64,000 nucleotides of DNA from Oscillospiraceae bacterium (GTDB lineage: Bacteria > Bacillota > Clostridia > Oscillospirales > Oscillospiraceae): positions 1 through 64,000 of the forward strand of contig CADBKF010000009.1 of assembly GCA_902795195.1 (NCBI GenBank), written 5' to 3'. Below the pieces are notes generated by a model, which saw only the letters and a list, made by a program, of their open reading frames with translations, searched no databases and had not been told where the DNA came from. The position numbers were made by a program, and so were the translations under genes. Of this stretch, positions 1 to 64,000 are shown in pieces. Numbering within the stretch: the first letter of the stretch is position 1; every line of letters begins with the position of its first letter.

Positions 1-824
1 GCCTGCTTGATGAGCTCCTGATCCTCCTCGGGCAGGGTGATCGGGTTCATGGCGATGGACACGACCTGGATGCCGCGCAGCTCGCCCCACTTCTTGGTGA
101 GGGCCTCGTTCATCGCGTCGCACAGCTCGGTGGTGTGGCCGGGCAGCGCGCTGGGACGGACCTCCAGATCGGAGATCTTGGCAAACGCAGGCTGCAGGGC
201 GCTGATGAACTCGGTCTTCAGCTGGGCGTCGATCTCGCTGCGGCGATACTCACGCTGGACGTTGCCGCAGACGTTGGTGTAGAACAGGATGGGGTCTGCC
301 AGGCGGTAGGAGTACACGCCGGAGCAGCGCACGGAGACGTCGATATCGAGGTTGATGTTGCGGTCCACGACGCGGAACGGGATCGGGGTCGCGGTGCCGA
401 ACTTGTTGTCGGTGATCTCCTTGATGTTGAAGTAGTAGACGCGCTGGTCCTTGCCGGTGTCGCCGCCGTAGCCGAAGCGCTTCCACGCGGTCTTCGCGGT
501 GTTGATGATGCCCTGGCCGAGGCTGCCGGCAAAGATGCTGGGCTCGGTGGAGGCGTCAAAGGTGAACTCGCCGGGCTCGGCGCACAGCTCCACGATCTTG
601 CCCTGCTCGACGATGATCATGCACTGGCCGTCGGCCACCGCGATGCCGGAGCCGCTGGAGATGATGTTGTCGTTGCCCTTGGTGTTGGAGCTTCTGGAGG
701 TGATCCGCTTCTGGCCCTTGGTGACCAGAACGTCCTTGTCAATGGCCTCGCAGTAGAAAAATTCCTTCCACTGATCCGCCAGGGTGCCGCTGATGGCGCC
801 GAGCGCCGCTCTGATAAGTCCCAT
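1..824 (-). CDS. SPFH-domain protein, YdjI-like (3' end outside window)
   Basis: The first 274 codons are visible; the C-terminus lies beyond the window edge. The start MGLIRAALGAISGTLADQWK followed by a stretch containing KEFFYCEAI matches the YdjI type of SPFH (stomatin/prohibitin/flotillin/HflK) proteins, often annotated 'virion core protein'. The SPFH fold covers roughly residues 30-270. A strong ribosome site (GAAAGGAG, 833-840) lies 8 bases before the ATG. In Bacillus, YdjI works beside a PspA-like membrane-stress protein; members usually end in a zinc ribbon, which cannot be checked here. No membrane segment is obvious in the visible part. Family assignment is firm; the cellular role is inferred from relatives. 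Confidence 0.85.
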   Translation of the reverse strand, partial: MGLIRAALGAISGTLADQWKEFFYCEAIDKDVLVTKGQKRITSRSSNTKGNDNIISSGSGIAVADGQCMIIVEQGKIVELCAEPGEFTFDASTEPSIFAGSLGQGIINTAKTAWKRFGYGGDTGKDQRVYYFNIKEITDNKFGTATPIPFRVVDRNINLDIDVSVRCSGVYSYRLADPILFYTNVCGNVQREYRRSEIDAQLKTEFISALQPAFAKISDLEVRPSALPGHTTELCDAMNEALTKKWGELRGIQVVSIAMNPITLPEEDQELIKQ

Positions 825-1039
825 ATTGATATCTCCTTTCAATTTCACCCTGCCGAAGCCGGCAGTCTGCCGGTTGCGCGGCCGATTGCCGCTTCTTCGA
901 CATTTATACATTGTGATTATAGCAGACAAAATCTGAAATGTCACGTAAAATTCGCATTTTCCCGAAGATTTTTTCTGACAGTCCGAATGCGTCTGATTTT
1001 TCGCATTCGCGGCAATACTATCCTGGAGGAGGGATCTCG

Positions 1040-1183
1040 ATGTACATTCGCAATCGGCGCAGCCGGACGGGACGGTCCGTGCAGGATGTGGCCGCGCTGC
1101 AGCCCTCAAAGGAGCTGCGACAGCTGCTTTCGGAATTATTGTATTCGGAAACTGGCGAACATTTCCAGGAAGAAAACAGCTGA
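1040..1183 (+). CDS. small 47-residue protein upstream of recombinase
   Basis: A short frame opens at ATG 1040 behind a good ribosome site (CTGGAGGAGGG). It encodes 47 residues, Arg-rich at the start (MYIRNRRSRTGRSVQD) and Glu-rich at the end. It lies 66 bases before the recombinase gene in the same orientation, so the two may be co-transcribed. I recognise no family. The ribosome site and spacing argue for a real gene; its small size is the main reason for doubt. Confidence 0.5.
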   Translation: MYIRNRRSRTGRSVQDVAALQPSKELRQLLSELLYSETGEHFQEENS

Positions 1184-1249
1184 TTTCGTTGGATTTTCCG
1201 CATTTTCGTGATAAACTTGCAGGCTGCACGCAGAAGGGAGGCGCACACG

Positions 1250-2650
1250 ATGGGAAAGGCAAAGCCGCAGCTGCCGGGCAGGCCCGGCGTCACCGCGCTC
1301 TACGTGCGCGTTTCGACCGACTTCCAGTTTGAGGAGGGCTACTCCCTCGAGGCCCAGCAGCAGAAACTCGAGCAGTGGTGCGCGCTCAAGGACATCTCCA
1401 ACCACCGCCTCTACCGCGACGGCGGCTGGAGCGGCTCAAACCTGGACCGGCCGGCCATGCAGGAGCTGATCGCCCACATCCGCGCCGGGCAGGTCATCCG
1501 CGTGGTGGTCTACAAGCTCGACCGGCTCTCGCGCTCGCAGAAGGACACGCTGTATCTGCTCGAGGAGCTCTTCATCCCCAACGGTGTGGAGTTCATCTCC
1601 ATCAACGAAAATTTCGACACCGGCTCGCCCTATGGCAAGGCCATGATCGGTATCCTCTCGGTATTCGCTCAGCTTGAGCGCGAGAACATCCGCGAGCGCA
1701 CCCGCATGGGCATGTATGAGCGGGTCAAGAGCGGGCTCTGGCGCGGCGGCAGCGGCACGCCCTTCGGCTATGACTACGACCCGGCGCGCAACACGCTCGT
1801 GCCCAACGAGCACGCAGACGAGGTCCGGCAGATCTATCAGCTGTATCTGGCCGGCTACTCCACCACGCAGCTGGCGCAGATGTTTCCGGTCTGTAACGAC
1901 CGCCACGTGAGCGCGATCCTGGGCCGGGAGACCTACCTGGGAAAAATGCGCTACAACGGCGAGCTCTTTGACGGCCAACACGAGGCCATCATCGACCCGG
2001 ACACCTGGGAGCGGGTGCAGCGCGAGCGCAGGCGCCGCTCCTCCGGGGCCTCAACCGGCGCGGCGTATCTGCTCACGGGTCTTCTGGTCTGCGGCAAATG
2101 CGGGGCCAAGATGCGCTATCAGAAATGGGGCAAGACGGGCCTGAAAATCTACTGCTACTCCCAGCAGCGCTCGAAGCAGAACCTGGTGAAGGACCCGAAC
2201 TGCGACAACCGCCGCTATGACGCAGCGGAGGTGGAGGCGCTGGTGGTGGAGGACGTGCTCCGGCTGACCGACCGGCTGGACGCCGGGCAACTGCCGCCCG
2301 GGCAGAAGCTGCAGCAGGATGCCCTGGCCGCGGCCAGAAGCCGCTGCGAGAGCCTCACAGCGAAGATCAAGCGGCTGTACAATCTCTATGCCGAGACGGA
2401 GGACGTGGTGCTTCTGGAGACGATCCGGGAAAACCAGGCCGAGCTGCAGAGCGCCGAGCGCCTGCTGGAGAACGAGCAGGCCGCCCGGGCGGCGGCTGCC
2501 GAGGCCCGGGAAAAGTTCGGTGCCGTCAAAAATCTGCGCGGGCGCTGGGACAGCCTCAGCATGGGCGAAAAGCGCCGCATCCTGCGCCTGTGCATCCGCC
2601 GCATCGTCCTGACCGGCGAAGCGGTCGATATCGAATACCTGTTGGAATGA
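1250..2650 (+). CDS. large serine recombinase
   Basis: This 466-residue site-specific recombinase has the resolvase catalytic domain at residues 14-165, with the nucleophile Ser22 in YVRVSTD and the YKLDRLSRS segment. A 'recombinase' DNA-binding domain follows, then a zinc ribbon beginning CGKCGAKM and a coiled coil near residues 350-430. This is the architecture of phage and ICE integrases and of SpoIVCA. ATG 1250 is preferred over an upstream GTG because AGAAGGGAGG lies just before it. No phage, conjugation or cargo genes flank it: the left neighbour is an SPFH gene and the right a repeat tract and truncated sigG. It may be a relic of an element or a domesticated solo recombinase. Confidence 0.92.
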   Translation: MGKAKPQLPGRPGVTALYVRVSTDFQFEEGYSLEAQQQKLEQWCALKDISNHRLYRDGGWSGSNLDRPAMQELIAHIRAGQVIRVVVYKLDRLSRSQKDTLYLLEELFIPNGVEFISINENFDTGSPYGKAMIGILSVFAQLERENIRERTRMGMYERVKSGLWRGGSGTPFGYDYDPARNTLVPNEHADEVRQIYQLYLAGYSTTQLAQMFPVCNDRHVSAILGRETYLGKMRYNGELFDGQHEAIIDPDTWERVQRERRRRSSGASTGAAYLLTGLLVCGKCGAKMRYQKWGKTGLKIYCYSQQRSKQNLVKDPNCDNRRYDAAEVEALVVEDVLRLTDRLDAGQLPPGQKLQQDALAAARSRCESLTAKIKRLYNLYAETEDVVLLETIRENQAELQSAERLLENEQAARAAAAEAREKFGAVKNLRGRWDSLSMGEKRRILRLCIRRIVLTGEAVDIEYLLE

Positions 2651-3060
2651 GACGTTGTACAGGAAGAGATGAGAGAGGAGTTAGGAGTATAGTTGAAAGT
2701 TGAAAGTGGAAAGTTGTGGTGTTTTTCAAATCCCGATTTGAAAAACATGATTGAATATTGTTCGCACTGCAGACCGCCCCGCGATACTTCTTCACTATTC
2801 CTTCTTCACTATTCCCTCTTCACCCTTCACCCTCGCTCCTGCTCTGTCCCTTGTCGCCGGACAAGCAAGGCTTGTCCCTACACATCCCCCCATCCCGCTC
2901 CTCACGCCTCTCTCCTCACTCCTGCTCTGTCCCTCGTCACCGGACAAGCAAGGCTTGTCCCTACACATCCCCCCATTCCGCTCCTCACGCCTCACTCCTC
3001 CCTCTCCTTTTGACTGCCTGCTGTGCGGGCCGTCGAGACGCCGGCCCCTACAACGTTCTC
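2651..3060. repeat. intergenic composite of short repeats
   Basis: No gene is apparent here. After a GTTGAAAGTGGAAAGTT run and a small GTTTTTCAAAT/ATTTGAAAAAC hairpin (2718-2740) comes a run of 7-base units (about 2787-2850). Next is an 83-base direct duplication (2836-2910 and 2919-2993), each copy carrying a GGACAAGC/GCTTGTCC palindrome. A GGGCCGTCGAGACGCCGGCC unit follows at 3027. The same modules recur at 8.4-9.2 kb in different order. Short reading frames through them are repeat artefacts. Confidence 0.85.
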
Positions 3061-3179
3061 CTATTGCCTATTGCCTCCTCGCTCCTCACTTTCCACTTTC
3101 CACTATCAACTTTCCACTAACCCCTGACCCCTAGCCCCTAGCCCCTGACCCCTAGCCCCTGACCCCTAGCTCCTTCTCC
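3061..3179. repeat. phase-locked heptamer tract (17 units)
   Basis: The tract divides without interruption into 17 consecutive 7-base units, each beginning CT. Unit types change along it (CTATTGC, CTCCTCG, CTTTCCA, CTGACCC, CTAGCCC) but the period does not slip. It resembles the degenerate short tandemly repeated heptamers (STRR) described in cyanobacteria. Its right part forms the aberrant 3' end of the truncated sigG frame. Confidence 0.9.
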
Positions 3180-3479
3180 CCTTCCGTCCCTCATCGGGAC
3201 CCCGTACGTCGAAAATTTGACCTCCTTGGTCGGGTCGAAGTTGGCAATGGCCTTGAGCAGGCCCACGCAGCCCACCTGAAACAGATCGTCCGGATTCTCG
3301 CCCCGGGGGATGAAGCGCTGGATTACCGAGAGCACCAGACGCAGATTGCCCTCGATCAGCCGCTGCCGGGCCTGCGCGTCGCCGGCGCGGCTCCGTTTGA
3401 GCAGCGCATCCATCTCCTCCGGGCGCAGCGTCTCCAGCTGCGCGGTGTTCACCCCACAGATTTCTACCTTTCCCTGCAT
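3138..3479 (-). pseudogene. sigG: sigG remnant (sporulation sigma factor, 3' part lost)
   Basis: The frame opens MQGKVEICGVNTAQLETL behind GGAGGAG and matches sigma-G through region 2, including GNLRLVLSVIQRF and DDLFQVGCVGL, ending at KFSTYGVPM. Intact sigma-G continues into regions 3 and 4 for a total near 260 residues. Here the frame runs instead into repeat-encoded RDGRGEGARGQGLGVRG and stops at 113 residues. Regions 3 and 4, and with them -35 recognition, are missing and no continuation is visible downstream. The conserved core is undamaged, so the loss may be recent. A forespore-type promoter survives upstream. A functional sigma factor is unlikely; I infer that this strain may not complete sporulation. 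Confidence 0.85.
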
Positions 3480-3507
3480 AGCTCCTCCACAGTTGATTAC
3501 TATCCAC

Positions 3508-3536
3508 CAGTATTTCCCGGGAAAGGAGAATTATGC
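3508..3536 (-). promoter_or_regulatory. possible sigma-F/sigma-G type promoter of sigG
   Basis: On the minus strand GCATA is followed after 17 bases by AATACTG, about 29 bases before the sigG ATG. This resembles the forespore sigma-G consensus (GNATR, 17-18 bases, CATNNTA; 5 of 7 at -10). Autoregulation by sigma-F/sigma-G is the known pattern for sigG. Assigned by eye. Confidence 0.45.
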
Positions 3537-3648
3537 ATGATATTCCGGGCCTGTGCCGCCCTTCGCGGCTGTTTCCACATTTTTCTACTGATATTTGCAC
3601 AAATTTGCGGGCAAACTGAGCGCATCAAATGCTTAGGAGGCGTTCGAT

Positions 3649-3855
3649 ATGGATACCCTCGCGTTGATTCTTGCAATCATCGGCTCGATCAACTGGGGTC
3701 TGGTCGGATTTTTCCGGTTTGATCTCGTCGCGTGGATCTTCGGCAGCCAGGCTGCCGTCGGCAGCCGCATCATCTATGCGCTCGTGGGCCTGGCCGGCCT
3801 GTGGTGCATCACGCTGCTGTTCCGCGACCGTGCAGGCCACGCGGTCCTCGATTGA
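3649..3855 (+). CDS. DUF378 family membrane protein
   Basis: A 68-residue protein with two hydrophobic segments (about residues 3-24 and 40-60) and the family signature SINWGLVGFF near the start. TTAGGAGG lies 9 bases before the ATG. DUF378 proteins are small, widespread inner-membrane proteins without an established biochemical role. The gene stands alone and is closed by its own strong hairpin terminator. Confidence 0.88.
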   Translation: MDTLALILAIIGSINWGLVGFFRFDLVAWIFGSQAAVGSRIIYALVGLAGLWCITLLFRDRAGHAVLD

Positions 3856-3857
3856 GC

Positions 3858-3892
3858 AAACGCCGCTGCTTCGGCATGAAGCAGCGGCGTTT
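3858..3892 (+). terminator. terminator of the DUF378 gene
   Basis: A 15-base perfect stem (AAACGCCGCTGCTTC) with a 5-base loop lies just after the stop codon. The trailing T run is short (TTTCGCTT). Confidence 0.75.
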
Positions 3893-3916
3893 CGCTTGAT
3901 TCAATCGATACATCAC

Positions 3917-3998
3917 CGTAGTGGCCGATGCCCACATCGGCCATACAGGTGCAATGCAAAACAGGGCATCATGGCCGATGTGGGCATCGGCCACTACG
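3917..3998. repeat. inverted-repeat element (CGTAGTGGCCGATG family)
   Basis: Two near-perfect arms read CGTAGTGGCCGATGCCCACA and onward, facing each other across about 25 bases, so the unit can fold into one long hairpin. A second copy lies at 18403-18485 with identical arms and a different centre, which marks it as a dispersed repeat. Confidence 0.85.
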
Positions 3999-4015
3999 AA
4001 ATGCGATTACGCGAG

Positions 4016-4987
4016 TCAGCGCAGCATCGGGCGGATGTCGGTGCCGACAAAGGACAGCAGCTGGTAGCAGCCCAGAAGGCGCGAGGCGATCTGCGGGGTG
4101 TAGCGGCCCTCCAGATCCTCGGGCCGGAGGTTTGTGGAGATGATCGTGGCCTGCTGGCGCTGCAGGCGCTCGTTGACCACGGCGTAGAGCGCCGAGACCA
4201 CAAACTGTGTGCGCATCTCGGTGCCCAGATCGTCGATGATCAGAAGGTCGCAGTCGGTGTACTTTTTGAGCTCCTGGTCGTCCGCGCCTGAGAACTTCAC
4301 CCGCTCGTAGTCGGAAAAGAGCTTTCCGGCGCTCACATAGGTCACCGAATAGCCGAGGTCCGCCACCTGCCGGGCGATGCAGGCCGAGAGGAAGGTCTTT
4401 CCCAGGCCCGTCGCGCCGGAGAACAGCAGATTCCCGCTGCCCTTGCGGAAGTTATTGGCATAGCGCCGGCAGGCGCCGAGATTGAGCTGCATCATGTGGC
4501 GCGGCGAGGCGCCCAGCGCGGGATCGTAGACGTCGGGATAGAAGCGCAGCTGGAAGTTTTCAAAGCGCTCGTTGCCGGCAAGCAGGCCGGCCAGCTCCTT
4601 TTTCTGCTCCTGCCGGCACAGCTCGCGCAGGCACTCGCACATTTTGGCGCCTACCCAGCCCCGGCCGCCGCAGACGGCGCAGACCGGGCTGTCATCGAGG
4701 AAGTCCTCGTCGTAATCGCTCGCGTCCAGGATCCACTGGCGCTCGTCCTGCAGGGCGAGATTTTCCTCCTCCAGCGCGGCGATGGCGGCCTTGGGGTCGC
4801 CGCCGCGGCGGAAGCTCGCCGCCACGGCCTCGGCCGCGCTCTCGCGCAGGCGGCGGTCGATCTGCTGCAGGCGCGGGTATTTTTCGTAGGCCTCGGCCAG
4901 ATGGGCCTCGTACTCGGCCTGCTTTTCCTCGGCGGACAGACGCAGCCGCTCCATGGCCCGCCGGATCACACTCTCACTGTATGGCAT
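4016..4987 (-). CDS. DnaC/DnaI-like helicase-loader ATPase
   Basis: A 323-residue AAA+ ATPase of the DnaC/DnaI/IstB type. A Glu-rich helical N-terminus (1-95) is followed by a Cys cluster (C103, C106, C117, C119, C124) likely to bind zinc. Walker A is GATGLGKT (191-198) and Walker B is LLIIDDLG (about 248). It should load the replicative helicase. The ATG at 4987 sits 7 bases after GGAGG and only 2 bases beyond the stop of the upstream dnaD-type gene, so the two form a replication-initiation pair as in other Firmicutes. The absence of a transposase neighbour argues against IstB. Confidence 0.88.
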   Translation of the reverse strand: MPYSESVIRRAMERLRLSAEEKQAEYEAHLAEAYEKYPRLQQIDRRLRESAAEAVAASFRRGGDPKAAIAALEEENLALQDERQWILDASDYDEDFLDDSPVCAVCGGRGWVGAKMCECLRELCRQEQKKELAGLLAGNERFENFQLRFYPDVYDPALGASPRHMMQLNLGACRRYANNFRKGSGNLLFSGATGLGKTFLSACIARQVADLGYSVTYVSAGKLFSDYERVKFSGADDQELKKYTDCDLLIIDDLGTEMRTQFVVSALYAVVNERLQRQQATIISTNLRPEDLEGRYTPQIASRLLGCYQLLSFVGTDIRPMLR

Positions 4988-4989
4988 CG

Positions 4990-5898
4990 TCAAGCCTCCG
5001 ATCGTTGCTGGTTTTCATCCTCCTGCAGAAGCCGCTGGGCGGCCTCGCGCATCAGGGGGCTGATGGCCTCGCCGTGGCGCTGGAACTCCTGGCCGCGGGC
5101 GGGCGTGGCGGGCTTCTTGTCCTGCTGCTGGATGCTCAACAGCGTGTGCAGGCCCTGGTCATGCCAGCGCTTGAGGATGGAGTTCATGTAGGGCCACTTG
5201 AGCGTGCCGGTATTCATGCAGGTCTTTTCGTAGGCCAGCTTGATCTCGTCCCGGCCAAAGCCCATGTCGAGCCAGGAGAGGATCAGCTTCTCCTCCTGCG
5301 CGATCAGCTTGCGGCCGCCCAGACCCATCATCTCCGCGATCATCTGCACGCGGGTGCTTCTGCCCAGCTGGAGCTGCACGTAGGCCGCCGCGCTCTCGAG
5401 CGTGTCGATGCCCTCGTCGGCCCAGTGGTAGGCCTCCTTCTCGATCGCGCGCAGCGTCGGCAGGCGCACGCCGCCCAGGCTCCGGCTGCGGTCGATGCAG
5501 TAGCACAGCAGCATGTTGACCACCTCGCGGCTCATGCCCAGGTAGTCGGTCATGCCGAGCAGGATCTTCAATTCTTCGGTGTTGAGCACCCGGCCGAGCC
5601 GGCGCTGCACGTCGCCGATCAGGGCCTTGAATTCGTTCTCTCCGCCCTGTAGGCGCTTGCTCACGTCGGCCTCGGTGAAGGTGGGCCGCTCGTCGGCGCT
5701 CTGGAAGCGGGGCGCCGGGTCCTGCAGCAGGCCCGTCTGCCGCAAAAACGCGTCGGCCAGCGACAGGGCCGGGCCGCTCAGCCCGCTCTCCTCCGGCCGT
5801 CTTCCGGAGCGCAGGCAAAGCCAGAGCAGCGCCGCGTCGCCGTTTTTTGCCGCCAGAAGCGTCCGGATCTCATTTTCTAAAATCAAGGCGTCCGCCAC
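4990..5898 (-). CDS. DnaD-domain primosome protein
   Basis: A 302-residue protein starting at GTG 5898, placed by AAAGGAGG nine bases upstream. The C-terminal half holds DnaD/DnaB-like helical domains (segments around LNTEELKILLGM and WPYMNSILKRW). DnaD proteins recruit the helicase loader during replication restart and initiation, which fits the loader gene immediately downstream. The open frame continues 50 codons further upstream, but that part is translated foldback repeat and is excluded. Confidence 0.85.
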   Translation of the reverse strand: MADALILENEIRTLLAAKNGDAALLWLCLRSGRRPEESGLSGPALSLADAFLRQTGLLQDPAPRFQSADERPTFTEADVSKRLQGGENEFKALIGDVQRRLGRVLNTEELKILLGMTDYLGMSREVVNMLLCYCIDRSRSLGGVRLPTLRAIEKEAYHWADEGIDTLESAAAYVQLQLGRSTRVQMIAEMMGLGGRKLIAQEEKLILSWLDMGFGRDEIKLAYEKTCMNTGTLKWPYMNSILKRWHDQGLHTLLSIQQQDKKPATPARGQEFQRHGEAISPLMREAAQRLLQEDENQQRSEA

Positions 5899-5972
5899 AG
5901 CGCCGCCTCCTTTCCGGCAAGCTCGGGACGGTAAGCGTTCCGTCCCTCCGCCGCATTTTTTGAACAAATCCA

Positions 5973-6106
5973 AAATGAAAGAATGAAAGCATGAAAGAAT
6001 GAAAAAATTGTGGTGTTTTTCATATTGCGATATGAAAAACAAATTCAATTCATCCCGCAGGGATACCGAAATTCTTTCATTTTTTCATCATTTCATTTTT
6101 TCATTC
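5973..6106. repeat. foldback element, copy 1 (GTGGTGTTTTTCA family)
   Basis: The outer arms (AATGAAAG units against CTTTCATT units) are inverted. Inside is the hairpin GTTTTTCATAT / ATATGAAAAAC, then a CATCCCGCAGGGATACC hairpin. Related copies occur at 18.3, 19.3 and 21.9 kb, with fragments at 2.7 and 34.05 kb. No coding capacity. Confidence 0.8.
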
Positions 6107-6258
6107 ACCTCGATTAATTCCAACGTGTTCGTCTGTTGAACCGATGGCTTGGAAGAGTATTATATCACAAGTTGGGCGCCGCGGCAAGCGCGGGAATGCA
6201 AAATTTCGGTTTTTTCGCCGTTGTTTCAGAAAATATACAAAATGTTCACGTTTTTTCA

Positions 6259-6287
6259 TTGCAAAGCCGGCGCAAATGTGGTAATAT
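6259..6287 (+). promoter_or_regulatory. promoter of the prsA-like gene
   Basis: TTGCAA and TAATAT are separated by 17 bases, about 55 bases before the start codon. The HU gene has the same TTGCAA variant. Confidence 0.5.
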
Positions 6288-6340
6288 GGTGCAAACTTTC
6301 GGCCGGTTCGCCGGCCGCAATCAGAAAGGAACAACACACA

Positions 6341-7585
6341 ATGAAGAAATGGATCACCTTTTTCCTGGTGCTCGCCCTGACGATCGGCCTGTATGCCGGC
6401 TGCGCGAATCAGCAGGCGAACACCGAAACGCCCACCCAGGCGTCTGAAGCAGCAGCCGAGACCCAGTCCCTCGAGGAAGGCCTCAAGAGCATCAGCCCCT
6501 ATATGGTCGAGGACCTCACCGGCGCCGATGATGCCCGGCTCGACGCGGTCGTTGCCACCTGCGGCGACTATGAGCTGACCAACCGCGGCCTGCAGTTCTA
6601 CTTCTGGATGGAATACCTCAACTTCATCAACGGCATCGCCGGCTACGGCGTGGACCCCAGCGCCTTCGGCCTGGACACGGCCCAGCCCATGAGCGAGCAG
6701 AGCTCCATCACCGAGGGCCTCAACTGGGAGCAGTACTTCCTGCAGGCGGCGCTCGATCGCTTCCACCAGGACGCTGCGGTCGCGATGACCGCCAAGGCCG
6801 CCGGCTTTGAGCTGTCCGAGGACCTTGTGAGCTCCATCGAGACCCTGCCGGACGATCTGAACACCCAGGCTGCCAGCTATGGCTTTGAAGACGGTGAGAG
6901 CTTCGTGCAGGACACCTTCGGTCCCGGCTCGAGCGTGCAGGGCTATCAGGACTATATCCGCCTGTACTATCTGGCCGCCTCCTATGAAAACGAGATCTAC
7001 GGCTCGCTGGACTACACCGACGAGGAGCTGTCGGCCTACTACGATGAGAACGCCGAGGCCATGGAATCCGCCGGTGTGACCAAGGACGACAGCATCACGC
7101 TGATCAACGTCCGCCACATCCTGATCAGCTGGGACGACGCCGACGGCGACGGCGAGCCCACCGAGGAGGAGAAGGCCGCGGCCCTGGAGTCTGCGGAGGC
7201 CATCCTGACCGAGTATCAGAAGGACCCCACCGAGGATCACTTTGCCCAGCTTGCCAACGAGCACTCCACCGACCCCGGCTCGAACACCAACGGCGGCCTG
7301 TATGAGAACGTCAGCCCCGGCTACATGGTGCAGGAGTTCAACGACTGGTGCTTCGACGCCAGCCGCCAGACCGGCGACACCGACATCGTGGAGACCCAGT
7401 TCGGCTACCACATCATGTATTTTGTCTCCCACTCCGACACCCCCTACTGGAAGCAGTACATCATCGACCAGGGCTACCTGACCACCAAGATGGACAAGAT
7501 GGTCGCGGACATGAGCGAGCAGTACCCGGTCTCCGTCCAGTTTGACCAGATCGTGCTCGGCAAGTCTCCGATCTACGGAGAATAA
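6341..7585 (+). CDS. prsA: PrsA-like foldase lipoprotein (parvulin peptidyl-prolyl isomerase)
   Basis: A 414-residue secreted lipoprotein: a short signal peptide ends in the lipobox LYAGC with Cys21 as the lipidation site. A SurA/PrsA-like helical N-domain follows, then a parvulin (PPIC) domain from about residue 250 to 370 that starts INVRHILISW and ends FGYHIMYFVSH. It should help fold proteins as they emerge from the Sec translocon, fitting a cell that exports multi-thousand-residue surface proteins. ATG 6341 follows AGAAAGGAACA; a long upstream extension of the frame lacks a ribosome site. The thioesterase gene starts four bases after its stop. Confidence 0.88.
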   Translation: MKKWITFFLVLALTIGLYAGCANQQANTETPTQASEAAAETQSLEEGLKSISPYMVEDLTGADDARLDAVVATCGDYELTNRGLQFYFWMEYLNFINGIAGYGVDPSAFGLDTAQPMSEQSSITEGLNWEQYFLQAALDRFHQDAAVAMTAKAAGFELSEDLVSSIETLPDDLNTQAASYGFEDGESFVQDTFGPGSSVQGYQDYIRLYYLAASYENEIYGSLDYTDEELSAYYDENAEAMESAGVTKDDSITLINVRHILISWDDADGDGEPTEEEKAAALESAEAILTEYQKDPTEDHFAQLANEHSTDPGSNTNGGLYENVSPGYMVQEFNDWCFDASRQTGDTDIVETQFGYHIMYFVSHSDTPYWKQYIIDQGYLTTKMDKMVADMSEQYPVSVQFDQIVLGKSPIYGE

Positions 7586-7589
7586 GCGA

Positions 7590-8321
7590 ATGGAAAACCG
7601 CTATCGCCAGCGCTATACCGTGCTGCCCGGCGTGTGCGACCACCGGGCCAGGCTCAGCTATGCCGACGCCTTCATGGTCTGCCAGGATCTGGCGACCAGC
7701 CATGCCTGCCTGCTCGGCGTCGGCGTCTGGGACATGGCCGCGCGGGATCTGTTCTGGCTCACGGTCAAAACCAAACTGCGCTTTTACGAGCGGCCGAGGA
7801 TGATGGAGCAGGTCGAGCTTCGCACCTGGCCCATCGCGCCGGAAAAGCTGCGCGGGCTGCGCGAATACCGGATCGAGCGGGACGGTCAGCTTCTGATCGA
7901 GGGCAAGACCGAGTGGGCCGTGATGGAAACCAAGACCGGCAAGCTGCACCGGGTGGAGGGCATCTTCCCGCCGGAGCTCGACCCGGTGAAGGAGCTGGAA
8001 TATGCCGCGCCGTTCGTGCGCGTGGCGGTGGACTTCTCCGACGGGACCCTGCTGGGGACCCACACGGTGGGCTCCGGCGACATCGACCTCGGGCAGCACA
8101 TGAACAACGTTGCCTACCTGCGCGCGTTTCTGGGGCTGTTTCCCACGAAGCAGCTCGACGAGATGCCGATTGGCGAGATCGAGCTCTCCTTCCGCAGCAG
8201 CTGCTTTGAGGGCGACACGCTGCGCTACTACACAAGGCCGGCGGAAAACGGCCTGGACTTTGCCGCCTTCACCGAAGGCCCCAAGCCGGTCCTGCTGGGC
8301 AGGATCAGCTATGCATCATGA
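7590..8321 (+). CDS. acyl-ACP thioesterase
   Basis: A 243-residue double hot-dog thioesterase of the FatA/FatB-like bacterial family. It releases fatty acids from acyl carrier protein. Visible signatures are the DLFWLTVKTKLRF strand in the first hot-dog domain and DLGQHMNNVAYLR in the second, which carries the catalytic Asn/His-type residues. ATG 7590 lies just after CGGAGAA. It probably shares a transcript with the foldase gene; a terminator follows directly. Confidence 0.88.
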   Translation: MENRYRQRYTVLPGVCDHRARLSYADAFMVCQDLATSHACLLGVGVWDMAARDLFWLTVKTKLRFYERPRMMEQVELRTWPIAPEKLRGLREYRIERDGQLLIEGKTEWAVMETKTGKLHRVEGIFPPELDPVKELEYAAPFVRVAVDFSDGTLLGTHTVGSGDIDLGQHMNNVAYLRAFLGLFPTKQLDEMPIGEIELSFRSSCFEGDTLRYYTRPAENGLDFAAFTEGPKPVLLGRISYAS

Positions 8322-8327
8322 ATCCAA

Positions 8328-8360
8328 CAAAGCGCCGGGAATCCCGGCGCTTTGTTTTTG
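8328..8360 (+). terminator. terminator of the prsA–thioesterase operon
   Basis: A CAAAGCGCCGGGA / TCCCGGCGCTTTG stem with a one-base loop is followed by TTTTTG. Confidence 0.85.
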
Positions 8361-8386
8361 CGGCAGCGCAGAGGGGTGATAGGAGC

Positions 8387-8590
8387 GGAAAGTGGAAAGT
8401 GGAAAGTGGAGAGTGGAGAGCGTAGGGACAAGCCTTGCTTGTCCGGTGGGGCTGGACAAGCAGAGAGTGAGGAACGAGGAGCGAGGAGTGAGGAGTGAGG
8501 AGCGAGGAGCGAGGAGCGAGGAGTGAGGAGTGAGGAACGAGGAGTTCAGGGATAATTGACAGTTGACAATGGACAGTGGACAGTTGTGGG
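8387..8590. repeat. heptamer tracts with an embedded palindromic unit
   Basis: Five units of the GGAAAGT/GGAGAGT type (8387-8421) are followed by a GTAGGGACAAGCCTTGCTTG palindrome. Then come twelve in-phase units, mostly GAGGAGT, GAGGAGC or GAGGAAC (8462-8545), and five units of the TTGACAG/TGGACAG type (8556-8590). The period of seven holds within each block. No gene. Confidence 0.88.
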
Positions 8591-8692
8591 CCTGTTGCAA
8601 AATGCTCTGTCATTTCGAGCGAAGCGAGAAATCCGTTCCTATTTCACGCTTTTTCACGTGAAAAGTACGGATTTCTCGGTCGCAACAGGCCC
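8588..8692. repeat. MITE-like element with GGGCCTGTTGC inverted ends
   Basis: The 11-base ends GGGCCTGTTGC and GCAACAGGCCC are perfectly inverted. Inside, GAGAAATCCGT pairs with ACGGATTTCTC around a further TTTTCACGTGAAAA palindrome. The whole 105 bases can fold back on itself. No coding capacity. Confidence 0.75.
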
Positions 8693-8817
8693 ATTGAATA
8701 TATTCATGCTGCAGCCTGCGCTTTGGCGCGATGCTTCGCACAAGCCCGCAGCATGTCATCCTTCTGTAGCGGACGGGTTCCCCGTCCCATCCGCGTTGCT
8801 TCGCACAAGCCTCAAGT
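8693..8817. repeat. repeat-bearing spacer without gene
   Basis: Two copies of GCTTCGCACAAGCC flank a GGACGGGTTCCCCGTCC palindrome (8770-8787). No promoter, start site or protein family is evident. Confidence 0.6.
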
Positions 8818-8899
8818 ATGTCATTCTGAGCGCAGCGAAGAATCCAAGCGCCTTCGCCAAGACACCTTTTTAGATTCTTCGCTGCGCTCAGAATGACAT
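8818..8899. repeat. TGTCATTCTGAGC hairpin element, complete copy
   Basis: The ends ATGTCATTCTGAGCGCAGCG and its exact complement at 8875-8899 are inverted around a 30-base centre. This unit is seen in many unrelated bacterial genomes. A half copy occurs at 33478-33506 and a degenerate copy at 58745-58817. Confidence 0.85.
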
Positions 8900-8933
8900 T
8901 TCTGGGAGTCGTTTCTCCTGCTGCCGGCGCAAC

Positions 8934-9212
8934 GGGCCGTCGAGACGCCGGCCCCTACAACGTTCTCCTATTGCCTATTGCCTCCTCGCTCCTGCTCTGT
9001 CCCTCGTCACCGGACAAGCACGGCTTGTCCCTACACCTTCCCCATCCAACTCCTCGCTCCTCACTTCTCCCTCTCCTTTTGGCTGCCTGCTGCGCGGGCC
9101 GTCGAGACGCCGGCCCCTACAACGCTCTCCTATTGCCTCTTGCCTGTTCCCTATTGCCTCAAAACACTTTCCACTTTCCACTTTCCATTTTCAACTATCA
9201 ACTGTCCCTGAT
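8934..9212. repeat. composite repeat block
   Basis: Two GGGCCGTCGAGACGCCGGCC units (8934 and 9096) are interleaved with a GGACAAGC palindrome and runs of CTATTGC and CTTTCCA heptamers. The stretch from about 9071 repeats 3003-3070 almost base for base. No gene. Confidence 0.85.
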
Positions 9213-9235
9213 CCAAAAATATTTTCCCAGCTATC

Positions 9236-9263
9236 TTGACAGGGGCCGCGGATGTGGTATAAT
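9236..9263 (+). promoter_or_regulatory. sigma-A promoter of the riboswitch transcript
   Basis: Consensus TTGACA and TATAAT with a 16-base spacer place the start of transcription near 9270, just ahead of the aptamer. Confidence 0.85.
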
Positions 9264-9283
9264 AGGGGTGTAAAAAGTGAAAA

Positions 9284-9404
9284 CTTCCCTGAGGGAGTAG
9301 TTCCGCAGATCCGCTGCGGGGGGGCGCTCGTCATCACGCCATTCGGCCGGGTGCATCCGCAAGAACGAGACTCATGTACAGTCCGGCTGTGCATGGGTTT
9401 TTTT
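9284..9404 (+). promoter_or_regulatory. yybP-ykoY (Mn2+) riboswitch with terminator
   Basis: The leader has the conserved parts of the yybP-ykoY aptamer in order: CTGAG then GGAGTAG, a variable CCGCAG/CTGCGG hairpin, CGTCATCACG, a GCC-attc-GGC hairpin directly followed by CGG, and CGAGA then CTCA closing P1. The 3' side of P1 overlaps the start of a 9-base-pair terminator stem (CATGTACAG / CTGTGCATG, 9373-9395) with a T tract. Metal binding would close P1 and disfavour the terminator, making an ON switch as in known members. Known targets are Mn exporters; here the next genes are nfeD and an SPFH gene. Confidence 0.78.
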
Positions 9405-9423
9405 GTTATTTCATTTTCACAGC

Positions 9424-9452
9424 TTGACAGTTTTGAAGTTTTCATTTATGAT
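9424..9452 (+). promoter_or_regulatory. second sigma-A promoter, downstream of the riboswitch
   Basis: TTGACA and TATGAT with a 17-base spacer lie after the terminator and 27 bases before the nfeD start codon. It could supply riboswitch-independent basal expression. Confidence 0.6.
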
Positions 9453-9478
9453 CAAATCAGAGAAAGGAGGAGTCTCAA

Positions 9479-9904
9479 ATGGAGCTATGGTTTTGGGTCG
9501 GCGTGGCTGTGGTGCTGGCAATCGCGGAGGCGATGACGGTGCAGCTGGTGTCGCTGTGGTTCGTCTGCGGTGCGGTTGGCGCCATCGTCGCGCAGCTGCT
9601 GGGCGCGCCGCTGTGGGCCCAGGTGCTGGTATTCGCGCTCATCTCGCTGGCGCTGCTGCTCGGGCTGCGGCCGTTCATCAAAAAGCATGTCAGCAAAAAC
9701 GTGATCAAAACCAACGTGGATTCCCTGGCAGGCCGGCGCGCTCTGGTCATTGAACGCATCGACAATCTGCAGGCCAGCGGCCGCATCCAGCTCGACGGCG
9801 CCGACTGGACTGCCCGCAGTGTCGACGACAGCGTAATCGAGCCCGGCACAGAGGTCGTGATCCGTTCCATTTCGGGCGTCAAGGCCCTCGTTGAAACGAT
9901 CTGA
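9479..9904 (+). CDS. NfeD-like membrane protein
   Basis: A 141-residue short NfeD protein: two or three membrane segments in residues 1-65 and a soluble OB-fold domain at about 75-141 (GRRALVIERI, WTARSVDD, VVIRSISG). NfeD proteins are partners of SPFH membrane scaffolds and the two genes are usually adjacent, as here, 21 bases apart. AGAAAGGAGGAG precedes the ATG. Expression probably depends on the Mn-type riboswitch plus the internal promoter. Confidence 0.9.
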   Translation: MELWFWVGVAVVLAIAEAMTVQLVSLWFVCGAVGAIVAQLLGAPLWAQVLVFALISLALLLGLRPFIKKHVSKNVIKTNVDSLAGRRALVIERIDNLQASGRIQLDGADWTARSVDDSVIEPGTEVVIRSISGVKALVETI

Positions 9905-9925
9905 ACAATTTAAGGAGGTAACATC

Positions 9926-10777
9926 ATGATTCCCTACATCGTCATCGGCGTCGTTATCGCCATCTTCCTGATTTTCTTCTTCTCCAACGTGCAGGTGGTC
10001 AAGCAGTCCCATGCCTACGTGATCGAGCGGCTGGGCGCCTTCCACAAGGTCTGGGGCGTGGGTCTTCACGTCAAGCTCCCCTTCGTCGACCGCGTCGCAA
10101 AGCGCGTGTCTCTGAAAGAGCAGGTGCTGGACTATCCGCCCCAGCCCGTCATCACCAAGGACAACGTCACCATGCAGATCGACACCGTCGTCTACTTCCA
10201 GATCACCGACCCCAAGCTCTACACCTACGGCGTGGAAATGCCTATGGTCGCGATGGAGACCCTCACCGCAACGACCCTTCGTAACATCATCGGCGATCTG
10301 GAGCTCGACCAGACCCTGACCTCCCGCGACGTCATCAACACCAAGATGCGCGCCATCCTCGACGAGGTCACCGACCCCTGGGGCATCAAGGTCAACCGCG
10401 TGGAGCTCAAGGCCATCCTGCAGGCCGAGGGCCAGAAGCACTCCGCCATTCTCGTGGCCCAGGGCGAAAAGGAGTCCGCAATCTTAAGAGCCAGCGCCGA
10501 AAAGGAAGCCGCCATTCTGAAAGCCGAGGCCGAGAAGCAGTCCAAGATCCTCAAGGCCGAGGGCGAGGCACAGGCGATCCTGGCCGTGCAGCAGGCCACC
10601 GCGGACGCACTCAAGCTCCTGAACCAGGCCAACCCCAACGAGCAGGTCATCAAGCTCAAGGCCCTCGAGACCATGGCCACCGCTGCCAACGGCCAGGCCA
10701 CCAAGATCATCATCCCCAGCGAGATCCAGGGCCTCGCCGGCCTGGCAAGCGGCCTGGCCGAGAGCGTGAAAAAGTAA
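9926..10777 (+). CDS. SPFH/Band 7 protein, QmcA/stomatin-like, with a shortened neck
   Basis: A 283-residue protein: N-terminal membrane anchor (2-22), SPFH domain (about 25-170, with VKLPFVDRV and LRNIIGDLELD), then a coiled coil of ILKAEAEKQ-type repeats and a hydrophobic C-terminal GLAGLASGLAE. It should form membrane microdomain scaffolds with the NfeD partner. In family members the helix after VNRVELK normally reads IPP..IQ.AME.QM.AER; here VELK runs straight into AILQAEGQK, so about 25 residues are absent in frame. This explains the length below the usual 305-320. Whether the deletion alters cage assembly is unknown. Confidence 0.9.
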   Translation: MIPYIVIGVVIAIFLIFFFSNVQVVKQSHAYVIERLGAFHKVWGVGLHVKLPFVDRVAKRVSLKEQVLDYPPQPVITKDNVTMQIDTVVYFQITDPKLYTYGVEMPMVAMETLTATTLRNIIGDLELDQTLTSRDVINTKMRAILDEVTDPWGIKVNRVELKAILQAEGQKHSAILVAQGEKESAILRASAEKEAAILKAEAEKQSKILKAEGEAQAILAVQQATADALKLLNQANPNEQVIKLKALETMATAANGQATKIIIPSEIQGLAGLASGLAESVKK

Positions 10778-10828
10778 TTTACAATTCATGGCCGTTGACC
10801 ATGCTTCGCATGGAAGCGGTGCAGACGC

Positions 10829-10864
10829 AAAAAACCAGGTCGAGCAATCGACCTGGTTTTTTTA
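10829..10864 (+). terminator. terminator of the nfeD–SPFH operon
   Basis: AAACCAGGTCG / CGACCTGGTTT stem, 6-base loop and seven following T residues. Confidence 0.88.
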
Positions 10865-10889
10865 TGCTTGCACCGTATATCTCGCTCCG

Positions 10890-11330
10890 CTATTTCTCCC
10901 AGCAGGCGGTGACGCCGGTGACGGTGGAGGCGCGGTAGACCTCCTGGCCGTCCTCGCTCTGGCCGACGACGATGATCTCGGTCAGATCGAGACCGCACTG
11001 GAGCAGGCAGCCGCGGCGGATCAGCTCGGCGGTGTCCAGGTGGCCCTCGGCCAGCTCGCCGTAGCCGGCTGCGGCGCCGTGCTTTGCAATCTGCTCATAG
11101 CTGCCCTTGACCTGGTATTGGAGCGTCAGCACGCCGTCCTCGCAGCGGACGAGTGCAAAATCCGGCCAGGTTTCGGCCAGATAATCCGCCACCGGCTTTG
11201 CTTCGGTCTGCTCTGCCGGTTCCTTCGGCTGCCCGGCCTTCGGCAGGGCGAGGAGCAAATAGACCAGCGTGCCGATCAGCACCAGCACCGCCAGCACGAT
11301 CGCCAGCACCGGAATCAAAAACTTTTTCAT
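10890..11330 (-). CDS. membrane-anchored protein of unknown function
   Basis: A 146-residue protein with one N-terminal hydrophobic helix (about 4-30) followed by a Pro/Glu linker and a soluble domain outside the membrane. I recognise no family. The mature part has only two cysteines near GCLLQCGLDL. It stands alone on the minus strand between a plus-strand terminator and a repeat tract. The clear signal-anchor and high-GC codon use support a real gene. Confidence 0.7.
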   Translation of the reverse strand: MKKFLIPVLAIVLAVLVLIGTLVYLLLALPKAGQPKEPAEQTEAKPVADYLAETWPDFALVRCEDGVLTLQYQVKGSYEQIAKHGAAAGYGELAEGHLDTAELIRRGCLLQCGLDLTEIIVVGQSEDGQEVYRASTVTGVTACWEK

Positions 11331-11411
11331 TGCAGTTGTTCCCTCTGTATGCTATAATTTTCTACAGTATACTGCATGTCAGCGGATTTGTAAAGTAGCC
11401 CAAAAGGGACC

Positions 11412-11526
11412 ACGGACGGGTGACCCGTCCGCTACGGGTGCGGTGCAAATCGAAGCAGAATCACTTTCCACTGTCAACTGTCCACTTTCCACTCGCCACT
11501 GACCACTAGCCACTGACCACTCAACT
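11412..11526. repeat. GGACGGGT palindrome and heptamer tract
   Basis: A GGACGGGTGACCCGTCC palindrome with a GCTAC edge is followed (11464-11526) by nine in-phase 7-base units of the form CTnnCCA (CTTTCCA, CTGTCCA, CTGACCA, CTAGCCA). The tract ends at the stop codon of the lipoprotein gene. Confidence 0.85.
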
Positions 11527-12040
11527 AAAATCCTTCGTCCTCGAAGAGGCTGAAGCTGTCGAGCACCTGCATCTGCAGGGTGCGGTTCTGCTTGGCGCTG
11601 TCCTCCGGCATCGTGAAGGACAGGCAGTAGCAGCAGTCCTCGTCCTCCAGGATCGCGGCGCTGCAAAGCCGGGTGCCGTCCTCATCCGCGCTGCACCAGG
11701 AAAAGCGGTAGGCCTGCATCCCGTGGCGCGTGGTCCGGATGGGGCTGAGCGTCTCCGGCTGCAGGCCGGTCAGCTCCAGCATGACCTCGTCCGCGTCCTC
11801 CCCCGGCAGGATCGCGGTCCGGATCGTATAGCTGCCGTCGGCGGCGTCGTACTGCCGCTGCAGGCCGCCCGCCTCCGGTTCCTGCGCCATCGCGTCCGCC
11901 GGGACGCCAAACTGGATCGAGAACGGGATCCTGGCCGGGGCCGGGATCTCGTCCTGCACGTAGAACACCTCCGCGGCCTGCGGGGCGGCGCAGCCGGTCA
12001 GCAGCGCCAGCAGCAGCGCCGCGCACAACACTTTTTTCAT
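11525..12040 (-). CDS. lipoprotein of unknown function
   Basis: A 171-residue lipoprotein with signal sequence and lipobox LLTGC, so it is anchored to the outer face of the membrane. ATG 12040 is chosen because GGGAGGG lies 6 bases upstream; an upstream TTG is less likely. The mature region includes paired cysteines (EDEDCCYCLSF) and a QPETLSPIRTTRHGMQ stretch. I cannot assign a family. It diverges from the DUF1294 gene with only 23 bases between the start codons. Confidence 0.75.
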   Translation of the reverse strand: MKKVLCAALLLALLTGCAAPQAAEVFYVQDEIPAPARIPFSIQFGVPADAMAQEPEAGGLQRQYDAADGSYTIRTAILPGEDADEVMLELTGLQPETLSPIRTTRHGMQAYRFSWCSADEDGTRLCSAAILEDEDCCYCLSFTMPEDSAKQNRTLQMQVLDSFSLFEDEGF

Positions 12041-12063
12041 ACACAACCCTCCCGAGGCAGTCT

Positions 12064-12372
12064 ATGATCGAATTTTTCAAACAGAACCATGTTTATTTTG
12101 TCGTTGGGCCGGCGGTGCTGATGAGCCTGATCGCCTTTGCGCTCATGTGCGTGGACAAGCTCCGGGCCGTGCGGCATCGGGGCCGGCGCATCCCGGAAAA
12201 GACGCTGCTGGGCCTGAGCCTGTGCTTCGGCAGCTTCGGCACGCTGCTGGCCATGCCGCTGCTGCGCCACAAGATCAACCCCGGGCGGCACCCCGCGTTT
12301 GCCTACGGCGTGCCCGTGATGGCGATGGTCCAGGGCGCCGCGCTGCTGTTTTTGCTGGCCATTTTAGAGTAA
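12064..12372 (+). CDS. DUF1294 family membrane protein
   Basis: A 102-residue protein with membrane segments near residues 8-28, 50-70 and 80-100. The CVDKLRAV segment and RIPEKTLL...GSFGTL...HKI pattern are typical of DUF1294. Function is not established. It is followed after 35 bases by the Gx transporter gene in the same direction. Confidence 0.85.
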   Translation: MIEFFKQNHVYFVVGPAVLMSLIAFALMCVDKLRAVRHRGRRIPEKTLLGLSLCFGSFGTLLAMPLLRHKINPGRHPAFAYGVPVMAMVQGAALLFLLAILE

Positions 12373-12407
12373 AACGCTGACGCGTTTTGGATAGAAAGGG
12401 ATAGAGA

Positions 12408-12896
12408 ATGAACGTCAGGAAGCTCACAACTCTGGCGCTGCTGACGGCGGCGGCGCTGGTGATGTTTGTCATTGAGCTGCAGATCCCCGCGCCGATCCCG
12501 GTGCCCGGGGTCAAGCTGGGGCTGAGCAATATCGTGACGCTGGCGGTCCTCTGCCTGTTCGGCTGGAAGGAGGCGCTGGCGGTGCTGCTGGTGCGCATCG
12601 GCCTGGGGGCCATCGTCACCGGGCAGGTGGGTGCGCTGCCCTATGCGCTCGCAGGGGGCCTTCTGAGCTTCGGCGTGATGCTGCTGCTGAAACAGGTCAT
12701 CCGCGACAGGCAGCTCTGGGTTCTGAGCGTCGTCGGCGGGTTCTTCCACAATCTGGGCCAGCTCGGCATGGCGATCCTCATCACGAGAACGCCGGGGCTC
12801 GTCGCCTATCTGCCGGTGCTGCTGCTCAGCGGCATGGCAGCCGGCCTCTTCACCGGCCTGTGCGCGCAGCCCGTCGTTCGGCATTTCAAACACTGA
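12408..12896 (+). CDS. Gx transporter family protein (heptaprenyl diphosphate synthase component I family)
   Basis: A 162-residue integral membrane protein with about five hydrophobic segments. The N-terminal ELQIPAPIPVPGVKLGLSN segment is the family hallmark. Members are annotated either as 'Gx transporter' or as component I of heptaprenyl diphosphate synthase; the fold resembles small-substrate S-components of ECF transporters. GAAAGGGATAGAGA precedes the ATG. No prenyl synthase gene lies nearby to support the second name. Confidence 0.82.
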   Translation: MNVRKLTTLALLTAAALVMFVIELQIPAPIPVPGVKLGLSNIVTLAVLCLFGWKEALAVLLVRIGLGAIVTGQVGALPYALAGGLLSFGVMLLLKQVIRDRQLWVLSVVGGFFHNLGQLGMAILITRTPGLVAYLPVLLLSGMAAGLFTGLCAQPVVRHFKH

Positions 12897-12928
12897 ATCC
12901 TGACCCCTGACCCCTGAATCCTGAAAAT

Positions 12929-12963
12929 AAACATCCGCAGGTCGCTTACGACTTGCGGATGAA
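12929..12963. terminator. bidirectional terminator hairpin
   Basis: CATCCGCAGGTCG and CGACTTGCGGATG pair around CTTA between convergent genes. The 3' arm contains the last codons of the minus-strand gene. Five CTGAATC/CTGACCC heptamers (12892-12926) lie just before it. Confidence 0.7.
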
Positions 12964-13356
12964 TTTTTCGCTGCATTTGGGGCAGCTGATCTTGATTTTG
13001 CCGCGGCCCTTGGGCACACGCACGGTCTGGTGGCAGTGGGGGCAGCGGTAGTAGCGGTTGTCCCGGTCCCGGAGGCTCGCGATAAAGTTCTGAAAACGGC
13101 GGTTTTCTCTGCGGCGGGCGTCCAGATTCCGGGAGAGCACCCGGAACAGATAGTAGATGAGCGCGCCGTAGGCCAGAAGATTCAGGATCGCTGAAACAAG
13201 GACACCGCCGCGCCAGATCACCGAGAGCAGCCAGCCGACGACGCTCAGCCCCATGGCGCCGCCCAGCAGGCACAATCCCAGCTGATCCACACCGTAGCGA
13301 CCCCACATAAAACGACGAAAGCCCTCACGAATGCGGGCAAAAAAGTTACGCAGCAT
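12946..13356 (-). CDS. membrane protein with C-terminal zinc ribbon
   Basis: A 136-residue protein: an Arg-rich cytosolic start, two membrane helices (about 26-46 and 51-71) and a zinc ribbon at the C-terminus formed by CPHCHQTVRVPKG and CPKC. The Cys pairs resemble the rubredoxin-like knuckles of the zinc_ribbon families, which often bind nucleic acid or protein partners. No specific role is known. Its own promoter lies at 13396-13423. Confidence 0.75.
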   Translation of the reverse strand: MLRNFFARIREGFRRFMWGRYGVDQLGLCLLGGAMGLSVVGWLLSVIWRGGVLVSAILNLLAYGALIYYLFRVLSRNLDARRRENRRFQNFIASLRDRDNRYYRCPHCHQTVRVPKGRGKIKISCPKCSEKFIRKS

Positions 13357-13395
13357 ATTCTTTCACCAGGTTTTCTGTGTTTTCTTTTTACACTC

Positions 13396-13423
13396 ATTAT
13401 ATCGTCTTCTGAAAAAGATGCAA
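13396..13423 (-). promoter_or_regulatory. promoter of the zinc-ribbon membrane protein gene
   Basis: Minus-strand TTGCAT and TATAAT with a 16-base spacer, 40 bases before the ATG. Confidence 0.6.
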
Positions 13424-13495
13424 GTCATTCGGAACAGAATTTACGGAAAGTTAAAAAATACAAACGTCAAATATCGAGAATTTCTGAAAAAAGCA

Positions 13496-13524
13496 TTGAG
13501 AAATACGATTGTTTTTGCTATAAT
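13496..13524 (+). promoter_or_regulatory. promoter of the recJ–relA–dtd operon
   Basis: TTGAGA and TATAAT with a 17-base spacer put the transcript start near 13531, which favours GTG 13558 as the recJ start codon. Confidence 0.7.
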
Positions 13525-13557
13525 AATTAGAAATTGATTGATTTGGATGTGTATCTT

Positions 13558-15630
13558 GTGAAATTTGGAGCATGGAACGTATCAAGTGGTGCGCCGGGCG
13601 CGATTCAGGCGCTTTGCGCATCCGGGTTTTCCCCGCTGACCGCGCGGGTTTTGGCGGCAAGAGGCTATGAGACCCCCGAGCAGGCGCGCAGCTATCTGGC
13701 CAGCGACGCCCCGCTTCTGGACCCGCTTCTGATGAAGGAGCTCAAAACCGCCGCAGACCGGGTCCGCCTGGCCGTGGCCCGGCGGGAGCACATCGCGGTC
13801 TTCGGCGACTATGACGTGGACGGCATCACGGCCACCTGCCTACTGGTGGACTTTCTGCGCTCCCTCGGCGGGCGCGTGACGAGCTACATCCCCTCCCGGC
13901 TCGAGGAGGGCTACGGCCTCAACCCCACGGCAATCGAATATCTCTACCGCCAGCAGGTCAACCTCATCATCACGGTAGACTGCGGCATCACAGCCACCGA
14001 CGAGGCGCTGCTGTGCAAAAAGCGCGGCATCGAGCTGGTCGTCACCGACCACCACGAGTGCAAGAGCGAGCTGCCCTGCGCCGTGGCGGTGGTGGACCCG
14101 CACCGCAAGGACCGGACCTATCCGCACACGGATCTGTCCGGCGTGGGCATCGCCTTCAAGCTGGCCGCGGCGATCTGCGGCGACCAGGAGGCCGTGCTCG
14201 CGCGCTATGCCGATCTGGTCTGCCTGGGCCTGATCGCCGACGTGATGCCGCTGCAGGGCGAGGTGCGGACCCTGGTGGTCCGCGGCCTGGACATGCTGCA
14301 GAAGGCCAGGCGGCCCGGCGTGGCCGCCCTGATGCAGGAATGCGGCTGCGCGGGCAAGCCCGTCACCACGGGCACCGTGGGCTATGTGCTGGCCCCCAGG
14401 ATCAACGCCGCCGGCCGCATGGGCCAGGTGGACATGGCCGTGCGCCTGTTTCTGACCGAGGACCCCGCCGAGGCCGCGATGCTGGCGGCCGCCCTGTGCC
14501 GGCTCAACCGCGAGCGGCAGAAGGTGGAGGCCGGGATCTATCACGAGGCCATGGCGATGCTGTCCGCGCAGCCCCAGCCGGACGCCATCGTGCTCACCGG
14601 CGACACCTGGCACCAGGGCGTGGTCGGCATCGTCGCCTCGCGGCTGAGCGAGGAGTTCCGCCGCCCCACCTTCCTCATCTGCATGGACGGCGACAAGGGC
14701 AAGGCCAGCTCCCGCAGCTACGGCGGCTTCAACCTGTTTGCGTCCCTCACCCAGCTGTCCGATCTGCTCGAGAGCTACGGCGGGCATGAGCTGGCCGCCG
14801 GCTTTACGATCCGGCGGGAGAACGTGCCGCGCTTCCGCGAAGAGATCTGCAAGCTCGTGCGGGCCCACAACACCAGCGGCGAGGCGGAAAATGCGCTGCG
14901 CGTGGACTGCGTGGTCGAGCCGCAGCTGCTGACGCAGGAAAACATCCTGGCCCTGCAGGAGCTCGAGCCCTGCGGCGTGGGCTGCCCGAGCGCGGTGTTC
15001 TGCATGGAAAACCTCTTCGTCGAGCACCTGAGCGAGGTCGGCGGCGGCAAGCATCTGCGCCTGCGCCTGCGCTACGGCAGGCGCCCCGGCGAGTTTATCG
15101 GCGGCATCTTCTTTTCCACAAGCATTCTGCAGTCCGGCGTCGCCGTGGGCGACCATGTGGACGTGGCCTTTGTGCCGCAGATCAACGAATACCGGGACGT
15201 GCGCTCGGTGCAGCTCAACCTCATCGACATCCGCCCCTGCGAGCAGAGCCGCAAGGAGGCCCGCTCCCAGTCGGCGCTGTATCTGCGCTACCGGCAGCGC
15301 TGCCTGACCCCCGCGGACGCAGCCCAGCTGCTGCCGATCCGCAGCGAATTTGTGGCGGTGTGGCGCTATCTGGTCTTCAACGCCGCGCAGGAGCTCGTGG
15401 AGGAGGACTTTGCCTGCCTCAGCCGCAAGATCCTGCGCAGCACCAACACCTCCCTGACCATGGCAAAAACCCGGATCTGCCTGGACGTCTTCGCCGAGCA
15501 GGGCCTCATCGACCTGCGCAAGCAGTCCGGGCACTACCGCATCCGCATCACCAACAACGGCCAAAAGGTCGATCTCAGCGCAAGCAGCATCATCCAGGAG
15601 CTCAAGCGCAAACGAAACAGCGGGAGCTGA
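13558..15630 (+). CDS. recJ: single-stranded-DNA-specific exonuclease RecJ
   Basis: A 690-residue DHH-family 5'-3' exonuclease for recombination and base-excision repair. Motif GDYDVDGITAT (DHH motif I), the TVDCGI segment and VTDHHE (motif III) supply the metal-binding Asp/His residues. The DHHA1 domain with GGHELAAGF follows, then an OB-fold (LRLRLRYG). GTG 13558 gives MKFGAWNVSS, the usual RecJ start; a TTG 24 bases upstream would leave almost no leader. A C-terminal extension of about 120 residues resembles that of Firmicutes RecJ. The relA start codon is four bases beyond the stop. The apt gene often found between recJ and relA is absent. Confidence 0.93.
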   Translation: MKFGAWNVSSGAPGAIQALCASGFSPLTARVLAARGYETPEQARSYLASDAPLLDPLLMKELKTAADRVRLAVARREHIAVFGDYDVDGITATCLLVDFLRSLGGRVTSYIPSRLEEGYGLNPTAIEYLYRQQVNLIITVDCGITATDEALLCKKRGIELVVTDHHECKSELPCAVAVVDPHRKDRTYPHTDLSGVGIAFKLAAAICGDQEAVLARYADLVCLGLIADVMPLQGEVRTLVVRGLDMLQKARRPGVAALMQECGCAGKPVTTGTVGYVLAPRINAAGRMGQVDMAVRLFLTEDPAEAAMLAAALCRLNRERQKVEAGIYHEAMAMLSAQPQPDAIVLTGDTWHQGVVGIVASRLSEEFRRPTFLICMDGDKGKASSRSYGGFNLFASLTQLSDLLESYGGHELAAGFTIRRENVPRFREEICKLVRAHNTSGEAENALRVDCVVEPQLLTQENILALQELEPCGVGCPSAVFCMENLFVEHLSEVGGGKHLRLRLRYGRRPGEFIGGIFFSTSILQSGVAVGDHVDVAFVPQINEYRDVRSVQLNLIDIRPCEQSRKEARSQSALYLRYRQRCLTPADAAQLLPIRSEFVAVWRYLVFNAAQELVEEDFACLSRKILRSTNTSLTMAKTRICLDVFAEQGLIDLRKQSGHYRIRITNNGQKVDLSASSIIQELKRKRNSGS

Positions 15631-15634
15631 TACT

Positions 15635-17812
15635 ATGGAAACCTTCCAGGAACATTACGACGCGATGGTGCAGGCCATCGCCCTCAACGCGCCCTATTGC
15701 GATATGGGGCTCATCGACGAGGCGGTCGACTACGCCCGGGAAAAACACAAGGACCAAAAACGAAAGGATGGCTCGCCCTACATCATCCACCCGCTCGCGG
15801 TGGCGCAGATCGTGGCGGAGATCGGCCTGGACACCGACGCGGTGCTGGCCGCGCTGCTGCACGACTGCATCGAGGACACCGACGCCTCCTTTGACGATAT
15901 CGCCCATCGCTTCGGGCAGACCGTGGCCGAGCTGGTCGAGGGCGTCACCAAGCTGACCCGCGTGGAATACTCCACCCAGGAGGAGCAGCAGGTGGAAAAT
16001 CTGCGCAAGATGTTCATGGCCATGAGCAAGGACATCCGCGTGGTGCTCATCAAGATCTGCGACCGGCTGCACAACACCCGGACCATGGAATACCAGACCA
16101 AGGAGAAGCAGATCTCCAAGTCCATGGAGACCATGGACATCTACGCGCCCCTGGCCCACCGCCTCGGCATGCAGAAGATCAAATGGGAGCTGGAGGACAC
16201 GTCGCTTCAGTACCTCGACCCCGACGGCTACCGGCAGATCATGGACTATCTGGACGCCCATGAGGAGGAGGCCGAGAAGTTCATGGACTCGATCCGCACC
16301 CGCATCGCCGAGCGGATGGAGGCCGTGGGCATCCCCTGCAAGATCTACGGCAGAGTCAAGCACGTCTACTCCATCTACCGCAAGATGAAGGCCCAGCAGA
16401 AGACGATCGAGGAGCTCTACGACCTCTATGCCTTCCGCGTGATCGTGGACTCGATCCCGGACTGCTACAACGTGCTCGGCCACATCCACGAGATGTTCAA
16501 CCTCGTGCCCGGCCGCTTCAAGGACTATATCTCCACCCCGAAGCCCAACCGCTACCAGAGCCTGCACACCACGGTCATCGGCGTGGAGGGCATCCCCTTT
16601 GAGGTGCAGATCCGCACCCAGGAGATGCACGAGACCGCCGAATACGGCGTGGCCGCCCACTGGAAGTACAAGCAGGGCGTCGAAACCGGCAACGAAAAGG
16701 AATTCGAGTGGATCCGCAGGCTCCTCGAGGACCAGCAGGAGACCGACGCCGAGGACTTTGTCCACAGCCTCAAGGTCGACATGTTCGACGACGAGGTCTT
16801 TGTCTTCACGCCCCGCGGCAAGGTCATTTCCCTGCCCCGCGGCTCGACGCCCATCGACTTTGCCTATGCCATTCACTCCGGCGTGGGCAACGCGATGATC
16901 GGCGCCAAGATCAACAACCGCATCGCCAGCTACGACGTGAGCCTGCGAAACGGCGACATCGTGGAGATCCTCACCTCCAGAAACGCCAAGGGCCCGTCGC
17001 GCGACTGGCTCAACATCTGCAAGAGCAACCAGGCCCGATCCAAGATCAAGCAGTGGTTCAAGAAGGAGAAGCGCGAGGAGAACATCGTCCGGGGCAAGGC
17101 CAGCTTCGAGGCCGAGCTGCACCGGCTGAACGTCTCTGTGAGCGTGCTGCAGGACGACGAGCTGCTGCAGACGCTGCTGCGCAAGCTCTCGTTTGACAAC
17201 ATTGACGACCTCTACGCCTCCATCGGCTACGGCGGTCTGACCGCGGCAAAGGCGGTGGGCAAGATCAAGGAGGATCTGCTCAAGGCCAGCCGCGCAAGCG
17301 CACCCAAGGAGCCGGCCAAGCCGGCCGCTGCGCAGAGCGCGAAGCCCGACCGGCACGCCGCCTCCGGCGTCATTGTGGAGGACATCGGCTCGTGCATGAT
17401 CAAGTTCTCCCGCTGCTGCACCCCGGTGCCCGGCGACGACATCGTGGGCTTCATCACCAAGGGCTACGGCGTGTCGATCCACCGCCGCGACTGCCCCAAC
17501 GCCCAGGGCGCGACCGATCCGGCCCAGAAGGACCGCTGGGTCCGCGTGAGCTGGTGCAAGAGCGAGGACAAGCCCTTTGCCACCACGCTGGAGGTCATCG
17601 CGACCGACCGCGACGGTATGCTGGTCGACGTGGCCGCCGCGCTCACCAGCCAACAGCTGCGCATGAAGGAGATCAGCGGCAAGGAGCTGCCCAACGGCCT
17701 TTGCCAGTTCACCGTGACCTTCGAGGTCAAGAGCACCGAGGAGCTCTCCACCGCCATGGGCCGCATCCGCAGCATCAACGGCGTGCGAAGCGTGCGAAGG
17801 GGGAAGATCTGA
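15635..17812 (+). CDS. relA: bifunctional (p)ppGpp synthetase/hydrolase (Rel)
   Basis: A 725-residue long RSH enzyme controlling the stringent response. The HD hydrolase domain is intact (HDCIEDT, with His76-Asp77), as is the synthetase domain (RVKHVYSIYRKM, RYQSLHTTV). TGS (about 395-455), the zinc-finger/RIS region with RCCTPVPGDD and a C-terminal ACT domain follow. Both catalytic centres have their motifs, so it should make and degrade (p)ppGpp. The TGA overlaps the dtd start (TGATG), which signals translational coupling. Confidence 0.95.
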   Translation: METFQEHYDAMVQAIALNAPYCDMGLIDEAVDYAREKHKDQKRKDGSPYIIHPLAVAQIVAEIGLDTDAVLAALLHDCIEDTDASFDDIAHRFGQTVAELVEGVTKLTRVEYSTQEEQQVENLRKMFMAMSKDIRVVLIKICDRLHNTRTMEYQTKEKQISKSMETMDIYAPLAHRLGMQKIKWELEDTSLQYLDPDGYRQIMDYLDAHEEEAEKFMDSIRTRIAERMEAVGIPCKIYGRVKHVYSIYRKMKAQQKTIEELYDLYAFRVIVDSIPDCYNVLGHIHEMFNLVPGRFKDYISTPKPNRYQSLHTTVIGVEGIPFEVQIRTQEMHETAEYGVAAHWKYKQGVETGNEKEFEWIRRLLEDQQETDAEDFVHSLKVDMFDDEVFVFTPRGKVISLPRGSTPIDFAYAIHSGVGNAMIGAKINNRIASYDVSLRNGDIVEILTSRNAKGPSRDWLNICKSNQARSKIKQWFKKEKREENIVRGKASFEAELHRLNVSVSVLQDDELLQTLLRKLSFDNIDDLYASIGYGGLTAAKAVGKIKEDLLKASRASAPKEPAKPAAAQSAKPDRHAASGVIVEDIGSCMIKFSRCCTPVPGDDIVGFITKGYGVSIHRRDCPNAQGATDPAQKDRWVRVSWCKSEDKPFATTLEVIATDRDGMLVDVAAALTSQQLRMKEISGKELPNGLCQFTVTFEVKSTEELSTAMGRIRSINGVRSVRRGKI

Positions 17813-18261
17813 TGCGCGCGGTCGTGACGAGAGTTTCCGAGGCTTCCGTCTCGATTGACGGCGCGGTCGTCGGCCGCATCGGTCGCGGCTTTCTGATCCT
17901 GCTGGGCGTCGGCCCGGAGGACACGAAACGGGAGGCCACGAAGCTGGCCGAGAAGATCCTCGGCCTGCGGGTCTTTACCGACGAGAACGACAAGATGAAC
18001 CTGGGTCTCGAGGCGGTCCAAGGGCAGGTGCTGGTGGTGAGCCAGTTCACGCTCTACGGCAATGTCCGCAAGGGCCGCCGGCCCAGCTTTGTCGGCGCGG
18101 CCGGCCCGGAGCTTGCCGTGCCGCTGTACGAATTTTTCCTTTCCGAATGCGAGCGGCTTGGCTATCCGCCGCAGCACGGCGAGTTCGGCGCCGATATGCA
18201 GGTGGCCTCCGTCAACGACGGCCCGGTCACGCTGTGGATCGACAGCGACGAGCTGGCATAG
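17812..18261 (+). CDS. dtd: D-aminoacyl-tRNA deacylase
   Basis: A 149-residue DTD enzyme that hydrolyses D-aminoacyl-tRNAs and mischarged Gly-tRNA. The start MRAVVTRVSEASV, the SQFTLYGNVRKGRRPSF active-site motif and the NDGPVTLWID Gly-cisPro motif are all present. It is the last gene of the recJ–relA–dtd run and is coupled to relA by a one-base overlap. Beyond it the sequence breaks into repeats. Confidence 0.95.
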   Translation: MRAVVTRVSEASVSIDGAVVGRIGRGFLILLGVGPEDTKREATKLAEKILGLRVFTDENDKMNLGLEAVQGQVLVVSQFTLYGNVRKGRRPSFVGAAGPELAVPLYEFFLSECERLGYPPQHGEFGADMQVASVNDGPVTLWIDSDELA

Positions 18262-18287
18262 TCGTGGAAAATGAAGTTGCTCCCGTT

Positions 18288-18622
18288 GGTCGCGAATGAA
18301 GGAATGAAGCTGGCCTGCGGCCGAATGATGCCGGCTTCGCCGAATTGTGGTGTTTTTCAATTTACCAATTGTAAAACGGAATGCGATTTCAAAGTGCTGC
18401 ACCGTAGTGGCCGATGCCCACATCGGCCATTAAGGTACGATGCGCAACGAATCATCATGGCCGATGTGGGCATCGGCCACTACGGGACGCTGCTTTACAG
18501 AATCCGCGGCGCAAGCCGCAAATTCAATCCGTCGCGCAGCGACACCGCAATTAGCGCAGCGGCTTCATTCGCGACAAAGTCGCAGCTTCATTTCTTCATT
18601 CCTTCATTTATACCTTCACTGC
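18288..18622. repeat. foldback element copy 2 containing a nested inverted repeat
   Basis: Outer arms of GAATGAAGGAATGAAGC and GCTTCATTTCTTCATTC face each other. A GTGGTGTTTTTCAATTTACC segment identifies the family of the 5973 element. In its centre sits a complete CGTAGTGGCCGATG inverted repeat (18403-18485), as if one repeat had inserted into the other. No gene in these 330 bases. Confidence 0.8.
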
Positions 18623-18685
18623 AGCAATCGTATTCGTATTCCACCGTTGTATAGAAAAGAGAGAGAATGAAAAGGGGGGTCGTGT

Positions 18686-19303
18686 ATGCAGATGATCACC
18701 ATGACGCTGGGGCTGTATGAAACCAACTGCTATCTGCTTTACGACGAGGCAACGAGGCACGCTGTCCTCATCGATCCGGGCTACGAGCCGGAGCGGCTTC
18801 TGGGCGCGCTGCAGAAGCATGGGCTTTCGCTGCAGGCGATACTCATCACCCACGCCCATTTTGACCATGTCGGCGCCACGCAGCCGCTGTTTGAGGCCAC
18901 GGGCTGCAGGATCTACGTTCATCCGCTGGATCTGAGCATGCCGCCCTATCTGCGCCGCGGGCTGGTCAACACCGACTTTTACGAGGAGGGGGACAACCTC
19001 GACTTTGACAGCCTGCACTTCCAGGTGCTGCACACGCCCGGGCACACGCCCGGCTGCGTGATCCTGGTGCTGGGCGACAAGCTGTTTTGCGGCGATCTGC
19101 TCTTCCGGGGCAGCTGCGGCCGCACCGACGGCGCCGGCGGCAGCTGGGATCAGATGCTGAGCTCCCTGCGCCGCATGGCGGAGCTGCCCGGCGACTATTT
19201 GGTCTATCCCGGCCACGGCGAGCCCACGACCCTCGCCCGGGAGCGGCAAAGCAACGTGTTCATGCTGCGCGCCCTCGGCCTGAAGAGTATGCCGGGATTA
19301 TAG
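18686..19303 (+). CDS. metallo-beta-lactamase-fold hydrolase (glyoxalase II-like)
   Basis: A 205-residue MBL-fold hydrolase with THAHFDHVG, a later His in HTPGHTPG, the GDLLF Asp and a C-terminal PGHGEPT His, giving a complete dinuclear zinc site. Closest in layout to YcbL-type glyoxalase II proteins, which hydrolyse thioesters. AAAAGGGGGG precedes the ATG. In many clostridia this gene follows relA and dtd and precedes hemZ, exactly the order here. The substrate is unknown. Confidence 0.88.
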   Translation: MQMITMTLGLYETNCYLLYDEATRHAVLIDPGYEPERLLGALQKHGLSLQAILITHAHFDHVGATQPLFEATGCRIYVHPLDLSMPPYLRRGLVNTDFYEEGDNLDFDSLHFQVLHTPGHTPGCVILVLGDKLFCGDLLFRGSCGRTDGAGGSWDQMLSSLRRMAELPGDYLVYPGHGEPTTLARERQSNVFMLRALGLKSMPGL

Positions 19304-19309
19304 AGAAAT

Positions 19310-19496
19310 GATGCCGCTCCCGCTGGTCGCTGATGAAGCCACTTCGTTCATGAAGAAATGAGGCCGGGCGTTGCCCTAATTATGGAATTTTTCAATTCCG
19401 CAGAATTGAAAAATCAAATTGAATCATCGCGAAGCGATACCTCAATTCGTGAAGCGGCTTCATTCCTTCATTTCTTCATTCCTTCATTTTTGAAAG
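19310..19496. repeat. foldback element copy 3
   Basis: GAAATGATG and GAAGAAATGAGGCC arms oppose CTTCATTTCTTCATTCC. The central hairpin is ATTTTTCAATTCCGCAGAAT and its complement. It fills the MBL–hemZ gap and ends at the hemZ ribosome site. Confidence 0.78.
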
Positions 19497-19505
19497 GAGT
19501 ACTCC

Positions 19506-20966
19506 TTGAAACTGTATATTTCGGGTCATGAAGACCGCTACGCCCTGGAGCAGCTGCAGCTGTGCCTGTTTCCGGAGGAGAAGATGGAGTTTTGCGAGAC
19601 TCCATTTGCTGGAGACGGGGCGGTTTCCAGGCTGCACCGGGGAAAGAGCTTTCTGACGGCCACCGCCGTGATCACCAAAAACGGGAAAGCTGCCCGCGGC
19701 GTGTGCCGGCTCGCGGTCAAAAACGAAACCTACGCGCTGCGGCGGCGGATTTTGCAGCGCAGCTACTATCTGGCCGCCGCCCAGCACCTCGACCGCCTGC
19801 CCCCCTGGGGCGCGCTCTCGGGCGTGCGGCCCACCAAGCTGACCACCCGGCATCTGCTGGGCGGCGGCAGCGAACAAAGCGCGGACCGTCTTCTGCGGGA
19901 CACGTTTTTTGTTCTGCCCGAGCGGCGCAGTCTCTGCATCGAATGCTCGCAGGCCTCGGTCCAGGCCGCCTCGCTGCTTGCGCCGCAGGATGTGTCGGTC
20001 TATGTCGGCATCCCCTTCTGCCCCACCCGCTGCGCCTACTGCTCCTTTGTGAGCCAGACCGCCGGGTCCGCGGGCAAGCTGCTCACGCCCTATCTCGACT
20101 GCTTGCTGCGCGAGGTCGAGCACGTGGGCGCGCTGCTGAAGGACAGCGGCAGGACCGTGCGCACCGTGTACTTCGGCGGCGGGACGCCCACCACCCTCTC
20201 CACCGAGCAGATTTCCCGGCTCATGGAGGCGATTGCTGCGAATTTCGACCTCTCCCGCACGATAGAATATACGGTGGAGGGCGGCCGGCCCGATACGCTC
20301 AGCCCGGAAAAGCTCCGGGCCATCCGGGCGCACGGGGCCAACCGCATGAGCATCAACCCCCAGAGCATGAACGACCGGGTGCTGGCCGCCGTCGGTCGGC
20401 ATCACACCGCAGCCCAGATCGTCGAGGCCTACCGGCAGGCGGCGGAGGCCGGCTTTACCAGCATCAACATGGACCTGATCGCAGGCCTGCCCACCGACAC
20501 GCCCGAGAGCTTCCGCAGCTCCGTCGAGCAGGTGCTCTCGCTTCGGCCCTCCAACATCACCGTGCACACGCTGGCCCTCAAGAAGGGCGCGGACCTCTTC
20601 GAGCGGCGCGAGCAGCTGCTTTCGGCGGACGACGTGGCCCGGATGGTGGCTGAGGCCTCCGATCTGCTGCGCGCACAGGGCTATCGGCCCTATTATCTCT
20701 ATCGGCAAAAATACATGTCCGGCAGCTTTGAGAATGTCGGCTGGTGCCGGGACGGCGATCTGTGCCTGTACAACATCTACATGATGGAGGAGCTGCACAG
20801 CATCGTCTCCCTCGGCGGTGCCGGCATGAGCAAGGTCAATCTCTCGCAGACAAAGCTCGAGCGCTTCCACAACCCGAAGTTTCCCAAGGAATACATCGAA
20901 AAAATTGACGACGTGCTGGGGCAGAAGGATGAAATGTTCCGGCTGTTGAAAGGAGTCCAACTATGA
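19506..20966 (+). CDS. hemZ: coproporphyrinogen dehydrogenase HemZ (radical SAM)
   Basis: A 486-residue radical-SAM enzyme of the HemZ family. The iron-sulfur motif CPTRCAYC (Cys172, Cys176, Cys179) and GGGTPTTL follow a family-specific N-terminal domain of about 165 residues. HemZ proteins are annotated as anaerobic coproporphyrinogen III oxidases, though some relatives handle heme or have other roles. Translation starts at TTG 19506 behind GAAAGGAG; an ATG start is not available. The next gene overlaps its stop by four bases (ATGA). Confidence 0.9.
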   Translation: MKLYISGHEDRYALEQLQLCLFPEEKMEFCETPFAGDGAVSRLHRGKSFLTATAVITKNGKAARGVCRLAVKNETYALRRRILQRSYYLAAAQHLDRLPPWGALSGVRPTKLTTRHLLGGGSEQSADRLLRDTFFVLPERRSLCIECSQASVQAASLLAPQDVSVYVGIPFCPTRCAYCSFVSQTAGSAGKLLTPYLDCLLREVEHVGALLKDSGRTVRTVYFGGGTPTTLSTEQISRLMEAIAANFDLSRTIEYTVEGGRPDTLSPEKLRAIRAHGANRMSINPQSMNDRVLAAVGRHHTAAQIVEAYRQAAEAGFTSINMDLIAGLPTDTPESFRSSVEQVLSLRPSNITVHTLALKKGADLFERREQLLSADDVARMVAEASDLLRAQGYRPYYLYRQKYMSGSFENVGWCRDGDLCLYNIYMMEELHSIVSLGGAGMSKVNLSQTKLERFHNPKFPKEYIEKIDDVLGQKDEMFRLLKGVQL

Positions 20967-21889
20967 ACGCTGAACACTTTGTAGAGCTTGAACTGATCAA
21001 CGAAGCCGTCCGCGAGGACCCCATCGGCTTTATCCAGCGCTGTGACCAGGCCTATACCGACCGCGTGGAAAAGGCGGCCGACACCGTGATCTCCCGGCTG
21101 CACCTGAGCCGCATCATCCTGCTGGCAGGCCCCTCCGCCTCCGGCAAGACCACCACCGCCTCCCGCGTCCGCCGGGCGCTGGAGCAGCGCGGCATCTACT
21201 GCCACATGGTCTCGCTCGACGACTACTACCGCATGAAGACCGACGACGGCTTCCCCAGAACGCCCAACGGTGAGCTGGATCTCGAGGCCCCCGAGGCCCT
21301 GCGCATCGATCTGCTCAACGAGCACCTGGGCGCGCTCGACCGGGGCGAGGAGATCCTGGTGCCCCACTACGACTTCCAGCGCCAGTGCATCTCCGAAGAG
21401 GGCACGCCCCTGCAGCTGCACGAAAACGAGGCCGTGATCTTTGAGGGCATCCACGGCCTGAACCCCATGTTCACCGACCGCCACCCGGAGGCCACGCGGC
21501 TCTTTGTCTCCCCGGCAACCTACGTCTTCCACCAGGATGAGGAGGTCTTTGACCGCGTGTGGCTGCGCGTGATCCGCCGGACCGTGCGCGACTACTACTT
21601 CCGCTGCGCGTCGGCTGCCGACACGCTCGGCATGTGGGCCAATGTGCGCCGCGGTGAAAAGCGCTACATCACCCCCTACAAGAAGACCGCGCACTACCAC
21701 ATCGACAGCGCCCACAACTACGAGATCCCGGCCCTGCGCCCGATCGTGGAGAAGCTGCTCACCAACGTGGAAAACAACCCCCAGGAGCTGCTCACCGAGG
21801 AGATCCTGCACGGCCTCATGCAGTTTGAGCCGCTGGATATCAATCTGCTGCCGCCCACCTGCCTGCTCAAGGAGGAATTTCTTCCTTAA
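20963..21889 (+). CDS. uridine kinase-like nucleoside kinase
   Basis: A 308-residue P-loop kinase of the uridine kinase/phosphoribulokinase superfamily. Walker A is GPSASGKT (56-63), SLDDYYR lies close behind and IFEGIHGL is the Walker B region. In clostridia such proteins often carry an N-terminal TGS/threonyl-tRNA-synthetase-like domain; here only a short helical N-terminus (1-50) remains. It is translationally coupled to hemZ. Phosphorylation of uridine/cytidine is the family expectation, but the exact substrate is not shown. Confidence 0.82.
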   Translation: MNAEHFVELELINEAVREDPIGFIQRCDQAYTDRVEKAADTVISRLHLSRIILLAGPSASGKTTTASRVRRALEQRGIYCHMVSLDDYYRMKTDDGFPRTPNGELDLEAPEALRIDLLNEHLGALDRGEEILVPHYDFQRQCISEEGTPLQLHENEAVIFEGIHGLNPMFTDRHPEATRLFVSPATYVFHQDEEVFDRVWLRVIRRTVRDYYFRCASAADTLGMWANVRRGEKRYITPYKKTAHYHIDSAHNYEIPALRPIVEKLLTNVENNPQELLTEEILHGLMQFEPLDINLLPPTCLLKEEFLP

Positions 21890-21965
21890 GGCGATACCTC
21901 AATTCGCGAAGCGGCTTCATTCAGGGCGCAGTCGTAGCTTCATTTTTTCATTTCTTCATTTCCGG
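21888..21965. repeat. foldback element, half copy
   Basis: Matches the right half of the 19.3 kb copy (GCGATACCTCAATTCGCGAA, then CTTCATT units) and starts within the stop codon of the kinase gene. The left half is missing, so either the end was lost or the kinase gene ends at the junction. Confidence 0.7.
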
Positions 21966-21973
21966 AGGACCTT

Positions 21974-23299
21974 ATGGATACCCTGTTTTCTCACATCACC
22001 GCCGTGACGATGGACGAGGCGATGCACGTCTTTTATGATTATTTCGTCGGCGTCACGGACGGGAAAATTGCTTATCTTTCCAAGCTGCCGCCCAAGGAGC
22101 AGCCCAAGCAGATCGTCAGCGGCGAGGGCATGGTGCTCATGCCCGGCCTCATCAACTGCCACACGCACCTGCCCATGTCCCTGCTGCGCGGCTATGCCGA
22201 CGACGTGGACCTGGCCACCTGGCTCAACGACTACATCTTCCCCCGGGAGGACCGGCTCGACGGCCGGGCAGTCAAGGCGGCAACGCTGCTGTCCATCGCC
22301 GAGTGCCTGCGCTTCGGCGTGACCTCGGTGTCGGAAATGTACAATTTCTGCGACGAGATCGCCCAGGCCGTCGCCGAGAGCGGCATCAAGGCGAATCTCT
22401 CGCGCGGCACCACGCTCTTCACCGAGGACTTTGACTTCGAGACCTACCCCGCCTGCCGGGAGCTTGTGGCGCTCAAGGAGCAGTGGGACGGCTTCGACTT
22501 CGGCCGCATCAGGATCGAGGGCAGCGTCCACGCGGAGTACACCTCCAACTACAGGCTCTGGGACGCGCTGGGCGAATACTGCCTCAACGAGGGCCTCGGC
22601 ATGCAGGTGCACCTGTCCGAGACGAAGGCCGAGCACGAGGCCTGCAAGGAGCGCTACGGGCTGACCCCGGCGCAGATCCTCGACTGCCACCACGTCTTCG
22701 ACGCGCCCACCACCGCGGCGCACTGCGTGTGGCTCGAGCCCGAGGACATGGCGCTTCTGGCCCGGCGCGGCGTCACGGCGGTGCACTGCCCGGTCTCCAA
22801 CCTCAAGCTGGCCTCCGGCTGTGCGGATGTGCCCGCCATGGTCAAGGCCGGCATGAACGTCGCCCTGGGCACCGACGGCTCGGCCTCCAACAACAACCTC
22901 GACCTCTTTGAGGAGATCAAGGCGGCCGCGCTCATGGCAAAGGGCAGAACCCTCGACCCCACGGTGATGCCCGCCCAGGCCCCGCTCATGATGGCCACCG
23001 TCTGCGGCGCGAAGGCCCAGCGCCGGGAAAAGGAATGCGGCATGATCAAGCTCGGCATGGACGCCGACCTCATCATGCTCGACTTCACGGCCCCGCATCT
23101 GATGCCCTGCCACAACGTGCTCTCCCAGCTGGTCTACGCGGCCTCGGGCCACGACGTGGTCATGACCATGGTGCGCGGCAGAATGCTCTATGCTGGCGGC
23201 AAGTTCCTCACCATCGACCTCGACAGCGTGGTGCGCGAGCTGGCCGAGCACGCCATGCCGCAGGTCTTTCTGGACAAGCCGGACGCAGAAAAGAATTGA
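21974..23299 (+). CDS. amidohydrolase, SAH/MTA deaminase type
   Basis: A 441-residue amidohydrolase (TatD/ATZ-TRZ-like barrel). NCHTHL (His63, His65), QVHLSE, AAHCVWL and GTDGSASNNNLD supply the metal ligands and catalytic residues of 5'-methylthioadenosine/S-adenosylhomocysteine deaminases. It would deaminate SAH, MTA or related adenosine compounds to inosyl forms. CCGGAGGACC precedes the ATG. A sigma-A promoter for the next gene starts within its last codons. Confidence 0.87.
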   Translation: MDTLFSHITAVTMDEAMHVFYDYFVGVTDGKIAYLSKLPPKEQPKQIVSGEGMVLMPGLINCHTHLPMSLLRGYADDVDLATWLNDYIFPREDRLDGRAVKAATLLSIAECLRFGVTSVSEMYNFCDEIAQAVAESGIKANLSRGTTLFTEDFDFETYPACRELVALKEQWDGFDFGRIRIEGSVHAEYTSNYRLWDALGEYCLNEGLGMQVHLSETKAEHEACKERYGLTPAQILDCHHVFDAPTTAAHCVWLEPEDMALLARRGVTAVHCPVSNLKLASGCADVPAMVKAGMNVALGTDGSASNNNLDLFEEIKAAALMAKGRTLDPTVMPAQAPLMMATVCGAKAQRREKECGMIKLGMDADLIMLDFTAPHLMPCHNVLSQLVYAASGHDVVMTMVRGRMLYAGGKFLTIDLDSVVRELAEHAMPQVFLDKPDAEKN

Positions 23300-23324
23300 C
23301 AAAACTGACCCACTCTGCTATACT
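23296..23324 (+). promoter_or_regulatory. promoter of the flippase gene
   Basis: TTGACA and TATACT with a 17-base spacer, 33 bases before the TTG start codon. Confidence 0.75.
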
Positions 23325-23356
23325 GCATTCTAATGCCATCTGAAAGGACGGATAAT

Positions 23357-24997
23357 TTGAGCAAGGGTAGCAAAAAGCAAACCTTTTTGGGCGGCGCGGC
23401 GGTGCTGGCGCTGTCGGCGGCCATTGTCAAGCTGATCGGGGCGCTCTACAAGATCCCGATCCAGCATGTCATCGGCGACGACGGCTACGGCTACTTCAAC
23501 TCCGCCTACGATATCTATAACGTGCTGCTGATGATCGCGACCACCGGCCTGCCCGTGGCGATGTCGCGGATGATCTCCGAGGAGAACGCGCTGCAGAATT
23601 TCCGGCAGATCCGGCGGATCTACGATGTGTCGCGGCGGGTCTTCCTGCTGATCGGCACCGTGGGCACCGTGGGCATGGCGGCGCTGTGTCTTCCGCTGGC
23701 GGACTTCGTTGTGCGGCAGCACAACGCGTGGTTCCCGATCCTCTGCCTGTCCCCGGCGGTGCTGCTGATCTGCCTGACCTCGGTCAACCGCGGCTTCTTC
23801 CAGGGCCAGGGCGATATGCGGCCCACCTCCGTCTCCCAGGTCATTGAGGCGCTGTGCAAGCTGATCGTGGGTCTGGGCCTGGCGGTTCTGATCATGGCCC
23901 TGTTCCGCAGGGGCGGGCTGGACACCCGGACGCCGTCTGCCGCGCTCTCTGAGGCCCACGCCTGGGCCGCCGGCGGCGCCATCATCGGCGTGACGCTGGG
24001 CTGCGGCATTGCCGCCTGGTATCTGTATGGCAAGGTGCGCCGGACCGAGATCTATGCCGGCAGCGACAGCGGCGCGGTCAAGTCCTACAAAGCCACGACG
24101 AAGGAGCTGCTGCGCATCGCGGTGCCGATCACGATCGGCGCAGCCGGCCTGCAGCTGATCAACCTCGCGGACGTGGGCGTCTACATGGGCAGCCTGCAGT
24201 CCGGTGCCGGCATGGCCGACAAGGCCGACGTGCTCAAGGGCATCTACAATTTCTGTCAGACCATCTTCAATCTCCCCTGCTCCTTCATCACGCCCATCGT
24301 CGTTGCGGCGATCCCCGCGCTGACCGAGAAGATCACGACGAAGGACCGCAGAGGCGAGCGCAGCATCATGGAAAGCGCCCTGCGCGTCATGGCGCTGCTG
24401 GCCTGCCCCAGCGCGCTGGGTCTGGCCGCGCTCTCGCGCGAGATCTACGCGCTTCTGGCCTCGCACACTGAGGAAACCCTTGCCACGGCAACGCCGCTGC
24501 TGGCGATTCTCGGCATCTGCGTCATCTTCAACGCGATCGTTCTGGTCTCCAACGGCATCATGCAGAGCCACGGCGACGTGACGATCCCGGTCATCCACAT
24601 GCTGATCGGCGGCGGCATCAAGCTCTTCTGCACCTGGCAGCTCGTGAGCATCCCAAGGCTCAACATCGTGGGCGCCTCCATCTCCACGCTCATCTGCTAT
24701 GTGGTCATCTCCGCCCTGAACCTGTTCGCAATGGCGCGCAAGGGCTACGCGGTCAGCATCCCCAGGACCATGCTCAAGCCGCTGATCGCCTCTGTGCTCA
24801 TGGGCGCGATCACCTACGGCTGCAAGACGATCCTGGTCCGGCTGCAGCTGTCCAACCTGCTTGTAACGGCTCTCTGCATCGGCGTGGCGGTTGCAGTGTA
24901 TGTCGTCCTGGTCCTGGCCCTGCGGATCATCACGAAAGAGGACTGCGCGCTGCTGCCCAAGGGCGACAAAATCGCAAGGCTTTTGAAAATTCGCTGA
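23357..24997 (+). CDS. MurJ/SpoVB-like lipid flippase (MOP superfamily)
   Basis: A 546-residue membrane protein with about 14 hydrophobic segments in the polysaccharide-transport/MATE fold. The N-terminal FLGGAAVLALSAAIVKLIGA and GYGYFNSAYDIYN segments are typical of SpoVB/YtgP-type proteins that move lipid-linked wall precursors. TTG 23357 with GAAAGGAC upstream is preferred to ATG 23333, which has no ribosome site. It could serve vegetative wall synthesis or spore cortex; with sigG broken the former is more plausible. Confidence 0.85.
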   Translation: MSKGSKKQTFLGGAAVLALSAAIVKLIGALYKIPIQHVIGDDGYGYFNSAYDIYNVLLMIATTGLPVAMSRMISEENALQNFRQIRRIYDVSRRVFLLIGTVGTVGMAALCLPLADFVVRQHNAWFPILCLSPAVLLICLTSVNRGFFQGQGDMRPTSVSQVIEALCKLIVGLGLAVLIMALFRRGGLDTRTPSAALSEAHAWAAGGAIIGVTLGCGIAAWYLYGKVRRTEIYAGSDSGAVKSYKATTKELLRIAVPITIGAAGLQLINLADVGVYMGSLQSGAGMADKADVLKGIYNFCQTIFNLPCSFITPIVVAAIPALTEKITTKDRRGERSIMESALRVMALLACPSALGLAALSREIYALLASHTEETLATATPLLAILGICVIFNAIVLVSNGIMQSHGDVTIPVIHMLIGGGIKLFCTWQLVSIPRLNIVGASISTLICYVVISALNLFAMARKGYAVSIPRTMLKPLIASVLMGAITYGCKTILVRLQLSNLLVTALCIGVAVAVYVVLVLALRIITKEDCALLPKGDKIARLLKIR

Positions 24998-25046
24998 AAA
25001 ATTTGAAAAAATCCGCAAAAATTCCCGCGTTTTTCAATTTTTCCCC

Positions 25047-25075
25047 TTGCAAAAGTAAGTGAAATGTGGTAAATT
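25047..25075 (+). promoter_or_regulatory. promoter of the HU gene
   Basis: TTGCAA and TAAATT with a 17-base spacer, leaving a leader of about 95 bases. Confidence 0.5.
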
Positions 25076-25177
25076 ATGCGTCGAAGTCGCGTCAACCAGC
25101 TTCACCCATGCGAATCAAATTCCTGCCGCGTGGTATGATAAAAATATCTTAAAGTAATTATAGAAAGAGGTAACATC

Positions 25178-25453
25178 ATGAACAAGACTGAACTCATCGC
25201 TGCCGTCGCAGCAAAGGCTGAGCTGTCCAAGAAGGACGCTGAAAAGGCTCTCAACGCCACCATCGACACCATCACCGCCGCTCTGGTTGAGGGCGAAAAG
25301 GTTCAGCTCGTCGGCTTCGGCTCCTTCGAGACCAAGACCCGCGAGGCTCGCACCGGCCGCAACCCCCGCACCGGCGAGAACATTGAGATCGCTGCTTCCC
25401 GCACCCCCGCCTTCAAGGCCGGCAAGGCGCTCAAGGACAAGGTCGCAAAGTAA
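25178..25453 (+). CDS. hup: HU family DNA-binding protein
   Basis: A 91-residue histone-like protein of standard HU length. The start [11 protein letters not shown], the GFGSFETK core and [10 protein letters not shown] beta-arm tip with its intercalating Pro are all present. It compacts and bends DNA without strong sequence preference. AGAAAGAGGTAACATC precedes the ATG, and a hairpin terminator makes it a single-gene unit. Codon choice is biased to a few codons, as expected for an abundant protein. Confidence 0.96.
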
Positions 25454-25465
25454 TCATTTTGCCTG

Positions 25466-25502
25466 CAATCGCTGCTGCGCATGATGCGGCAGCGATTGTT
25501 TG
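25466..25502 (+). terminator. terminator of the HU gene
   Basis: CAATCGCTGCTGC pairs with GCGGCAGCGATTG (one G-T pair) around a 7-base loop, followed by TTTG. Confidence 0.8.
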
Positions 25503-25535
25503 ATGTTCGGAGAGATTTTCTGGGAGGGAACACAA

Positions 25536-26219
25536 ATGGAAGGCTCTGCAAACATTCACGCCGGCCACCGCCAGCGGCTGTATGAGAGCTATCGCTCCGC
25601 CGGCCTCGACGGGTTTCCGGATCTTGTGGTGCTGGAGCTTCTGCTCACCTTCGCCATCCAGCGGCGGGAGACCAACACGATCGCCCACGGGCTGCTCGAG
25701 CGCTTCGGCGCGCTCTATGCCGTGTTTGAGGCGCCCACCGAGTCGCTGCTGCAGGTGCCCGGCATGACGCAGCGGGCCGCTGTGCTGCTGCACATGCAGC
25801 CGCAGCTGTGGAAGCGCTATGCCGCCTCCCGCGCAGCCGACACGCGTCTCTTCCCGACCCGGGCCGACTGCGCAAAATTCATTCTCTCCCAGTTCCGCGG
25901 CGCGCGAGAGGAGCAGGTGCACATGCTTTGCCTCGACGCCAAGTGCAAGCTGCTCGACTACCGGAAGGTGGGCGAGGGCTCGGTCAACAGTACGCTGCTG
26001 CCGATCCGCAAGATCGTGGAAACTGCGCTGGCCGTCAACGCAAGCTCGGTCGTCATCGCGCACAACCACACCTCCGGCATCGCCCTCCCCTCCCGGGAGG
26101 ACATCTCGGCCACCGATCTGCTGCAGACCGCACTGCAGTGCGTCGACGTTCAGCTCATCGACCACATCATCGTCGCCGATGAGGACTACGTCTCCCTCAA
26201 GGACAGCGGCCTGCTTTGA
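25536..26219 (+). CDS. radC: RadC family JAMM protein
   Basis: A 227-residue RadC protein. An N-terminal helix-hairpin-helix region (LLQVPGMTQRAA) is followed by the JAB/MPN domain with a metal-binding HNHTSG...SREDISATD (His176, His178, Asp189). Most RadC proteins read HNHPSG, so the Thr is a minor variant. Despite its name the family has no proven repair role. ATG 25536 follows GGGAGGG. It stands alone between two terminators. Confidence 0.9.
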   Translation: MEGSANIHAGHRQRLYESYRSAGLDGFPDLVVLELLLTFAIQRRETNTIAHGLLERFGALYAVFEAPTESLLQVPGMTQRAAVLLHMQPQLWKRYAASRAADTRLFPTRADCAKFILSQFRGAREEQVHMLCLDAKCKLLDYRKVGEGSVNSTLLPIRKIVETALAVNASSVVIAHNHTSGIALPSREDISATDLLQTALQCVDVQLIDHIIVADEDYVSLKDSGLL

Positions 26220-26225
26220 GCTTGT

Positions 26226-26262
26226 AAAAAGCCGCGCAGATGCAAATCTGCGCGACTTTTTT
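26226..26262 (+). terminator. terminator of radC
   Basis: CGCGCAGAT / ATCTGCGCG stem with a 4-base loop, preceded by an A tract and followed by six T residues. Confidence 0.85.
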
Positions 26263-26292
26263 GCGCTCCGACGACTTTTTTCCGGTTTGGGC

Positions 26293-26321
26293 TTGTTCTT
26301 TTCCGTCAGATTTGGTATATT
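26293..26321 (+). promoter_or_regulatory. promoter of the pseudouridine synthase–galT unit
   Basis: TTGTTC and TATATT with a 17-base spacer, 20 bases before the ATG. Confidence 0.6.
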
Positions 26322-26341
26322 GAAGGGTAGGAGGTGTGAAT

Positions 26342-27055
26342 ATGGACCATCCGCTGCAAATTTTCTATCGCGACGCTGCGCTGGCTGTGTGCTGCAAGCC
26401 GGCTGGCTGCCTGTCCGAGGCCGGTCCCGGCCGGACGCTGCCGGCGCTGCTGGCGGCAGAGCTGGCAGGCAAGGGCGAGGCTGAGGATGTTTTCACCGTG
26501 CACCGGCTCGACCGGGAGGTCGCCGGGCTCAGCGTTCTGGCCCGCACACACGAAGCCGCGTCCGCGCTCATCGACCAGTTTGCCGCCCACACGGTGGACA
26601 AGGAGTACTACGCCGTGCTGCGCGGCGCGCCGGCGGAGGCTGCCGCCGTTTTAGAGGATCTGCTCTACCGCGACGCGCGGAAGAACAAGTCCTACGTCGT
26701 CAATCGCGAGCGTCGCGGCGTGCGCAGGGCAAAGCTCCAATACCGCGTGATCGCGTCTGCAAAGGACGGCGCGCAGGCGCTGACGCTCGTGCGCATCCGC
26801 CTCTTCACCGGCCGGACCCACCAAATCCGCGTGCAGTTCGCCTCCCGCCAGCTGCCGCTGGTCGGCGACGGGCGCTACGGCGGGCGGGATGATCGCTGCA
26901 GCATCGCGCTGTTCTCCTGCCTTCTGGCCTTTGACCACCCCGAAACCGGCCGCCGGATGCGCTTCTACCAGGCGCCCGACCGGGATGCCTTCCCCTGGAA
27001 TCTCTTTCCCCGGGAGCTCTACGTTTCCGTTTCCCCATTTTCGACATCTGCTTAG
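26342..27055 (+). CDS. RluA-family RNA pseudouridine synthase
   Basis: A 237-residue pseudouridine synthase. The catalytic Asp57 lies in HRLDREVAG, and the later GRTHQIRVQ and GDGRYG motifs complete the active site. No S4 domain precedes the catalytic domain, so it belongs with the shorter RluA/TruC-like members. The target uridine in rRNA or tRNA cannot be told from sequence. ATG 26342 is 7 bases after AGGAGG; an in-frame GTG six bases earlier is less well spaced. Confidence 0.9.
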   Translation: MDHPLQIFYRDAALAVCCKPAGCLSEAGPGRTLPALLAAELAGKGEAEDVFTVHRLDREVAGLSVLARTHEAASALIDQFAAHTVDKEYYAVLRGAPAEAAAVLEDLLYRDARKNKSYVVNRERRGVRRAKLQYRVIASAKDGAQALTLVRIRLFTGRTHQIRVQFASRQLPLVGDGRYGGRDDRCSIALFSCLLAFDHPETGRRMRFYQAPDRDAFPWNLFPRELYVSVSPFSTSA

Positions 27056-27066
27056 GAGGAGCAAAC

Positions 27067-28557
27067 ATGATTGATCGCATGATTCAAAGTCTCGTCGCCT
27101 ACGGCCTGGAAAAGGGCCTGCTGCACCCGGACGACGCCCAGGTCGCCACCAACGCCCTGCTCGAGCGCCTCAAGCTCGACGGCTACACCAAGACCGCCCA
27201 GCCTCTGGAGCGGGATCTGACCAAGATCCTGAACGCCATGACGGATTACGCCGTAGAGACCGGCCTCATCGAGGACGACATCACCCTGCGCGACCTGTTC
27301 GACACCGGGCTCATGGGCGTCATCACCCCCCTGCCCAGCGTGGTGCGCGAGAAGTTCCGCGCGCTCTATGCCGAGGACCCCAAGAAGGCGACCGATTATT
27401 ACTATCAGCTCGCCGGCGACACCAATTACATCCGCCGCGACCGCATCGCGCGGAACCTGGTGTGGAAGGCCGAGACCGAATATGGCGAGCTCGACATCAC
27501 GATCAATCTCTCCAAGCCCGAGAAGGCGACCACCTCGCTGGCCGCCATGAAGGCCGCGCCTAAGACCGGCTATCCCCTGTGCCTGCTGTGCGTGGAGAAC
27601 GAGGGTTACGCCGGCCGCTACAACCACCCGGCCCGGCAGAACCACCGCATTCTGCCGATCGAGCTCGACGGCGATCCCTGGTATCTGCAGTACTCTCCCT
27701 ACGTCTACTACAACGAGCACTGCATCGCCTTCGACGCCCGGCACACGCCGATGCGCATCGACGAGGGCACCTTCCGCGAGCTGCTGGACTTCGTCACCAT
27801 CTTCCCGCACTACTTCATGGGCTCGAATGCAGACCTGCCCATCGTGGGCGGCTCCATCTTCACGCATGCACACTTCCAGGGCGGCCACTACTGCTTCGCC
27901 ATGGAGAAGGCCCCGGTGGAGATCGAGATCGCCTTCCGGGGCTTTGAGGACGTCAAGGCCGGCATCGTGAAGTGGCCCATGAGCGTCATCCGCCTGCAGA
28001 GCGCCGATCGCGTGCGCCTGGCGGAGCTGGCCGGGAAGATCCTGGCCGCCTGGCGCGGCTACACCGACGAGGACGCCTTCATCCTCGCCGAGACCGAGGG
28101 CATCCCCCACAACACGATCACGCCCATTGCCCGCCGCCGCGGCGCGGACTATGAGCTGGACCTGGTGCTGCGCAACAACATCACCACCGAGGAGTGCCCC
28201 CTGGGCTACTACCATCCGCACAGCGAACTGCACCACATCAAGAAGGAAAACATCGGCCTGATCGAGGTCATGGGTCTGGCCGTGCTGCCCCCGCGTCTGA
28301 AGAGCGAGCTGGGCAGGCTCGCGGAGCTGCTGGTGGACGGCGGCGACCTGCGCGCCGATCCGCTGACCGAGAAGCACGCCGACTGGGCCGAGCAGCTGCA
28401 AACGCAGTATACCTTCACGCCCGACAATGTCCGCGGCATCCTGCGGCTTGAGGTGGGCAAGGTCTTCTCCAAGGTGCTCGAGCACGCGGGCGTCTACCGC
28501 CGCAACGAGGAAGGCAAGGCCGCGTTCCTGCGCTTCATTGATTATGTAAACAAGTAA
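27067..28557 (+). CDS. galT: UDP-glucose–hexose-1-phosphate uridylyltransferase, class II
   Basis: A 496-residue GalT of the Firmicutes (class II) type. It exchanges UMP between UDP-glucose and galactose-1-phosphate in the Leloir pathway. The N-terminal half begins MIDRMIQSLVAYG, and the catalytic HAHFQGGHY lies at about residues 280-288. Length matches the class II family. TTAGGAGGAGC precedes the ATG, 11 bases after the previous gene. No galK or galE is adjacent, which is common in this group. Confidence 0.95.
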   Translation: MIDRMIQSLVAYGLEKGLLHPDDAQVATNALLERLKLDGYTKTAQPLERDLTKILNAMTDYAVETGLIEDDITLRDLFDTGLMGVITPLPSVVREKFRALYAEDPKKATDYYYQLAGDTNYIRRDRIARNLVWKAETEYGELDITINLSKPEKATTSLAAMKAAPKTGYPLCLLCVENEGYAGRYNHPARQNHRILPIELDGDPWYLQYSPYVYYNEHCIAFDARHTPMRIDEGTFRELLDFVTIFPHYFMGSNADLPIVGGSIFTHAHFQGGHYCFAMEKAPVEIEIAFRGFEDVKAGIVKWPMSVIRLQSADRVRLAELAGKILAAWRGYTDEDAFILAETEGIPHNTITPIARRRGADYELDLVLRNNITTEECPLGYYHPHSELHHIKKENIGLIEVMGLAVLPPRLKSELGRLAELLVDGGDLRADPLTEKHADWAEQLQTQYTFTPDNVRGILRLEVGKVFSKVLEHAGVYRRNEEGKAAFLRFIDYVNK

Positions 28558-28577
28558 GCAACAACTGGAGGGATACG

Positions 28578-29732
28578 ATGTCCCGAAAATCCGAATTAGA
28601 GGAATATTTCACGCCGGTGCAGCCCCGGGTCGAGAGCCGCTTCAGCGAAAACGCGATGCGCGAGATCCACGAAGGGCGGGCGCAGTATGCCCCGCCGTCG
28701 AAGGCCGCGCCGCAGCGCGCCCAGCGCTATCGCCGGCCTGTCCAGCCGCAGCCGGTCGAGGACGCGGACGAAGAAGCGGAAGATGAGGAGGAAGCGGACG
28801 TGAAGCCGAGAAAGAAAAAGCATCGCTTTCTGCGCTTCCTGCTCAAGCTGGTCTTCTTCGTGCTGCTGCTCGCGGCGCTGGCCGGCGGCAGCCTGCTGCT
28901 GCTGGCAAAAATGCCCCGCTCCACCCAGCCCATCGGCACGAGAAAGGACGGCTGCGCCACGATCCTGCTGGCCGGCACCGACATGGGCGGCGAGCGCACC
29001 GACACGATCATGCTGCTGTTTCTCGACACCGAGGAGCAGACCATGCGACTGCTCAGCATCCCGAGAGACACCATGGTCAACCGCGACAACCCCGTGCCGA
29101 AGATCAACGGCGCCTATGGCGCCAACGGCAGCGGGGCCAAGGGCATGGACGCGCTGATGGGCTACACCGCCGACCTGATCGGCTACCGGCCGGACGGCTA
29201 CATGCTGATTGACCTCGCCTGCTTCGAGGAGCTGGTGGACGCCATGGGCGGCGTGACCTACGACGTGCCGATGGACATGCAGTACGAGGACCCGGTGCAG
29301 GACCTTGTCATCGACCTCCGGCAGGGCCGCCAGCACCTGAACGGCGAACAGTCGATGTGGCTCGTGCGCTTCCGCAGCGGCTATGCAGCGGCAGACCTCG
29401 AGCGCGTGAATGTGCAGCGTGACTTTCTCTCCGCTGCCATGAAGCAGTGGGTCAGCGTCTGGAAGCTGCCGCGGCTCCCCTTCGCAGCCAAGCTCGTCTG
29501 GGAGAACACGACCTCGGACCTGGACCTGCTGGAGATGGCCTGGATCGCCAAGGCCGTGGTGCTCTGCCGCGGGCATCTGGAAAACGACACCCTGCCCGGC
29601 TACGGCGATATGGTGAACGGCGGCTCGTATTACATCGAGTCGATCTATGACGCCGCCGCCCTGCTTGACGCCCGGTACAACCCCTACCAGACGGCCATTG
29701 TCGCCGATTCTCTGCATCCCTATGGACGGTAG
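28578..29732 (+). CDS. LCP (LytR-CpsA-Psr) family wall ligase
   Basis: A 384-residue membrane protein. A charged cytosolic N-terminus (1-80, rich in Glu and Lys) is followed by one membrane helix (about 85-112) and an extracellular LCP domain. Conserved Arg/Asp residues are visible in GERTDTIML, SIPRDTMV and RSGYAAADLERVNVQRDFL. LCP enzymes transfer lipid-linked polymers, such as teichoic acid or capsule, to peptidoglycan. In SLH organisms the attached polymer is often the secondary wall polymer that SLH domains bind, so a link to the giant SLH proteins is plausible but inferred. Confidence 0.9.
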   Translation: MSRKSELEEYFTPVQPRVESRFSENAMREIHEGRAQYAPPSKAAPQRAQRYRRPVQPQPVEDADEEAEDEEEADVKPRKKKHRFLRFLLKLVFFVLLLAALAGGSLLLLAKMPRSTQPIGTRKDGCATILLAGTDMGGERTDTIMLLFLDTEEQTMRLLSIPRDTMVNRDNPVPKINGAYGANGSGAKGMDALMGYTADLIGYRPDGYMLIDLACFEELVDAMGGVTYDVPMDMQYEDPVQDLVIDLRQGRQHLNGEQSMWLVRFRSGYAAADLERVNVQRDFLSAAMKQWVSVWKLPRLPFAAKLVWENTTSDLDLLEMAWIAKAVVLCRGHLENDTLPGYGDMVNGGSYYIESIYDAAALLDARYNPYQTAIVADSLHPYGR

Positions 29733-30636
29733 GCGTGTGGTGGGGCGCTTTGCGCCCAGCCCCAGCGGCCGGATGCACCTGGGGAATGTATTTGCCGCGC
29801 TGATGGCCTGGTGCGGCGTGCGCAGCTGCGGCGGAAGGCTGCTGCTGCGGATGGAGGATCTGGATACAGAGCGCTGCAATGATCTGCACGCGGCGCAGCT
29901 GCGCGAGGATCTGCGCTGGCTGGGCCTGGACTGGGACGAGGAAACGCCGCAGCAGAGCCTGCGCACAGAGATTTACGAGGCGCAGCTGGCAAAGCTGGAG
30001 GCGCAGGGCGTGATCTATCCCTGCTGGTGCACCAGAGGCATGCTCAAGGCCGCCTCCGCGCCGCACGCCAGCGACGGGCGCGTGATCTATCCCGGCACCT
30101 GCCGCAATCTGACGCCCGAAGAACGCGCCGCAAGGCCGCGCAGGGCCGCGCTGCGGCTGCTGGTGCCGGACGCGGTGTATGCTGTCGAGGACGGCGTGCA
30201 GGGGCATTATGAAGAAAATCTGGCCCGGGACTGCGGCGACTTCCCGGTGCGGCGGGCGGACGGCGTGTTCGCCTATCAGCTGGCCGTCGTGGTGGACGAC
30301 GGGCTCTGCGGCGTCAACCAGGTGGTGCGCGGCGCGGATCTGCTCAGCTCCACGCCCAGGCAGCTGTATCTGCAAAAGCTGCTGGGCTTCCCTGCCCCGG
30401 AATACTACCACGTGCCGCTGCTGATCGGGCCGGACGGACGCCGGCTGAGCAAGCGGGACCGGGATCTTGATCTGGGCGTTCTGCAGCAGCGGATGACGGC
30501 AGCGCAGCTGATCGGCATGCTGGCCCATGCCGCCGGGCTGACCGAAACGTCCGCGCCGATCTCCGCGGCGGAATTGGCCGGGATATTCGACTGGCACAGG
30601 GTCAGGCAGGGCCCGATCGTGGTACAGGCGGAATAA
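29722..30636 (+). CDS. gluQRS: glutamyl-Q tRNA(Asp) synthetase
   Basis: A 304-residue GluRS paralogue lacking the anticodon-binding domain. It attaches Glu to queuosine in tRNA(Asp). The HIGH-like motif sits in APSPSGRMHLGN, the KMSKS equivalent is RLSKRDRD, and the zinc ligands are in CWCTRG and YPGTCR. ATG 29722 overlaps the last codons of the LCP gene by 11 bases with no clear ribosome site, so translation probably depends on coupling. A long frame extension further upstream lies inside the LCP gene and is not used. Confidence 0.92.
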   Translation: MDGRRVVGRFAPSPSGRMHLGNVFAALMAWCGVRSCGGRLLLRMEDLDTERCNDLHAAQLREDLRWLGLDWDEETPQQSLRTEIYEAQLAKLEAQGVIYPCWCTRGMLKAASAPHASDGRVIYPGTCRNLTPEERAARPRRAALRLLVPDAVYAVEDGVQGHYEENLARDCGDFPVRRADGVFAYQLAVVVDDGLCGVNQVVRGADLLSSTPRQLYLQKLLGFPAPEYYHVPLLIGPDGRRLSKRDRDLDLGVLQQRMTAAQLIGMLAHAAGLTETSAPISAAELAGIFDWHRVRQGPIVVQAE

Positions 30637-30653
30637 AATGCATCCAAATTGGA

Positions 30654-30691
30654 AATACTCCCCTTCAAAAGATTTGAAGGGGAGTATTCTT
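30654..30691 (+). terminator. 16-bp perfect hairpin, terminator and possible translation gate
   Basis: AATACTCCCCTTCAAA pairs perfectly with TTTGAAGGGGAGTATT around a 3-base loop. It lies 17 bases after the gluQRS stop, but few T residues follow (CTT). The 3' arm holds GGGGAG, the only ribosome site for the CBS-domain gene seven bases later, so the hairpin would also mask it. Confidence 0.75.
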
Positions 30692-31117
30692 ATGTTGGTA
30701 AAAGATGTTATGTCAACCAATATTGCGGCGGTGTCGCCGGAGGACAGCGTGGCGGTGGCGTCGCGGCTGCTCAGCCGGCGGAACATCGGCGTGCTGCCGG
30801 TGGCAGGCCCGGGCGGGCAGCTCAAGGGGATTCTGACCGACCGGGACATTGTGCTGCGCTGCGTGGCCGCGTCCTTTGACCCGGCCCTCACGAAGGTGCG
30901 GCAGATCATGACCTCGAATCCGGTTTCCCTGTCGCCGGACGACGATGCGGCGGCAGCAGGCGCGCTGATGGCCAAGCGGCAGATCCGCCGCCTGCCCGTG
31001 ACCGAGCAGGGCCGCATCGTCGGCATGGTCAGTCTCGGCGATCTGGCCGCCCGCCCGGACTACAGCACCGAGGCCGCTGAGGCGCTAGCGGACATCTGCC
31101 TGAATCTTCGGCGATAA
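30692..31117 (+). CDS. protein with two CBS domains
   Basis: A 141-residue protein consisting only of a Bateman pair: CBS1 about 7-62 (VLPVAGPGGQLKGILTDRD) and CBS2 about 70-125 (RRLPVTEQGRIVGMVSLGD). Such modules bind adenine nucleotides and sense energy state, often acting on a separate partner. The start codon lies immediately after the stable hairpin that buries its ribosome site. No promoter is apparent in the short gap to gluQRS, so read-through or control at the hairpin is likely. Confidence 0.88.
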   Translation: MLVKDVMSTNIAAVSPEDSVAVASRLLSRRNIGVLPVAGPGGQLKGILTDRDIVLRCVAASFDPALTKVRQIMTSNPVSLSPDDDAAAAGALMAKRQIRRLPVTEQGRIVGMVSLGDLAARPDYSTEAAEALADICLNLRR

Positions 31118-31150
31118 AAAACGAGCTGCCCGCGGGCAGCTCGTTTTGCT
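31116..31150 (+). terminator. terminator of the CBS-domain gene
   Basis: ACGAGCTGCC / GGGCAGCTCGT stem with a short loop, flanked by an A tract and TTTT. Confidence 0.88.
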
Positions 31151-31317
31151 TAAGGCAACACCGCACAATTCCGGCGTGCAGATTGCGCCGTCGGAATTTT
31201 CGTCAGATCGATCAAAAGCCGCAGGGAATCCTGTCGGATTTCCGAGGATTTTTGGACGATCTGACGGAATATTCAGCAAGCAAGATGTGCGCTGGGAATT
31301 GCGCGGTGTTGCCTTAA
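31150..31317. mobile_element. MITE with TTAAGGCAACACCG inverted ends
   Basis: The 168-base element begins TTAAGGCAACACCGCACAAT and ends with the matching complement, GTGTTGCCTTAA, with one mismatch in the 23-base arms. The interior is also self-complementary (CGTCAGATCG with CGATCTGACG), so it folds into one long hairpin. It has no coding capacity. It lies between the CBS terminator and the P1B ATPase gene, and its right-end TTA is the ATPase stop codon. Confidence 0.85.
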
Positions 31318-33185
31318 TTCTCTTTGAAGCGCAGCGTGCGCATGGAGTTTAGGATCGCCAGGACCGCAACGCCGACGTCGGCGAAGACAGCCAGCCACAG
31401 GTTCGCCAGGCCCAGCGCGCCCAGGATCAGGATCGCAAACTTGACCGCCAGGGCAAAGACGATGTTCTGCCGCACGATGCGCATGGTTTTTCTTGAAATT
31501 TTCAGCATCGTGGGCAGCTTTTTGAGCGAATCGTCCATGATGACGATGTCCGCCGCCTCGATGGCCGCGTCCGAGCCCAGGCTGCCCATGGCCACGCCCA
31601 CGTCCGCGCGGGCCAGCACCGGGGCGTCGTTGATGCCGTCGCCCACATAGCCGAGGGTCTGGCTGCCGCTCTGCTTTGCCAGCAGGGCTTCGAGCTCCTT
31701 GACCTTGTCCTGGGGCAGGAGCTCGGCGCGCACGTCGTCGAGACCCAGCTTCTTTGCAATCGCCTCGCCGCTCTGCCTGCGGTCGCCCGTGAGCATGACG
31801 CACTCGCGCACGCCCGCGTCCTTCAGGTCGCGGATCGCCTCGGCGGCGCCGTCCTTGATGCGGTCGGAAATCTCGATGGCGCCGCGGTAGACGCCGCTCT
31901 CGGCTACGTAGACCACCGTGCCGTCGGAGTCCACCGGACGGAAGGAAACGCCGAATTGATCCATCAGCTTCTGGTTGCCCAGCAGCACTTCCCTGCCGTC
32001 CACCCGGACGCGCAGGCCGCAGCCGGCGAGCTCCTCGGCGTCGGAGACCCGGTCCATGTTGGGCGCTTTGCCGTAGGCCTCGCAGATGGAGCGGGCGATG
32101 GGGTGCCGGGAATAGCCCTCGCCATGGGCGGCCAGCTCGAGCAGCGCGGCGGCGCTGCAGCCCTCAGGCAGCAGCTGCGTCACCGCAAATTCGCCGCGGG
32201 TCAGCGTGCCGGTCTTGTCAAAGACCATGGTTTTGAGCGTGGAGGCAGCCTCGAGATAGTTGCTGCCCTTGACCAGGATGCCGGCCCGGGAGGCCGCGCC
32301 GATACCGCCGAAGAAGCCCAGCGGCACCGAGATCACCAGCGCGCAGGGGCAGGAGATGACCAGGAAGGTGCAGGCGCGCTTGATCCAGTCGCTCCAGCCG
32401 CCGACAAGCAGCGGCGGGATCACGGCCAGCAGCAGCGCCGCGATCGTGACGACGGGCGTATACCAGCGGGCAAAGCGCGTGATGAAGTTCTCCACGCGGG
32501 CCTTTTTGCTGCTGGCGTTCTCGACCAGCTCCAGGATGCGGGCGGCGGTGGAGTCCTCAAACTCCTTGGTGGTCTGCACCTTGAGCGTGCCGCTGCCGTT
32601 GATGCAGCCGCTGAGTACCTCGTCGCCCACGGCGGCGCGGCGCGGCACCGACTCGCCGGTGAGCGCGGCGGTGTTGACCATGGACTCGCCATCGAGCACG
32701 AAGCCGTCAAGCGGGATGCGCTCGCCGGGCAGGACCACGATGGTGGAGCCGATGCTCACCTCGTCCGGGTCCACCCGGGTCAGCGCGCCGTCCTCCTCGA
32801 TGTTGGCAAACTCCGGCACGATGTCCATGAGGTCCTGGATCGAGCGGCGGGACTTGCCGACAGCATAGCCCTGGAAGAGCTCGCCCACCTGGTAGAACAG
32901 CATGACCGCCACGGCTTCCTCGTACTCGCCGATGGCGAAGGCCGCGACCGTGGCCACGAGCATCAGGAAATTCTCGTCAAAGACCTGGCCGTGGGCGATA
33001 TTCTTGGCGGCCTTGAGCACGATGTCATAGCCGATCAGCAGGTAGACCGCCAGATAGAGCGCCAGGCCGATCAGCGGATGGGGCAGCCGGTCCAGCCAGC
33101 CCAGGCGCTCGCCCACGAACAGCGCCGCAAACAGCACCGCTGTGACGAGGATGCGCCCCAAGGTCCGTTTCTGTTTTTTCGTCAT
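31314..33185 (-). CDS. cadA: P1B-type heavy-metal efflux ATPase (Cd/Zn/Pb type)
   Basis: A 623-residue metal-pumping ATPase. The intramembrane metal motif CPC (279-281), TGES, the phosphorylated DKTGTLT (Asp323) and GDGINDAP are intact. With CPC and a CadC-like regulator, Zn2+/Cd2+/Pb2+ export is most likely. The usual N-terminal metal-binding domain is missing from the protein and is encoded as a separate 72-residue gene just upstream. The final codons ...RFKEN and the stop abut the MITE, so the native C-terminus may have been trimmed. Confidence 0.93.
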   Translation of the reverse strand: MTKKQKRTLGRILVTAVLFAALFVGERLGWLDRLPHPLIGLALYLAVYLLIGYDIVLKAAKNIAHGQVFDENFLMLVATVAAFAIGEYEEAVAVMLFYQVGELFQGYAVGKSRRSIQDLMDIVPEFANIEEDGALTRVDPDEVSIGSTIVVLPGERIPLDGFVLDGESMVNTAALTGESVPRRAAVGDEVLSGCINGSGTLKVQTTKEFEDSTAARILELVENASSKKARVENFITRFARWYTPVVTIAALLLAVIPPLLVGGWSDWIKRACTFLVISCPCALVISVPLGFFGGIGAASRAGILVKGSNYLEAASTLKTMVFDKTGTLTRGEFAVTQLLPEGCSAAALLELAAHGEGYSRHPIARSICEAYGKAPNMDRVSDAEELAGCGLRVRVDGREVLLGNQKLMDQFGVSFRPVDSDGTVVYVAESGVYRGAIEISDRIKDGAAEAIRDLKDAGVRECVMLTGDRRQSGEAIAKKLGLDDVRAELLPQDKVKELEALLAKQSGSQTLGYVGDGINDAPVLARADVGVAMGSLGSDAAIEAADIVIMDDSLKKLPTMLKISRKTMRIVRQNIVFALAVKFAILILGALGLANLWLAVFADVGVAVLAILNSMRTLRFKEN

Positions 33186-33209
33186 AGGATCACCCGGGCA
33201 AGCCGCCCG

Positions 33210-33428
33210 TCACATCAGGATTCTGCAGCCGTCGTCCACCTTGTCGATGCAGCGCTGGGCCTCTTTGAGGATCTCGTCAAAGCGCTCGTCTTCGGCGTCG
33301 ATCGTGAGCTTCTGCGCCATAAAGCTGATATTGGCCTCGTTGACGCCGGGGATCTTGCGGATGGCCGCTTCCATTTTGGCCGCGCAGTTGGCGCAGTCGA
33401 GTTCTTCGAGCTTGAATTTCTTTTTCAT
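33210..33428 (-). CDS. heavy-metal-associated (HMA) domain protein
   Basis: A 72-residue single HMA domain with metal-binding LDCANCAAKME (Cys12, Cys15). It is the kind of module normally fused to the front of CadA-type ATPases, and here precedes the ATPase gene by 24 bases. It probably delivers metal to the pump or senses load. CAGGAGGAAG precedes the ATG. The C-terminus ends in the hydrophobic CRILM with one further Cys. Confidence 0.9.
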   Translation of the reverse strand: MKKKFKLEELDCANCAAKMEAAIRKIPGVNEANISFMAQKLTIDAEDERFDEILKEAQRCIDKVDDGCRILM

Positions 33429-33477
33429 GATGCTTCCTCCTGTTTGGTTTCTGAGGGGCGTAAGAATCGATTCTTCC

Positions 33478-33506
33478 AGCTTCTTCGCTTCGCTCAGAAT
33501 GACATT
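33478..33506. repeat. half copy of the TGTCATTCTGAGC element
   Basis: CTTCTTCGCTTCGCTCAGAA and the following TGACAT lie in the gap between the regulator and the HMA gene. It matches one arm of the 8818 element. In the mRNA it would be transcribed within the metal operon. Confidence 0.7.
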
Positions 33507-33509
33507 GTG

Positions 33510-33872
33510 TTACTCGGTTACGTGCTCCATGGCGACGGAGATGATGGTTCGGACGTGATCATCCGCCAGGGAGTAATAGACGGTGCGGCCGACCTTGCGG
33601 TACTTGACCAGGTTCGACTGCTTGAGAATGCGCAGCTGGTGGGACACCGAAGACATCGACATGCCCAGCAGCGCCGAGATATCGCAGACACAGAGCTCCG
33701 CCAGAGTCAGCGCGTAGAGGATTTTGACGCGGGTGGAGTCCGCGAAGAGCTTGAAGGTGTCGGCCAGGTCCAGGATCAGATCGTCCTCGGGCAGGATGCG
33801 CTTGACGTTGTCGACCACGTCGTTGTGGATGACCGTGCTCTCGCAGCGCGCAAAGTCCATCGTTTCCTCCAT
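33510..33872 (-). CDS. ArsR/SmtB-family metal sensor (CadC-like)
   Basis: A 120-residue winged-helix repressor. Cys10 near the N-terminus and ELCVCD (Cys61, Cys63) in the helix before the recognition helix match the alpha-3N site of CadC, which senses Cd, Pb and Bi. The DNA-reading helix is MSMSSVSHQLRILKQ. It is the first gene of the sensor–HMA–ATPase operon and should repress it until metal binds; an inverted repeat suited to it overlaps the start of transcription. Confidence 0.92.
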   Translation of the reverse strand: MEETMDFARCESTVIHNDVVDNVKRILPEDDLILDLADTFKLFADSTRVKILYALTLAELCVCDISALLGMSMSSVSHQLRILKQSNLVKYRKVGRTVYYSLADDHVRTIISVAMEHVTE

Positions 33873-33904
33873 ACAGCTCGCCTCCTGTTTTGGTTTGTTT
33901 GAAT

Positions 33905-33924
33905 ACTTGAATAATTGTTCAACT
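33905..33924. promoter_or_regulatory. likely CadC/ArsR operator
   Basis: The imperfect palindrome TTGAATAATTGTTCAA (33907-33922) lies just downstream of the -10 box, the normal site for CadC-type repression. Confidence 0.65.
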
Positions 33925-33936
33925 GTTTATGGTTGC

Positions 33937-33965
33937 ATTATAGCACCATTGCATTTGGTTGTCAA
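33937..33965 (-). promoter_or_regulatory. promoter of the metal-efflux operon
   Basis: Perfect TTGACA and TATAAT on the minus strand with a 17-base spacer. Confidence 0.88.
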
Positions 33966-34009
33966 GGGGGATTTTTATGTTTTTTCAGATCGTTTTTGTG
34001 GTCGGAGAT

Positions 34010-34350
34010 AGTTGAAAGTGGACAGTGGAAAGTGGAAAGCTTCGGTATCCCTTCGGGATGAATTGAAAGCATTTTTTATCAGAGATTTTTTTCGATTCAT
34101 GCGGTATGGCTCAGGGTGATGCGAACAGTCGTCAATGAAACTGTAGGGACGAGCCTTGCTCGTCCGGTGTGCAGAGCACACATCGTTTGCGTTCAGCAAA
34201 CGATCGTCCTGTACCGATTTTCCTGCGGAAAATGCATCCGATCGGATGCGCGGACGAGCAAGGCTCGTCCCTACGCAATAGATCGAAAATACCTTCATAG
34301 ATCGAAAATACCTTCGCAAGCCCGAACACTGGGACGAGCCGCACGAGTGT
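34010..34350. repeat. repeat-filled spacer between the metal operon and the protease gene
   Basis: A few GGAAAGT-type units and a foldback fragment (CGGTATCCCTTCGGGATGAA) come first. Then a large inverted repeat runs from GTAGGGACGAGCC (34142) to GGCTCGTCCCTAC (34277), with smaller palindromes inside (CGTTTGC.GCAAACG; CGATCGGATGCG). A direct repeat of TAGATCGAAAATACCTTC (two tandem copies) follows. No gene. Confidence 0.8.
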
Positions 34351-34358
34351 AGGCGTAA

Positions 34359-34391
34359 AAATGCCCCCGACCGGGGAACCGGTCGGGGGCT
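34359..34391 (-). terminator. terminator of the giant protease gene
   Basis: GCCCCCGACCGG / CCGGTCGGGGGC stem; on the minus strand it is followed by ATTTTTACG. Confidence 0.85.
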
Positions 34392-34469
34392 GTGCAGTGC
34401 CCTCGTTTGAGAGCGCCTCACGTTTTTGATTTGTCAGATCGAATGACTTCGACTGACCTGCCGTTGGAC

Positions 34470-37400
34470 TCAGGGAACGATCGGAGTCTCGTCAGCATCC
34501 GCAGACAGGACATAGAACTCCATGCCAAAGGCTGCACGGCTGTTCGTCAGATTGGCCTCGGTGGCATAGAAGGTCGTGAACTTACCCTGGTAGTACTCGA
34601 TGCCTCTGAGGTCGCCCTGCGTACCCTTGGACTCGGTGCTGATCAGGAAGAACAGGCCGTCAGATTCGGTCGCAGTCCAGTACTTGCAGTCGCTGTCCAG
34701 CACAAGGTTTGCGTAGTTCGCAGGAACCGACAGGTACTTGCCGTCCGCATCCTTGAAGGCGATTCCGTCGTCCGTGATTTCCACGGTCCAGACGATGTCT
34801 TCCGCAGGCTCAGCAATCGCGCCGTCCTCCGGGGTCACATCCACGCCGAGGCGATAGCGCTCGGGGTAGCTGTTCGCATCGCTGTCCGCATTGGACAGAG
34901 CCTTGCCGGAATTCGGGTTGTAGATGACAACCTTGTCGCCGTCCTTGAGCTCGGTGCTCAGTACATAGCCGGCAGCGGGATTGGGATCGGGATCGGGCGT
35001 GGCCGGTCCGTTGGGCTGGGTGGTGTAGTAGAAGCTGTCGATGTCCGCGGTATCGGGGGTGACAACACTGTCAAAGATCTCAACCTGGTCGACGTTCAGC
35101 CAGTACATGTCGGTGACATTGTAGTGGCGGATGGCCAGATAGATGGTCTTGCCGGCATAGGCGCTCAGGTCAAACACGTAGTTGACATAGCTGCCCTCGG
35201 CGGTGATGTCCTCGGAGACCTTGGTCATCTCCTCGGGGTTGGCAGTCTCGCCGGCGTAGATCGCAAAGACCTCATCGCTATAGCTGGGGTCCTGACCGAC
35301 TGCCCACAGGGAAGCGCTGGCCTCAGTCTTTTCGGTCAGATCGATGGCCGGGCTGATGGCCCAGTTGTCCGGGGTCACAGCAGAGCCGTTGACGTAGGAG
35401 CCGGAACGGATAATACCGGTGCCCTCATAGACAACCATGCCAGTGGCCGTGGTCCATTCCCAGTTGTTGTTGTCGCCGTCGGCGTCAACGAAGGTCCAGC
35501 CTTCCTCGGCGGGGTCGGTCTCAAAGTACCAGCCATTGATGGGCTCATCGGTACGGTGGCTGCCCTCCTGCTGGACGGTGACTTCATAGAGAGGATAGAG
35601 CGTGATGCTGTCCATCTCCTCGGTCACGGTGAGCATCTTCTGGTAGATGCCAACCAGGCCGTACGTGTAGTACTGCTGCAGCGTGTCGGCTTCAACGTCG
35701 CCGATGTCGTAGTCGATCCACATACCGTTGAATTCGCCCTTGGCGGTCTCGCCTTCCACGGTGGGAAGCGTGACGTCCTCGCCGACATAGGCTTCGTAAT
35801 CAGCGTCCATGCCCACGAGCTCGACGCCCTCGGGCGTTGCAAAGTGGATGGTCACGTAGGTCGGCTCTTCGATGAAGGCAACGCTCTTGCCCTCGTTGGT
35901 GGCATAGTCCTCGACGTAAATCTTCGCCAGCGCGGTGCCCTCGGGATACTCGAAGGTGGCGGTGACTTCCTTACCGGCCTCTTCCTCGCTGAAGAGCTTG
36001 GAGTCGATCTGGGAGCCGTTGGCGTCGGTGAGGATGATGGCAGCAACATAGTTGTTGTCCTTCGCGGTGACGGTGATGGTGCGGGCTTCCTTGTCGATCA
36101 CGGGCTCACCCACGACGGTGGGGGCCTCGGTGTCGATGTCGCAGTCATAGGACCAGACCAGCAGATCCTCGGCTTCCGCCAGCTTGCTGTAGTCCTTCTC
36201 CTCGCCGATGAGCTCGCCGATCTTGTCGTCGCCGTACATCAGGTTGGCGTAGTAGTCGATGTTGACCGTGGTGCCGTTGGGCAGGACCTCGCCGTCGGCG
36301 TCGGTGCCGTCGAAGATGAAGTTGCCGGTGTTGGCCCAGTAGCCGTTATCAGCGTCGAAGTAGCACTTCGGCAGGTACTCGGTGTCGTCCACAGCGTAGA
36401 TCTCACCGGTCGCGGCGTCGGAGACGACCATGACCAGGTGACGGACGTTACGGACGTTGTACGGGATCATGTACAGCATGTCGACCTCGCCGGTGCCCGG
36501 AGCGATGGCGATGTGCGCCTCGTTGTAGGCAATCTCGGGATCGTAGCCGTACAGGTTGTTGCCGGCATAGCCGCCGTAGAGCTGGCCCTCTGCATAGTAT
36601 GCCGAGCTGATGGCGTAAACTCTGCTCAGATCGGTGTTGAGCTGGAAGTCGACCGCATCGGCCCAGGAGTAGCCAAGATCGGCGTAGGTGTTGCCCTCTT
36701 CGTCCGCAACCTCGTTGCTGACAAAGTTGATGGCATCCACCGCGTCGCGCCAGTCATACGGTTCCAGAATGGGGGCCTTGGTCCAGTCGCCGTAGAAGCC
36801 CATGTAGGTGGCATGGATCTCTTCGGTGATGTTGCCTTCCTCATCGGCTGCATCGAGCAGGATGAAGCCTTCGATGTAGGAGCCGTTGGGGAACATCTCG
36901 TCGAGATAAGCCTTGGTCTCGTCGGTCAGCTTGATCTTAATCGTGACCTCGGCCTCGCCGTTGGCGGGGACGGTCACGGTCTCGGGGGCCTCGACCTCGA
37001 CGTCTGCCGGGTACTCGGTGCCGTTGTACTCATAGGGCTCGGTGGCCAGCGTCAGCGCGGACAGGGAGTTGTAGGTCTCGGGGTTGCCGTCTTTGTCCAG
37101 GTCGCCCTGCACAGCGTAGTCGCTCTGCACGAGCGGGGTGACGGTGTAGGTCGCGCCTTCGCCATACAGATCCTTGACCTTGAAGGTGAACTCGAATTCG
37201 CCGTCGGCGTTGTCAAACAGGTTCTGGATGGGCTCGGTGATGTAAGCGTTCGCAGCGCTCAGCAGCGTCATGCTGCCGAGGCCGGCGCCCTGCTTTCTGG
37301 GGCTGTACGGATCGCCGTTCTTGTCCGCCAGGATCAGCGCGGTGCTCTGGATCAGCTTCTCGGCCAACTCTGCACGCTCGACCTTGGTCATCGGAACAGG

Positions 37401-40400
37401 CTTCTCTTCCAGCGCTGCAATTGCGTCCTTCAAAGCCTTTGTTGCTGCATCGACTTCTTCCTGCGTTGCTTCTTCATTCGCATCTACAGCTTCCGCAGCT
37501 TCCAATGCTTCCTTCAGTGCCTCGACAGATTCCTCAGTATAGGCATCTTCGTCTACTGCCTTAGCTTCCTCAATTGCTGCTTCCAGTTCAGTCTTGTCAA
37601 CAGCAGGTTCATTTGTTCCAAGTGCACGGTACAGGAATGTTACAACCTGACCACGGGTGCAGGTGGCGTTCGGGGAGAAGGTGGTGTCGGTGGTGCCGTT
37701 GGTGATCTGCGGGTCATGGTTGACGGCCCAGAGAACTGCCTTGTAGTAGAAGGCGTCGGCCTTCACGTCGGTGAACGGGTTCTCGGTGGTGGTGGGCTCA
37801 GGCTCGCCGGCAGCACGCCACAGGAAGGTCACGACCTGGCCGCGGGTGCACTTGCCGTTCGGGCTGAAGGTGGTGTTAGAGGTACCGTTGGTCACGCCCT
37901 TCTCAACCGCCCAGAGGACTGCCTTGTAGTAGAAGGCGCCGTCCTTCAGATCGGTGAAGGAGTGCTCGGTGGTGGTGGGTTCCGGCTGGCCGTAGGCACG
38001 CCACAGGAAGGTCACGACCTGGCCGCGGGTGCAGGTGCCGTTCGGAGAGAAGTGGGTGTCGTCGGTGCCGTTGGTGATCTGCGGGTCATGGTTGACGGCC
38101 CACAGAACGGCGTCGTAGTAGAACTTGCCTTCCTCTACATCAGTAAAGGGATTTTCTGCAGTTTCGCCATCGCGGAATGCAGAGACTAAACCATTGTTCT
38201 CGTCCTTATTATTGAAATTCTTTTCGATGTACTCGGAAACCAGCGCCATCATACCGGTCATGTTCGGCGTGGCCATGGAGGTACCGGACATGATCTCATA
38301 GCCGTCTTCGGTCTTGAAGGACGCGGAGTACACGTCGCCGCCAACACCGGAGATCTGGGGCTTGAGGGTCAGGACCGGGGTAGCGCCCCAGCTGGAGAAG
38401 TCGGACATCAGCCAGCCGTCGGGGTTCTCCAGGATCACGGGCTCCTCGGGGAAGCTGGCGATCACGCCGACAGGACGTGCAACGGCCTCGGGAGGCTCGG
38501 GCGGCTCATAGGTCGTGCCGGTCAGAACCTCGACCTTGTCCACGTTCAGATAGAACTGGTCGGTGACATCGTAGTGACGGATTGCGAAGTAGATCGTCTG
38601 GCCGGCGAAGCTGGACAGGTCCGCCAGATACCGGACATACTCACCGGTGGCGGTGAAGTCGTCGGTAATCTTGGTCATGGACGCGGTATCCGCAGAGGTA
38701 CCGGCGTAGATGGCAAAGTTTTCAGCTGCATAGCTGGAATCCTGGCCGCAGGCATACAGGGACAGCACGCCGTCCTTGACCTCGGTCAGATCAACCGCCG
38801 GGGACACTGCCCAGTTGTCGGGGGTCAGCGGGCCGGTGTCGTTGTTGTAGGACTTGGAGTAGATGAGGCCGGTGCCTTCATAGGCCGACAGCTGCTTGCC
38901 GCCGGCTTCAACCGCGGCGTTGTTCTCGTACCACTCCCAGTTCTCGCCGTCGCCGTCCGCGTCGACGAAGGTCCAGTCGGTGGGCTCTTCCTCAAAGTAC
39001 CAGCCCTTGACGACCTCGCCGCCGATGTCAGAGGGATCGGGCTCGGGCTCCGCAGGCTCCTGGGCCTCGACCTTGCCCTTGAAGACTTCAAGGTTGTCCA
39101 CAAGGAGGAGGAACTGGTCGCTGACATTGTAGTGACGGACCGCGACATAGACAGTCTCCTCACCCACATAGTCTGCCAGATCGGCCACATAGTTGGTGTA
39201 AGTACCGGTGGCAGTGATGTCATCGGAGATCTTGGTCATCTCCTCGGGATCAGCCGAGGTACCGGCATAGATCGCGAAGACCTCAGCTGCCCAGTCGGGA
39301 TCCGCACCCTCGGCCCACACGGAAACGGTGGCTTCCTCGATGCCAGCCAGGCTGAATGCGGGAGAAATCGCCCAGTTGTCCGGGGTCACCGCGCCGACGT
39401 CGTTGATATAGGACGCGGAGCCGATGAAACCGGTGCCCTCGTAGGCGTAGTCAGCATCGTTGTTGTACCAGCCCCAGTTGTTGCCGTCGCCGTCTTGATC
39501 AACGACCGTCCACTCGGCCATCTCTTCTTCGGTCTCGAAGTACCAGCCGGCGATGAGGTCTTCCTTGGGCTCGGGATCGGGGTCCGGATCGGGATCAGGA
39601 TCGGGCTCGGTGCTGTCGGCCAGCTTCAGCAGGACGACCGCGGAGTCGGCATTTGCCAGCATGGGGCTGCTGGACTTGTAGAAGCGGAAGCCGTCCCAGC
39701 TGGTGTTGAAGGCAAACTGCGTGTTGTTGTTGGTGATGACAGCGTTGCCGCTCTCATCGAAGCTGATTTCCATGGCGACGGGATCGCTGCCCGCGTTCAT
39801 GGAGTTGGAGCCGTCGATGCCGTAGATGTAGGTGCCATCGGAGGTCTTGAGGCTCTTGTCAGCGCTGCTGTAGGTCAGGGCAGCAGCCTGCAGGGCTTCG
39901 TCGGTGGCGCCGTCAAGGGCGACATAGTTGGCGGCCTTGTTGATATCCGCACCGGCTGCGCCGTTGAAGGCCTTGGTCTTCGCCGCGTTGGCAACCAGGT
40001 AGGTGCCGTCGGTCAGATCGGCAACATCGGACACAGGGGTCAGCTCCATGCTTCTGGCAGGAACGCCCTTGCGCTCGCCGTCCTGTCTGCGCAGGCGGAA
40101 CGAGCCGGTGGCAGCGCCAGTGTCGTCACCGGGATCCTCGGGCTCGGTCTCGGGCATCACAGCGATGCTCTTGAGGTACTCGCCGTCGGCCTGGGTGATG
40201 GAGGCTGCGGGGATGCGGTAGGGATTGATGGACATGTAGATGATGCCGTCGGCGTTGTTGTACACCAGAGCAGCAAGCGCGCCGGCCTTGGCAGCATTGT
40301 CGACCTTCTCCTGGAAGGTGATGTCGCCGCGGGAGATCAGAGCGACCTTGCCCGCCACGTCAACGCCGGCGAAGTCTTCCGGCGTGCCGAAGCCGTCGAT

Positions 40401-41741
40401 GACCACGAACTCCACGTTTTCCATGCCGGCAACCGCGTCATAGAACTGGGTGCCGTCGGAATCGTAGTAGGGGATCTCCTTGTCGCCGGCCTTCAGAACG
40501 TAGCCGGGGAACTCCTGGTTCTCCACGGAGGCAACGGAGAGGTTGCCGTCGTAGGTGGACGGAGTGCCGACAACGCCGTAGTCGGTGAAGTCGGAGGTGA
40601 CGTAGCCGCCGCCGGTCCAGTTGGAAGCGTACTGGGCCTGAGAGTACTCATTGCCTGCAGCAGCAGACAGGATGATGCCGTTGTCCTGCAGCGTCTGATA
40701 GACGTTGCCGAACACCTCGTTCTCAAGCTCCAAGTCGTAGGTGTTGCCGTTCTGAGCGCCGAGGGACATGTTGATCACGTCCACGCCCAGCTCATAGCAA
40801 TCCTCGAGGGCTGCGAAGTAGATGTCGGAGCTGGTGCCGTTGGCAGAGCCGGAGGAGAAGACCTTCATCGCGACCAGCTGTGCGTAAGGAGCCGTGCCGC
40901 AGAAGGTGATCTCGCCTTCATCGGTCTCAGCATAGCCCAGGGCGATGCCGGAGACGTGGGTGCCGTGGCCGCTCTTGTCGTCAGTGGCGTCGTCGTCCTG
41001 ATCGTAGTAGTCGAATGCAAACGGGATCTTCTGGCTGAGGTAGCTGCCGTAGCCCTTCTCTTCGATGAAGGCCTTGGCGTCTTCCTCGCTCAGCGCCGCG
41101 TTCGCCAGAACGTCGCCGTAGACCTGGAAGGCCTCATGCTGCGGGGTGATGCCGGTGTCGAGCACGGCAATGACCATACCCTCGCCCTTGTAGCCGGCCT
41201 TCTGGAAGTCGGCAACGCCGGTCATGGTGTTGGAGCTGGCCATACGCTCGGCGGGCTCAATCACGGGAGCAGCATAGTGGTTGGCAATGTAGACCGCCTT
41301 GACGCTGTCAATGGCTGCGATCTTCTCCAGATCGCCGTAGGCGACGGAGATGGACATACCGTTGAGCAGGGAGTCATACTCGAACTCTTCAGCGTAGCTG
41401 ATGTTCGCCGCGCGGAGCGCATTGCGAAGGGTGTTGTGCTGAGCAGCCACACGGGATGCGGCGGCAGCGCGCTGGCCCTCGGGCAGCTCGGCAGGGGCAG
41501 CGCCCTTGAGCAGCACGATGGCACGCACGATCTCGTCGTCCGCATACTTGTAGCTGTTGCGAAGCTGGAAGTCCAGACTCTGGAAGCCGACGCCGGAGCT
41601 CTTCTCGGTTTCCTTCGCATCTGCGGCGGAGGCACGAGTCTCTCTGGCAAACGGCGTGTCAGCGAAGGACAGCCCGGCCAGGCAGGACAGGCACATCACC
41701 ACTGCAAGCAGAACCGCCAACAGCCTTTTCATGTTCTTCAT
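34470..41741 (-). CDS. giant secreted subtilase with nested SLH cassette and adhesin-type domains
   Basis: A 2,423-residue exported protein; signal peptide about 1-28. An S8 subtilase of the lactocepin/C5a-peptidase kind: Asp195 (VLDTGI), His259 (GHGTHVSG), Asn364 (AAGNEY) and Ser1155 (GTSMATP). Between His and Ser lie a PA-like domain (about 400-530), a beta-rich domain (565-708) and two 'choice-of-anchor J' domains (731-888, 912-1075). Directly after the Ser helix sit three SLH repeats (1197-1375) and a FIVAR helix bundle (1383-1447); the protease fold then resumes (SPRKQGAGL, about 1480). A third anchor-J domain (2070-2225) and a beta-rich domain (2258-2423) end it. AAGGAG sets the start. 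Likely a wall-bound protein degrader; all catalytic residues are present. Confidence 0.93.
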   Translation of the reverse strand: MKNMKRLLAVLLAVVMCLSCLAGLSFADTPFARETRASAADAKETEKSSGVGFQSLDFQLRNSYKYADDEIVRAIVLLKGAAPAELPEGQRAAAASRVAAQHNTLRNALRAANISYAEEFEYDSLLNGMSISVAYGDLEKIAAIDSVKAVYIANHYAAPVIEPAERMASSNTMTGVADFQKAGYKGEGMVIAVLDTGITPQHEAFQVYGDVLANAALSEEDAKAFIEEKGYGSYLSQKIPFAFDYYDQDDDATDDKSGHGTHVSGIALGYAETDEGEITFCGTAPYAQLVAMKVFSSGSANGTSSDIYFAALEDCYELGVDVINMSLGAQNGNTYDLELENEVFGNVYQTLQDNGIILSAAAGNEYSQAQYASNWTGGGYVTSDFTDYGVVGTPSTYDGNLSVASVENQEFPGYVLKAGDKEIPYYDSDGTQFYDAVAGMENVEFVVIDGFGTPEDFAGVDVAGKVALISRGDITFQEKVDNAAKAGALAALVYNNADGIIYMSINPYRIPAASITQADGEYLKSIAVMPETEPEDPGDDTGAATGSFRLRRQDGERKGVPARSMELTPVSDVADLTDGTYLVANAAKTKAFNGAAGADINKAANYVALDGATDEALQAAALTYSSADKSLKTSDGTYIYGIDGSNSMNAGSDPVAMEISFDESGNAVITNNNTQFAFNTSWDGFRFYKSSSPMLANADSAVVLLKLADSTEPDPDPDPDPDPEPKEDLIAGWYFETEEEMAEWTVVDQDGDGNNWGWYNNDADYAYEGTGFIGSASYINDVGAVTPDNWAISPAFSLAGIEEATVSVWAEGADPDWAAEVFAIYAGTSADPEEMTKISDDITATGTYTNYVADLADYVGEETVYVAVRHYNVSDQFLLLVDNLEVFKGKVEAQEPAEPEPDPSDIGGEVVKGWYFEEEPTDWTFVDADGDGENWEWYENNAAVEAGGKQLSAYEGTGLIYSKSYNNDTGPLTPDNWAVSPAVDLTEVKDGVLSLYACGQDSSYAAENFAIYAGTSADTASMTKITDDFTATGEYVRYLADLSSFAGQTIYFAIRHYDVTDQFYLNVDKVEVLTGTTYEPPEPPEAVARPVGVIASFPEEPVILENPDGWLMSDFSSWGATPVLTLKPQISGVGGDVYSASFKTEDGYEIMSGTSMATPNMTGMMALVSEYIEKNFNNKDENNGLVSAFRDGETAENPFTDVEEGKFYYDAVLWAVNHDPQITNGTDDTHFSPNGTCTRGQVVTFLWRAYGQPEPTTTEHSFTDLKDGAFYYKAVLWAVEKGVTNGTSNTTFSPNGKCTRGQVVTFLWRAAGEPEPTTTENPFTDVKADAFYYKAVLWAVNHDPQITNGTTDTTFSPNATCTRGQVVTFLYRALGTNEPAVDKTELEAAIEEAKAVDEDAYTEESVEALKEALEAAEAVDANEEATQEEVDAATKALKDAIAALEEKPVPMTKVERAELAEKLIQSTALILADKNGDPYSPRKQGAGLGSMTLLSAANAYITEPIQNLFDNADGEFEFTFKVKDLYGEGATYTVTPLVQSDYAVQGDLDKDGNPETYNSLSALTLATEPYEYNGTEYPADVEVEAPETVTVPANGEAEVTIKIKLTDETKAYLDEMFPNGSYIEGFILLDAADEEGNITEEIHATYMGFYGDWTKAPILEPYDWRDAVDAINFVSNEVADEEGNTYADLGYSWADAVDFQLNTDLSRVYAISSAYYAEGQLYGGYAGNNLYGYDPEIAYNEAHIAIAPGTGEVDMLYMIPYNVRNVRHLVMVVSDAATGEIYAVDDTEYLPKCYFDADNGYWANTGNFIFDGTDADGEVLPNGTTVNIDYYANLMYGDDKIGELIGEEKDYSKLAEAEDLLVWSYDCDIDTEAPTVVGEPVIDKEARTITVTAKDNNYVAAIILTDANGSQIDSKLFSEEEAGKEVTATFEYPEGTALAKIYVEDYATNEGKSVAFIEEPTYVTIHFATPEGVELVGMDADYEAYVGEDVTLPTVEGETAKGEFNGMWIDYDIGDVEADTLQQYYTYGLVGIYQKMLTVTEEMDSITLYPLYEVTVQQEGSHRTDEPINGWYFETDPAEEGWTFVDADGDNNNWEWTTATGMVVYEGTGIIRSGSYVNGSAVTPDNWAISPAIDLTEKTEASASLWAVGQDPSYSDEVFAIYAGETANPEEMTKVSEDITAEGSYVNYVFDLSAYAGKTIYLAIRHYNVTDMYWLNVDQVEIFDSVVTPDTADIDSFYYTTQPNGPATPDPDPNPAAGYVLSTELKDGDKVVIYNPNSGKALSNADSDANSYPERYRLGVDVTPEDGAIAEPAEDIVWTVEITDDGIAFKDADGKYLSVPANYANLVLDSDCKYWTATESDGLFFLISTESKGTQGDLRGIEYYQGKFTTFYATEANLTNSRAAFGMEFYVLSADADETPIVP

Positions 41742-41844
41742 GTGCATTTCTCCTTCTTTTGAATTTGCATCCATCGGATGCTGGTAATTACGCCGGGCTT
41801 GACCGGGTCCCGGCGAATTTTCACCTATTTCTAGGTTCAGAATC

Positions 41845-41873
41845 ATTCTACCACAAAAGTCAAGAAAATCCAA
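41845..41873 (-). promoter_or_regulatory. promoter of the giant protease gene
   Basis: Minus-strand TTGGAT and TAGAAT with a 17-base spacer, about 100 bases before the ATG. Confidence 0.45.
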
Positions 41874-41936
41874 GGTTTTTTCCCGCCAATTTTGCGGTAT
41901 TTCAGCCATATTTTTTTGGTATTTTTATGCAAAAGC

Positions 41937-41970
41937 ACCGCCATAAAAACCGGTCGGTTTTTATGGCGGT
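41937..41970 (-). terminator. terminator of the mgtC pair
   Basis: ACCGCCATAAAAACC / GGTTTTTATGGCGGT stem with a 4-base loop lies 15 bases after the last mgtC stop on the minus strand. Confidence 0.7.
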
Positions 41971-41984
41971 TCATAACGTTATAT

Positions 41985-42674
41985 TTATATCACTTCGTGC
42001 AATTCCAGCACGCCGTCGATGCTTTTGACGTGCGCCTCGAATTCCGCCCGGTTTACCTTCTTCCGGGCCCGCAGCGTGACCACAGCGGTGTAGGTCGGCG
42101 GGGTCTCGGCGTCGCTCGTGACCTGCAGGTTGCGGATGACGAATTTCTTGTCCTTGCAGTAGCGCATCACCTGGTCCAGGGCGGTCTTCACATGGTAGCG
42201 CACGGACAGGCGGAGATCGGAGCTGTAGGTCATGCGGGTTTCCAGCCGCGCAATGAAGATCTCAGTGATCAGCACCAGAAGCGTGGCGATGACGCCGCCC
42301 TCATAGTAGCCCGCGCCGATGGCCAGGCCGATGATGCCGGAGGCCCAGAGGCCGGCTGCGGTCGTCAGGCCCTTGATGTTCCTGTCCCGGGTGACGATGA
42401 TGGTGCCGGCGCCGATGAAGCCCAGGCCGGAGACCACCTGCGCGCCGAGGCGCGAGATGTCGGTGGGCAGGTGCGCGTTGAGATAGAGATACAGGCCGGT
42501 CATGGAGGCGACCGTCGCGCCGATGCAGATCAGAATGTGCGTGCGGAAGCCGGCCGGGCGGTTCTTGTACGAGCGCTCGATGCCGATCACGCCGCCGCAG
42601 AGGAAGGCGAGCAGCATCCGCACCACAACGGATAAAAATGTAATTTCCCGCAGTTCATTGAACAGCTGCAGCAT
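41985..42674 (-). CDS. MgtC/SapB family membrane protein (second of pair)
   Basis: A 229-residue MgtC-family protein with about five membrane helices (1-140) and a C-terminal ACT-like soluble domain (about 150-229). The family signature GGVIGIERSYKNRPAGFRTH is present, as is VSGLGFIGAGTI. MgtC proteins are linked to low-Mg2+ growth, F-type ATPase inhibition and phosphate or polymer homeostasis. Its start is 14 bases after the stop of the other mgtC gene, so the pair forms an operon. No Mg2+ transporter gene is adjacent. Confidence 0.9.
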   Translation of the reverse strand: MLQLFNELREITFLSVVVRMLLAFLCGGVIGIERSYKNRPAGFRTHILICIGATVASMTGLYLYLNAHLPTDISRLGAQVVSGLGFIGAGTIIVTRDRNIKGLTTAAGLWASGIIGLAIGAGYYEGGVIATLLVLITEIFIARLETRMTYSSDLRLSVRYHVKTALDQVMRYCKDKKFVIRNLQVTSDAETPPTYTAVVTLRARKKVNRAEFEAHVKSIDGVLELHEVI

Positions 42675-42688
42675 GCTCTCCCCTCCCC

Positions 42689-43423
42689 TCAGTAAATGAG
42701 CTCCTGCACCGCGTAGACGCAGGGCAGCTCCGCCACGGTGGACAGCAGCGCCGAGTGCGACGGCTGCTCCCGGCTGAGCTTGACGGCCAGGATGACCGTC
42801 GGCGGCTCGTCGTCCTCCTGCTTGGTGCGCTCGATCTCGCTCTCAAAGACCTGCGCCTTCTGCGCGTCGATGGCGGCCATGATCTCGCCCAGGTTCTCGA
42901 TGTCGTTGAACTTGATGCAGATCGTGATGTTGCGGATGTGGCGCTTAAAGGCGGTCTCCAGCGGCTTGAGGAGCTCCAGCGTCAGGCAGATCAACACCAG
43001 GGCGACCAGAACGCCCTCATAGAAGCCGGCGCCGGCCGCCAGGCCCATGCAGGCCGCGGCAAACAGGCCGATCGCCGAGGTCAGGCCGGAGACCTGCTGG
43101 TGGGCGATGCCGATGATCGTACCGGCGGCCAGAAAGCCGATGCCGCTGATCACCTGGGCGGCAAAGCGCGAGCCGTCGAATTTGAGACCGCCGGCCAGCT
43201 CCGCCGCAGCGCTCCAGTCGCCGGAGAGCATGGCGTATTCATAGGTGGAGATCAAAACAGTGAGGGCCGCGCCGATGCTGACCAGGATATAGGTGCGCAG
43301 GCCGGCATTCACCCGCTTGAGCGCGCGGCCATAGCCCAAAACCGCCCCGGCCAGCAGCGCCAGCAGCAGCCGCACGATGACCGAGGCCAGATGAAATTCT
43401 CGCAGATAATTTAATACTTCCAT
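42689..43423 (-). CDS. MgtC/SapB family membrane protein (first of pair)
   Basis: A 244-residue paralogue of the following gene with the same layout: five membrane helices, then an ACT-like domain. GAVLGYGRALKRVNAGLRTY and ISGIGFLAAGTI mark the family, though Gly-Glu-Arg of the canonical signature is changed to GYGR. ATG 43423 follows AAGGAG by 7 bases; an in-frame extension upstream lacks a ribosome site. Divergence between the two copies suggests an old duplication and perhaps a heteromeric partner role. Confidence 0.87.
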   Translation of the reverse strand: MEVLNYLREFHLASVIVRLLLALLAGAVLGYGRALKRVNAGLRTYILVSIGAALTVLISTYEYAMLSGDWSAAAELAGGLKFDGSRFAAQVISGIGFLAAGTIIGIAHQQVSGLTSAIGLFAAACMGLAAGAGFYEGVLVALVLICLTLELLKPLETAFKRHIRNITICIKFNDIENLGEIMAAIDAQKAQVFESEIERTKQEDDEPPTVILAVKLSREQPSHSALLSTVAELPCVYAVQELIY

Positions 43424-43506
43424 GGTGGAACTCCTTCCGCCGAGGCTGACTGACAGATAATCGGAACGGAATCTACTCAATTCGCCGCTTTTCCACATTT
43501 TATTCT

Positions 43507-43535
43507 ATTATAGCAGGCCTCCTGTCAAATTGCAA
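43507..43535 (-). promoter_or_regulatory. promoter of the mgtC pair
   Basis: Minus-strand TTGCAA and TATAAT with a 17-base spacer, about 80 bases before the ATG. Confidence 0.65.
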
Positions 43536-43569
43536 TCCGCTTTTTCGTTTTCCGATCTCCTGCGCAGAA

Positions 43570-43600
43570 AAAGCCCCCGGCCGGAGGGTCCGGTCGGGGG
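43570..43600. terminator. duplicate terminator hairpin, distal copy
   Basis: The 31-base sequence AAAGCCCCCGGCCGGAGGGT and onward is identical to 44015-44045. On the minus strand it is followed by TTTTTCTGCG, so it can still act as a terminator. Confidence 0.75.
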
Positions 43601-44014
43601 GGTGCAGATTGTCAAAAATGCTAATGTTACGGATTTTGTCGAAATATCATACGGCACTTAGATATTGGCCGATGGAGCAGAGCGCCCCGCTCGGGCCAAA
43701 GCTAGCGCGATAGCAGTAAAACGGGCGTCTCACGCAAGCCCGTTTTGCGTCGCGGGGTAGCGCGGGGATAGAACGACAGTCAAATCCTTCCCAGGTACCC
43801 AAAAGCCCTCGACCCGCTGATCATTACGATGGTTGCCGGGAAAGCTTCCGCAAAGGAAAGTGGCCTTTCTTTTCCCCTATTTTCTTTGGCCAAGAACCAA
43901 AGAAAATAGGGCCGCCGGAGGCAGGACCAGGTGACGGAAATGCCAAGGGAACGGATTGCCGAGTGCACGCGGTTCATCCAACTGCATAACTCCCGGTAGT
44001 TTTTTGGCATGCTG
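43601..44014. repeat. non-coding repeat segment between duplicate terminators
   Basis: About 410 bases with several hairpins: AAAACGGGC / GCCCGTTTT (43717-43746) and CCCTATTTTCTTTGG / CCAAAGAAAATAGGG (43877-43911). A 76-codon open frame on the minus strand crosses the second hairpin, has no ribosome site and reads like a translated repeat. I see no genuine gene. Confidence 0.65.
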
Positions 44015-44045
44015 AAAGCCCCCGGCCGGAGGGTCCGGTCGGGGG
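44015..44045 (-). terminator. terminator of the 3,496-residue phosphatase gene
   Basis: GCCCCCGGCCGG stem partner CCGGTCGGGGGC with GAGGGT loop, 33 bases after the stop; on the minus strand TTTCAGC follows. Confidence 0.8.
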
Positions 44046-44078
44046 CTTGGCAATCAGCCGTTTGGATTTGCGATGCGC

Positions 44079-47000
44079 TTACGGAACCAGCGCCAGAATG
44101 GGCAGCTCGTCGTCATCCTTGCCGCCAAGGTTGACCTTGAGGTTGGTGATTTCGAGCTGGCTGAGGCCGATCTCGGTCAGGTAAGCTTCTGCCTCGCTGG
44201 CGAGGTTGGCAGTGGTGAGGTCGGCGTCGAAGATGATGCCCAGGTTCTTGGTGATGATGCCGGTGAGCACTTCCTTCTGCGCGTCGGTCAGGGCCACCTG
44301 GGCGCCGGACTGCACATCGAAGTAGTTCTCATAGGTCTTGAGGTAGTCCGCCTGGATCTCCGACAGGGTGGCACCCATCAGCGCTTCGAGCACTGCAACG
44401 GACAGGCCGGTGCGGTCCTTGCCCTCGAGGCAGTGGATCAGATAGGGGCCGTTGTTGGAGGCGATGTAGCGGTAGCCCTCGGCCAGGCCGGCCTTGAACT
44501 CGTCGGAGGTAAAGGCCACGGGCAGGCCCAGGTACTTCACGCTCTGGGTGGCGTAGTAGGAATCGGTGAAGCCCTCGAAGGCCTTGGCCTCGGCCTCGGT
44601 GTCGGCCAGGTTGATGAAGACCTTGATGCCGGCAGCGCGGGCAGCGGCGTCCGCGTAGGTGTTGCGGCCCAGATCGGGGTCAATGGGGCTCGAGGAGCGG
44701 TAGAGCACCGCCTCGCCCATGCCGGTGGTGGTGACGGCACGGAAGTTTGCAAATTCCTCGTCGCTCAGGTTGGCATAGTCCGCGCGGTTGTTGGTGCGGT
44801 TGAGCTTGCGGATGGCCAGCTCGTCAGCATAGCCGCCGGCCTCCTTGAGGGTGACGGTGGCGTAGACGGGCCACTGCAGGCCGTCGACAAACTGATAGCT
44901 GACGTTGCCGGTCTCGGCGTCGGTGACCTTCTCGAGCATGCCGGAGGCCACGCCGATCTGGCCGTAGTTGATGGCCAGGGTCACGACGGTCTTGCCGTTG
45001 GCGCAGCGGAGCAGGTAGTTGCCGGTGTCGACGTCGTCATAGTTGGTGACCACGGGGGCATCGAAGGTGAAGCCGTTGACCTCAACGGTCACGACGTCGC
45101 CCAGCGCGTAGAGCTTCAGAAATTCCTCGACGGAGATGTTCATGTCCAGATGGCCGAAGCGGCTGGAGTTGGAGCTGGTCTGAACGATCTCGAACTTGTT
45201 GCTTGCGGAGGCCTTGGTCAGCTTGAAGTAGCCTTCGTGGTAGCCCTCCACATTGCCGGCGGGATAGAAGCTGACGTCATAGCTGCCGCCCTCTTCGACC
45301 CAGCAGTCGTTGCCGGTGCCGGCAGGATACCACAGATCGTTGGCCTGGTCATAGACCTTGACGTTGGTCTTCTCGGGAATCTCAACGGTCAGGACCCATT
45401 CGCCCTCGTTCTCGGTGGAGGCAGTCAGCTGATAGCCCTCAGCGGGCGCCCAGCTGTTCATGTCGCCAACCAGGTAATAGGCGGGCGTCGCAGCCTGCTT
45501 GGTGAGCTTGAAGTAGCCGTAGTGGTAGCCTTCCACATTGCCGGCGGGATAGAAGCTGACGTCGTAGGTGCCGGCGGGATCGACCCAGTAGTCGTTGCCG
45601 GTGCCGTCGGGATACCACTTGTCGTTGGTCTGATCGTAGATCTTGACGTTCACAGGCCTGTCGATCTGCACAGTCAGGACCCACTCGCCCTCGTTCTCGG
45701 TGGAGGCAGTCAGCTGATAGCCCTCGGCGGGCGCCCAGTCGTTCATGTCGCCGACCAGGTAGTAAGCGGGCTGGGGTTCGACGGGCTTGTCGACCTTGGT
45801 GCCGCGGCCGGTGGTGTCGACGGGGATGTAGCCGTCGCCGGCAGCCTTCTTCTCGCGCAGGATCTGGATGATGGTCTCATTGTCAATGGGGGCCTCGGTG
45901 GACGGGAACACGGGGTCCTTGAACTCAAAGACGCCGCCGGCCAGCGTGCCGCTGTAGTTGGAGGTGCAGACGCGATAGATGGTCTCGGTGTCGGTGGGAT
46001 CGACCACGGTACCGTCGCTCAGGGTGATGCTGACGATGCCGCGCACGGCGTTCTTGCCGGAGCCCTCCTGCCAGTAGGTAAAGGTCAGGCCGGACATCTG
46101 GTCGCCGTAGTTGCCGTTGACCATGCCGTTGATCAGCTGCTGTGCAAGCTCTGCGCCGGTCAGCTCATAGACCAGCCAGTAGTTGCAGAAGGGGTTGATG
46201 GTGTAGATGTCGCCCGCGGTGATGCGGCGGGTGGTCTCGCCTTCGGGGATCTCAAAGCTGGTGCGGATTCCGCCGGAGTTGTAGAAGGCGGCCACAACGC
46301 CCTTGTCCTTCATGTAGTCGAGCATGATGCCGGTGATCCAGTTGCCGGCGGTGGTGGCGCCGTTGTCGCTGAGCTTGCTGCCCTTCTTGGTGATGGCGGT
46401 GTCGATGTAGCCCAGGTCCTCTTCCATCTGCTCCTTGACCGCATCCCAGGCGGCGTGAGAAATGGCCAGAACGGTGGGGTCGAGCTTGTCGGCGTTCTCC
46501 TCGGTGTCGAGGAGGTAGGGCTTGGTGTCGTTGCCGGTGATGCCGGTGTAGAGCGGATCATTGACGGTGACGGAGCTCACGCTGCCGGGCGCGCCCACGA
46601 TCTCGATCGTGGCGCTGGCGTATCCCTGGCCCTGGCAGTTGCCCTGAATATAGGCGATGCCGTTGTCAGCGGTGCCGGCCACGCCGGAGTGGCTGTGGCC
46701 GCCGATAACCAGCTGGACCTCCGCCGGGTCCATGGCGTTGGCAATGGACTTGGGGCTGGCATGGGCCAGGATCACGGTGACGTCGGGCTTCTCCGCGGCG
46801 TTGATCTCCGCAACCTTGGCCTTCAGCTTGGCCAGGTCGGGGTCGATGGTGTAGGGGTTGATCTCTGCAGCCATGATGTCCAGGCTGTAGTCGGGGATGT
46901 AGCCCACCACCGCGATGCGGTAGCCGGCCTTCTCCAGCACCACGTAGTCCTTGGTGAAGGTCACGGGCTCGCCGGAGTCGGCGTAGTAGAGGTCGTAGCA

Positions 47001-50000
47001 GACGATGGGCGTGGTGGGGTCGCCCTTGTACTCGCCGAAGTCATAGGCAGGAACCGTCGCGTTCTCGTCGGCGTTGTTGGTCACGCCCCAGTCAAACTCG
47101 TGGTTGCCGAGGGCAAAGGCATCGTAACCCATGGTGTCCATGGCCGCGCGCAGGGCCTTGCCCTGGAGCAGGTTGGACACGGGCGTGCCCTGGTAGGTGT
47201 CGCCGCCATCGAAGAGGAGAACGTCGTCATAGTCCTCGGAGGTTCTGGCGTTGTTGACGATCTGGGCGATGTAGGCCAGACGGTACTGGAAGTTCTCCTC
47301 CACGCCGGAGGAGGTGTCCATCAGATAGCCGTGGACGTCGGTGGTCTCAAAGACGCGGAGGGTCGCGCCGGTGGGCGCCGCAGCAGGGCCCAGCTTGACC
47401 TTGACGGCGGCGATGGTCTCGTCGCTCACGCCCAGCTCCTTGAAGTACTCGACGGCCTCAGCGGCCAGGTCGGCCTCGGCCAGCTCGCTCATCTGCAGGC
47501 CGAAGGCGGTGGACAGGTTCTTGATCACGTTGTTGGAGATCTGCGTGTACTGATCGGTGCCGGGCTGGACGCCGTAGTAGTTGTAGAAGGTGACCATGTA
47601 GTCCTTGACGACCTCGTCGTAGCTCGCGCCCATCAGGCACTCGAGCAGCGCGGAGACGAAGCCGGCACGGTCCTGGCCCTCGTTGCAGTGGACCAGGAAG
47701 GGCGCCTCGGAGTTCTCGTCGGCAATAAACTCCATAGCGGTCTTCAGGCCCTCGCGGTTGAGCTCGGTGGTGAAGTCCACGCCCAGGTTCAGGAAGGCAA
47801 TGTTCTGCTTGCTGTAGTAGGTGTCGGCGTAGCCGGCGTACTTGGCAGCGGAGGTCTCGGAGTCGGCCAGGTTCACAAAGGACTTGACGCCGGCTTCCTC
47901 AGCGGCCTTGTCGGCATAGGTGTTGCGGCCGATGGAGGGGTTGATGGGGCTCGAGGAGCGGTAGAGCTTGCCCTCGCCCATGCCGGTGGTGGTGACGGCG
48001 CGGAAGTTTGCGAATTCCTCGTCGGTCAGGTTGGGATAGGGCTCGGTGTTGCCGCGGTAGTCCTCGCGGTTGTTGGAGCGGGTGAGGTCAAAGATGGCAT
48101 AGGTGTCGGCGTAGCCCTGCTTCTCGTACATCTCGATGGTCACGGGCACGGGAAACTCCACGCCTTCTCTGGGGGTGACGGTGTACTCAGAGCCGTCGCG
48201 CACCACGTCGGCCAGGCCGTAGGTGGCGGCAAAGCTGCCGTTGAAGACCTCGACCTCGGCGGGCTTGGTGCCGTCCTCCCACATGACCAGGCCGGCCGCC
48301 TTGGCGCCGACATAGCGGTACTGCGGGATGACAGGGACAATGACCTCCTGATCCAGGAAGGTCAGCTTGACCAGGTCGGCATACTCAAAGCCGGCCGCGG
48401 CCAGGTCAGCGGAGGTGATGGAGAAGTGCACGTCGCCGTACTTGTCGATGTCAGCCTTGGTGGCAGAGGGGAAGGTGGTCTCGACCTTGGCGGGCTGCTC
48501 CTCTGCAGCTGCGCCGGTGGGGCAGATGTAGAGCTGCCAGCCGTAGTTGTTGGCTTCGGGGCTGTCGGTCTTGGATGCCTTGACCACATGGGTGGTGCGG
48601 TTGTTGATGCGCTGGGTGGTGGCCATCAGATAGACCGCGTCGGTCGTGCCGGTGCTGCGGATGTAGAACTTGCCGGTGCTCTCATCGGCGGTCTCCAGCG
48701 TCCAGCCGGTGAGGCCGTTTTCCGCAGCGGCGTTGTTGGTCAGATCCAGGTAGCTGTTGTTGATGAGCGTGATGGCGTTCTCGCCGTTCACAAACTGGAA
48801 GCGGCCGTCTCTCGTGGCAACTGCGGTCCAGACCTGATTCTCGTTGAAGTCGCTGTTGGTCGCAGCGATCTTGTCGCCGGGGGCGGGATCGTACATGGTC
48901 TCGTAGAGCCTCTGGTTGTTGTAGGTCTCGTTACGGATCACACGATTGTCGCGGTAGGGATTTAAGAAGATGACCTTGTCACCGTCGTGGAGCTCGGTGG
49001 AGCGGGTGTACTGCTCGACCAGCGCGTCCATGGCAGCCTGCAGGGCAGCGGCGGCAGCGTCGATCTCTTCCTGGGTCTCGGCGCTGTCCTTGGCAGCCTT
49101 GGCAGCCTCGAGGGCCTCAGCCAGGGCAGCGGCGGTATCGTCGGTGTAGCAGGCGGGGTTCAGCGCCTCGGCGGCCTCAATGGCCGCCTCCAGCGCTGCG
49201 GTGTCCAACGCGGGCTGCACAGAGCCGTTGGAAACCGTCCAGGAAGAAGTGATGACGGGCGTGATGCCGCCGTACTTCTCGGTCTGATCCTTGATGTAGC
49301 TGACCAGCAGTGCGCGGGCCTGGCCCTCGTCTTCACCCTGGATCATGTCGAACTGAGTAGAGTAAATGATGCGGTCGGGATCGTTGGCGATGAATTCACA
49401 GCCGTGGTTATTGAGCCAGCTGACGTAGTTGCCGCCGCCATTGTAGCGGTAGTTGTTCACCATGACGGTGAACGTCTGATCGGCGGTCACCTGGACGCCG
49501 TTGTAGGTCATGTTGACGACCCGCTCTCCCTCGGGCTTGCTGACGTCGATGTCATAGCGGAAGCCGTCGCCGCAGATGATGTCGTAGTAGGTCAGATCGC
49601 CGCTGGTGACGTAGGGATTGCCCTCGTCGTCGACCCGGATCTTGGTGGCAGCAAACTCCAGCCACTGATGGACCTCTTCGCCGCTCATGGTAATCTGATA
49701 GAACCAGTTCTCAAAGCGGTACAGGCCGAACATGTCGCCCAGATAGATATCGCCCTCGGAAATCAGGTTGGCATTGTTGCCGGAAGTCAGAGGCGCGGTG
49801 ATGGACAGCATGGCAGGGGTGTCGTCTTCGGTCTTGTCGGGGGTGTTTTCGCCGGTCCGGTCATAGCCGCCCCAGGTCTGTACTGTGTTGATCAGATCCA
49901 CGAAGGCGGAGGGCGCGGTGCCCAGATTGGCAGCGGGGTAGTCGCCCAGGGCTTTGCCAATGGGCTGGAGCATGTAGTTCTCCCAGGTATCGGTCTCGTA

Positions 50001-53000
50001 GGGCTTCAGCAGCTCTGCCAGAGCCTCATCCAGGGGATAGTTTTCCATGCTCTTGATTTCGGGCGCGATGCTGTATTCGCCGTTCTCCACCGTGACCTTG
50101 ACCTGCGCAATGGCGCGGGCCTTGGTATAAGGCTGGAGGATTGGCACGGTCTTGCCGTCCTTGTTGGTGGCGTTGTAGACCTTGTTGCCGTGCTCATGGC
50201 CGGAGAACGCGAAGGCGATGGTATTGGTCTCGTTGACCAGCTGCTCGATGAAGTCGGAACCGGGATCGGAGCCGATGCCGCTGTGTGCAACGACGACGAT
50301 CATATCTGCCTGCTCCAGCATCTCGGCCTCATAGTGCTTGTAGGTTTCGATGATGTTCGCAAAGTAGATGCCTTCCCAGTTGGCGGGCACGTCCCACTTG
50401 GGGATGTTGGGGTTGCCGAAGCCGATGATCGCGACCTTGTAGCCGTCAAAGTCCTTGATGACGTAGGGCGCGACATCTCTCCAGGTGGCCCAGTCCTTGC
50501 TCTCGTCGCTGTTGGTCTCGGCCTTGAGGTAGTTGGCCATGGAGATGGTCAGCTGCTTCTCGGTGTCGGTGGACGGAGAAACCGCATAGTCCATCTGCCG
50601 GGTCAGGATGGGCAGGCCGTAGTTGAACTCATGGTTGCCCACGACCCACATGTCGTAGCCGATGGTGCGGAAGGCCAGGATCGCGGGATCCGGCACGTCG
50701 GGCTTGTTGAATGCATAGTAGTAGGTCAGAGGCGCGCCCTGGAAGGTGTCGCCCATGTCCACGACGTAGACATTGTCGTCAAAGGCGGCCTTCTGCTCCT
50801 TGATGTAGGTGGACACGCGGGTCAGGCCGCGGGAGTAGGTGCCGGACTGCTCGTAGGGACGGGTGTAGTCGGTGGCGTAGATCTGTCCGTGGATGTCGGA
50901 GGTGACCAGGAACTCGAACTCGGTGTTGACGGGTCCGGTGGTGCCGCCCAGGTTGGTGCGCAGGTTTGCGATCTCCTCGTCATTCAGGCCGATCTGCTGG
51001 ATGTACTCCTCGGCTTCCTTGGCAAGGTCGGCCGTCTTGAGGTCGTCCACGCCGAAGGCAGTCTGGAGGGTCTTGATGATGTTGGAGTTGGCGATGGCGT
51101 CGAGCGTCTCCTGGCTCAGGGGCTGCTGCTTGCCGTCGACCACGGTGTAGTAGTTGGTGTAGGTCTTGAGGTAGTCGGCCACGACCTCGTCATAGGTCGC
51201 GCCCATGAAGCACTCGAGCAGGGCCGAGACAAAGCCGGCGCGGTCCTTGCCCTCGGTGCAGTGGACGTAGTAGACGCCCTTGTTGGAGGCAAAGTGCTTC
51301 AGGCCGTTGGCCAGGCCCGCCTGGAAGTCGGCCGCCTGGAAGTCCACGCCCAGGTTCAGGAAGATGATGTTCTGCTTGGAATAGTAGGTGTCGGCGTAGC
51401 CTTCATAGCCCTCGGCGGTCGCCTGGTCGTTGGCCAGGTTCATGATCACGGTGACGCCGGCCTTCTCCAGCTCGGCATCGGCGTAGGTATTCCGGCCGAT
51501 CTCGGGGTTGATGGGGCTCGAGCCGCGGTACAGGTGGTCACCCATACCGGTGGTGGTGATCTGGCGGAAGTTGGCAAACTCCGCGTCGGTCAGCTCGGGG
51601 TAGTCCTCACGGTTGTTGGTACGGTTGATGTCGCGGATCGCCATTTCGGTGGCGTAGCCGCCGGCTTCCTTCAGGGTGATCTTGACAGGAACCGGGAACT
51701 CCACGCCTTCCACTGCGGTCCAGTAATAGGTCTTGTCGGCATTGGTGGTCTTGGTGGCAAGGCCATAGCTGGTGGCAAAGTCGCCCATGTTGATGGCCAT
51801 GAACACACGGCCGGTGGGCTCGCCGGTCTCGCCGTTCTTGTTGACAAAGATGCCGGCTGTGCCCTGATCCACATAGGAGAAGGTGGGCACGATGGGCAGG
51901 TCCATCGTCTTGTCCAGGAACTCCACCGTGGCGATGTCGCCCCAGGTGAAGCCGCCGGCAAAGAAGTCAGCTGCTTCAAGGTCGGTGCTGATGTTGCCGT
52001 ACTTGGCGATGTCATCATTGGAGGTGCTGGGGAACACGGTCTCGACAGCCGTGAGCGCCTTTTCATAGGCCAGCGTCAGGGTGCCGTCCTCGTTCTCGGT
52101 GAGGGTGAAGTTGATTGCCGTGTTGCCGGGAACATAGAGCTTGTCAGCCTTATCCTGGAAGGTGTAGCTTGCCGTGTTGTACAGGGTGGCGCTGGTGGTC
52201 TCAGTGCCCAGCCAGCCGTCGGTCATGAACCAGCCGGCGTTGTCGCCGGTCTTCACGAAGACGTAGCTGTCCTCGTTGAAGGTGGCCGTCAGCTTGCCGT
52301 CGACAAACTTGTACTCGCCCAGGTTCTCCCAGTCGCTCTCGCAGCCGTAGTCGGCGCCGTTGATCCAGCCGACCAGATAGTAGTCCAGCTTGGGCGATTC
52401 CTGGGTGATGCGGCCCTTGGGCTCGGCGTAATCCTCGCCGATGACGCCATTCAGCTCTTCGGTGATGTAGTTGATCAGCATCTCGTCCAGGGGGATGCCG
52501 GTGTCAAACTGCTTGGAGGCTGCCTTGAAGGCATAGTAGGTGTCGCCGCCGGCGGCGCAGAAGTTGTTGGTCACGACTGCATAGGTGGCTTCCGGATCAA
52601 ACGGCTTGCCGCCGATGTTGTCGATCGTGACACGCTGGATGGAGGCCGGACCGTAGTAGGTGGAGTCGGGGTACTGTTCACCCTGGTCGTATGCCTTCTC
52701 GGTGTCGATGTTGAACTGGATGCCCGCCACCTGCGGGAAGCCGCCGATGGAGGTGGGCGTGCAGTAGGTGGAGGCCTCGAGGGCCTCGAGCAGCTCGGCG
52801 CCGGTCACGTAGACGACTGCCACGGTGTTGCCGAAGGGCAGCACGGTGTTGACGTCGTTCTTGGTCACGTCGCCCTTGTGGATCCAGGCGCGGATGCCGC
52901 CGCCGTTCGTGATGGCGAGGACATTCTCCTCCGGCACGCCCAGGGTCTCGGCGTCCATATCCTTCAGAACGCCCCAGAGCATGGAGTCGGTGATCAGGTC

Positions 53001-54569
53001 GCCCAGGTTGGTTTCCATGTTGCGGTTGCCGGGTGCGCGGTCGCCGTTGAGCTCCACGAGAGACTCAGCAAACTTGGCGCCGTACTCTTCGTCAACCTTG
53101 TCCATGATCTCCTGCGCGATCGCAGCGACCTCTTCGTCGACCGGTGCATCGTCGCCCAGGGGGATCAGCTCGTTCTTTTCGATCTTCTTGGTCTCGTTGT
53201 CGATCTGGATGAGGCCGACGTTCTCGAACGCGGTCTTGCTGGCCTTGGTGCCGGTGGACTGGATGGGTTCGCCGTCGGGGCCCTCGGTCATGACGGTGTG
53301 GGAGTGGCCGTCGATCAGGAAGTCGATGCCCTCCACATGCTTGTACAGATCGACAGAGCGGTTGGGCTCGGACTCGGGATCCACGCCCAGATGGACCAGG
53401 CCGATGATGAGATCTGCGCCCTCTTCCTTGAGTGCGTCGACCTCAGCCTGCGCGCAGGCGTACATCTCCTCGCCCTGTGGGAAGGTGATCTCCTGGATCA
53501 GGCCCGGGTTGACCTTCGTGAAGGTCTCGGGGGTCTCCATGCCGAAGAAGCCGATCTTGACGCCGTTTACTTCCTTGATGACATGGCCGTCAAAGATGGG
53601 CTTGCCGGTCTCCTTGAGCAGCACGTCGGCCACGATGGGCTTGAACTCGGCTGCCTTCATGTTTTCGATCAGCTGGGCATAGCCGAAGTCGAACTCATGG
53701 TTGCCGAGGGTGACGTAGTCATAGCCCGTGGCGTTGAGCATGGTGATCGCAGCTGCGCCCTTGTTGGTGGAAACGTAGGTCGTGCCCTGGCTGTAGTCGC
53801 CCGCGTCCACGAGAAGCACGGTTGCGCCTGCAGCTTCGTATTGTTTCTTGACTGCGGCGACCTGGGCAAAGCCCATGAGCGCGCCGTGCGTGTCATTGGT
53901 GTGCAGAATGATGGTCTTACCGGTCAGGTCTTCCAGGCCCTGATCCTTCAGCTGGCGCCACAGGAAGGTAACGACCTGGCCGCGGGTGCAGGCGCCGGTG
54001 GGATTGAAGTGGGTCGCGTCAGCGCCGTTGGTGATGCCGTTCTCGACCGCCCAGAGGACTGCCTTGTAGTAGAAGGCGTCTTCCTTCAGGTCGACGAAGG
54101 GATTCTCCGTGGTCTTGGGTTCGGGCTCGCCGGCTGCGCGCCACTGGAAGGTCACGACATGGCCGCGCGTGCACTTGCCGCTGGGGTTAAAGTGCGTGGA
54201 GTCCGAGCCGTTGGTGATGTTCTTCTCGACCGCCCAGAGGACCGCCTTGTAATAGAAGGCTTTTTCGTTCAGGTCGACGAAGGGATGCTCGGTGCTCGCA
54301 GGCTCCGGCGTACCCATCGCACGCCACAGGAAGGTCACGACCTGGCCACGCGTACAGGTGGCATTCGGCGAGAAGGTTGTGTCGCTGGTGCCGTTGGTGA
54401 TCTGCGGGTCGTGGTTGACTGCCCACAGAACGGCATCGTAGTAATACTTGCCCTCTGCGACGTCGGTAAACGGATTGGTGTCATCCGCAAACACGGTCGG
54501 CAGCAGGGACAGAACCATTGCCAGCGTCAACAGCAGGCAAATGATTCTTCTGGAGAAATTGGATTTCAT
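44079..54569 (-). CDS. giant SLH protein with three alternating 5'-nucleotidase and Cys-phosphatase pairs
   Basis: A 3,496-residue exported protein; signal peptide 1-28, SLH repeats about 32-92, 95-150 and 157-206. Then, in order: metallophosphoesterase/5'-nucleotidase NT1 (219-720; NDTHG, GNHE 289, GHSH 421, NGGGIR), beta-rich linker, Cys-phosphatase P1 (845-1205; HCTEGKDR, Cys1104), NT2 (1217-1770; CpdB-like, SDIHG, GNHE, GHEH), FIVAR bundle (1787-1853), beta-rich domain (1858-2017), P2 (2028-2394; HCNEGQDR, Cys2295), NT3 (2403-2925; TDVHG, GNHE, GHSH), two starch-binding-like domains (2935-3024, 3029-3118), P3 (3125-3483; HCLEGKDR, Cys3380). All metal and Cys/Arg residues are present. The P-loops resemble PtpB/Y_phosphatase3 (HCxxGKDRTG). 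It probably strips phosphate from nucleotides and other phosphoesters at the cell surface. AAGGAG lies 9 bases before ATG 54569. Confidence 0.93.
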   Translation of the reverse strand: MKSNFSRRIICLLLTLAMVLSLLPTVFADDTNPFTDVAEGKYYYDAVLWAVNHDPQITNGTSDTTFSPNATCTRGQVVTFLWRAMGTPEPASTEHPFVDLNEKAFYYKAVLWAVEKNITNGSDSTHFNPSGKCTRGHVVTFQWRAAGEPEPKTTENPFVDLKEDAFYYKAVLWAVENGITNGADATHFNPTGACTRGQVVTFLWRQLKDQGLEDLTGKTIILHTNDTHGALMGFAQVAAVKKQYEAAGATVLLVDAGDYSQGTTYVSTNKGAAAITMLNATGYDYVTLGNHEFDFGYAQLIENMKAAEFKPIVADVLLKETGKPIFDGHVIKEVNGVKIGFFGMETPETFTKVNPGLIQEITFPQGEEMYACAQAEVDALKEEGADLIIGLVHLGVDPESEPNRSVDLYKHVEGIDFLIDGHSHTVMTEGPDGEPIQSTGTKASKTAFENVGLIQIDNETKKIEKNELIPLGDDAPVDEEVAAIAQEIMDKVDEEYGAKFAESLVELNGDRAPGNRNMETNLGDLITDSMLWGVLKDMDAETLGVPEENVLAITNGGGIRAWIHKGDVTKNDVNTVLPFGNTVAVVYVTGAELLEALEASTYCTPTSIGGFPQVAGIQFNIDTEKAYDQGEQYPDSTYYGPASIQRVTIDNIGGKPFDPEATYAVVTNNFCAAGGDTYYAFKAASKQFDTGIPLDEMLINYITEELNGVIGEDYAEPKGRITQESPKLDYYLVGWINGADYGCESDWENLGEYKFVDGKLTATFNEDSYVFVKTGDNAGWFMTDGWLGTETTSATLYNTASYTFQDKADKLYVPGNTAINFTLTENEDGTLTLAYEKALTAVETVFPSTSNDDIAKYGNISTDLEAADFFAGGFTWGDIATVEFLDKTMDLPIVPTFSYVDQGTAGIFVNKNGETGEPTGRVFMAINMGDFATSYGLATKTTNADKTYYWTAVEGVEFPVPVKITLKEAGGYATEMAIRDINRTNNREDYPELTDAEFANFRQITTTGMGDHLYRGSSPINPEIGRNTYADAELEKAGVTVIMNLANDQATAEGYEGYADTYYSKQNIIFLNLGVDFQAADFQAGLANGLKHFASNKGVYYVHCTEGKDRAGFVSALLECFMGATYDEVVADYLKTYTNYYTVVDGKQQPLSQETLDAIANSNIIKTLQTAFGVDDLKTADLAKEAEEYIQQIGLNDEEIANLRTNLGGTTGPVNTEFEFLVTSDIHGQIYATDYTRPYEQSGTYSRGLTRVSTYIKEQKAAFDDNVYVVDMGDTFQGAPLTYYYAFNKPDVPDPAILAFRTIGYDMWVVGNHEFNYGLPILTRQMDYAVSPSTDTEKQLTISMANYLKAETNSDESKDWATWRDVAPYVIKDFDGYKVAIIGFGNPNIPKWDVPANWEGIYFANIIETYKHYEAEMLEQADMIVVVAHSGIGSDPGSDFIEQLVNETNTIAFAFSGHEHGNKVYNATNKDGKTVPILQPYTKARAIAQVKVTVENGEYSIAPEIKSMENYPLDEALAELLKPYETDTWENYMLQPIGKALGDYPAANLGTAPSAFVDLINTVQTWGGYDRTGENTPDKTEDDTPAMLSITAPLTSGNNANLISEGDIYLGDMFGLYRFENWFYQITMSGEEVHQWLEFAATKIRVDDEGNPYVTSGDLTYYDIICGDGFRYDIDVSKPEGERVVNMTYNGVQVTADQTFTVMVNNYRYNGGGNYVSWLNNHGCEFIANDPDRIIYSTQFDMIQGEDEGQARALLVSYIKDQTEKYGGITPVITSSWTVSNGSVQPALDTAALEAAIEAAEALNPACYTDDTAAALAEALEAAKAAKDSAETQEEIDAAAAALQAAMDALVEQYTRSTELHDGDKVIFLNPYRDNRVIRNETYNNQRLYETMYDPAPGDKIAATNSDFNENQVWTAVATRDGRFQFVNGENAITLINNSYLDLTNNAAAENGLTGWTLETADESTGKFYIRSTGTTDAVYLMATTQRINNRTTHVVKASKTDSPEANNYGWQLYICPTGAAAEEQPAKVETTFPSATKADIDKYGDVHFSITSADLAAAGFEYADLVKLTFLDQEVIVPVIPQYRYVGAKAAGLVMWEDGTKPAEVEVFNGSFAATYGLADVVRDGSEYTVTPREGVEFPVPVTIEMYEKQGYADTYAIFDLTRSNNREDYRGNTEPYPNLTDEEFANFRAVTTTGMGEGKLYRSSSPINPSIGRNTYADKAAEEAGVKSFVNLADSETSAAKYAGYADTYYSKQNIAFLNLGVDFTTELNREGLKTAMEFIADENSEAPFLVHCNEGQDRAGFVSALLECLMGASYDEVVKDYMVTFYNYYGVQPGTDQYTQISNNVIKNLSTAFGLQMSELAEADLAAEAVEYFKELGVSDETIAAVKVKLGPAAAPTGATLRVFETTDVHGYLMDTSSGVEENFQYRLAYIAQIVNNARTSEDYDDVLLFDGGDTYQGTPVSNLLQGKALRAAMDTMGYDAFALGNHEFDWGVTNNADENATVPAYDFGEYKGDPTTPIVCYDLYYADSGEPVTFTKDYVVLEKAGYRIAVVGYIPDYSLDIMAAEINPYTIDPDLAKLKAKVAEINAAEKPDVTVILAHASPKSIANAMDPAEVQLVIGGHSHSGVAGTADNGIAYIQGNCQGQGYASATIEIVGAPGSVSSVTVNDPLYTGITGNDTKPYLLDTEENADKLDPTVLAISHAAWDAVKEQMEEDLGYIDTAITKKGSKLSDNGATTAGNWITGIMLDYMKDKGVVAAFYNSGGIRTSFEIPEGETTRRITAGDIYTINPFCNYWLVYELTGAELAQQLINGMVNGNYGDQMSGLTFTYWQEGSGKNAVRGIVSITLSDGTVVDPTDTETIYRVCTSNYSGTLAGGVFEFKDPVFPSTEAPIDNETIIQILREKKAAGDGYIPVDTTGRGTKVDKPVEPQPAYYLVGDMNDWAPAEGYQLTASTENEGEWVLTVQIDRPVNVKIYDQTNDKWYPDGTGNDYWVDPAGTYDVSFYPAGNVEGYHYGYFKLTKQAATPAYYLVGDMNSWAPAEGYQLTASTENEGEWVLTVEIPEKTNVKVYDQANDLWYPAGTGNDCWVEEGGSYDVSFYPAGNVEGYHEGYFKLTKASASNKFEIVQTSSNSSRFGHLDMNISVEEFLKLYALGDVVTVEVNGFTFDAPVVTNYDDVDTGNYLLRCANGKTVVTLAINYGQIGVASGMLEKVTDAETGNVSYQFVDGLQWPVYATVTLKEAGGYADELAIRKLNRTNNRADYANLSDEEFANFRAVTTTGMGEAVLYRSSSPIDPDLGRNTYADAAARAAGIKVFINLADTEAEAKAFEGFTDSYYATQSVKYLGLPVAFTSDEFKAGLAEGYRYIASNNGPYLIHCLEGKDRTGLSVAVLEALMGATLSEIQADYLKTYENYFDVQSGAQVALTDAQKEVLTGIITKNLGIIFDADLTTANLASEAEAYLTEIGLSQLEITNLKVNLGGKDDDELPILALVP

Positions 54570-54632
54570 TCTGCTTTGCTCCTTCATTAGATTTTACTTC
54601 AAAGCGCTCGTGGACGCTTTTTCAGTGCATAT

Positions 54633-54661
54633 ATTATAGCACTTTTTTGAAAAACTGACAA
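54633..54661 (-). promoter_or_regulatory. promoter of the giant phosphatase gene
   Basis: Minus-strand TTGTCA and TATAAT with a 17-base spacer, about 60 bases before the ATG. No Pho-type box was recognised. Confidence 0.75.
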
Positions 54662-54724
54662 GCAATCCGCGCGCATTTCCTCTCCCCTGTCCGACCGATT
54701 TTGTGGAGAAAAAATCGCAAAAAA

Positions 54725-54759
54725 AATGTGCAGTTTGCACAAGCGACAAACTGCACATT
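54725..54759 (-). terminator. terminator of the oad operon
   Basis: AATGTGCAGTTTG / CAAACTGCACATT perfect 13-bp stem with a 9-base loop; on the minus strand seven T residues follow. Confidence 0.9.
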
Positions 54760-54799
54760 ATCTGTATGGGTGACCGTAAAATTGATCAGAATGATTACG

Positions 54800-56047
54800 T
54801 CAACCGCCGAACACCTTCAGCAGGAAACCGGCCGCAATCGCGGAGCCGATGACGCCGGCCACGTTCGGGCCCATGGCGTGCATGAGAAGGAAGTTCTTGG
54901 GGTTGGCCTTCTGGCCCTCGATCTGGCTCACGCGGGCCGCCATGGGAACCGCGGACACGCCGGCAGAGCCGATGAGCGGGTTGATCTTGCCGCCGGAGAG
55001 CTTGTACATGATCTTGCCGACCAGCAGGCCGCCGATGGTGGAGAAGGCAAACGCGATCAGGCCAAGGGCGACAATGTAGATGGTCTGCAGGGTGAGGAAC
55101 TGGTCGCCGGCCATGGTGGCGCCGACAGAGATGCCGAGGAACACCGTGACGATGTTCATGAGGGCGTTCTGCACGGTGTCGGACAGGCGCTCGGTCACGC
55201 CGCACTCACGCCAGAGGTTGCCCAGCATCAGGCAGCCAATCAGCGGGGCGGTGGAGGGCAGCAGCAGCACGCAGAAGATCGTGACCACGATGGGGAAAAT
55301 GATCTTCTCGGTCTTGCTGACCTCGCGGGCCTGGGTCATGACGGTCTCGCGCTCCTTCTTGGTGGTCAGCGCCCGCATGATGGGCGGCTGGATCATGGGG
55401 ATCAGCGCCATGTAGGAGTAGGCGGCCACCGCGATGGGGCCAAGCAGCTCCGGGGCCAGCTTGGTGGTGAGGTAGATGGCAGTCGGGCCGTCGGCGCCGC
55501 CGATGATGCCGATGGAGGCGGCCTGCGCACCGGTGAAGCCCAGGAAGTTCGCGCCGAAGAAGGCGAAGAACACGCCGAACTGCGCCGCAGCGCCCAGGAT
55601 CAGGGAGCTCGGACGGGCGATCAGCGGACCAAAGTCGGTCATCGCGCCCACGCCCATGAAGATGAGCGAGGGATACAGGCCTGCCTTGACGCCGATGTAG
55701 AGGATATCCAGGAAGCCGCCCTCTTTGAGGATGGCGCCGAAGTTATGGTAGTATTCGGTGTTGTTCGGGTCCAGGAACTTGGTCCACAGATCCGTGTGGT
55801 AGAGCGCGTCGGCGGTGGAGACCAGGTTGCCGGAGGCGTCCTTGACGAAGAAGAGGCTGACGTTGACCAGCAGGCAGCCGAAGGCGATGCCCACAAGCAG
55901 CAGCGGCTCAAACTTCTTCTTGATGCCCAGATACAGCAGCACACAGGAGACGACGATCATCACCAGATTGCGCCAGCCGCCGTTCTGGAACATCATGGCA
56001 AAGCCGGATTCCGCCAACAGCTTTTGCAGTGTTTCGAGAATGTTCAT
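54800..56047 (-). CDS. oadB: Na+-transporting oxaloacetate decarboxylase beta subunit
   Basis: A 415-residue integral membrane protein, the Na+-pumping carboxybiotin decarboxylase subunit of the OAD/GCD/MMD family. Characteristic segments are GGADGPTAIYL, MIQPPIMRALTT and GPNVAGVIGSAIAAG. It splits CO2 from carboxybiotin and exports Na+. It is the last gene of a four-gene operon (oadA, oadG, biotin carrier, oadB). The substrate specificity lies in the alpha subunit, not here. Confidence 0.95.
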   Translation of the reverse strand: MNILETLQKLLAESGFAMMFQNGGWRNLVMIVVSCVLLYLGIKKKFEPLLLVGIAFGCLLVNVSLFFVKDASGNLVSTADALYHTDLWTKFLDPNNTEYYHNFGAILKEGGFLDILYIGVKAGLYPSLIFMGVGAMTDFGPLIARPSSLILGAAAQFGVFFAFFGANFLGFTGAQAASIGIIGGADGPTAIYLTTKLAPELLGPIAVAAYSYMALIPMIQPPIMRALTTKKERETVMTQAREVSKTEKIIFPIVVTIFCVLLLPSTAPLIGCLMLGNLWRECGVTERLSDTVQNALMNIVTVFLGISVGATMAGDQFLTLQTIYIVALGLIAFAFSTIGGLLVGKIMYKLSGGKINPLIGSAGVSAVPMAARVSQIEGQKANPKNFLLMHAMGPNVAGVIGSAIAAGFLLKVFGG

Positions 56048-56059
56048 CCGACACCCTCC

Positions 56060-56458
56060 TTATGCAAGGACAACCAGAGCCGCGCCGGTATCGACCTTGT
56101 CGCCGACCTTGGTCACGACCTGCGCCACGGTGCCGTCCTTGGGGGCAACGATCTCGTTTTCCATCTTCATGGCCTCGAGAATGACCAGGAGCTGACCGGC
56201 CTTGACCGCGTCGCCCTGCTTGACCTCGACCTTGAGGATGTTGCCGGGCATGGGGGCGTTGACCGGCTCACCGGCCGCCAGATTGACCGCCGCGGGCGCG
56301 GGTGCGGCAGCGGGCGCCGCAGCCGGGGCTGCTGCCGGGGCAGCGGCGGGCGCAGCGGGCGCCGGGGCATAGGCTTCGTATTCGTCCAGGAGCATGGCCT
56401 TGCCGGCCTCGACCTCGACCTCGTAGGTTCTTCCGTTGAGTGTGACCTTATATTTCAT
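56060..56458 (-). CDS. biotin carrier protein of the decarboxylase
   Basis: A 132-residue biotinyl carrier (gamma/delta-type subunit). The C-terminal biotinyl domain has the lysine in EAMKMEN. The N-terminal strand region (1-25) is joined to it by an Ala/Pro linker of roughly 40 residues. It carries CO2 from the carboxyltransferase to the membrane subunit. Its start codon follows the oadG stop by two bases. Because the carrier is separate, the alpha subunit lacks a biotin domain. Confidence 0.93.
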   Translation of the reverse strand: MKYKVTLNGRTYEVEVEAGKAMLLDEYEAYAPAPAAPAAAPAAAPAAAPAAAPAPAAVNLAAGEPVNAPMPGNILKVEVKQGDAVKAGQLLVILEAMKMENEIVAPKDGTVAQVVTKVGDKVDTGAALVVLA

Positions 56459-56459
56459 G

Positions 56460-56834
56460 TTACTTGACCTCCTTGATGGACTTGAAGCGCAGCTCGTTCA
56501 GGGGTCTGCCCATCTGATCGGCGACGATGGCCATGATCATGGCAGCTTCCTTGTCGGGCACGTCGAAGCGCTTGACTTCACCCGCGGTGCCGGGCACGGT
56601 TTTGGCCTCAATGACAGGGGCCGGGGCAGCGGCGGCGACCTTCGCCTGCTGCGCAGGGGCAGCGATGGCGGTACGCTTGGCCTTGGCCTTGAAGATGGCG
56701 CCCATGATCGCCACGATGGCCATGAGCATCAGCAGGCCCAGGAACACCACGCCGTAACCCAGCAGCGCGGTGAGGACCCGGGTGCCCATATCCAGATGAG
56801 ACAATCCGAGGGCGTTTGCGTCTAACATCAGCAT
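56460..56834 (-). CDS. OadG-family small membrane subunit
   Basis: A 124-residue protein with one membrane helix (about 22-48) and a soluble tail joined by an Ala/Pro linker (VAAAAPAPVIEAK). The C-terminal part resembles the conserved tail of OAD gamma/MMD delta subunits. It should hold the alpha subunit on the membrane beta subunit. Position between oadA and the biotin carrier gene supports the assignment, since sequence conservation in this family is low. Confidence 0.8.
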   Translation of the reverse strand: MLMLDANALGLSHLDMGTRVLTALLGYGVVFLGLLMLMAIVAIMGAIFKAKAKRTAIAAPAQQAKVAAAAPAPVIEAKTVPGTAGEVKRFDVPDKEAAMIMAIVADQMGRPLNELRFKSIKEVK

Positions 56835-56846
56835 TGCACAGCCTCC

Positions 56847-58259
56847 TTACATTGCCTCGATGGTGTAGGTGGCGATGTTCTCTTCCTTGGCCTTGCGGGC
56901 CTCGAGGAACTCCTTGGCCTGCTTGGGGAAGCAGATGTAGCTCATGATGTCCTCTTCGCTGCGGGCCAGCTCGCCCAGCGCTTCCTTGGCGTTCCTGAAG
57001 TCCTCGCCGGTGCGCTTGGCGTCCTCGATGCGGCAGTCCACAGGCTGCTTGCCCTCGCCCAGGATCTTGTCCTGCAGCGCCTGGCTCACGGGCGCCGGGG
57101 CAATGCCGTATTCGCCCTTGAAGTAGTTCTTGACCTCGTTGGAGATGTTCTTGTAGCGCTCGCCCACCAGGACGTTGGTGACGGCCTGGTTGCCGACCAT
57201 CTGCGACAGCGGCGTGACCAGCGGAGGATAGCCCAGATCCTTGCGGACCTCGGGGATCTCCTTGAGGGCCTCGTCGAACTTGTCCATGGCGCCCATGTCG
57301 GTGAGGTTGGCGATCATGTTCGAGAGCATGCCGCCGGGGACCTTGTAGACCAGCGCCTGGGCGTCGGTGCCCATGGACTTGGGAGAGATCCGGCCGGAGT
57401 CGATGTACTTCTGCTTGATGGGCTTGAAGTAGTCGTTGACCTTGTTGATGACCTTCTCGTCGAGGCCGCAGCCGATGCCATACTGCTGCAGGGCGTAGAA
57501 CATGGTCTCGGTGGCGGGCTGGGAGGTGCCGTTGGAGAAGCAGGAGGTGGCGCAGTCGATGACGTCCACGCCGGACTCGATGGCCTTGGTGATGGTCATG
57601 TAGGCCATGCCGGTGGTGCAGTGGGTGTGCAGGATGACGGGGACATTGGGCAGCGCCTTTTTGATGCCCTTGATGAGGCCCTCGGCCTCAAACGGGCTCA
57701 TGGTGCCGGCCATGTCCTTGAGGCACACGGTCTCAAAGCCCATTCTGACGAGCTCCTTGCACATTTCGACGTATTTTTCCACGGTGTGCACGGGGCTCTG
57801 CGTGTAGCTGATGCAGCCGGAGGCGATGACGTGGCGGCCGTACTTCTTGGAGTAGGTCTGCACGGCCTTGAGGGCGGTTTCGATGTTGCGGAAATCGTTC
57901 AGTGCGTCGAAGATGCGGATGATGTCGATGCCGTTCTTGATGGCCAGCTCGACGAACTTTTCCACCACGTCGTCGTGGTAGTGCTTGTAGCCGAGCAGGT
58001 TCTGGCCGCGAAGCAGCATCTGGAGCTTGGTGTTGGGCATGTGCTCACGGATCTTGCGCAGACGCTCCCAGGGATCCTCGCCCAAATAGCGCAGGCAGGA
58101 GTCGAAGGTAGCGCCGCCCCAGCACTCGACGGAGTAGTAGCCGGCCTTGTCCATGGTCTCGAGGATGTCCTCGAAATCGGCGTAAGGCAGGCGGGTGGCC
58201 ATCAGAGACTGGTTGGCGTCACGAAGGACGGTTTCGGTGATTTGGACTTTTTTAGCCAT
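56847..58259 (-). CDS. oadA: oxaloacetate decarboxylase alpha subunit (carboxyltransferase)
   Basis: A 470-residue carboxyltransferase of the pyruvate-carboxylase C-terminal/5S family. MAKKVQITETVLRDANQSL, the metal-site LRDANQS and HTHCTTG, and the biotin-pocket region GGMLSNM are present. It moves the carboxyl group of oxaloacetate to biotin. Methylmalonyl-CoA/pyruvate transcarboxylase 5S is the alternative; the oadB partner favours oxaloacetate decarboxylase. There is no fused biotin domain, the chain ending ATYTIEAM. It is the first gene of the operon, behind a promoter at 58340-58368. Confidence 0.92.
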   Translation of the reverse strand: MAKKVQITETVLRDANQSLMATRLPYADFEDILETMDKAGYYSVECWGGATFDSCLRYLGEDPWERLRKIREHMPNTKLQMLLRGQNLLGYKHYHDDVVEKFVELAIKNGIDIIRIFDALNDFRNIETALKAVQTYSKKYGRHVIASGCISYTQSPVHTVEKYVEMCKELVRMGFETVCLKDMAGTMSPFEAEGLIKGIKKALPNVPVILHTHCTTGMAYMTITKAIESGVDVIDCATSCFSNGTSQPATETMFYALQQYGIGCGLDEKVINKVNDYFKPIKQKYIDSGRISPKSMGTDAQALVYKVPGGMLSNMIANLTDMGAMDKFDEALKEIPEVRKDLGYPPLVTPLSQMVGNQAVTNVLVGERYKNISNEVKNYFKGEYGIAPAPVSQALQDKILGEGKQPVDCRIEDAKRTGEDFRNAKEALGELARSEEDIMSYICFPKQAKEFLEARKAKEENIATYTIEAM

Positions 58260-58339
58260 AAAAGTTCCTCCGAAGATATGTATTTGAAGAGCGCGGCAGG
58301 GAAAACAGCTTGCCGCCTATCCAAGTTCTTCCGCATACC

Positions 58340-58368
58340 ATTATAGCACAAGTCCTTTCCGATTTCCA
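58340..58368 (-). promoter_or_regulatory. promoter of the oad operon
   Basis: Minus-strand TGGAAA and TATAAT with a 17-base spacer, 80 bases before the oadA ATG. The -35 box is weak (4 of 6). Confidence 0.55.
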
Positions 58369-58409
58369 CCCTTATTTTGTCATTTTTGTGGAAAAAATGA
58401 AGGCAAAAA

Positions 58410-58842
58410 TCATCATAGACAACGGGCGGTCCCAGAACCCGGGGCAGGGGTCAGGATTCAGTGGACAGTTGACAGTTGAAAGTGGAAAGTTGGACGTGGA
58501 ACGCGGAACGCGGAATGTGGAACGTGGAACTTGCTCCATAGGGGCCGCAATCTGCTGTCCGTGTCCCGATGCTGAACGCACCCGTAGGGGCGAGCATTGC
58601 TCGCCCGCCGATAAGGACCGCACCCATATCGGACGGGTCTCCCGTCCGAATGCACCGCACCCGTAGCGGACGGGTCTCCCGTCCGTATGTACTGCACCCG
58701 TAGGGGCCGGCTGTGTCCCCTGCTGTGCTGCTGCTCTGATCCCCTGTCATTCTGAGGCGCTTGCGACGAAGAATCGATTCCGGCACATTCAGAGATTCTA
58801 CGCTGTGCGAAGCCATGACAAACCTACAGTTCTCAACAAAAC
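58410..58842. repeat. repeat-filled spacer
   Basis: Contains a TGGACAG/TTGACAG heptamer stretch (58458-58490), a run of GGAACGCGGAACGCGGAA units, and palindromic units of the GTAGGGGCGAGC and GTAGCGGACGGGT types. A degenerate TGTCATTCTGAGC element lies at 58745-58817. A partial copy of the following terminator (ACGGGCGGTCCC, 58421) is also present. No gene in this stretch of more than 400 bases. Confidence 0.8.
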
Positions 58843-58875
58843 AACGGGCGGTCCCGGAACCCGGGACTGCCCGTT
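58843..58875 (-). terminator. terminator of the Cys-repeat/SLH gene
   Basis: AACGGGCGGTCCCGG pairs with CCGGGACTGCCCGTT (one mismatch); on the minus strand TGTTTTGTTG follows. Confidence 0.8.
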
Positions 58876-58921
58876 GGTGTTTATGCTTGCGTTGTGTTGA
58901 TTGGGTTTTTGCCTGTCTTCA

Positions 58922-61900
58922 TCACTCTGCACACGCCCGGTACAGGAAGGTCACCACCTGTGCGCGGGTGCAGGTCGCGTTGGGGCTGAATTTGGTCGCC
59001 GAGGTGCCGGAGGTAACACCAGCCTCTGCCGCCCAGAGGACCGCCTTGTAGTAATAGGCGGTGGACTGAACGTCGGTAAACGGATTGTTGGCCGAGGTCG
59101 CTATAGGTTCGCCCTCAAAGCGCCAGAGGAAAGTCACGATCTGTCCGCGGGTACATGTGGCCCCGGGGCTGAATTTTGTCGCCGAGGTGCCGGAGGTAAT
59201 CCCCTGCTCCACCGCCCAGAGGACAGCGTCGTAATAGTATCCGCCAGTCACGTCCGTGAAGGGATTGTTTGCCCCGGTTGCTTCCGGGCACCCTGCCGCT
59301 CTCCAAAGGAAGGTCACCACCTGCGCTCGCGTGCAGCCTGCATTGGGGCTGAACTTTGTCTCGCTGGTACCGGCAGTAATCTGCGGTTCCGCGTTGAGCG
59401 CCCAGAGGACCGCGTCGTAGTAGAACTTGCTCTCTTCCACATCCACGAAGGGATTGACAGGCGCAGGCGGCTCAAGCTTGTCGATGGCCTCAGTCCGGGT
59501 CTGGGTTTGGAAGGCCGGATTCTCGAAGGTGGCGGTGTAAGTCCGCTCGCCCTCGGCATCCACCGTGGGCTCCAGGGTGATCTCGCTGGTCACGGCAACC
59601 GTTTCGGTCTCGATGTAGCTTTCGTCACGCTTGCAGACGCGGGTCGCGGTGCAGCTGCTGAGATCCTCAGCCCATTCGTAGCTGGGCTCGCCCCAGTCAT
59701 GGCCCGGCGCCTCGATTGCACGGGATTCGGCCTCGAGGCAGCGGGCGCACAGGCGGGATTCCTCACCCGCTTCGGTGCAGCTTGCCGGCCGGGTCACGGT
59801 CCATTCGCTCCATTCGTGGCCGAGCGCGGGAAGCTCGGAGTGTTCGCGGCTGAGTTCGGCATGGCAGACGGTGCAGTAGACGACGGAATCGTAACCGCCC
59901 TGTTCGGTACAGGTGGCTGCGACTTCGTTCTCCTTCACCGCCTCGCCGGGCGTATGGCCCAGGGCATCCACATAATCGGCAACGTAACTGTCGCCGCAGC
60001 GGGAGCAGTTGTAAGTAGTGAAGCCCTTTTCCGTGCAGGTGGGTGCGGTCACGATGGAAACATAGTCATGACCCAGAGCATCAATTTCGCGGGCTTCCTT
60101 CTCGCCGCAGCGAGAACAGGTTCTGCTTTCCTCGCCCTTTTCGGTACAGGTGGGCTCCTTTGTCACAGTCCATTCGCCAAAGTCATGGCCCAGAGCATCC
60201 ACGTAATCCGCGACATAGCTATCACCACAGCGGGAGCAGGTGTAGGTTGTGAAGCCCTTCTCCGTGCAGGTGGGTGCAGTCACGACGGCCACATAGTCAT
60301 GACCAAGAGCATCGATCTCACGGGTTTCTTTCTCACCACAGCGAGAGCAGGTTCTACTTTCCTCGCCCTTTTCGGTACAGGTGGGCTCTTTTGTCACGGC
60401 CCATTCGCCGAAGTCATGACCCAGAGCATCCACGTAGTCAGCAACATAGCTGTCGCCGCAGTGGGAGCAGGTATAAATGGTGAAGCCTTTTTCTGTGCAG
60501 GTAGGTGCAGTCACGACGGCCGCATAGTCATGGCCCAAGGCGGCAGTTTCGCGGGTTTCCTTCGCATAACAGCGAGAGCAGGTCCGGGTTTCTTCTCCCT
60601 TTTCGGTGCAAGTGGGCTCTTTTGTCACGGTCCATTCGCCAAAGTCATGTCCCAAGGCGTCGATTTCTGTATGCTCGCGGCTGAGTTCAGCATGGCAGAC
60701 AGCGCAGTAAACGATGGAATCATAGCCGCCCTTTTCGGTGCAGGTGGCTGCAACTTCGTTTTCCTTGACTGCCTCGCCAGGCGTGTGCCCTAAGGCGGCA
60801 ATTTCGCGGGTTTCCTTCGCATCGCAGCGAGCGCAGGAGCGGGTTTCCTCACCCTTCTCGGTGCAGGTCGCAGGCGTGCTCACAGTCCATTCGCCAAAGT
60901 CATGTCCCAAGGCGTCGATTTCTGTATGCTCACTGCTGAGCTTCTCATGGCAGACAGTGCAGTAAACGACGGAATCATAGCCGCCCTTTTCAGTGCAGGT
61001 GGCCGCAGCTTCGTTCTCCTTCGCGGCATCGGCTGGGGTGTGCCCCAGCACTGGAATTATAATATAGTCTGTACTCAGTATCTCGCCACAAATGGTGCAT
61101 CGTGTAACCAAATCATAGCTACCGGGCTCAGTGCAAGTTGCAGGAACTTCAGTCTCTTTCGTCGGCGCACTCGTTGTATGGCCTAAAGCCTTAATCGGCC
61201 TAGTTTCTATCTTTCCACAAATCGTACATACTCTTCTCTCCTCTCCTGCAGTAGTGCAAGATGGTTTGAAAGTAACTGCCCACTCACCATCATGAATAAC
61301 ATCTTCTCTTATGTATCCTTGATCTTCCGAAGTATTGTTTTCGTGATTAATCCTAACAATCTCGCAAAACAGCGTATTAGTGCAGGGAAATGAGATACTC
61401 TCCATGCAACATTCACTTCCGAATAATCCGCCATAAGCCTGTTGATTTGAGATAATCTCTTCCTCAGACATTTCGTTCCCTTCTAAATCAAGGAACCTTT
61501 TTAATGTGTCCGGTATTGCAATCTCACCAGAACAGTAGGTGTTAAAAAAAGCGTTTCCTCCTAGTTCTTCAAGATTATTTGGTAGATGAAGCGTTCTTTT
61601 TTCAGTTTGGAGTTTCTTTCTTCCTGCCGAATCATAATACGTAGAAAACGCGTTGTAGCCGATTGAAGTGACAGAATCCGGAAGAATTATGTCACCAAAC
61701 AGTTGATGATTTGCAAATGCATTCTGAAGGATAGTTTTTAAGCTAGCCGGGAATAATATCTCCTCGATCTTCTGGCAATTGCTACAAGCTTCCTCACCTA
61801 TTACCTCAACCCCTTCTGGAATATACAATGTTCCATTTTTCCCGCAAGGACATCCAACCATTTTTTTCATGTCTTTAGAGTATAAAACGCCGTCGATGGA

Positions 61901-63370
61901 TGAATACAGATTATTCGTACTTCGTACAAGAATGTTCGTAAACCCACAAGATCCAAAGGTGTCACGCTCATATATGATATTATCAGGAAGGACTAGGTCC
62001 CCATCAAATCCTATACAATAGTTAAAAGCACGCAGCCCAACTGAATCCATTTTCTGTGGTAGCACCAGATCCCCGCAAATTCTATAGCATCCAGTAAATG
62101 CAAACATTCCAATTCTATTTAGGTTCTTGCTCAATGTAATTTTTTCCAGCCCTTCACAGTGTGCAAAAGCCGCATCATTGATAATTTGTACACTATCAGG
62201 AATAATTAGGTTTCCTTGAAACCCACTACATTGCCTAAATGCACATGGCCCAATTTCAGTGACAACATACCCATCTATCATTTCCGGTATTGACAAAAGT
62301 CCCGTGCTTCCTCCTCTAAAGTCGGTAATTGTGCAAGTAATACCATCATCATTGACTTTGTACAGATAAGTCTTTTCTTCGTCATCTGAAATACGGTTTA
62401 CATCTATGTTTATTTCTTCTCCTCTAGGGTAACTGCTCTTGCTCAGTTCAGGAAACTCAAAATCACCAGGAGATATCAAAAACATTTCTGTGCAATGGTA
62501 ATTATCTTCGTATATATACGCAAAATCTTCTGATCCTACTAAAAACAGATTATAACATATCTCACCATCATCACTATTTACATATGACCATTCTATACTG
62601 TACCATTGGTCATCATCCATTTGAACATAATTCCAAGCATGAGCAGCAGTTCCAACAATAATACAAGGAATATCTAATTCATCACATAGCATTTTTAATG
62701 CCTGCGAGAGACCTTCACAGACTCCGAATCCCTTAACCAGCGGTCCAATTGCCGTATAATCATAAACGGACCAATCGTATGGTGTTTGGATTCCATGATA
62801 TGCCACTACATTTTGGAATGAATCATAATCAATGAACTTAAACTTATATTGTGTTAAGCGAAGGATTCTACTATATCGACTTCCACCATATCCTATTTCC
62901 TCAGCTATTCTTTTTAGATTCACTAAGGCTTTTGTTCTAAAATACTCCTCGCAATCCAAAACATTCTTCTTTATCCAATATCCATCTTCGAGACATTCAA
63001 CATCAACATAGGGGGTTGTAATAAACATCCTGTAATATGGATAATCGTGTATTAGTGCAGTCTGTGCTCTCTTAACAGCAGTACCGATTTCGACAGTCTG
63101 GTTGTCATCATCATATAAAATGAAATCATGCTCAGCTCCATGCTCTTTTATATAGAGATATATCCCTTTCTCCAGATTGCTGAGCTGTAAATAATAGTAT
63201 CCTTGTTCTGTAGAAGTATCAGATAACTGTAAAAGTTCTGTTTTTGACACATACAACATGCTATCTTCAACAAGGTTACTTAACCCAGATGCATATGTTT
63301 TTTCTCTTATAACAAAAAAGCAACAGACTAGCGAAACAGAGATAAGAAGTAAAACTATCTGCTTTCTCAT
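58922..63370 (-). CDS. mosaic surface protein: transglutaminase-like, leucine-rich, Cys repeats and SLH
   Basis: A 1,482-residue exported protein; signal-anchor 1-27. A transglutaminase/protease-like core follows with GVCEG (Cys218), HAWNYV (His244) and WYSIEW (Glu260 where many members have Asp). BspA-type leucine-rich repeats (about 355-650, IPDSV..I...AF) come next, then 13 Cys-rich repeats plus one degenerate unit (694 to about 1250) of the form CTEKG...CxxC...ALGH. Three SLH repeats (about 1297-1482) end it. The Cys pairs could bind zinc or form disulfides. The first half is visibly AT-rich (about 61300-63370) while the rest matches the GC-rich neighbourhood, pointing to fusion or transfer. 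AAAAGGAG sets the start. Role unknown; adhesion or wall remodelling is plausible. Confidence 0.9.
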   Translation of the reverse strand: MRKQIVLLLISVSLVCCFFVIREKTYASGLSNLVEDSMLYVSKTELLQLSDTSTEQGYYYLQLSNLEKGIYLYIKEHGAEHDFILYDDDNQTVEIGTAVKRAQTALIHDYPYYRMFITTPYVDVECLEDGYWIKKNVLDCEEYFRTKALVNLKRIAEEIGYGGSRYSRILRLTQYKFKFIDYDSFQNVVAYHGIQTPYDWSVYDYTAIGPLVKGFGVCEGLSQALKMLCDELDIPCIIVGTAAHAWNYVQMDDDQWYSIEWSYVNSDDGEICYNLFLVGSEDFAYIYEDNYHCTEMFLISPGDFEFPELSKSSYPRGEEINIDVNRISDDEEKTYLYKVNDDGITCTITDFRGGSTGLLSIPEMIDGYVVTEIGPCAFRQCSGFQGNLIIPDSVQIINDAAFAHCEGLEKITLSKNLNRIGMFAFTGCYRICGDLVLPQKMDSVGLRAFNYCIGFDGDLVLPDNIIYERDTFGSCGFTNILVRSTNNLYSSIDGVLYSKDMKKMVGCPCGKNGTLYIPEGVEVIGEEACSNCQKIEEILFPASLKTILQNAFANHQLFGDIILPDSVTSIGYNAFSTYYDSAGRKKLQTEKRTLHLPNNLEELGGNAFFNTYCSGEIAIPDTLKRFLDLEGNEMSEEEIISNQQAYGGLFGSECCMESISFPCTNTLFCEIVRINHENNTSEDQGYIREDVIHDGEWAVTFKPSCTTAGEERRVCTICGKIETRPIKALGHTTSAPTKETEVPATCTEPGSYDLVTRCTICGEILSTDYIIIPVLGHTPADAAKENEAAATCTEKGGYDSVVYCTVCHEKLSSEHTEIDALGHDFGEWTVSTPATCTEKGEETRSCARCDAKETREIAALGHTPGEAVKENEVAATCTEKGGYDSIVYCAVCHAELSREHTEIDALGHDFGEWTVTKEPTCTEKGEETRTCSRCYAKETRETAALGHDYAAVVTAPTCTEKGFTIYTCSHCGDSYVADYVDALGHDFGEWAVTKEPTCTEKGEESRTCSRCGEKETREIDALGHDYVAVVTAPTCTEKGFTTYTCSRCGDSYVADYVDALGHDFGEWTVTKEPTCTEKGEESRTCSRCGEKEAREIDALGHDYVSIVTAPTCTEKGFTTYNCSRCGDSYVADYVDALGHTPGEAVKENEVAATCTEQGGYDSVVYCTVCHAELSREHSELPALGHEWSEWTVTRPASCTEAGEESRLCARCLEAESRAIEAPGHDWGEPSYEWAEDLSSCTATRVCKRDESYIETETVAVTSEITLEPTVDAEGERTYTATFENPAFQTQTRTEAIDKLEPPAPVNPFVDVEESKFYYDAVLWALNAEPQITAGTSETKFSPNAGCTRAQVVTFLWRAAGCPEATGANNPFTDVTGGYYYDAVLWAVEQGITSGTSATKFSPGATCTRGQIVTFLWRFEGEPIATSANNPFTDVQSTAYYYKAVLWAAEAGVTSGTSATKFSPNATCTRAQVVTFLYRACAE
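59958..60652. repeat. coding tandem repeat, 231-base period
   Basis: Three A+B pairs of Cys-rich repeats (39 + 38 residues) lie in tandem. Near-identical stretches such as AGAGCATCCACGTA recur 231 bases apart (60190 and 60421), including at third codon positions, which indicates recent duplication. Confidence 0.8.
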
Positions 63371-63402
63371 AACCGCACTCCTTTTAGTTTTAAATTACAA
63401 TT

Positions 63403-63431
63403 ATCATACCAAACAATAATAGAAATGTCAA
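63403..63431 (-). promoter_or_regulatory. promoter of the mosaic surface-protein gene
   Basis: Minus-strand TTGACA and TATGAT with a 17-base spacer, 33 bases before the ATG. Confidence 0.85.
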
Positions 63432-63553
63432 GTTAATCTGACGGCTTTACTTAATGAGTATTAAAAAAATTTACAATTTACCGGTTGCAAATCCGGGGGG
63501 TTTCGTATAGAATATAATTACGGAAATTTGAGTGCTGAAAGGAGTACTTTATT

Positions 63554-64000
63554 ATGGCAACACTTGATCTGACCAAATACGGCATTACCGGCACCACCGA
63601 GATCATCCACAATCCGTCCTACGAATTCCTGTTCAAGGAAGAGATGGACCCCAGCCTCACCGGGTATGAGAAGGGCGTTCTGACCGAGCTCGACGCCGTC
63701 AACGTCATGACCGGCATCTTCACCGGCCGCTCCCCCAAGGACAAGTACATTGTCATGGACGAGACCTCCAAGGACACCGTGTGGTGGACCACCGAGGGCT
63801 ACAAGAACGACAACCACCCCATGAGCGAGGACGTCTGGAAGGAAGTCAAGAAGCTCGCCGTCAAGGAGCTGTGCGACAAGAAGCTCTACGTCGTCGACGC
63901 CTTCTGCGGCGCCAACGCCGACACCCGCATGGCCGTCCGCTTCATCGTTGAGGTCGCCTGGCAGGCCCACTTCATCAAGAACATGTTCATCCAGCCCACC
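63554..64000 (+). CDS. pckA: phosphoenolpyruvate carboxykinase (ATP), 5' part
   Basis: The first 149 codons are visible; the rest is beyond the window. The start [20 protein letters not shown] and the substrate-binding [12 protein letters not shown] and [10 protein letters not shown] are typical of ATP-dependent PEP carboxykinases. GAAAGGAGTAC precedes the ATG. In fermenting anaerobes the enzyme often runs toward oxaloacetate, making ATP from PEP and CO2. Oxaloacetate could then feed the Na+-pumping decarboxylase encoded 5 kb away; this coupling is inference. The nucleotide kinase motifs lie outside the window. Confidence 0.95.

Follow-up and report, generated by a model that had tools for sequence, protein, structure and literature searches.

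A putative Mn2+-riboswitch-type leader ahead of nfeD and SPFH genes in an Oscillospiraceae genus

The window, a 64-kb (64,000-nucleotide) stretch of DNA from an Oscillospiraceae bacterium, carries a promoter, a structured leader and an intrinsic terminator directly ahead of nfeD and a gene for a stomatin-like SPFH protein. The features of the locus, all on the forward strand, are as follows.

9236 to 9263, + strand: sigma-70-type promoter read from the sequence (TTGACA at 9236-9241, a 16-nt spacer, TATAAT at 9258-9263)
9288 to 9377, + strand: predicted three-helix aptamer of the Mn2+-riboswitch type (match to covariance model R2, described below; MFE fold with P1, P2 and P3; covariation in 37 relatives)
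9288 to 9293, + strand: 5' strand of the P1 switch helix, pairing with 9371-9376 with one mismatch position
9294 to 9300, + strand: 5' strand of L1, GGAGUAG, which includes the A equivalent to A10 of L. lactis
9303 to 9319, + strand: P2 hairpin, with compensatory changes in 3 of its 5 pairs
9320 to 9358, + strand: P3 arm, with a lower helix (9320-9330/9348-9358) and an upper hairpin (9338-9347)
9331 to 9337, + strand: L3 bulge of 7 nt, UCAUCAC, in which A9333 is the counterpart of the Mn-sensing A41 of L. lactis and A48 of X. oryzae
9359 to 9370, + strand: J3/1 and the 3' strand of L1, GCAAGAACGAGA, ending in ACGAGA at 9370; the AGA preceding CTCATG is conserved
9371 to 9404, + strand: intrinsic terminator, with a hairpin at 9371-9397 and T7 at 9398-9404; its 5' arm, CTCATG at 9371-9376, is also the 3' strand of P1
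9479 to 9904, + strand: nfeD, 141 aa (PF01957, E 1.1e-15)
9926 to 10777, + strand: SPFH/Band_7 protein, stomatin-like, 283 aa (PF01145, E 1.7e-30)

A preliminary description of this DNA had assigned the leader to the yybP-ykoY type from four landmarks, and we located every one of them: GGAGTAG at 9294-9300, CGTCATCACG from 9329, CGG at 9348-9350 and CGAGA at 9366-9370. This pattern occurred once in the 64-kb window and in none of 40 shuffled windows. The same description had noted a terminator overlapping P1 and had named nfeD and an SPFH gene as the first genes; both statements held up, the latter through the two Pfam matches and a genus-wide association of the leader with SPFH genes. When the aptamer (9288-9377) was folded alone, the MFE structure consisted of the expected P1, P2 and P3. 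With the 3' flank added, P1 opened and CTCATG became the 5' arm of the terminator, so that the two structures that share this hexamer are alternative MFE folds. The folding z-score of the leader was -3.3. As modeled, this overlap of P1 and terminator is the anatomy expected of a transcriptional ON switch. Upstream of the promoter, the region at 8500-9220 holds degenerate direct repeats (gaggagcgaggagtgagg-type) in a spacer rich in inverted repeats.

BLAST returned many relatives of the leader within the genus of the source, whose nearest named genus is tentatively Candidatus Faecousia. Outside the genus it yielded mostly short chance pieces, and covariance models were used instead. We aligned 37 genus leaders (alignment A1), and this alignment supports the three helices: 93.9% of cells were paired, compared with 35-48% in slid versions, and 15 of 25 pairs changed on both sides, a result equaled by none of 500 shuffles. 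Two-sided changes were found in 8 of 10 pairs of the lower P3 helix and 4 of 5 pairs of the upper one, while P1 was 98.4% paired with three of its five pairs invariant. Across the 37 leaders, the GAGUA within the L1 motif GGAGUAG was invariant and its first and last G were conserved in at least 90%; the C and A of L3 were likewise invariant. In all genus leaders that we folded, a hairpin followed by a T run overlapped P1, the weakest case being L073. The promoter elements TTGACA and TATAAT with equal spacing also lie upstream of many leaders in the genus, and the stretch from promoter to P1 (9270-9287 in the window) is alike in most of them (ACAAGTTCATA..GC), possibly reflecting common ancestry of the leader copies.

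When the 23 genus genomes were searched with a covariance model built from A1 (R1), 20 of them gave matches, 57 leaders in all; many of the genomes surveyed here are incomplete MAGs. A second model, R2, was built from 75 leaders of the order that lie ahead of MntP, P-type ATPase or CaCA genes. Leaders of the genus and leaders of SPFH genes were both kept out of its training; its alignment was fitted to the R1 structure and its sequences are those of exporter leaders only. This alignment also shows covariation. Applied to the 64-kb window, R2 returned 9288-9377 as its sole match (59.9 bits, E 3e-12; covariance-model E-values are rough here owing to shortened calibration), and it matched all genus leaders offered to it. 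The positive control, the E. coli mntP leader, an experimentally established Mn2+ riboswitch, scored 34.4 bits (E 1e-6).

The only helices formed are P1, P2 and P3, and the P4 of the crystallized four-way junction is missing. We did not hold this against class membership because the exporter leaders of R2 and the E. coli mntP leader, as aligned, also fit the three-helix model without P4; from these alignments, P4 does not look universal in the class. The leader has the L1 signature GGAGUAG...GAGA of a sarcin-ricin-like loop with A10, an L3 with the invariant Mn-sensing adenosine (UCAUCAC, 9331-9337), and a P1 helix that overlaps the expression platform. It did not reach the RF00080 gathering score, and the genes behind it, nfeD and SPFH, are not Mn homeostasis genes, which concerns the regulon rather than the aptamer. 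Taken together, the match to an exporter-only model, the invariant core, the covariation and the conserved P1/terminator switch strongly support the proposed membership of the leader in the yybP-ykoY class of Mn2+ riboswitches.

The preliminary description had counted the lack of an RF00080 match as grounds for rejecting this assignment, and such a match was indeed lacking. No Rfam family reached threshold in the window (Rfam 15, gathering and permissive thresholds), and RF00080 gave no match at E<=10 in 9200-9500 and, when 20 related leaders were searched, none at E<=5. The controls gave a similar picture. At 12 MntP and P-type ATPase loci, RF00080 produced three weak matches (21-30 bits, cutoff 45) and none at the other nine; it matched 6 of 147 order genomes, all six below cutoff, compared with 93 of 295 for R1. 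Because the MntP and ATPase leaders of the order are themselves missed or under-scored, the silence of RF00080 is not decisive and does not refute the assignment. RF00080 is insensitive to the Mn2+-riboswitch leaders of Oscillospirales. This means that much of the class in Clostridia escapes RF00080 and that its known regulon is incomplete. The best weak Rfam match, SSRC10 (RF02617), was rejected as the identity of the leader since its scores, 15-21 bits, lay below the cutoff of 56. In a comparison that took in L099, L094, L101 and the window leader, the consensus of SSRC10 (Streptococcus sRNA 10) was seen to share the landmarks GGGAGUAG, CGUCAAUACG, CCGG and GAGAC as well as a terminator, and SSRC10 may itself be a Mn2+-riboswitch leader.

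Within the genus, SPFH genes lie downstream of 41 of the 57 leaders. The SPFH gene comes first in 21 cases, where it encodes a flotillin-type or prohibitin-like protein; in 11 it follows PspC and in nine it follows NfeD. Seen from the genes, 40 of 61 Band_7 matches in the 23 genus genomes have a leader no more than 0.9 kb upstream, where we estimate that chance would give about 0.04. Roughly one-third of the genus SPFH matches have no leader, and neither nfeD nor SPFH genes encode Mn transporters; both points count against reading the leader as a Mn2+ switch. In the source genome all three SPFH genes are preceded by a leader, and a fourth leader precedes a CitMHS-type permease. We found MntP genes in 18 of the 23 genomes of the genus, and none of the 10 MntP loci tested (L351-L360) has a leader ahead of the gene; the SPFH regulon is therefore not simply a Mn-efflux regulon. 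Sister genera carry the leader ahead of MntP. It is likely that the leader spread within the genomes of the genus by duplication.

Several leaders depart from the common form. In L049 (2572-2700, minus strand), ahead of a flotillin-type gene, most of the P3 arm is tandemly duplicated, and in L231-L233 the usual 3' part (GAGACTCATG and the terminator) is missing. Leader subfamilies ahead of uncharacterized membrane proteins were seen at L053, L055, L057, L067, L228, L229 and L231-L233, and several of them start with CACGAGGGAG.

The Mn2+ riboswitch normally precedes metal-export genes. Order-wide, the gene downstream of R1 matches encoded a P-type ATPase in 39 cases, MntP in 25, a CaCA exchanger in 12 and an OAD-beta-like protein in six, contexts that are either usual for a Mn2+ riboswitch or plausible for cation transport. 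The six OAD_beta genes (Na+-transporting decarboxylase beta-type) come from six order genomes (L081, L149, L167, L171, L199 and L206). Leaders at L043, L064 and L134 were seen ahead of a DUF975 protein, a MogA-like protein and an unnamed membrane protein.

Pairs of leader and SPFH gene also turned up beyond the genus, at L133, L162, L193 and L218, and a different genus of the family contributed L343 and L349. In a leader tree, which was built on 90 nt and is weak evidence, the outside-genus SPFH leaders did not all fall in the genus cluster: two were placed with the leaders of ATPase genes, and one lay close to those of CaCA genes. This suggests at least three recruitments of the leader to SPFH genes, as judged from sequence. 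At L193 (147-4008) the leaders are in tandem, a leader-SPFH unit lying directly before a leader followed by a Na/Pi cotransporter and a CaCA exchanger. Among the 80 nearest stomatin-like SPFH loci elsewhere, only one had an R1 match, and that match lies past the SPFH gene, about 2.6 kb downstream; we therefore consider the nfeD case limited to the genus. These comparisons bring out, at the level of sequence, the class membership of the leader, its switch anatomy and its association with SPFH genes.

In our judgment, the leader is probably a compact three-helix yybP-ykoY Mn2+ riboswitch whose L3 is of the L. lactis type and which controls nfeD-SPFH as a transcriptional ON switch, having been recruited to a membrane-maintenance regulon. 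We infer Mn2+ as the ligand, the ON direction in the cell and this physiological purpose. Without ligand, CTCATG would pair downstream and form the terminator at 9371-9404. Mn2+ would bridge L1 and L3, the arms would dock, and P1 (9288-9293/9371-9376) would be stabilized; the terminator would then not form and nfeD-SPFH would be transcribed. Such a course is described for L. lactis, where Mn2+ bridging of L1 and L3 docks the arms, stabilizes P1 and prevents the terminator (PMC11087558). Within the genus, duplication would be the main route by which the switch reached flotillin-type, prohibitin-like, PspC-SPFH and NfeD-SPFH operons; a rise in cytosolic Mn2+ would thus raise a membrane-maintenance gene set. 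Alkalinization may potentiate the switch because alkaline pH tightens Mn2+ binding by the E. coli mntP element (PMC9603457).

The strongest competing explanation, which we regard as unlikely, is that the same fold answers alkaline pH or a divalent ion other than Mn2+, rather than Mn2+ excess. It would define an RNA-controlled envelope-stress or membrane-integrity regulon akin to that of sigma-W, in which an Rfam-invisible leader subfamily governs the four operon types named above; if so, RNA would do in this genus what sigma-W does in Bacillus. Consistent with such a signal, sigma-W mediates the induction of B. subtilis SPFH and Psp genes by alkaline shock (PMC8581546), and the E. coli alx and mntP riboswitches of the same class are tuned by alkaline pH (PMC9603457). 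The leaderless MntP genes of the genus point the same way, as does the leader tree, where SPFH leaders cluster apart from the CaCA/CitMHS leaders of the same genus. However, the Mn-discriminating adenosine is invariant, L3 matches that of the L. lactis Mn aptamer, and a model trained on exporter leaders readily recognizes the SPFH leaders. The pH tuning in E. coli together with the alkaline-shock control in B. subtilis therefore leads us to favor a Mn2+ switch, perhaps one tuned by pH.

It is very improbable that the RNA acts as a plain attenuator or has become a relic that no longer senses anything, left where an SPFH gene was captured behind the promoter and leader of an exporter. The likely intragenomic spread by duplication and the few degraded copies (the duplicated P3 arm of L049 and the lost canonical 3' part of L231-L233) would suit such a history, but compensatory changes, the invariant core and the terminator overlap are kept in about 40 leaders, and several apparently independent recruitments to SPFH genes occurred outside the genus. 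Slightly less probable again is a new class of RNA with no more than a likeness to yybP-ykoY: no Rfam family reached threshold and SSRC10, not RF00080, was the best weak match, but R2, built from Mn/Ca-exporter leaders only, aligns L1, L3, P1, P2 and P3 end to end (E 3e-12), and RF00080 also fails to recognize the exporter leaders of the order.

To our knowledge, the signals answered by bacterial SPFH, NfeD and PspC proteins are poorly known. A conserved RNA of metal-sensing type ahead of their genes, apparently recruited more than once, offers a direct and testable signal, and the Mn2+-switch reading suggests a place for NfeD, flotillin-like SPFH and PspC proteins in a metal or alkaline stress response. 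The riboswitch class itself is already known; what appears to be new is the tie between a Mn2+-type riboswitch and SPFH/NfeD genes. A search of open-licence PMC articles found none that links yybP-ykoY or a riboswitch with nfeD, SPFH or flotillin.

The leader is best compared with the yybP-ykoY riboswitches (RF00080) of L. lactis and X. oryzae. In their crystal structures, an L3 adenosine that never varies (A41 within UCA41AUUC of L. lactis, A48 of X. oryzae) makes the Mn-specific contact through its N7, and A10 of L1 takes part in an A-minor contact (PMC6754395); both positions are conserved in the genus leaders. The window leader shares with them the L1 motifs GGAGUAG and GAGA, a 7-nt L3 with the sensing A, and a P1 switch helix in competition with a terminator, and with L. 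lactis in particular a UCA-type L3. It differs in having three helices without P4, as in the exporter leaders of the order, in lying below RF00080 detection, and in preceding nfeD-SPFH rather than a Mn transporter. The E. coli mntP leader is likewise recognized by R2, but its L3 is of another type (GUCAACAU) and its gene is a Mn exporter. The MntP, P-type ATPase and CaCA leaders of Oscillospirales have the same architecture and terminator platform, whereas a GUCAACA L3 is found mostly in exporter leaders and CGUCA...CCGG in almost all SPFH leaders. Lastly, the sigma-W regulon of B. subtilis (floA, floT and pspA-ydjGHI) resembles the genus regulon in placing SPFH, NfeD and Psp genes under one stress control, which is exerted by a protein sigma factor in B. 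subtilis and would be exerted by an RNA leader in this genus.
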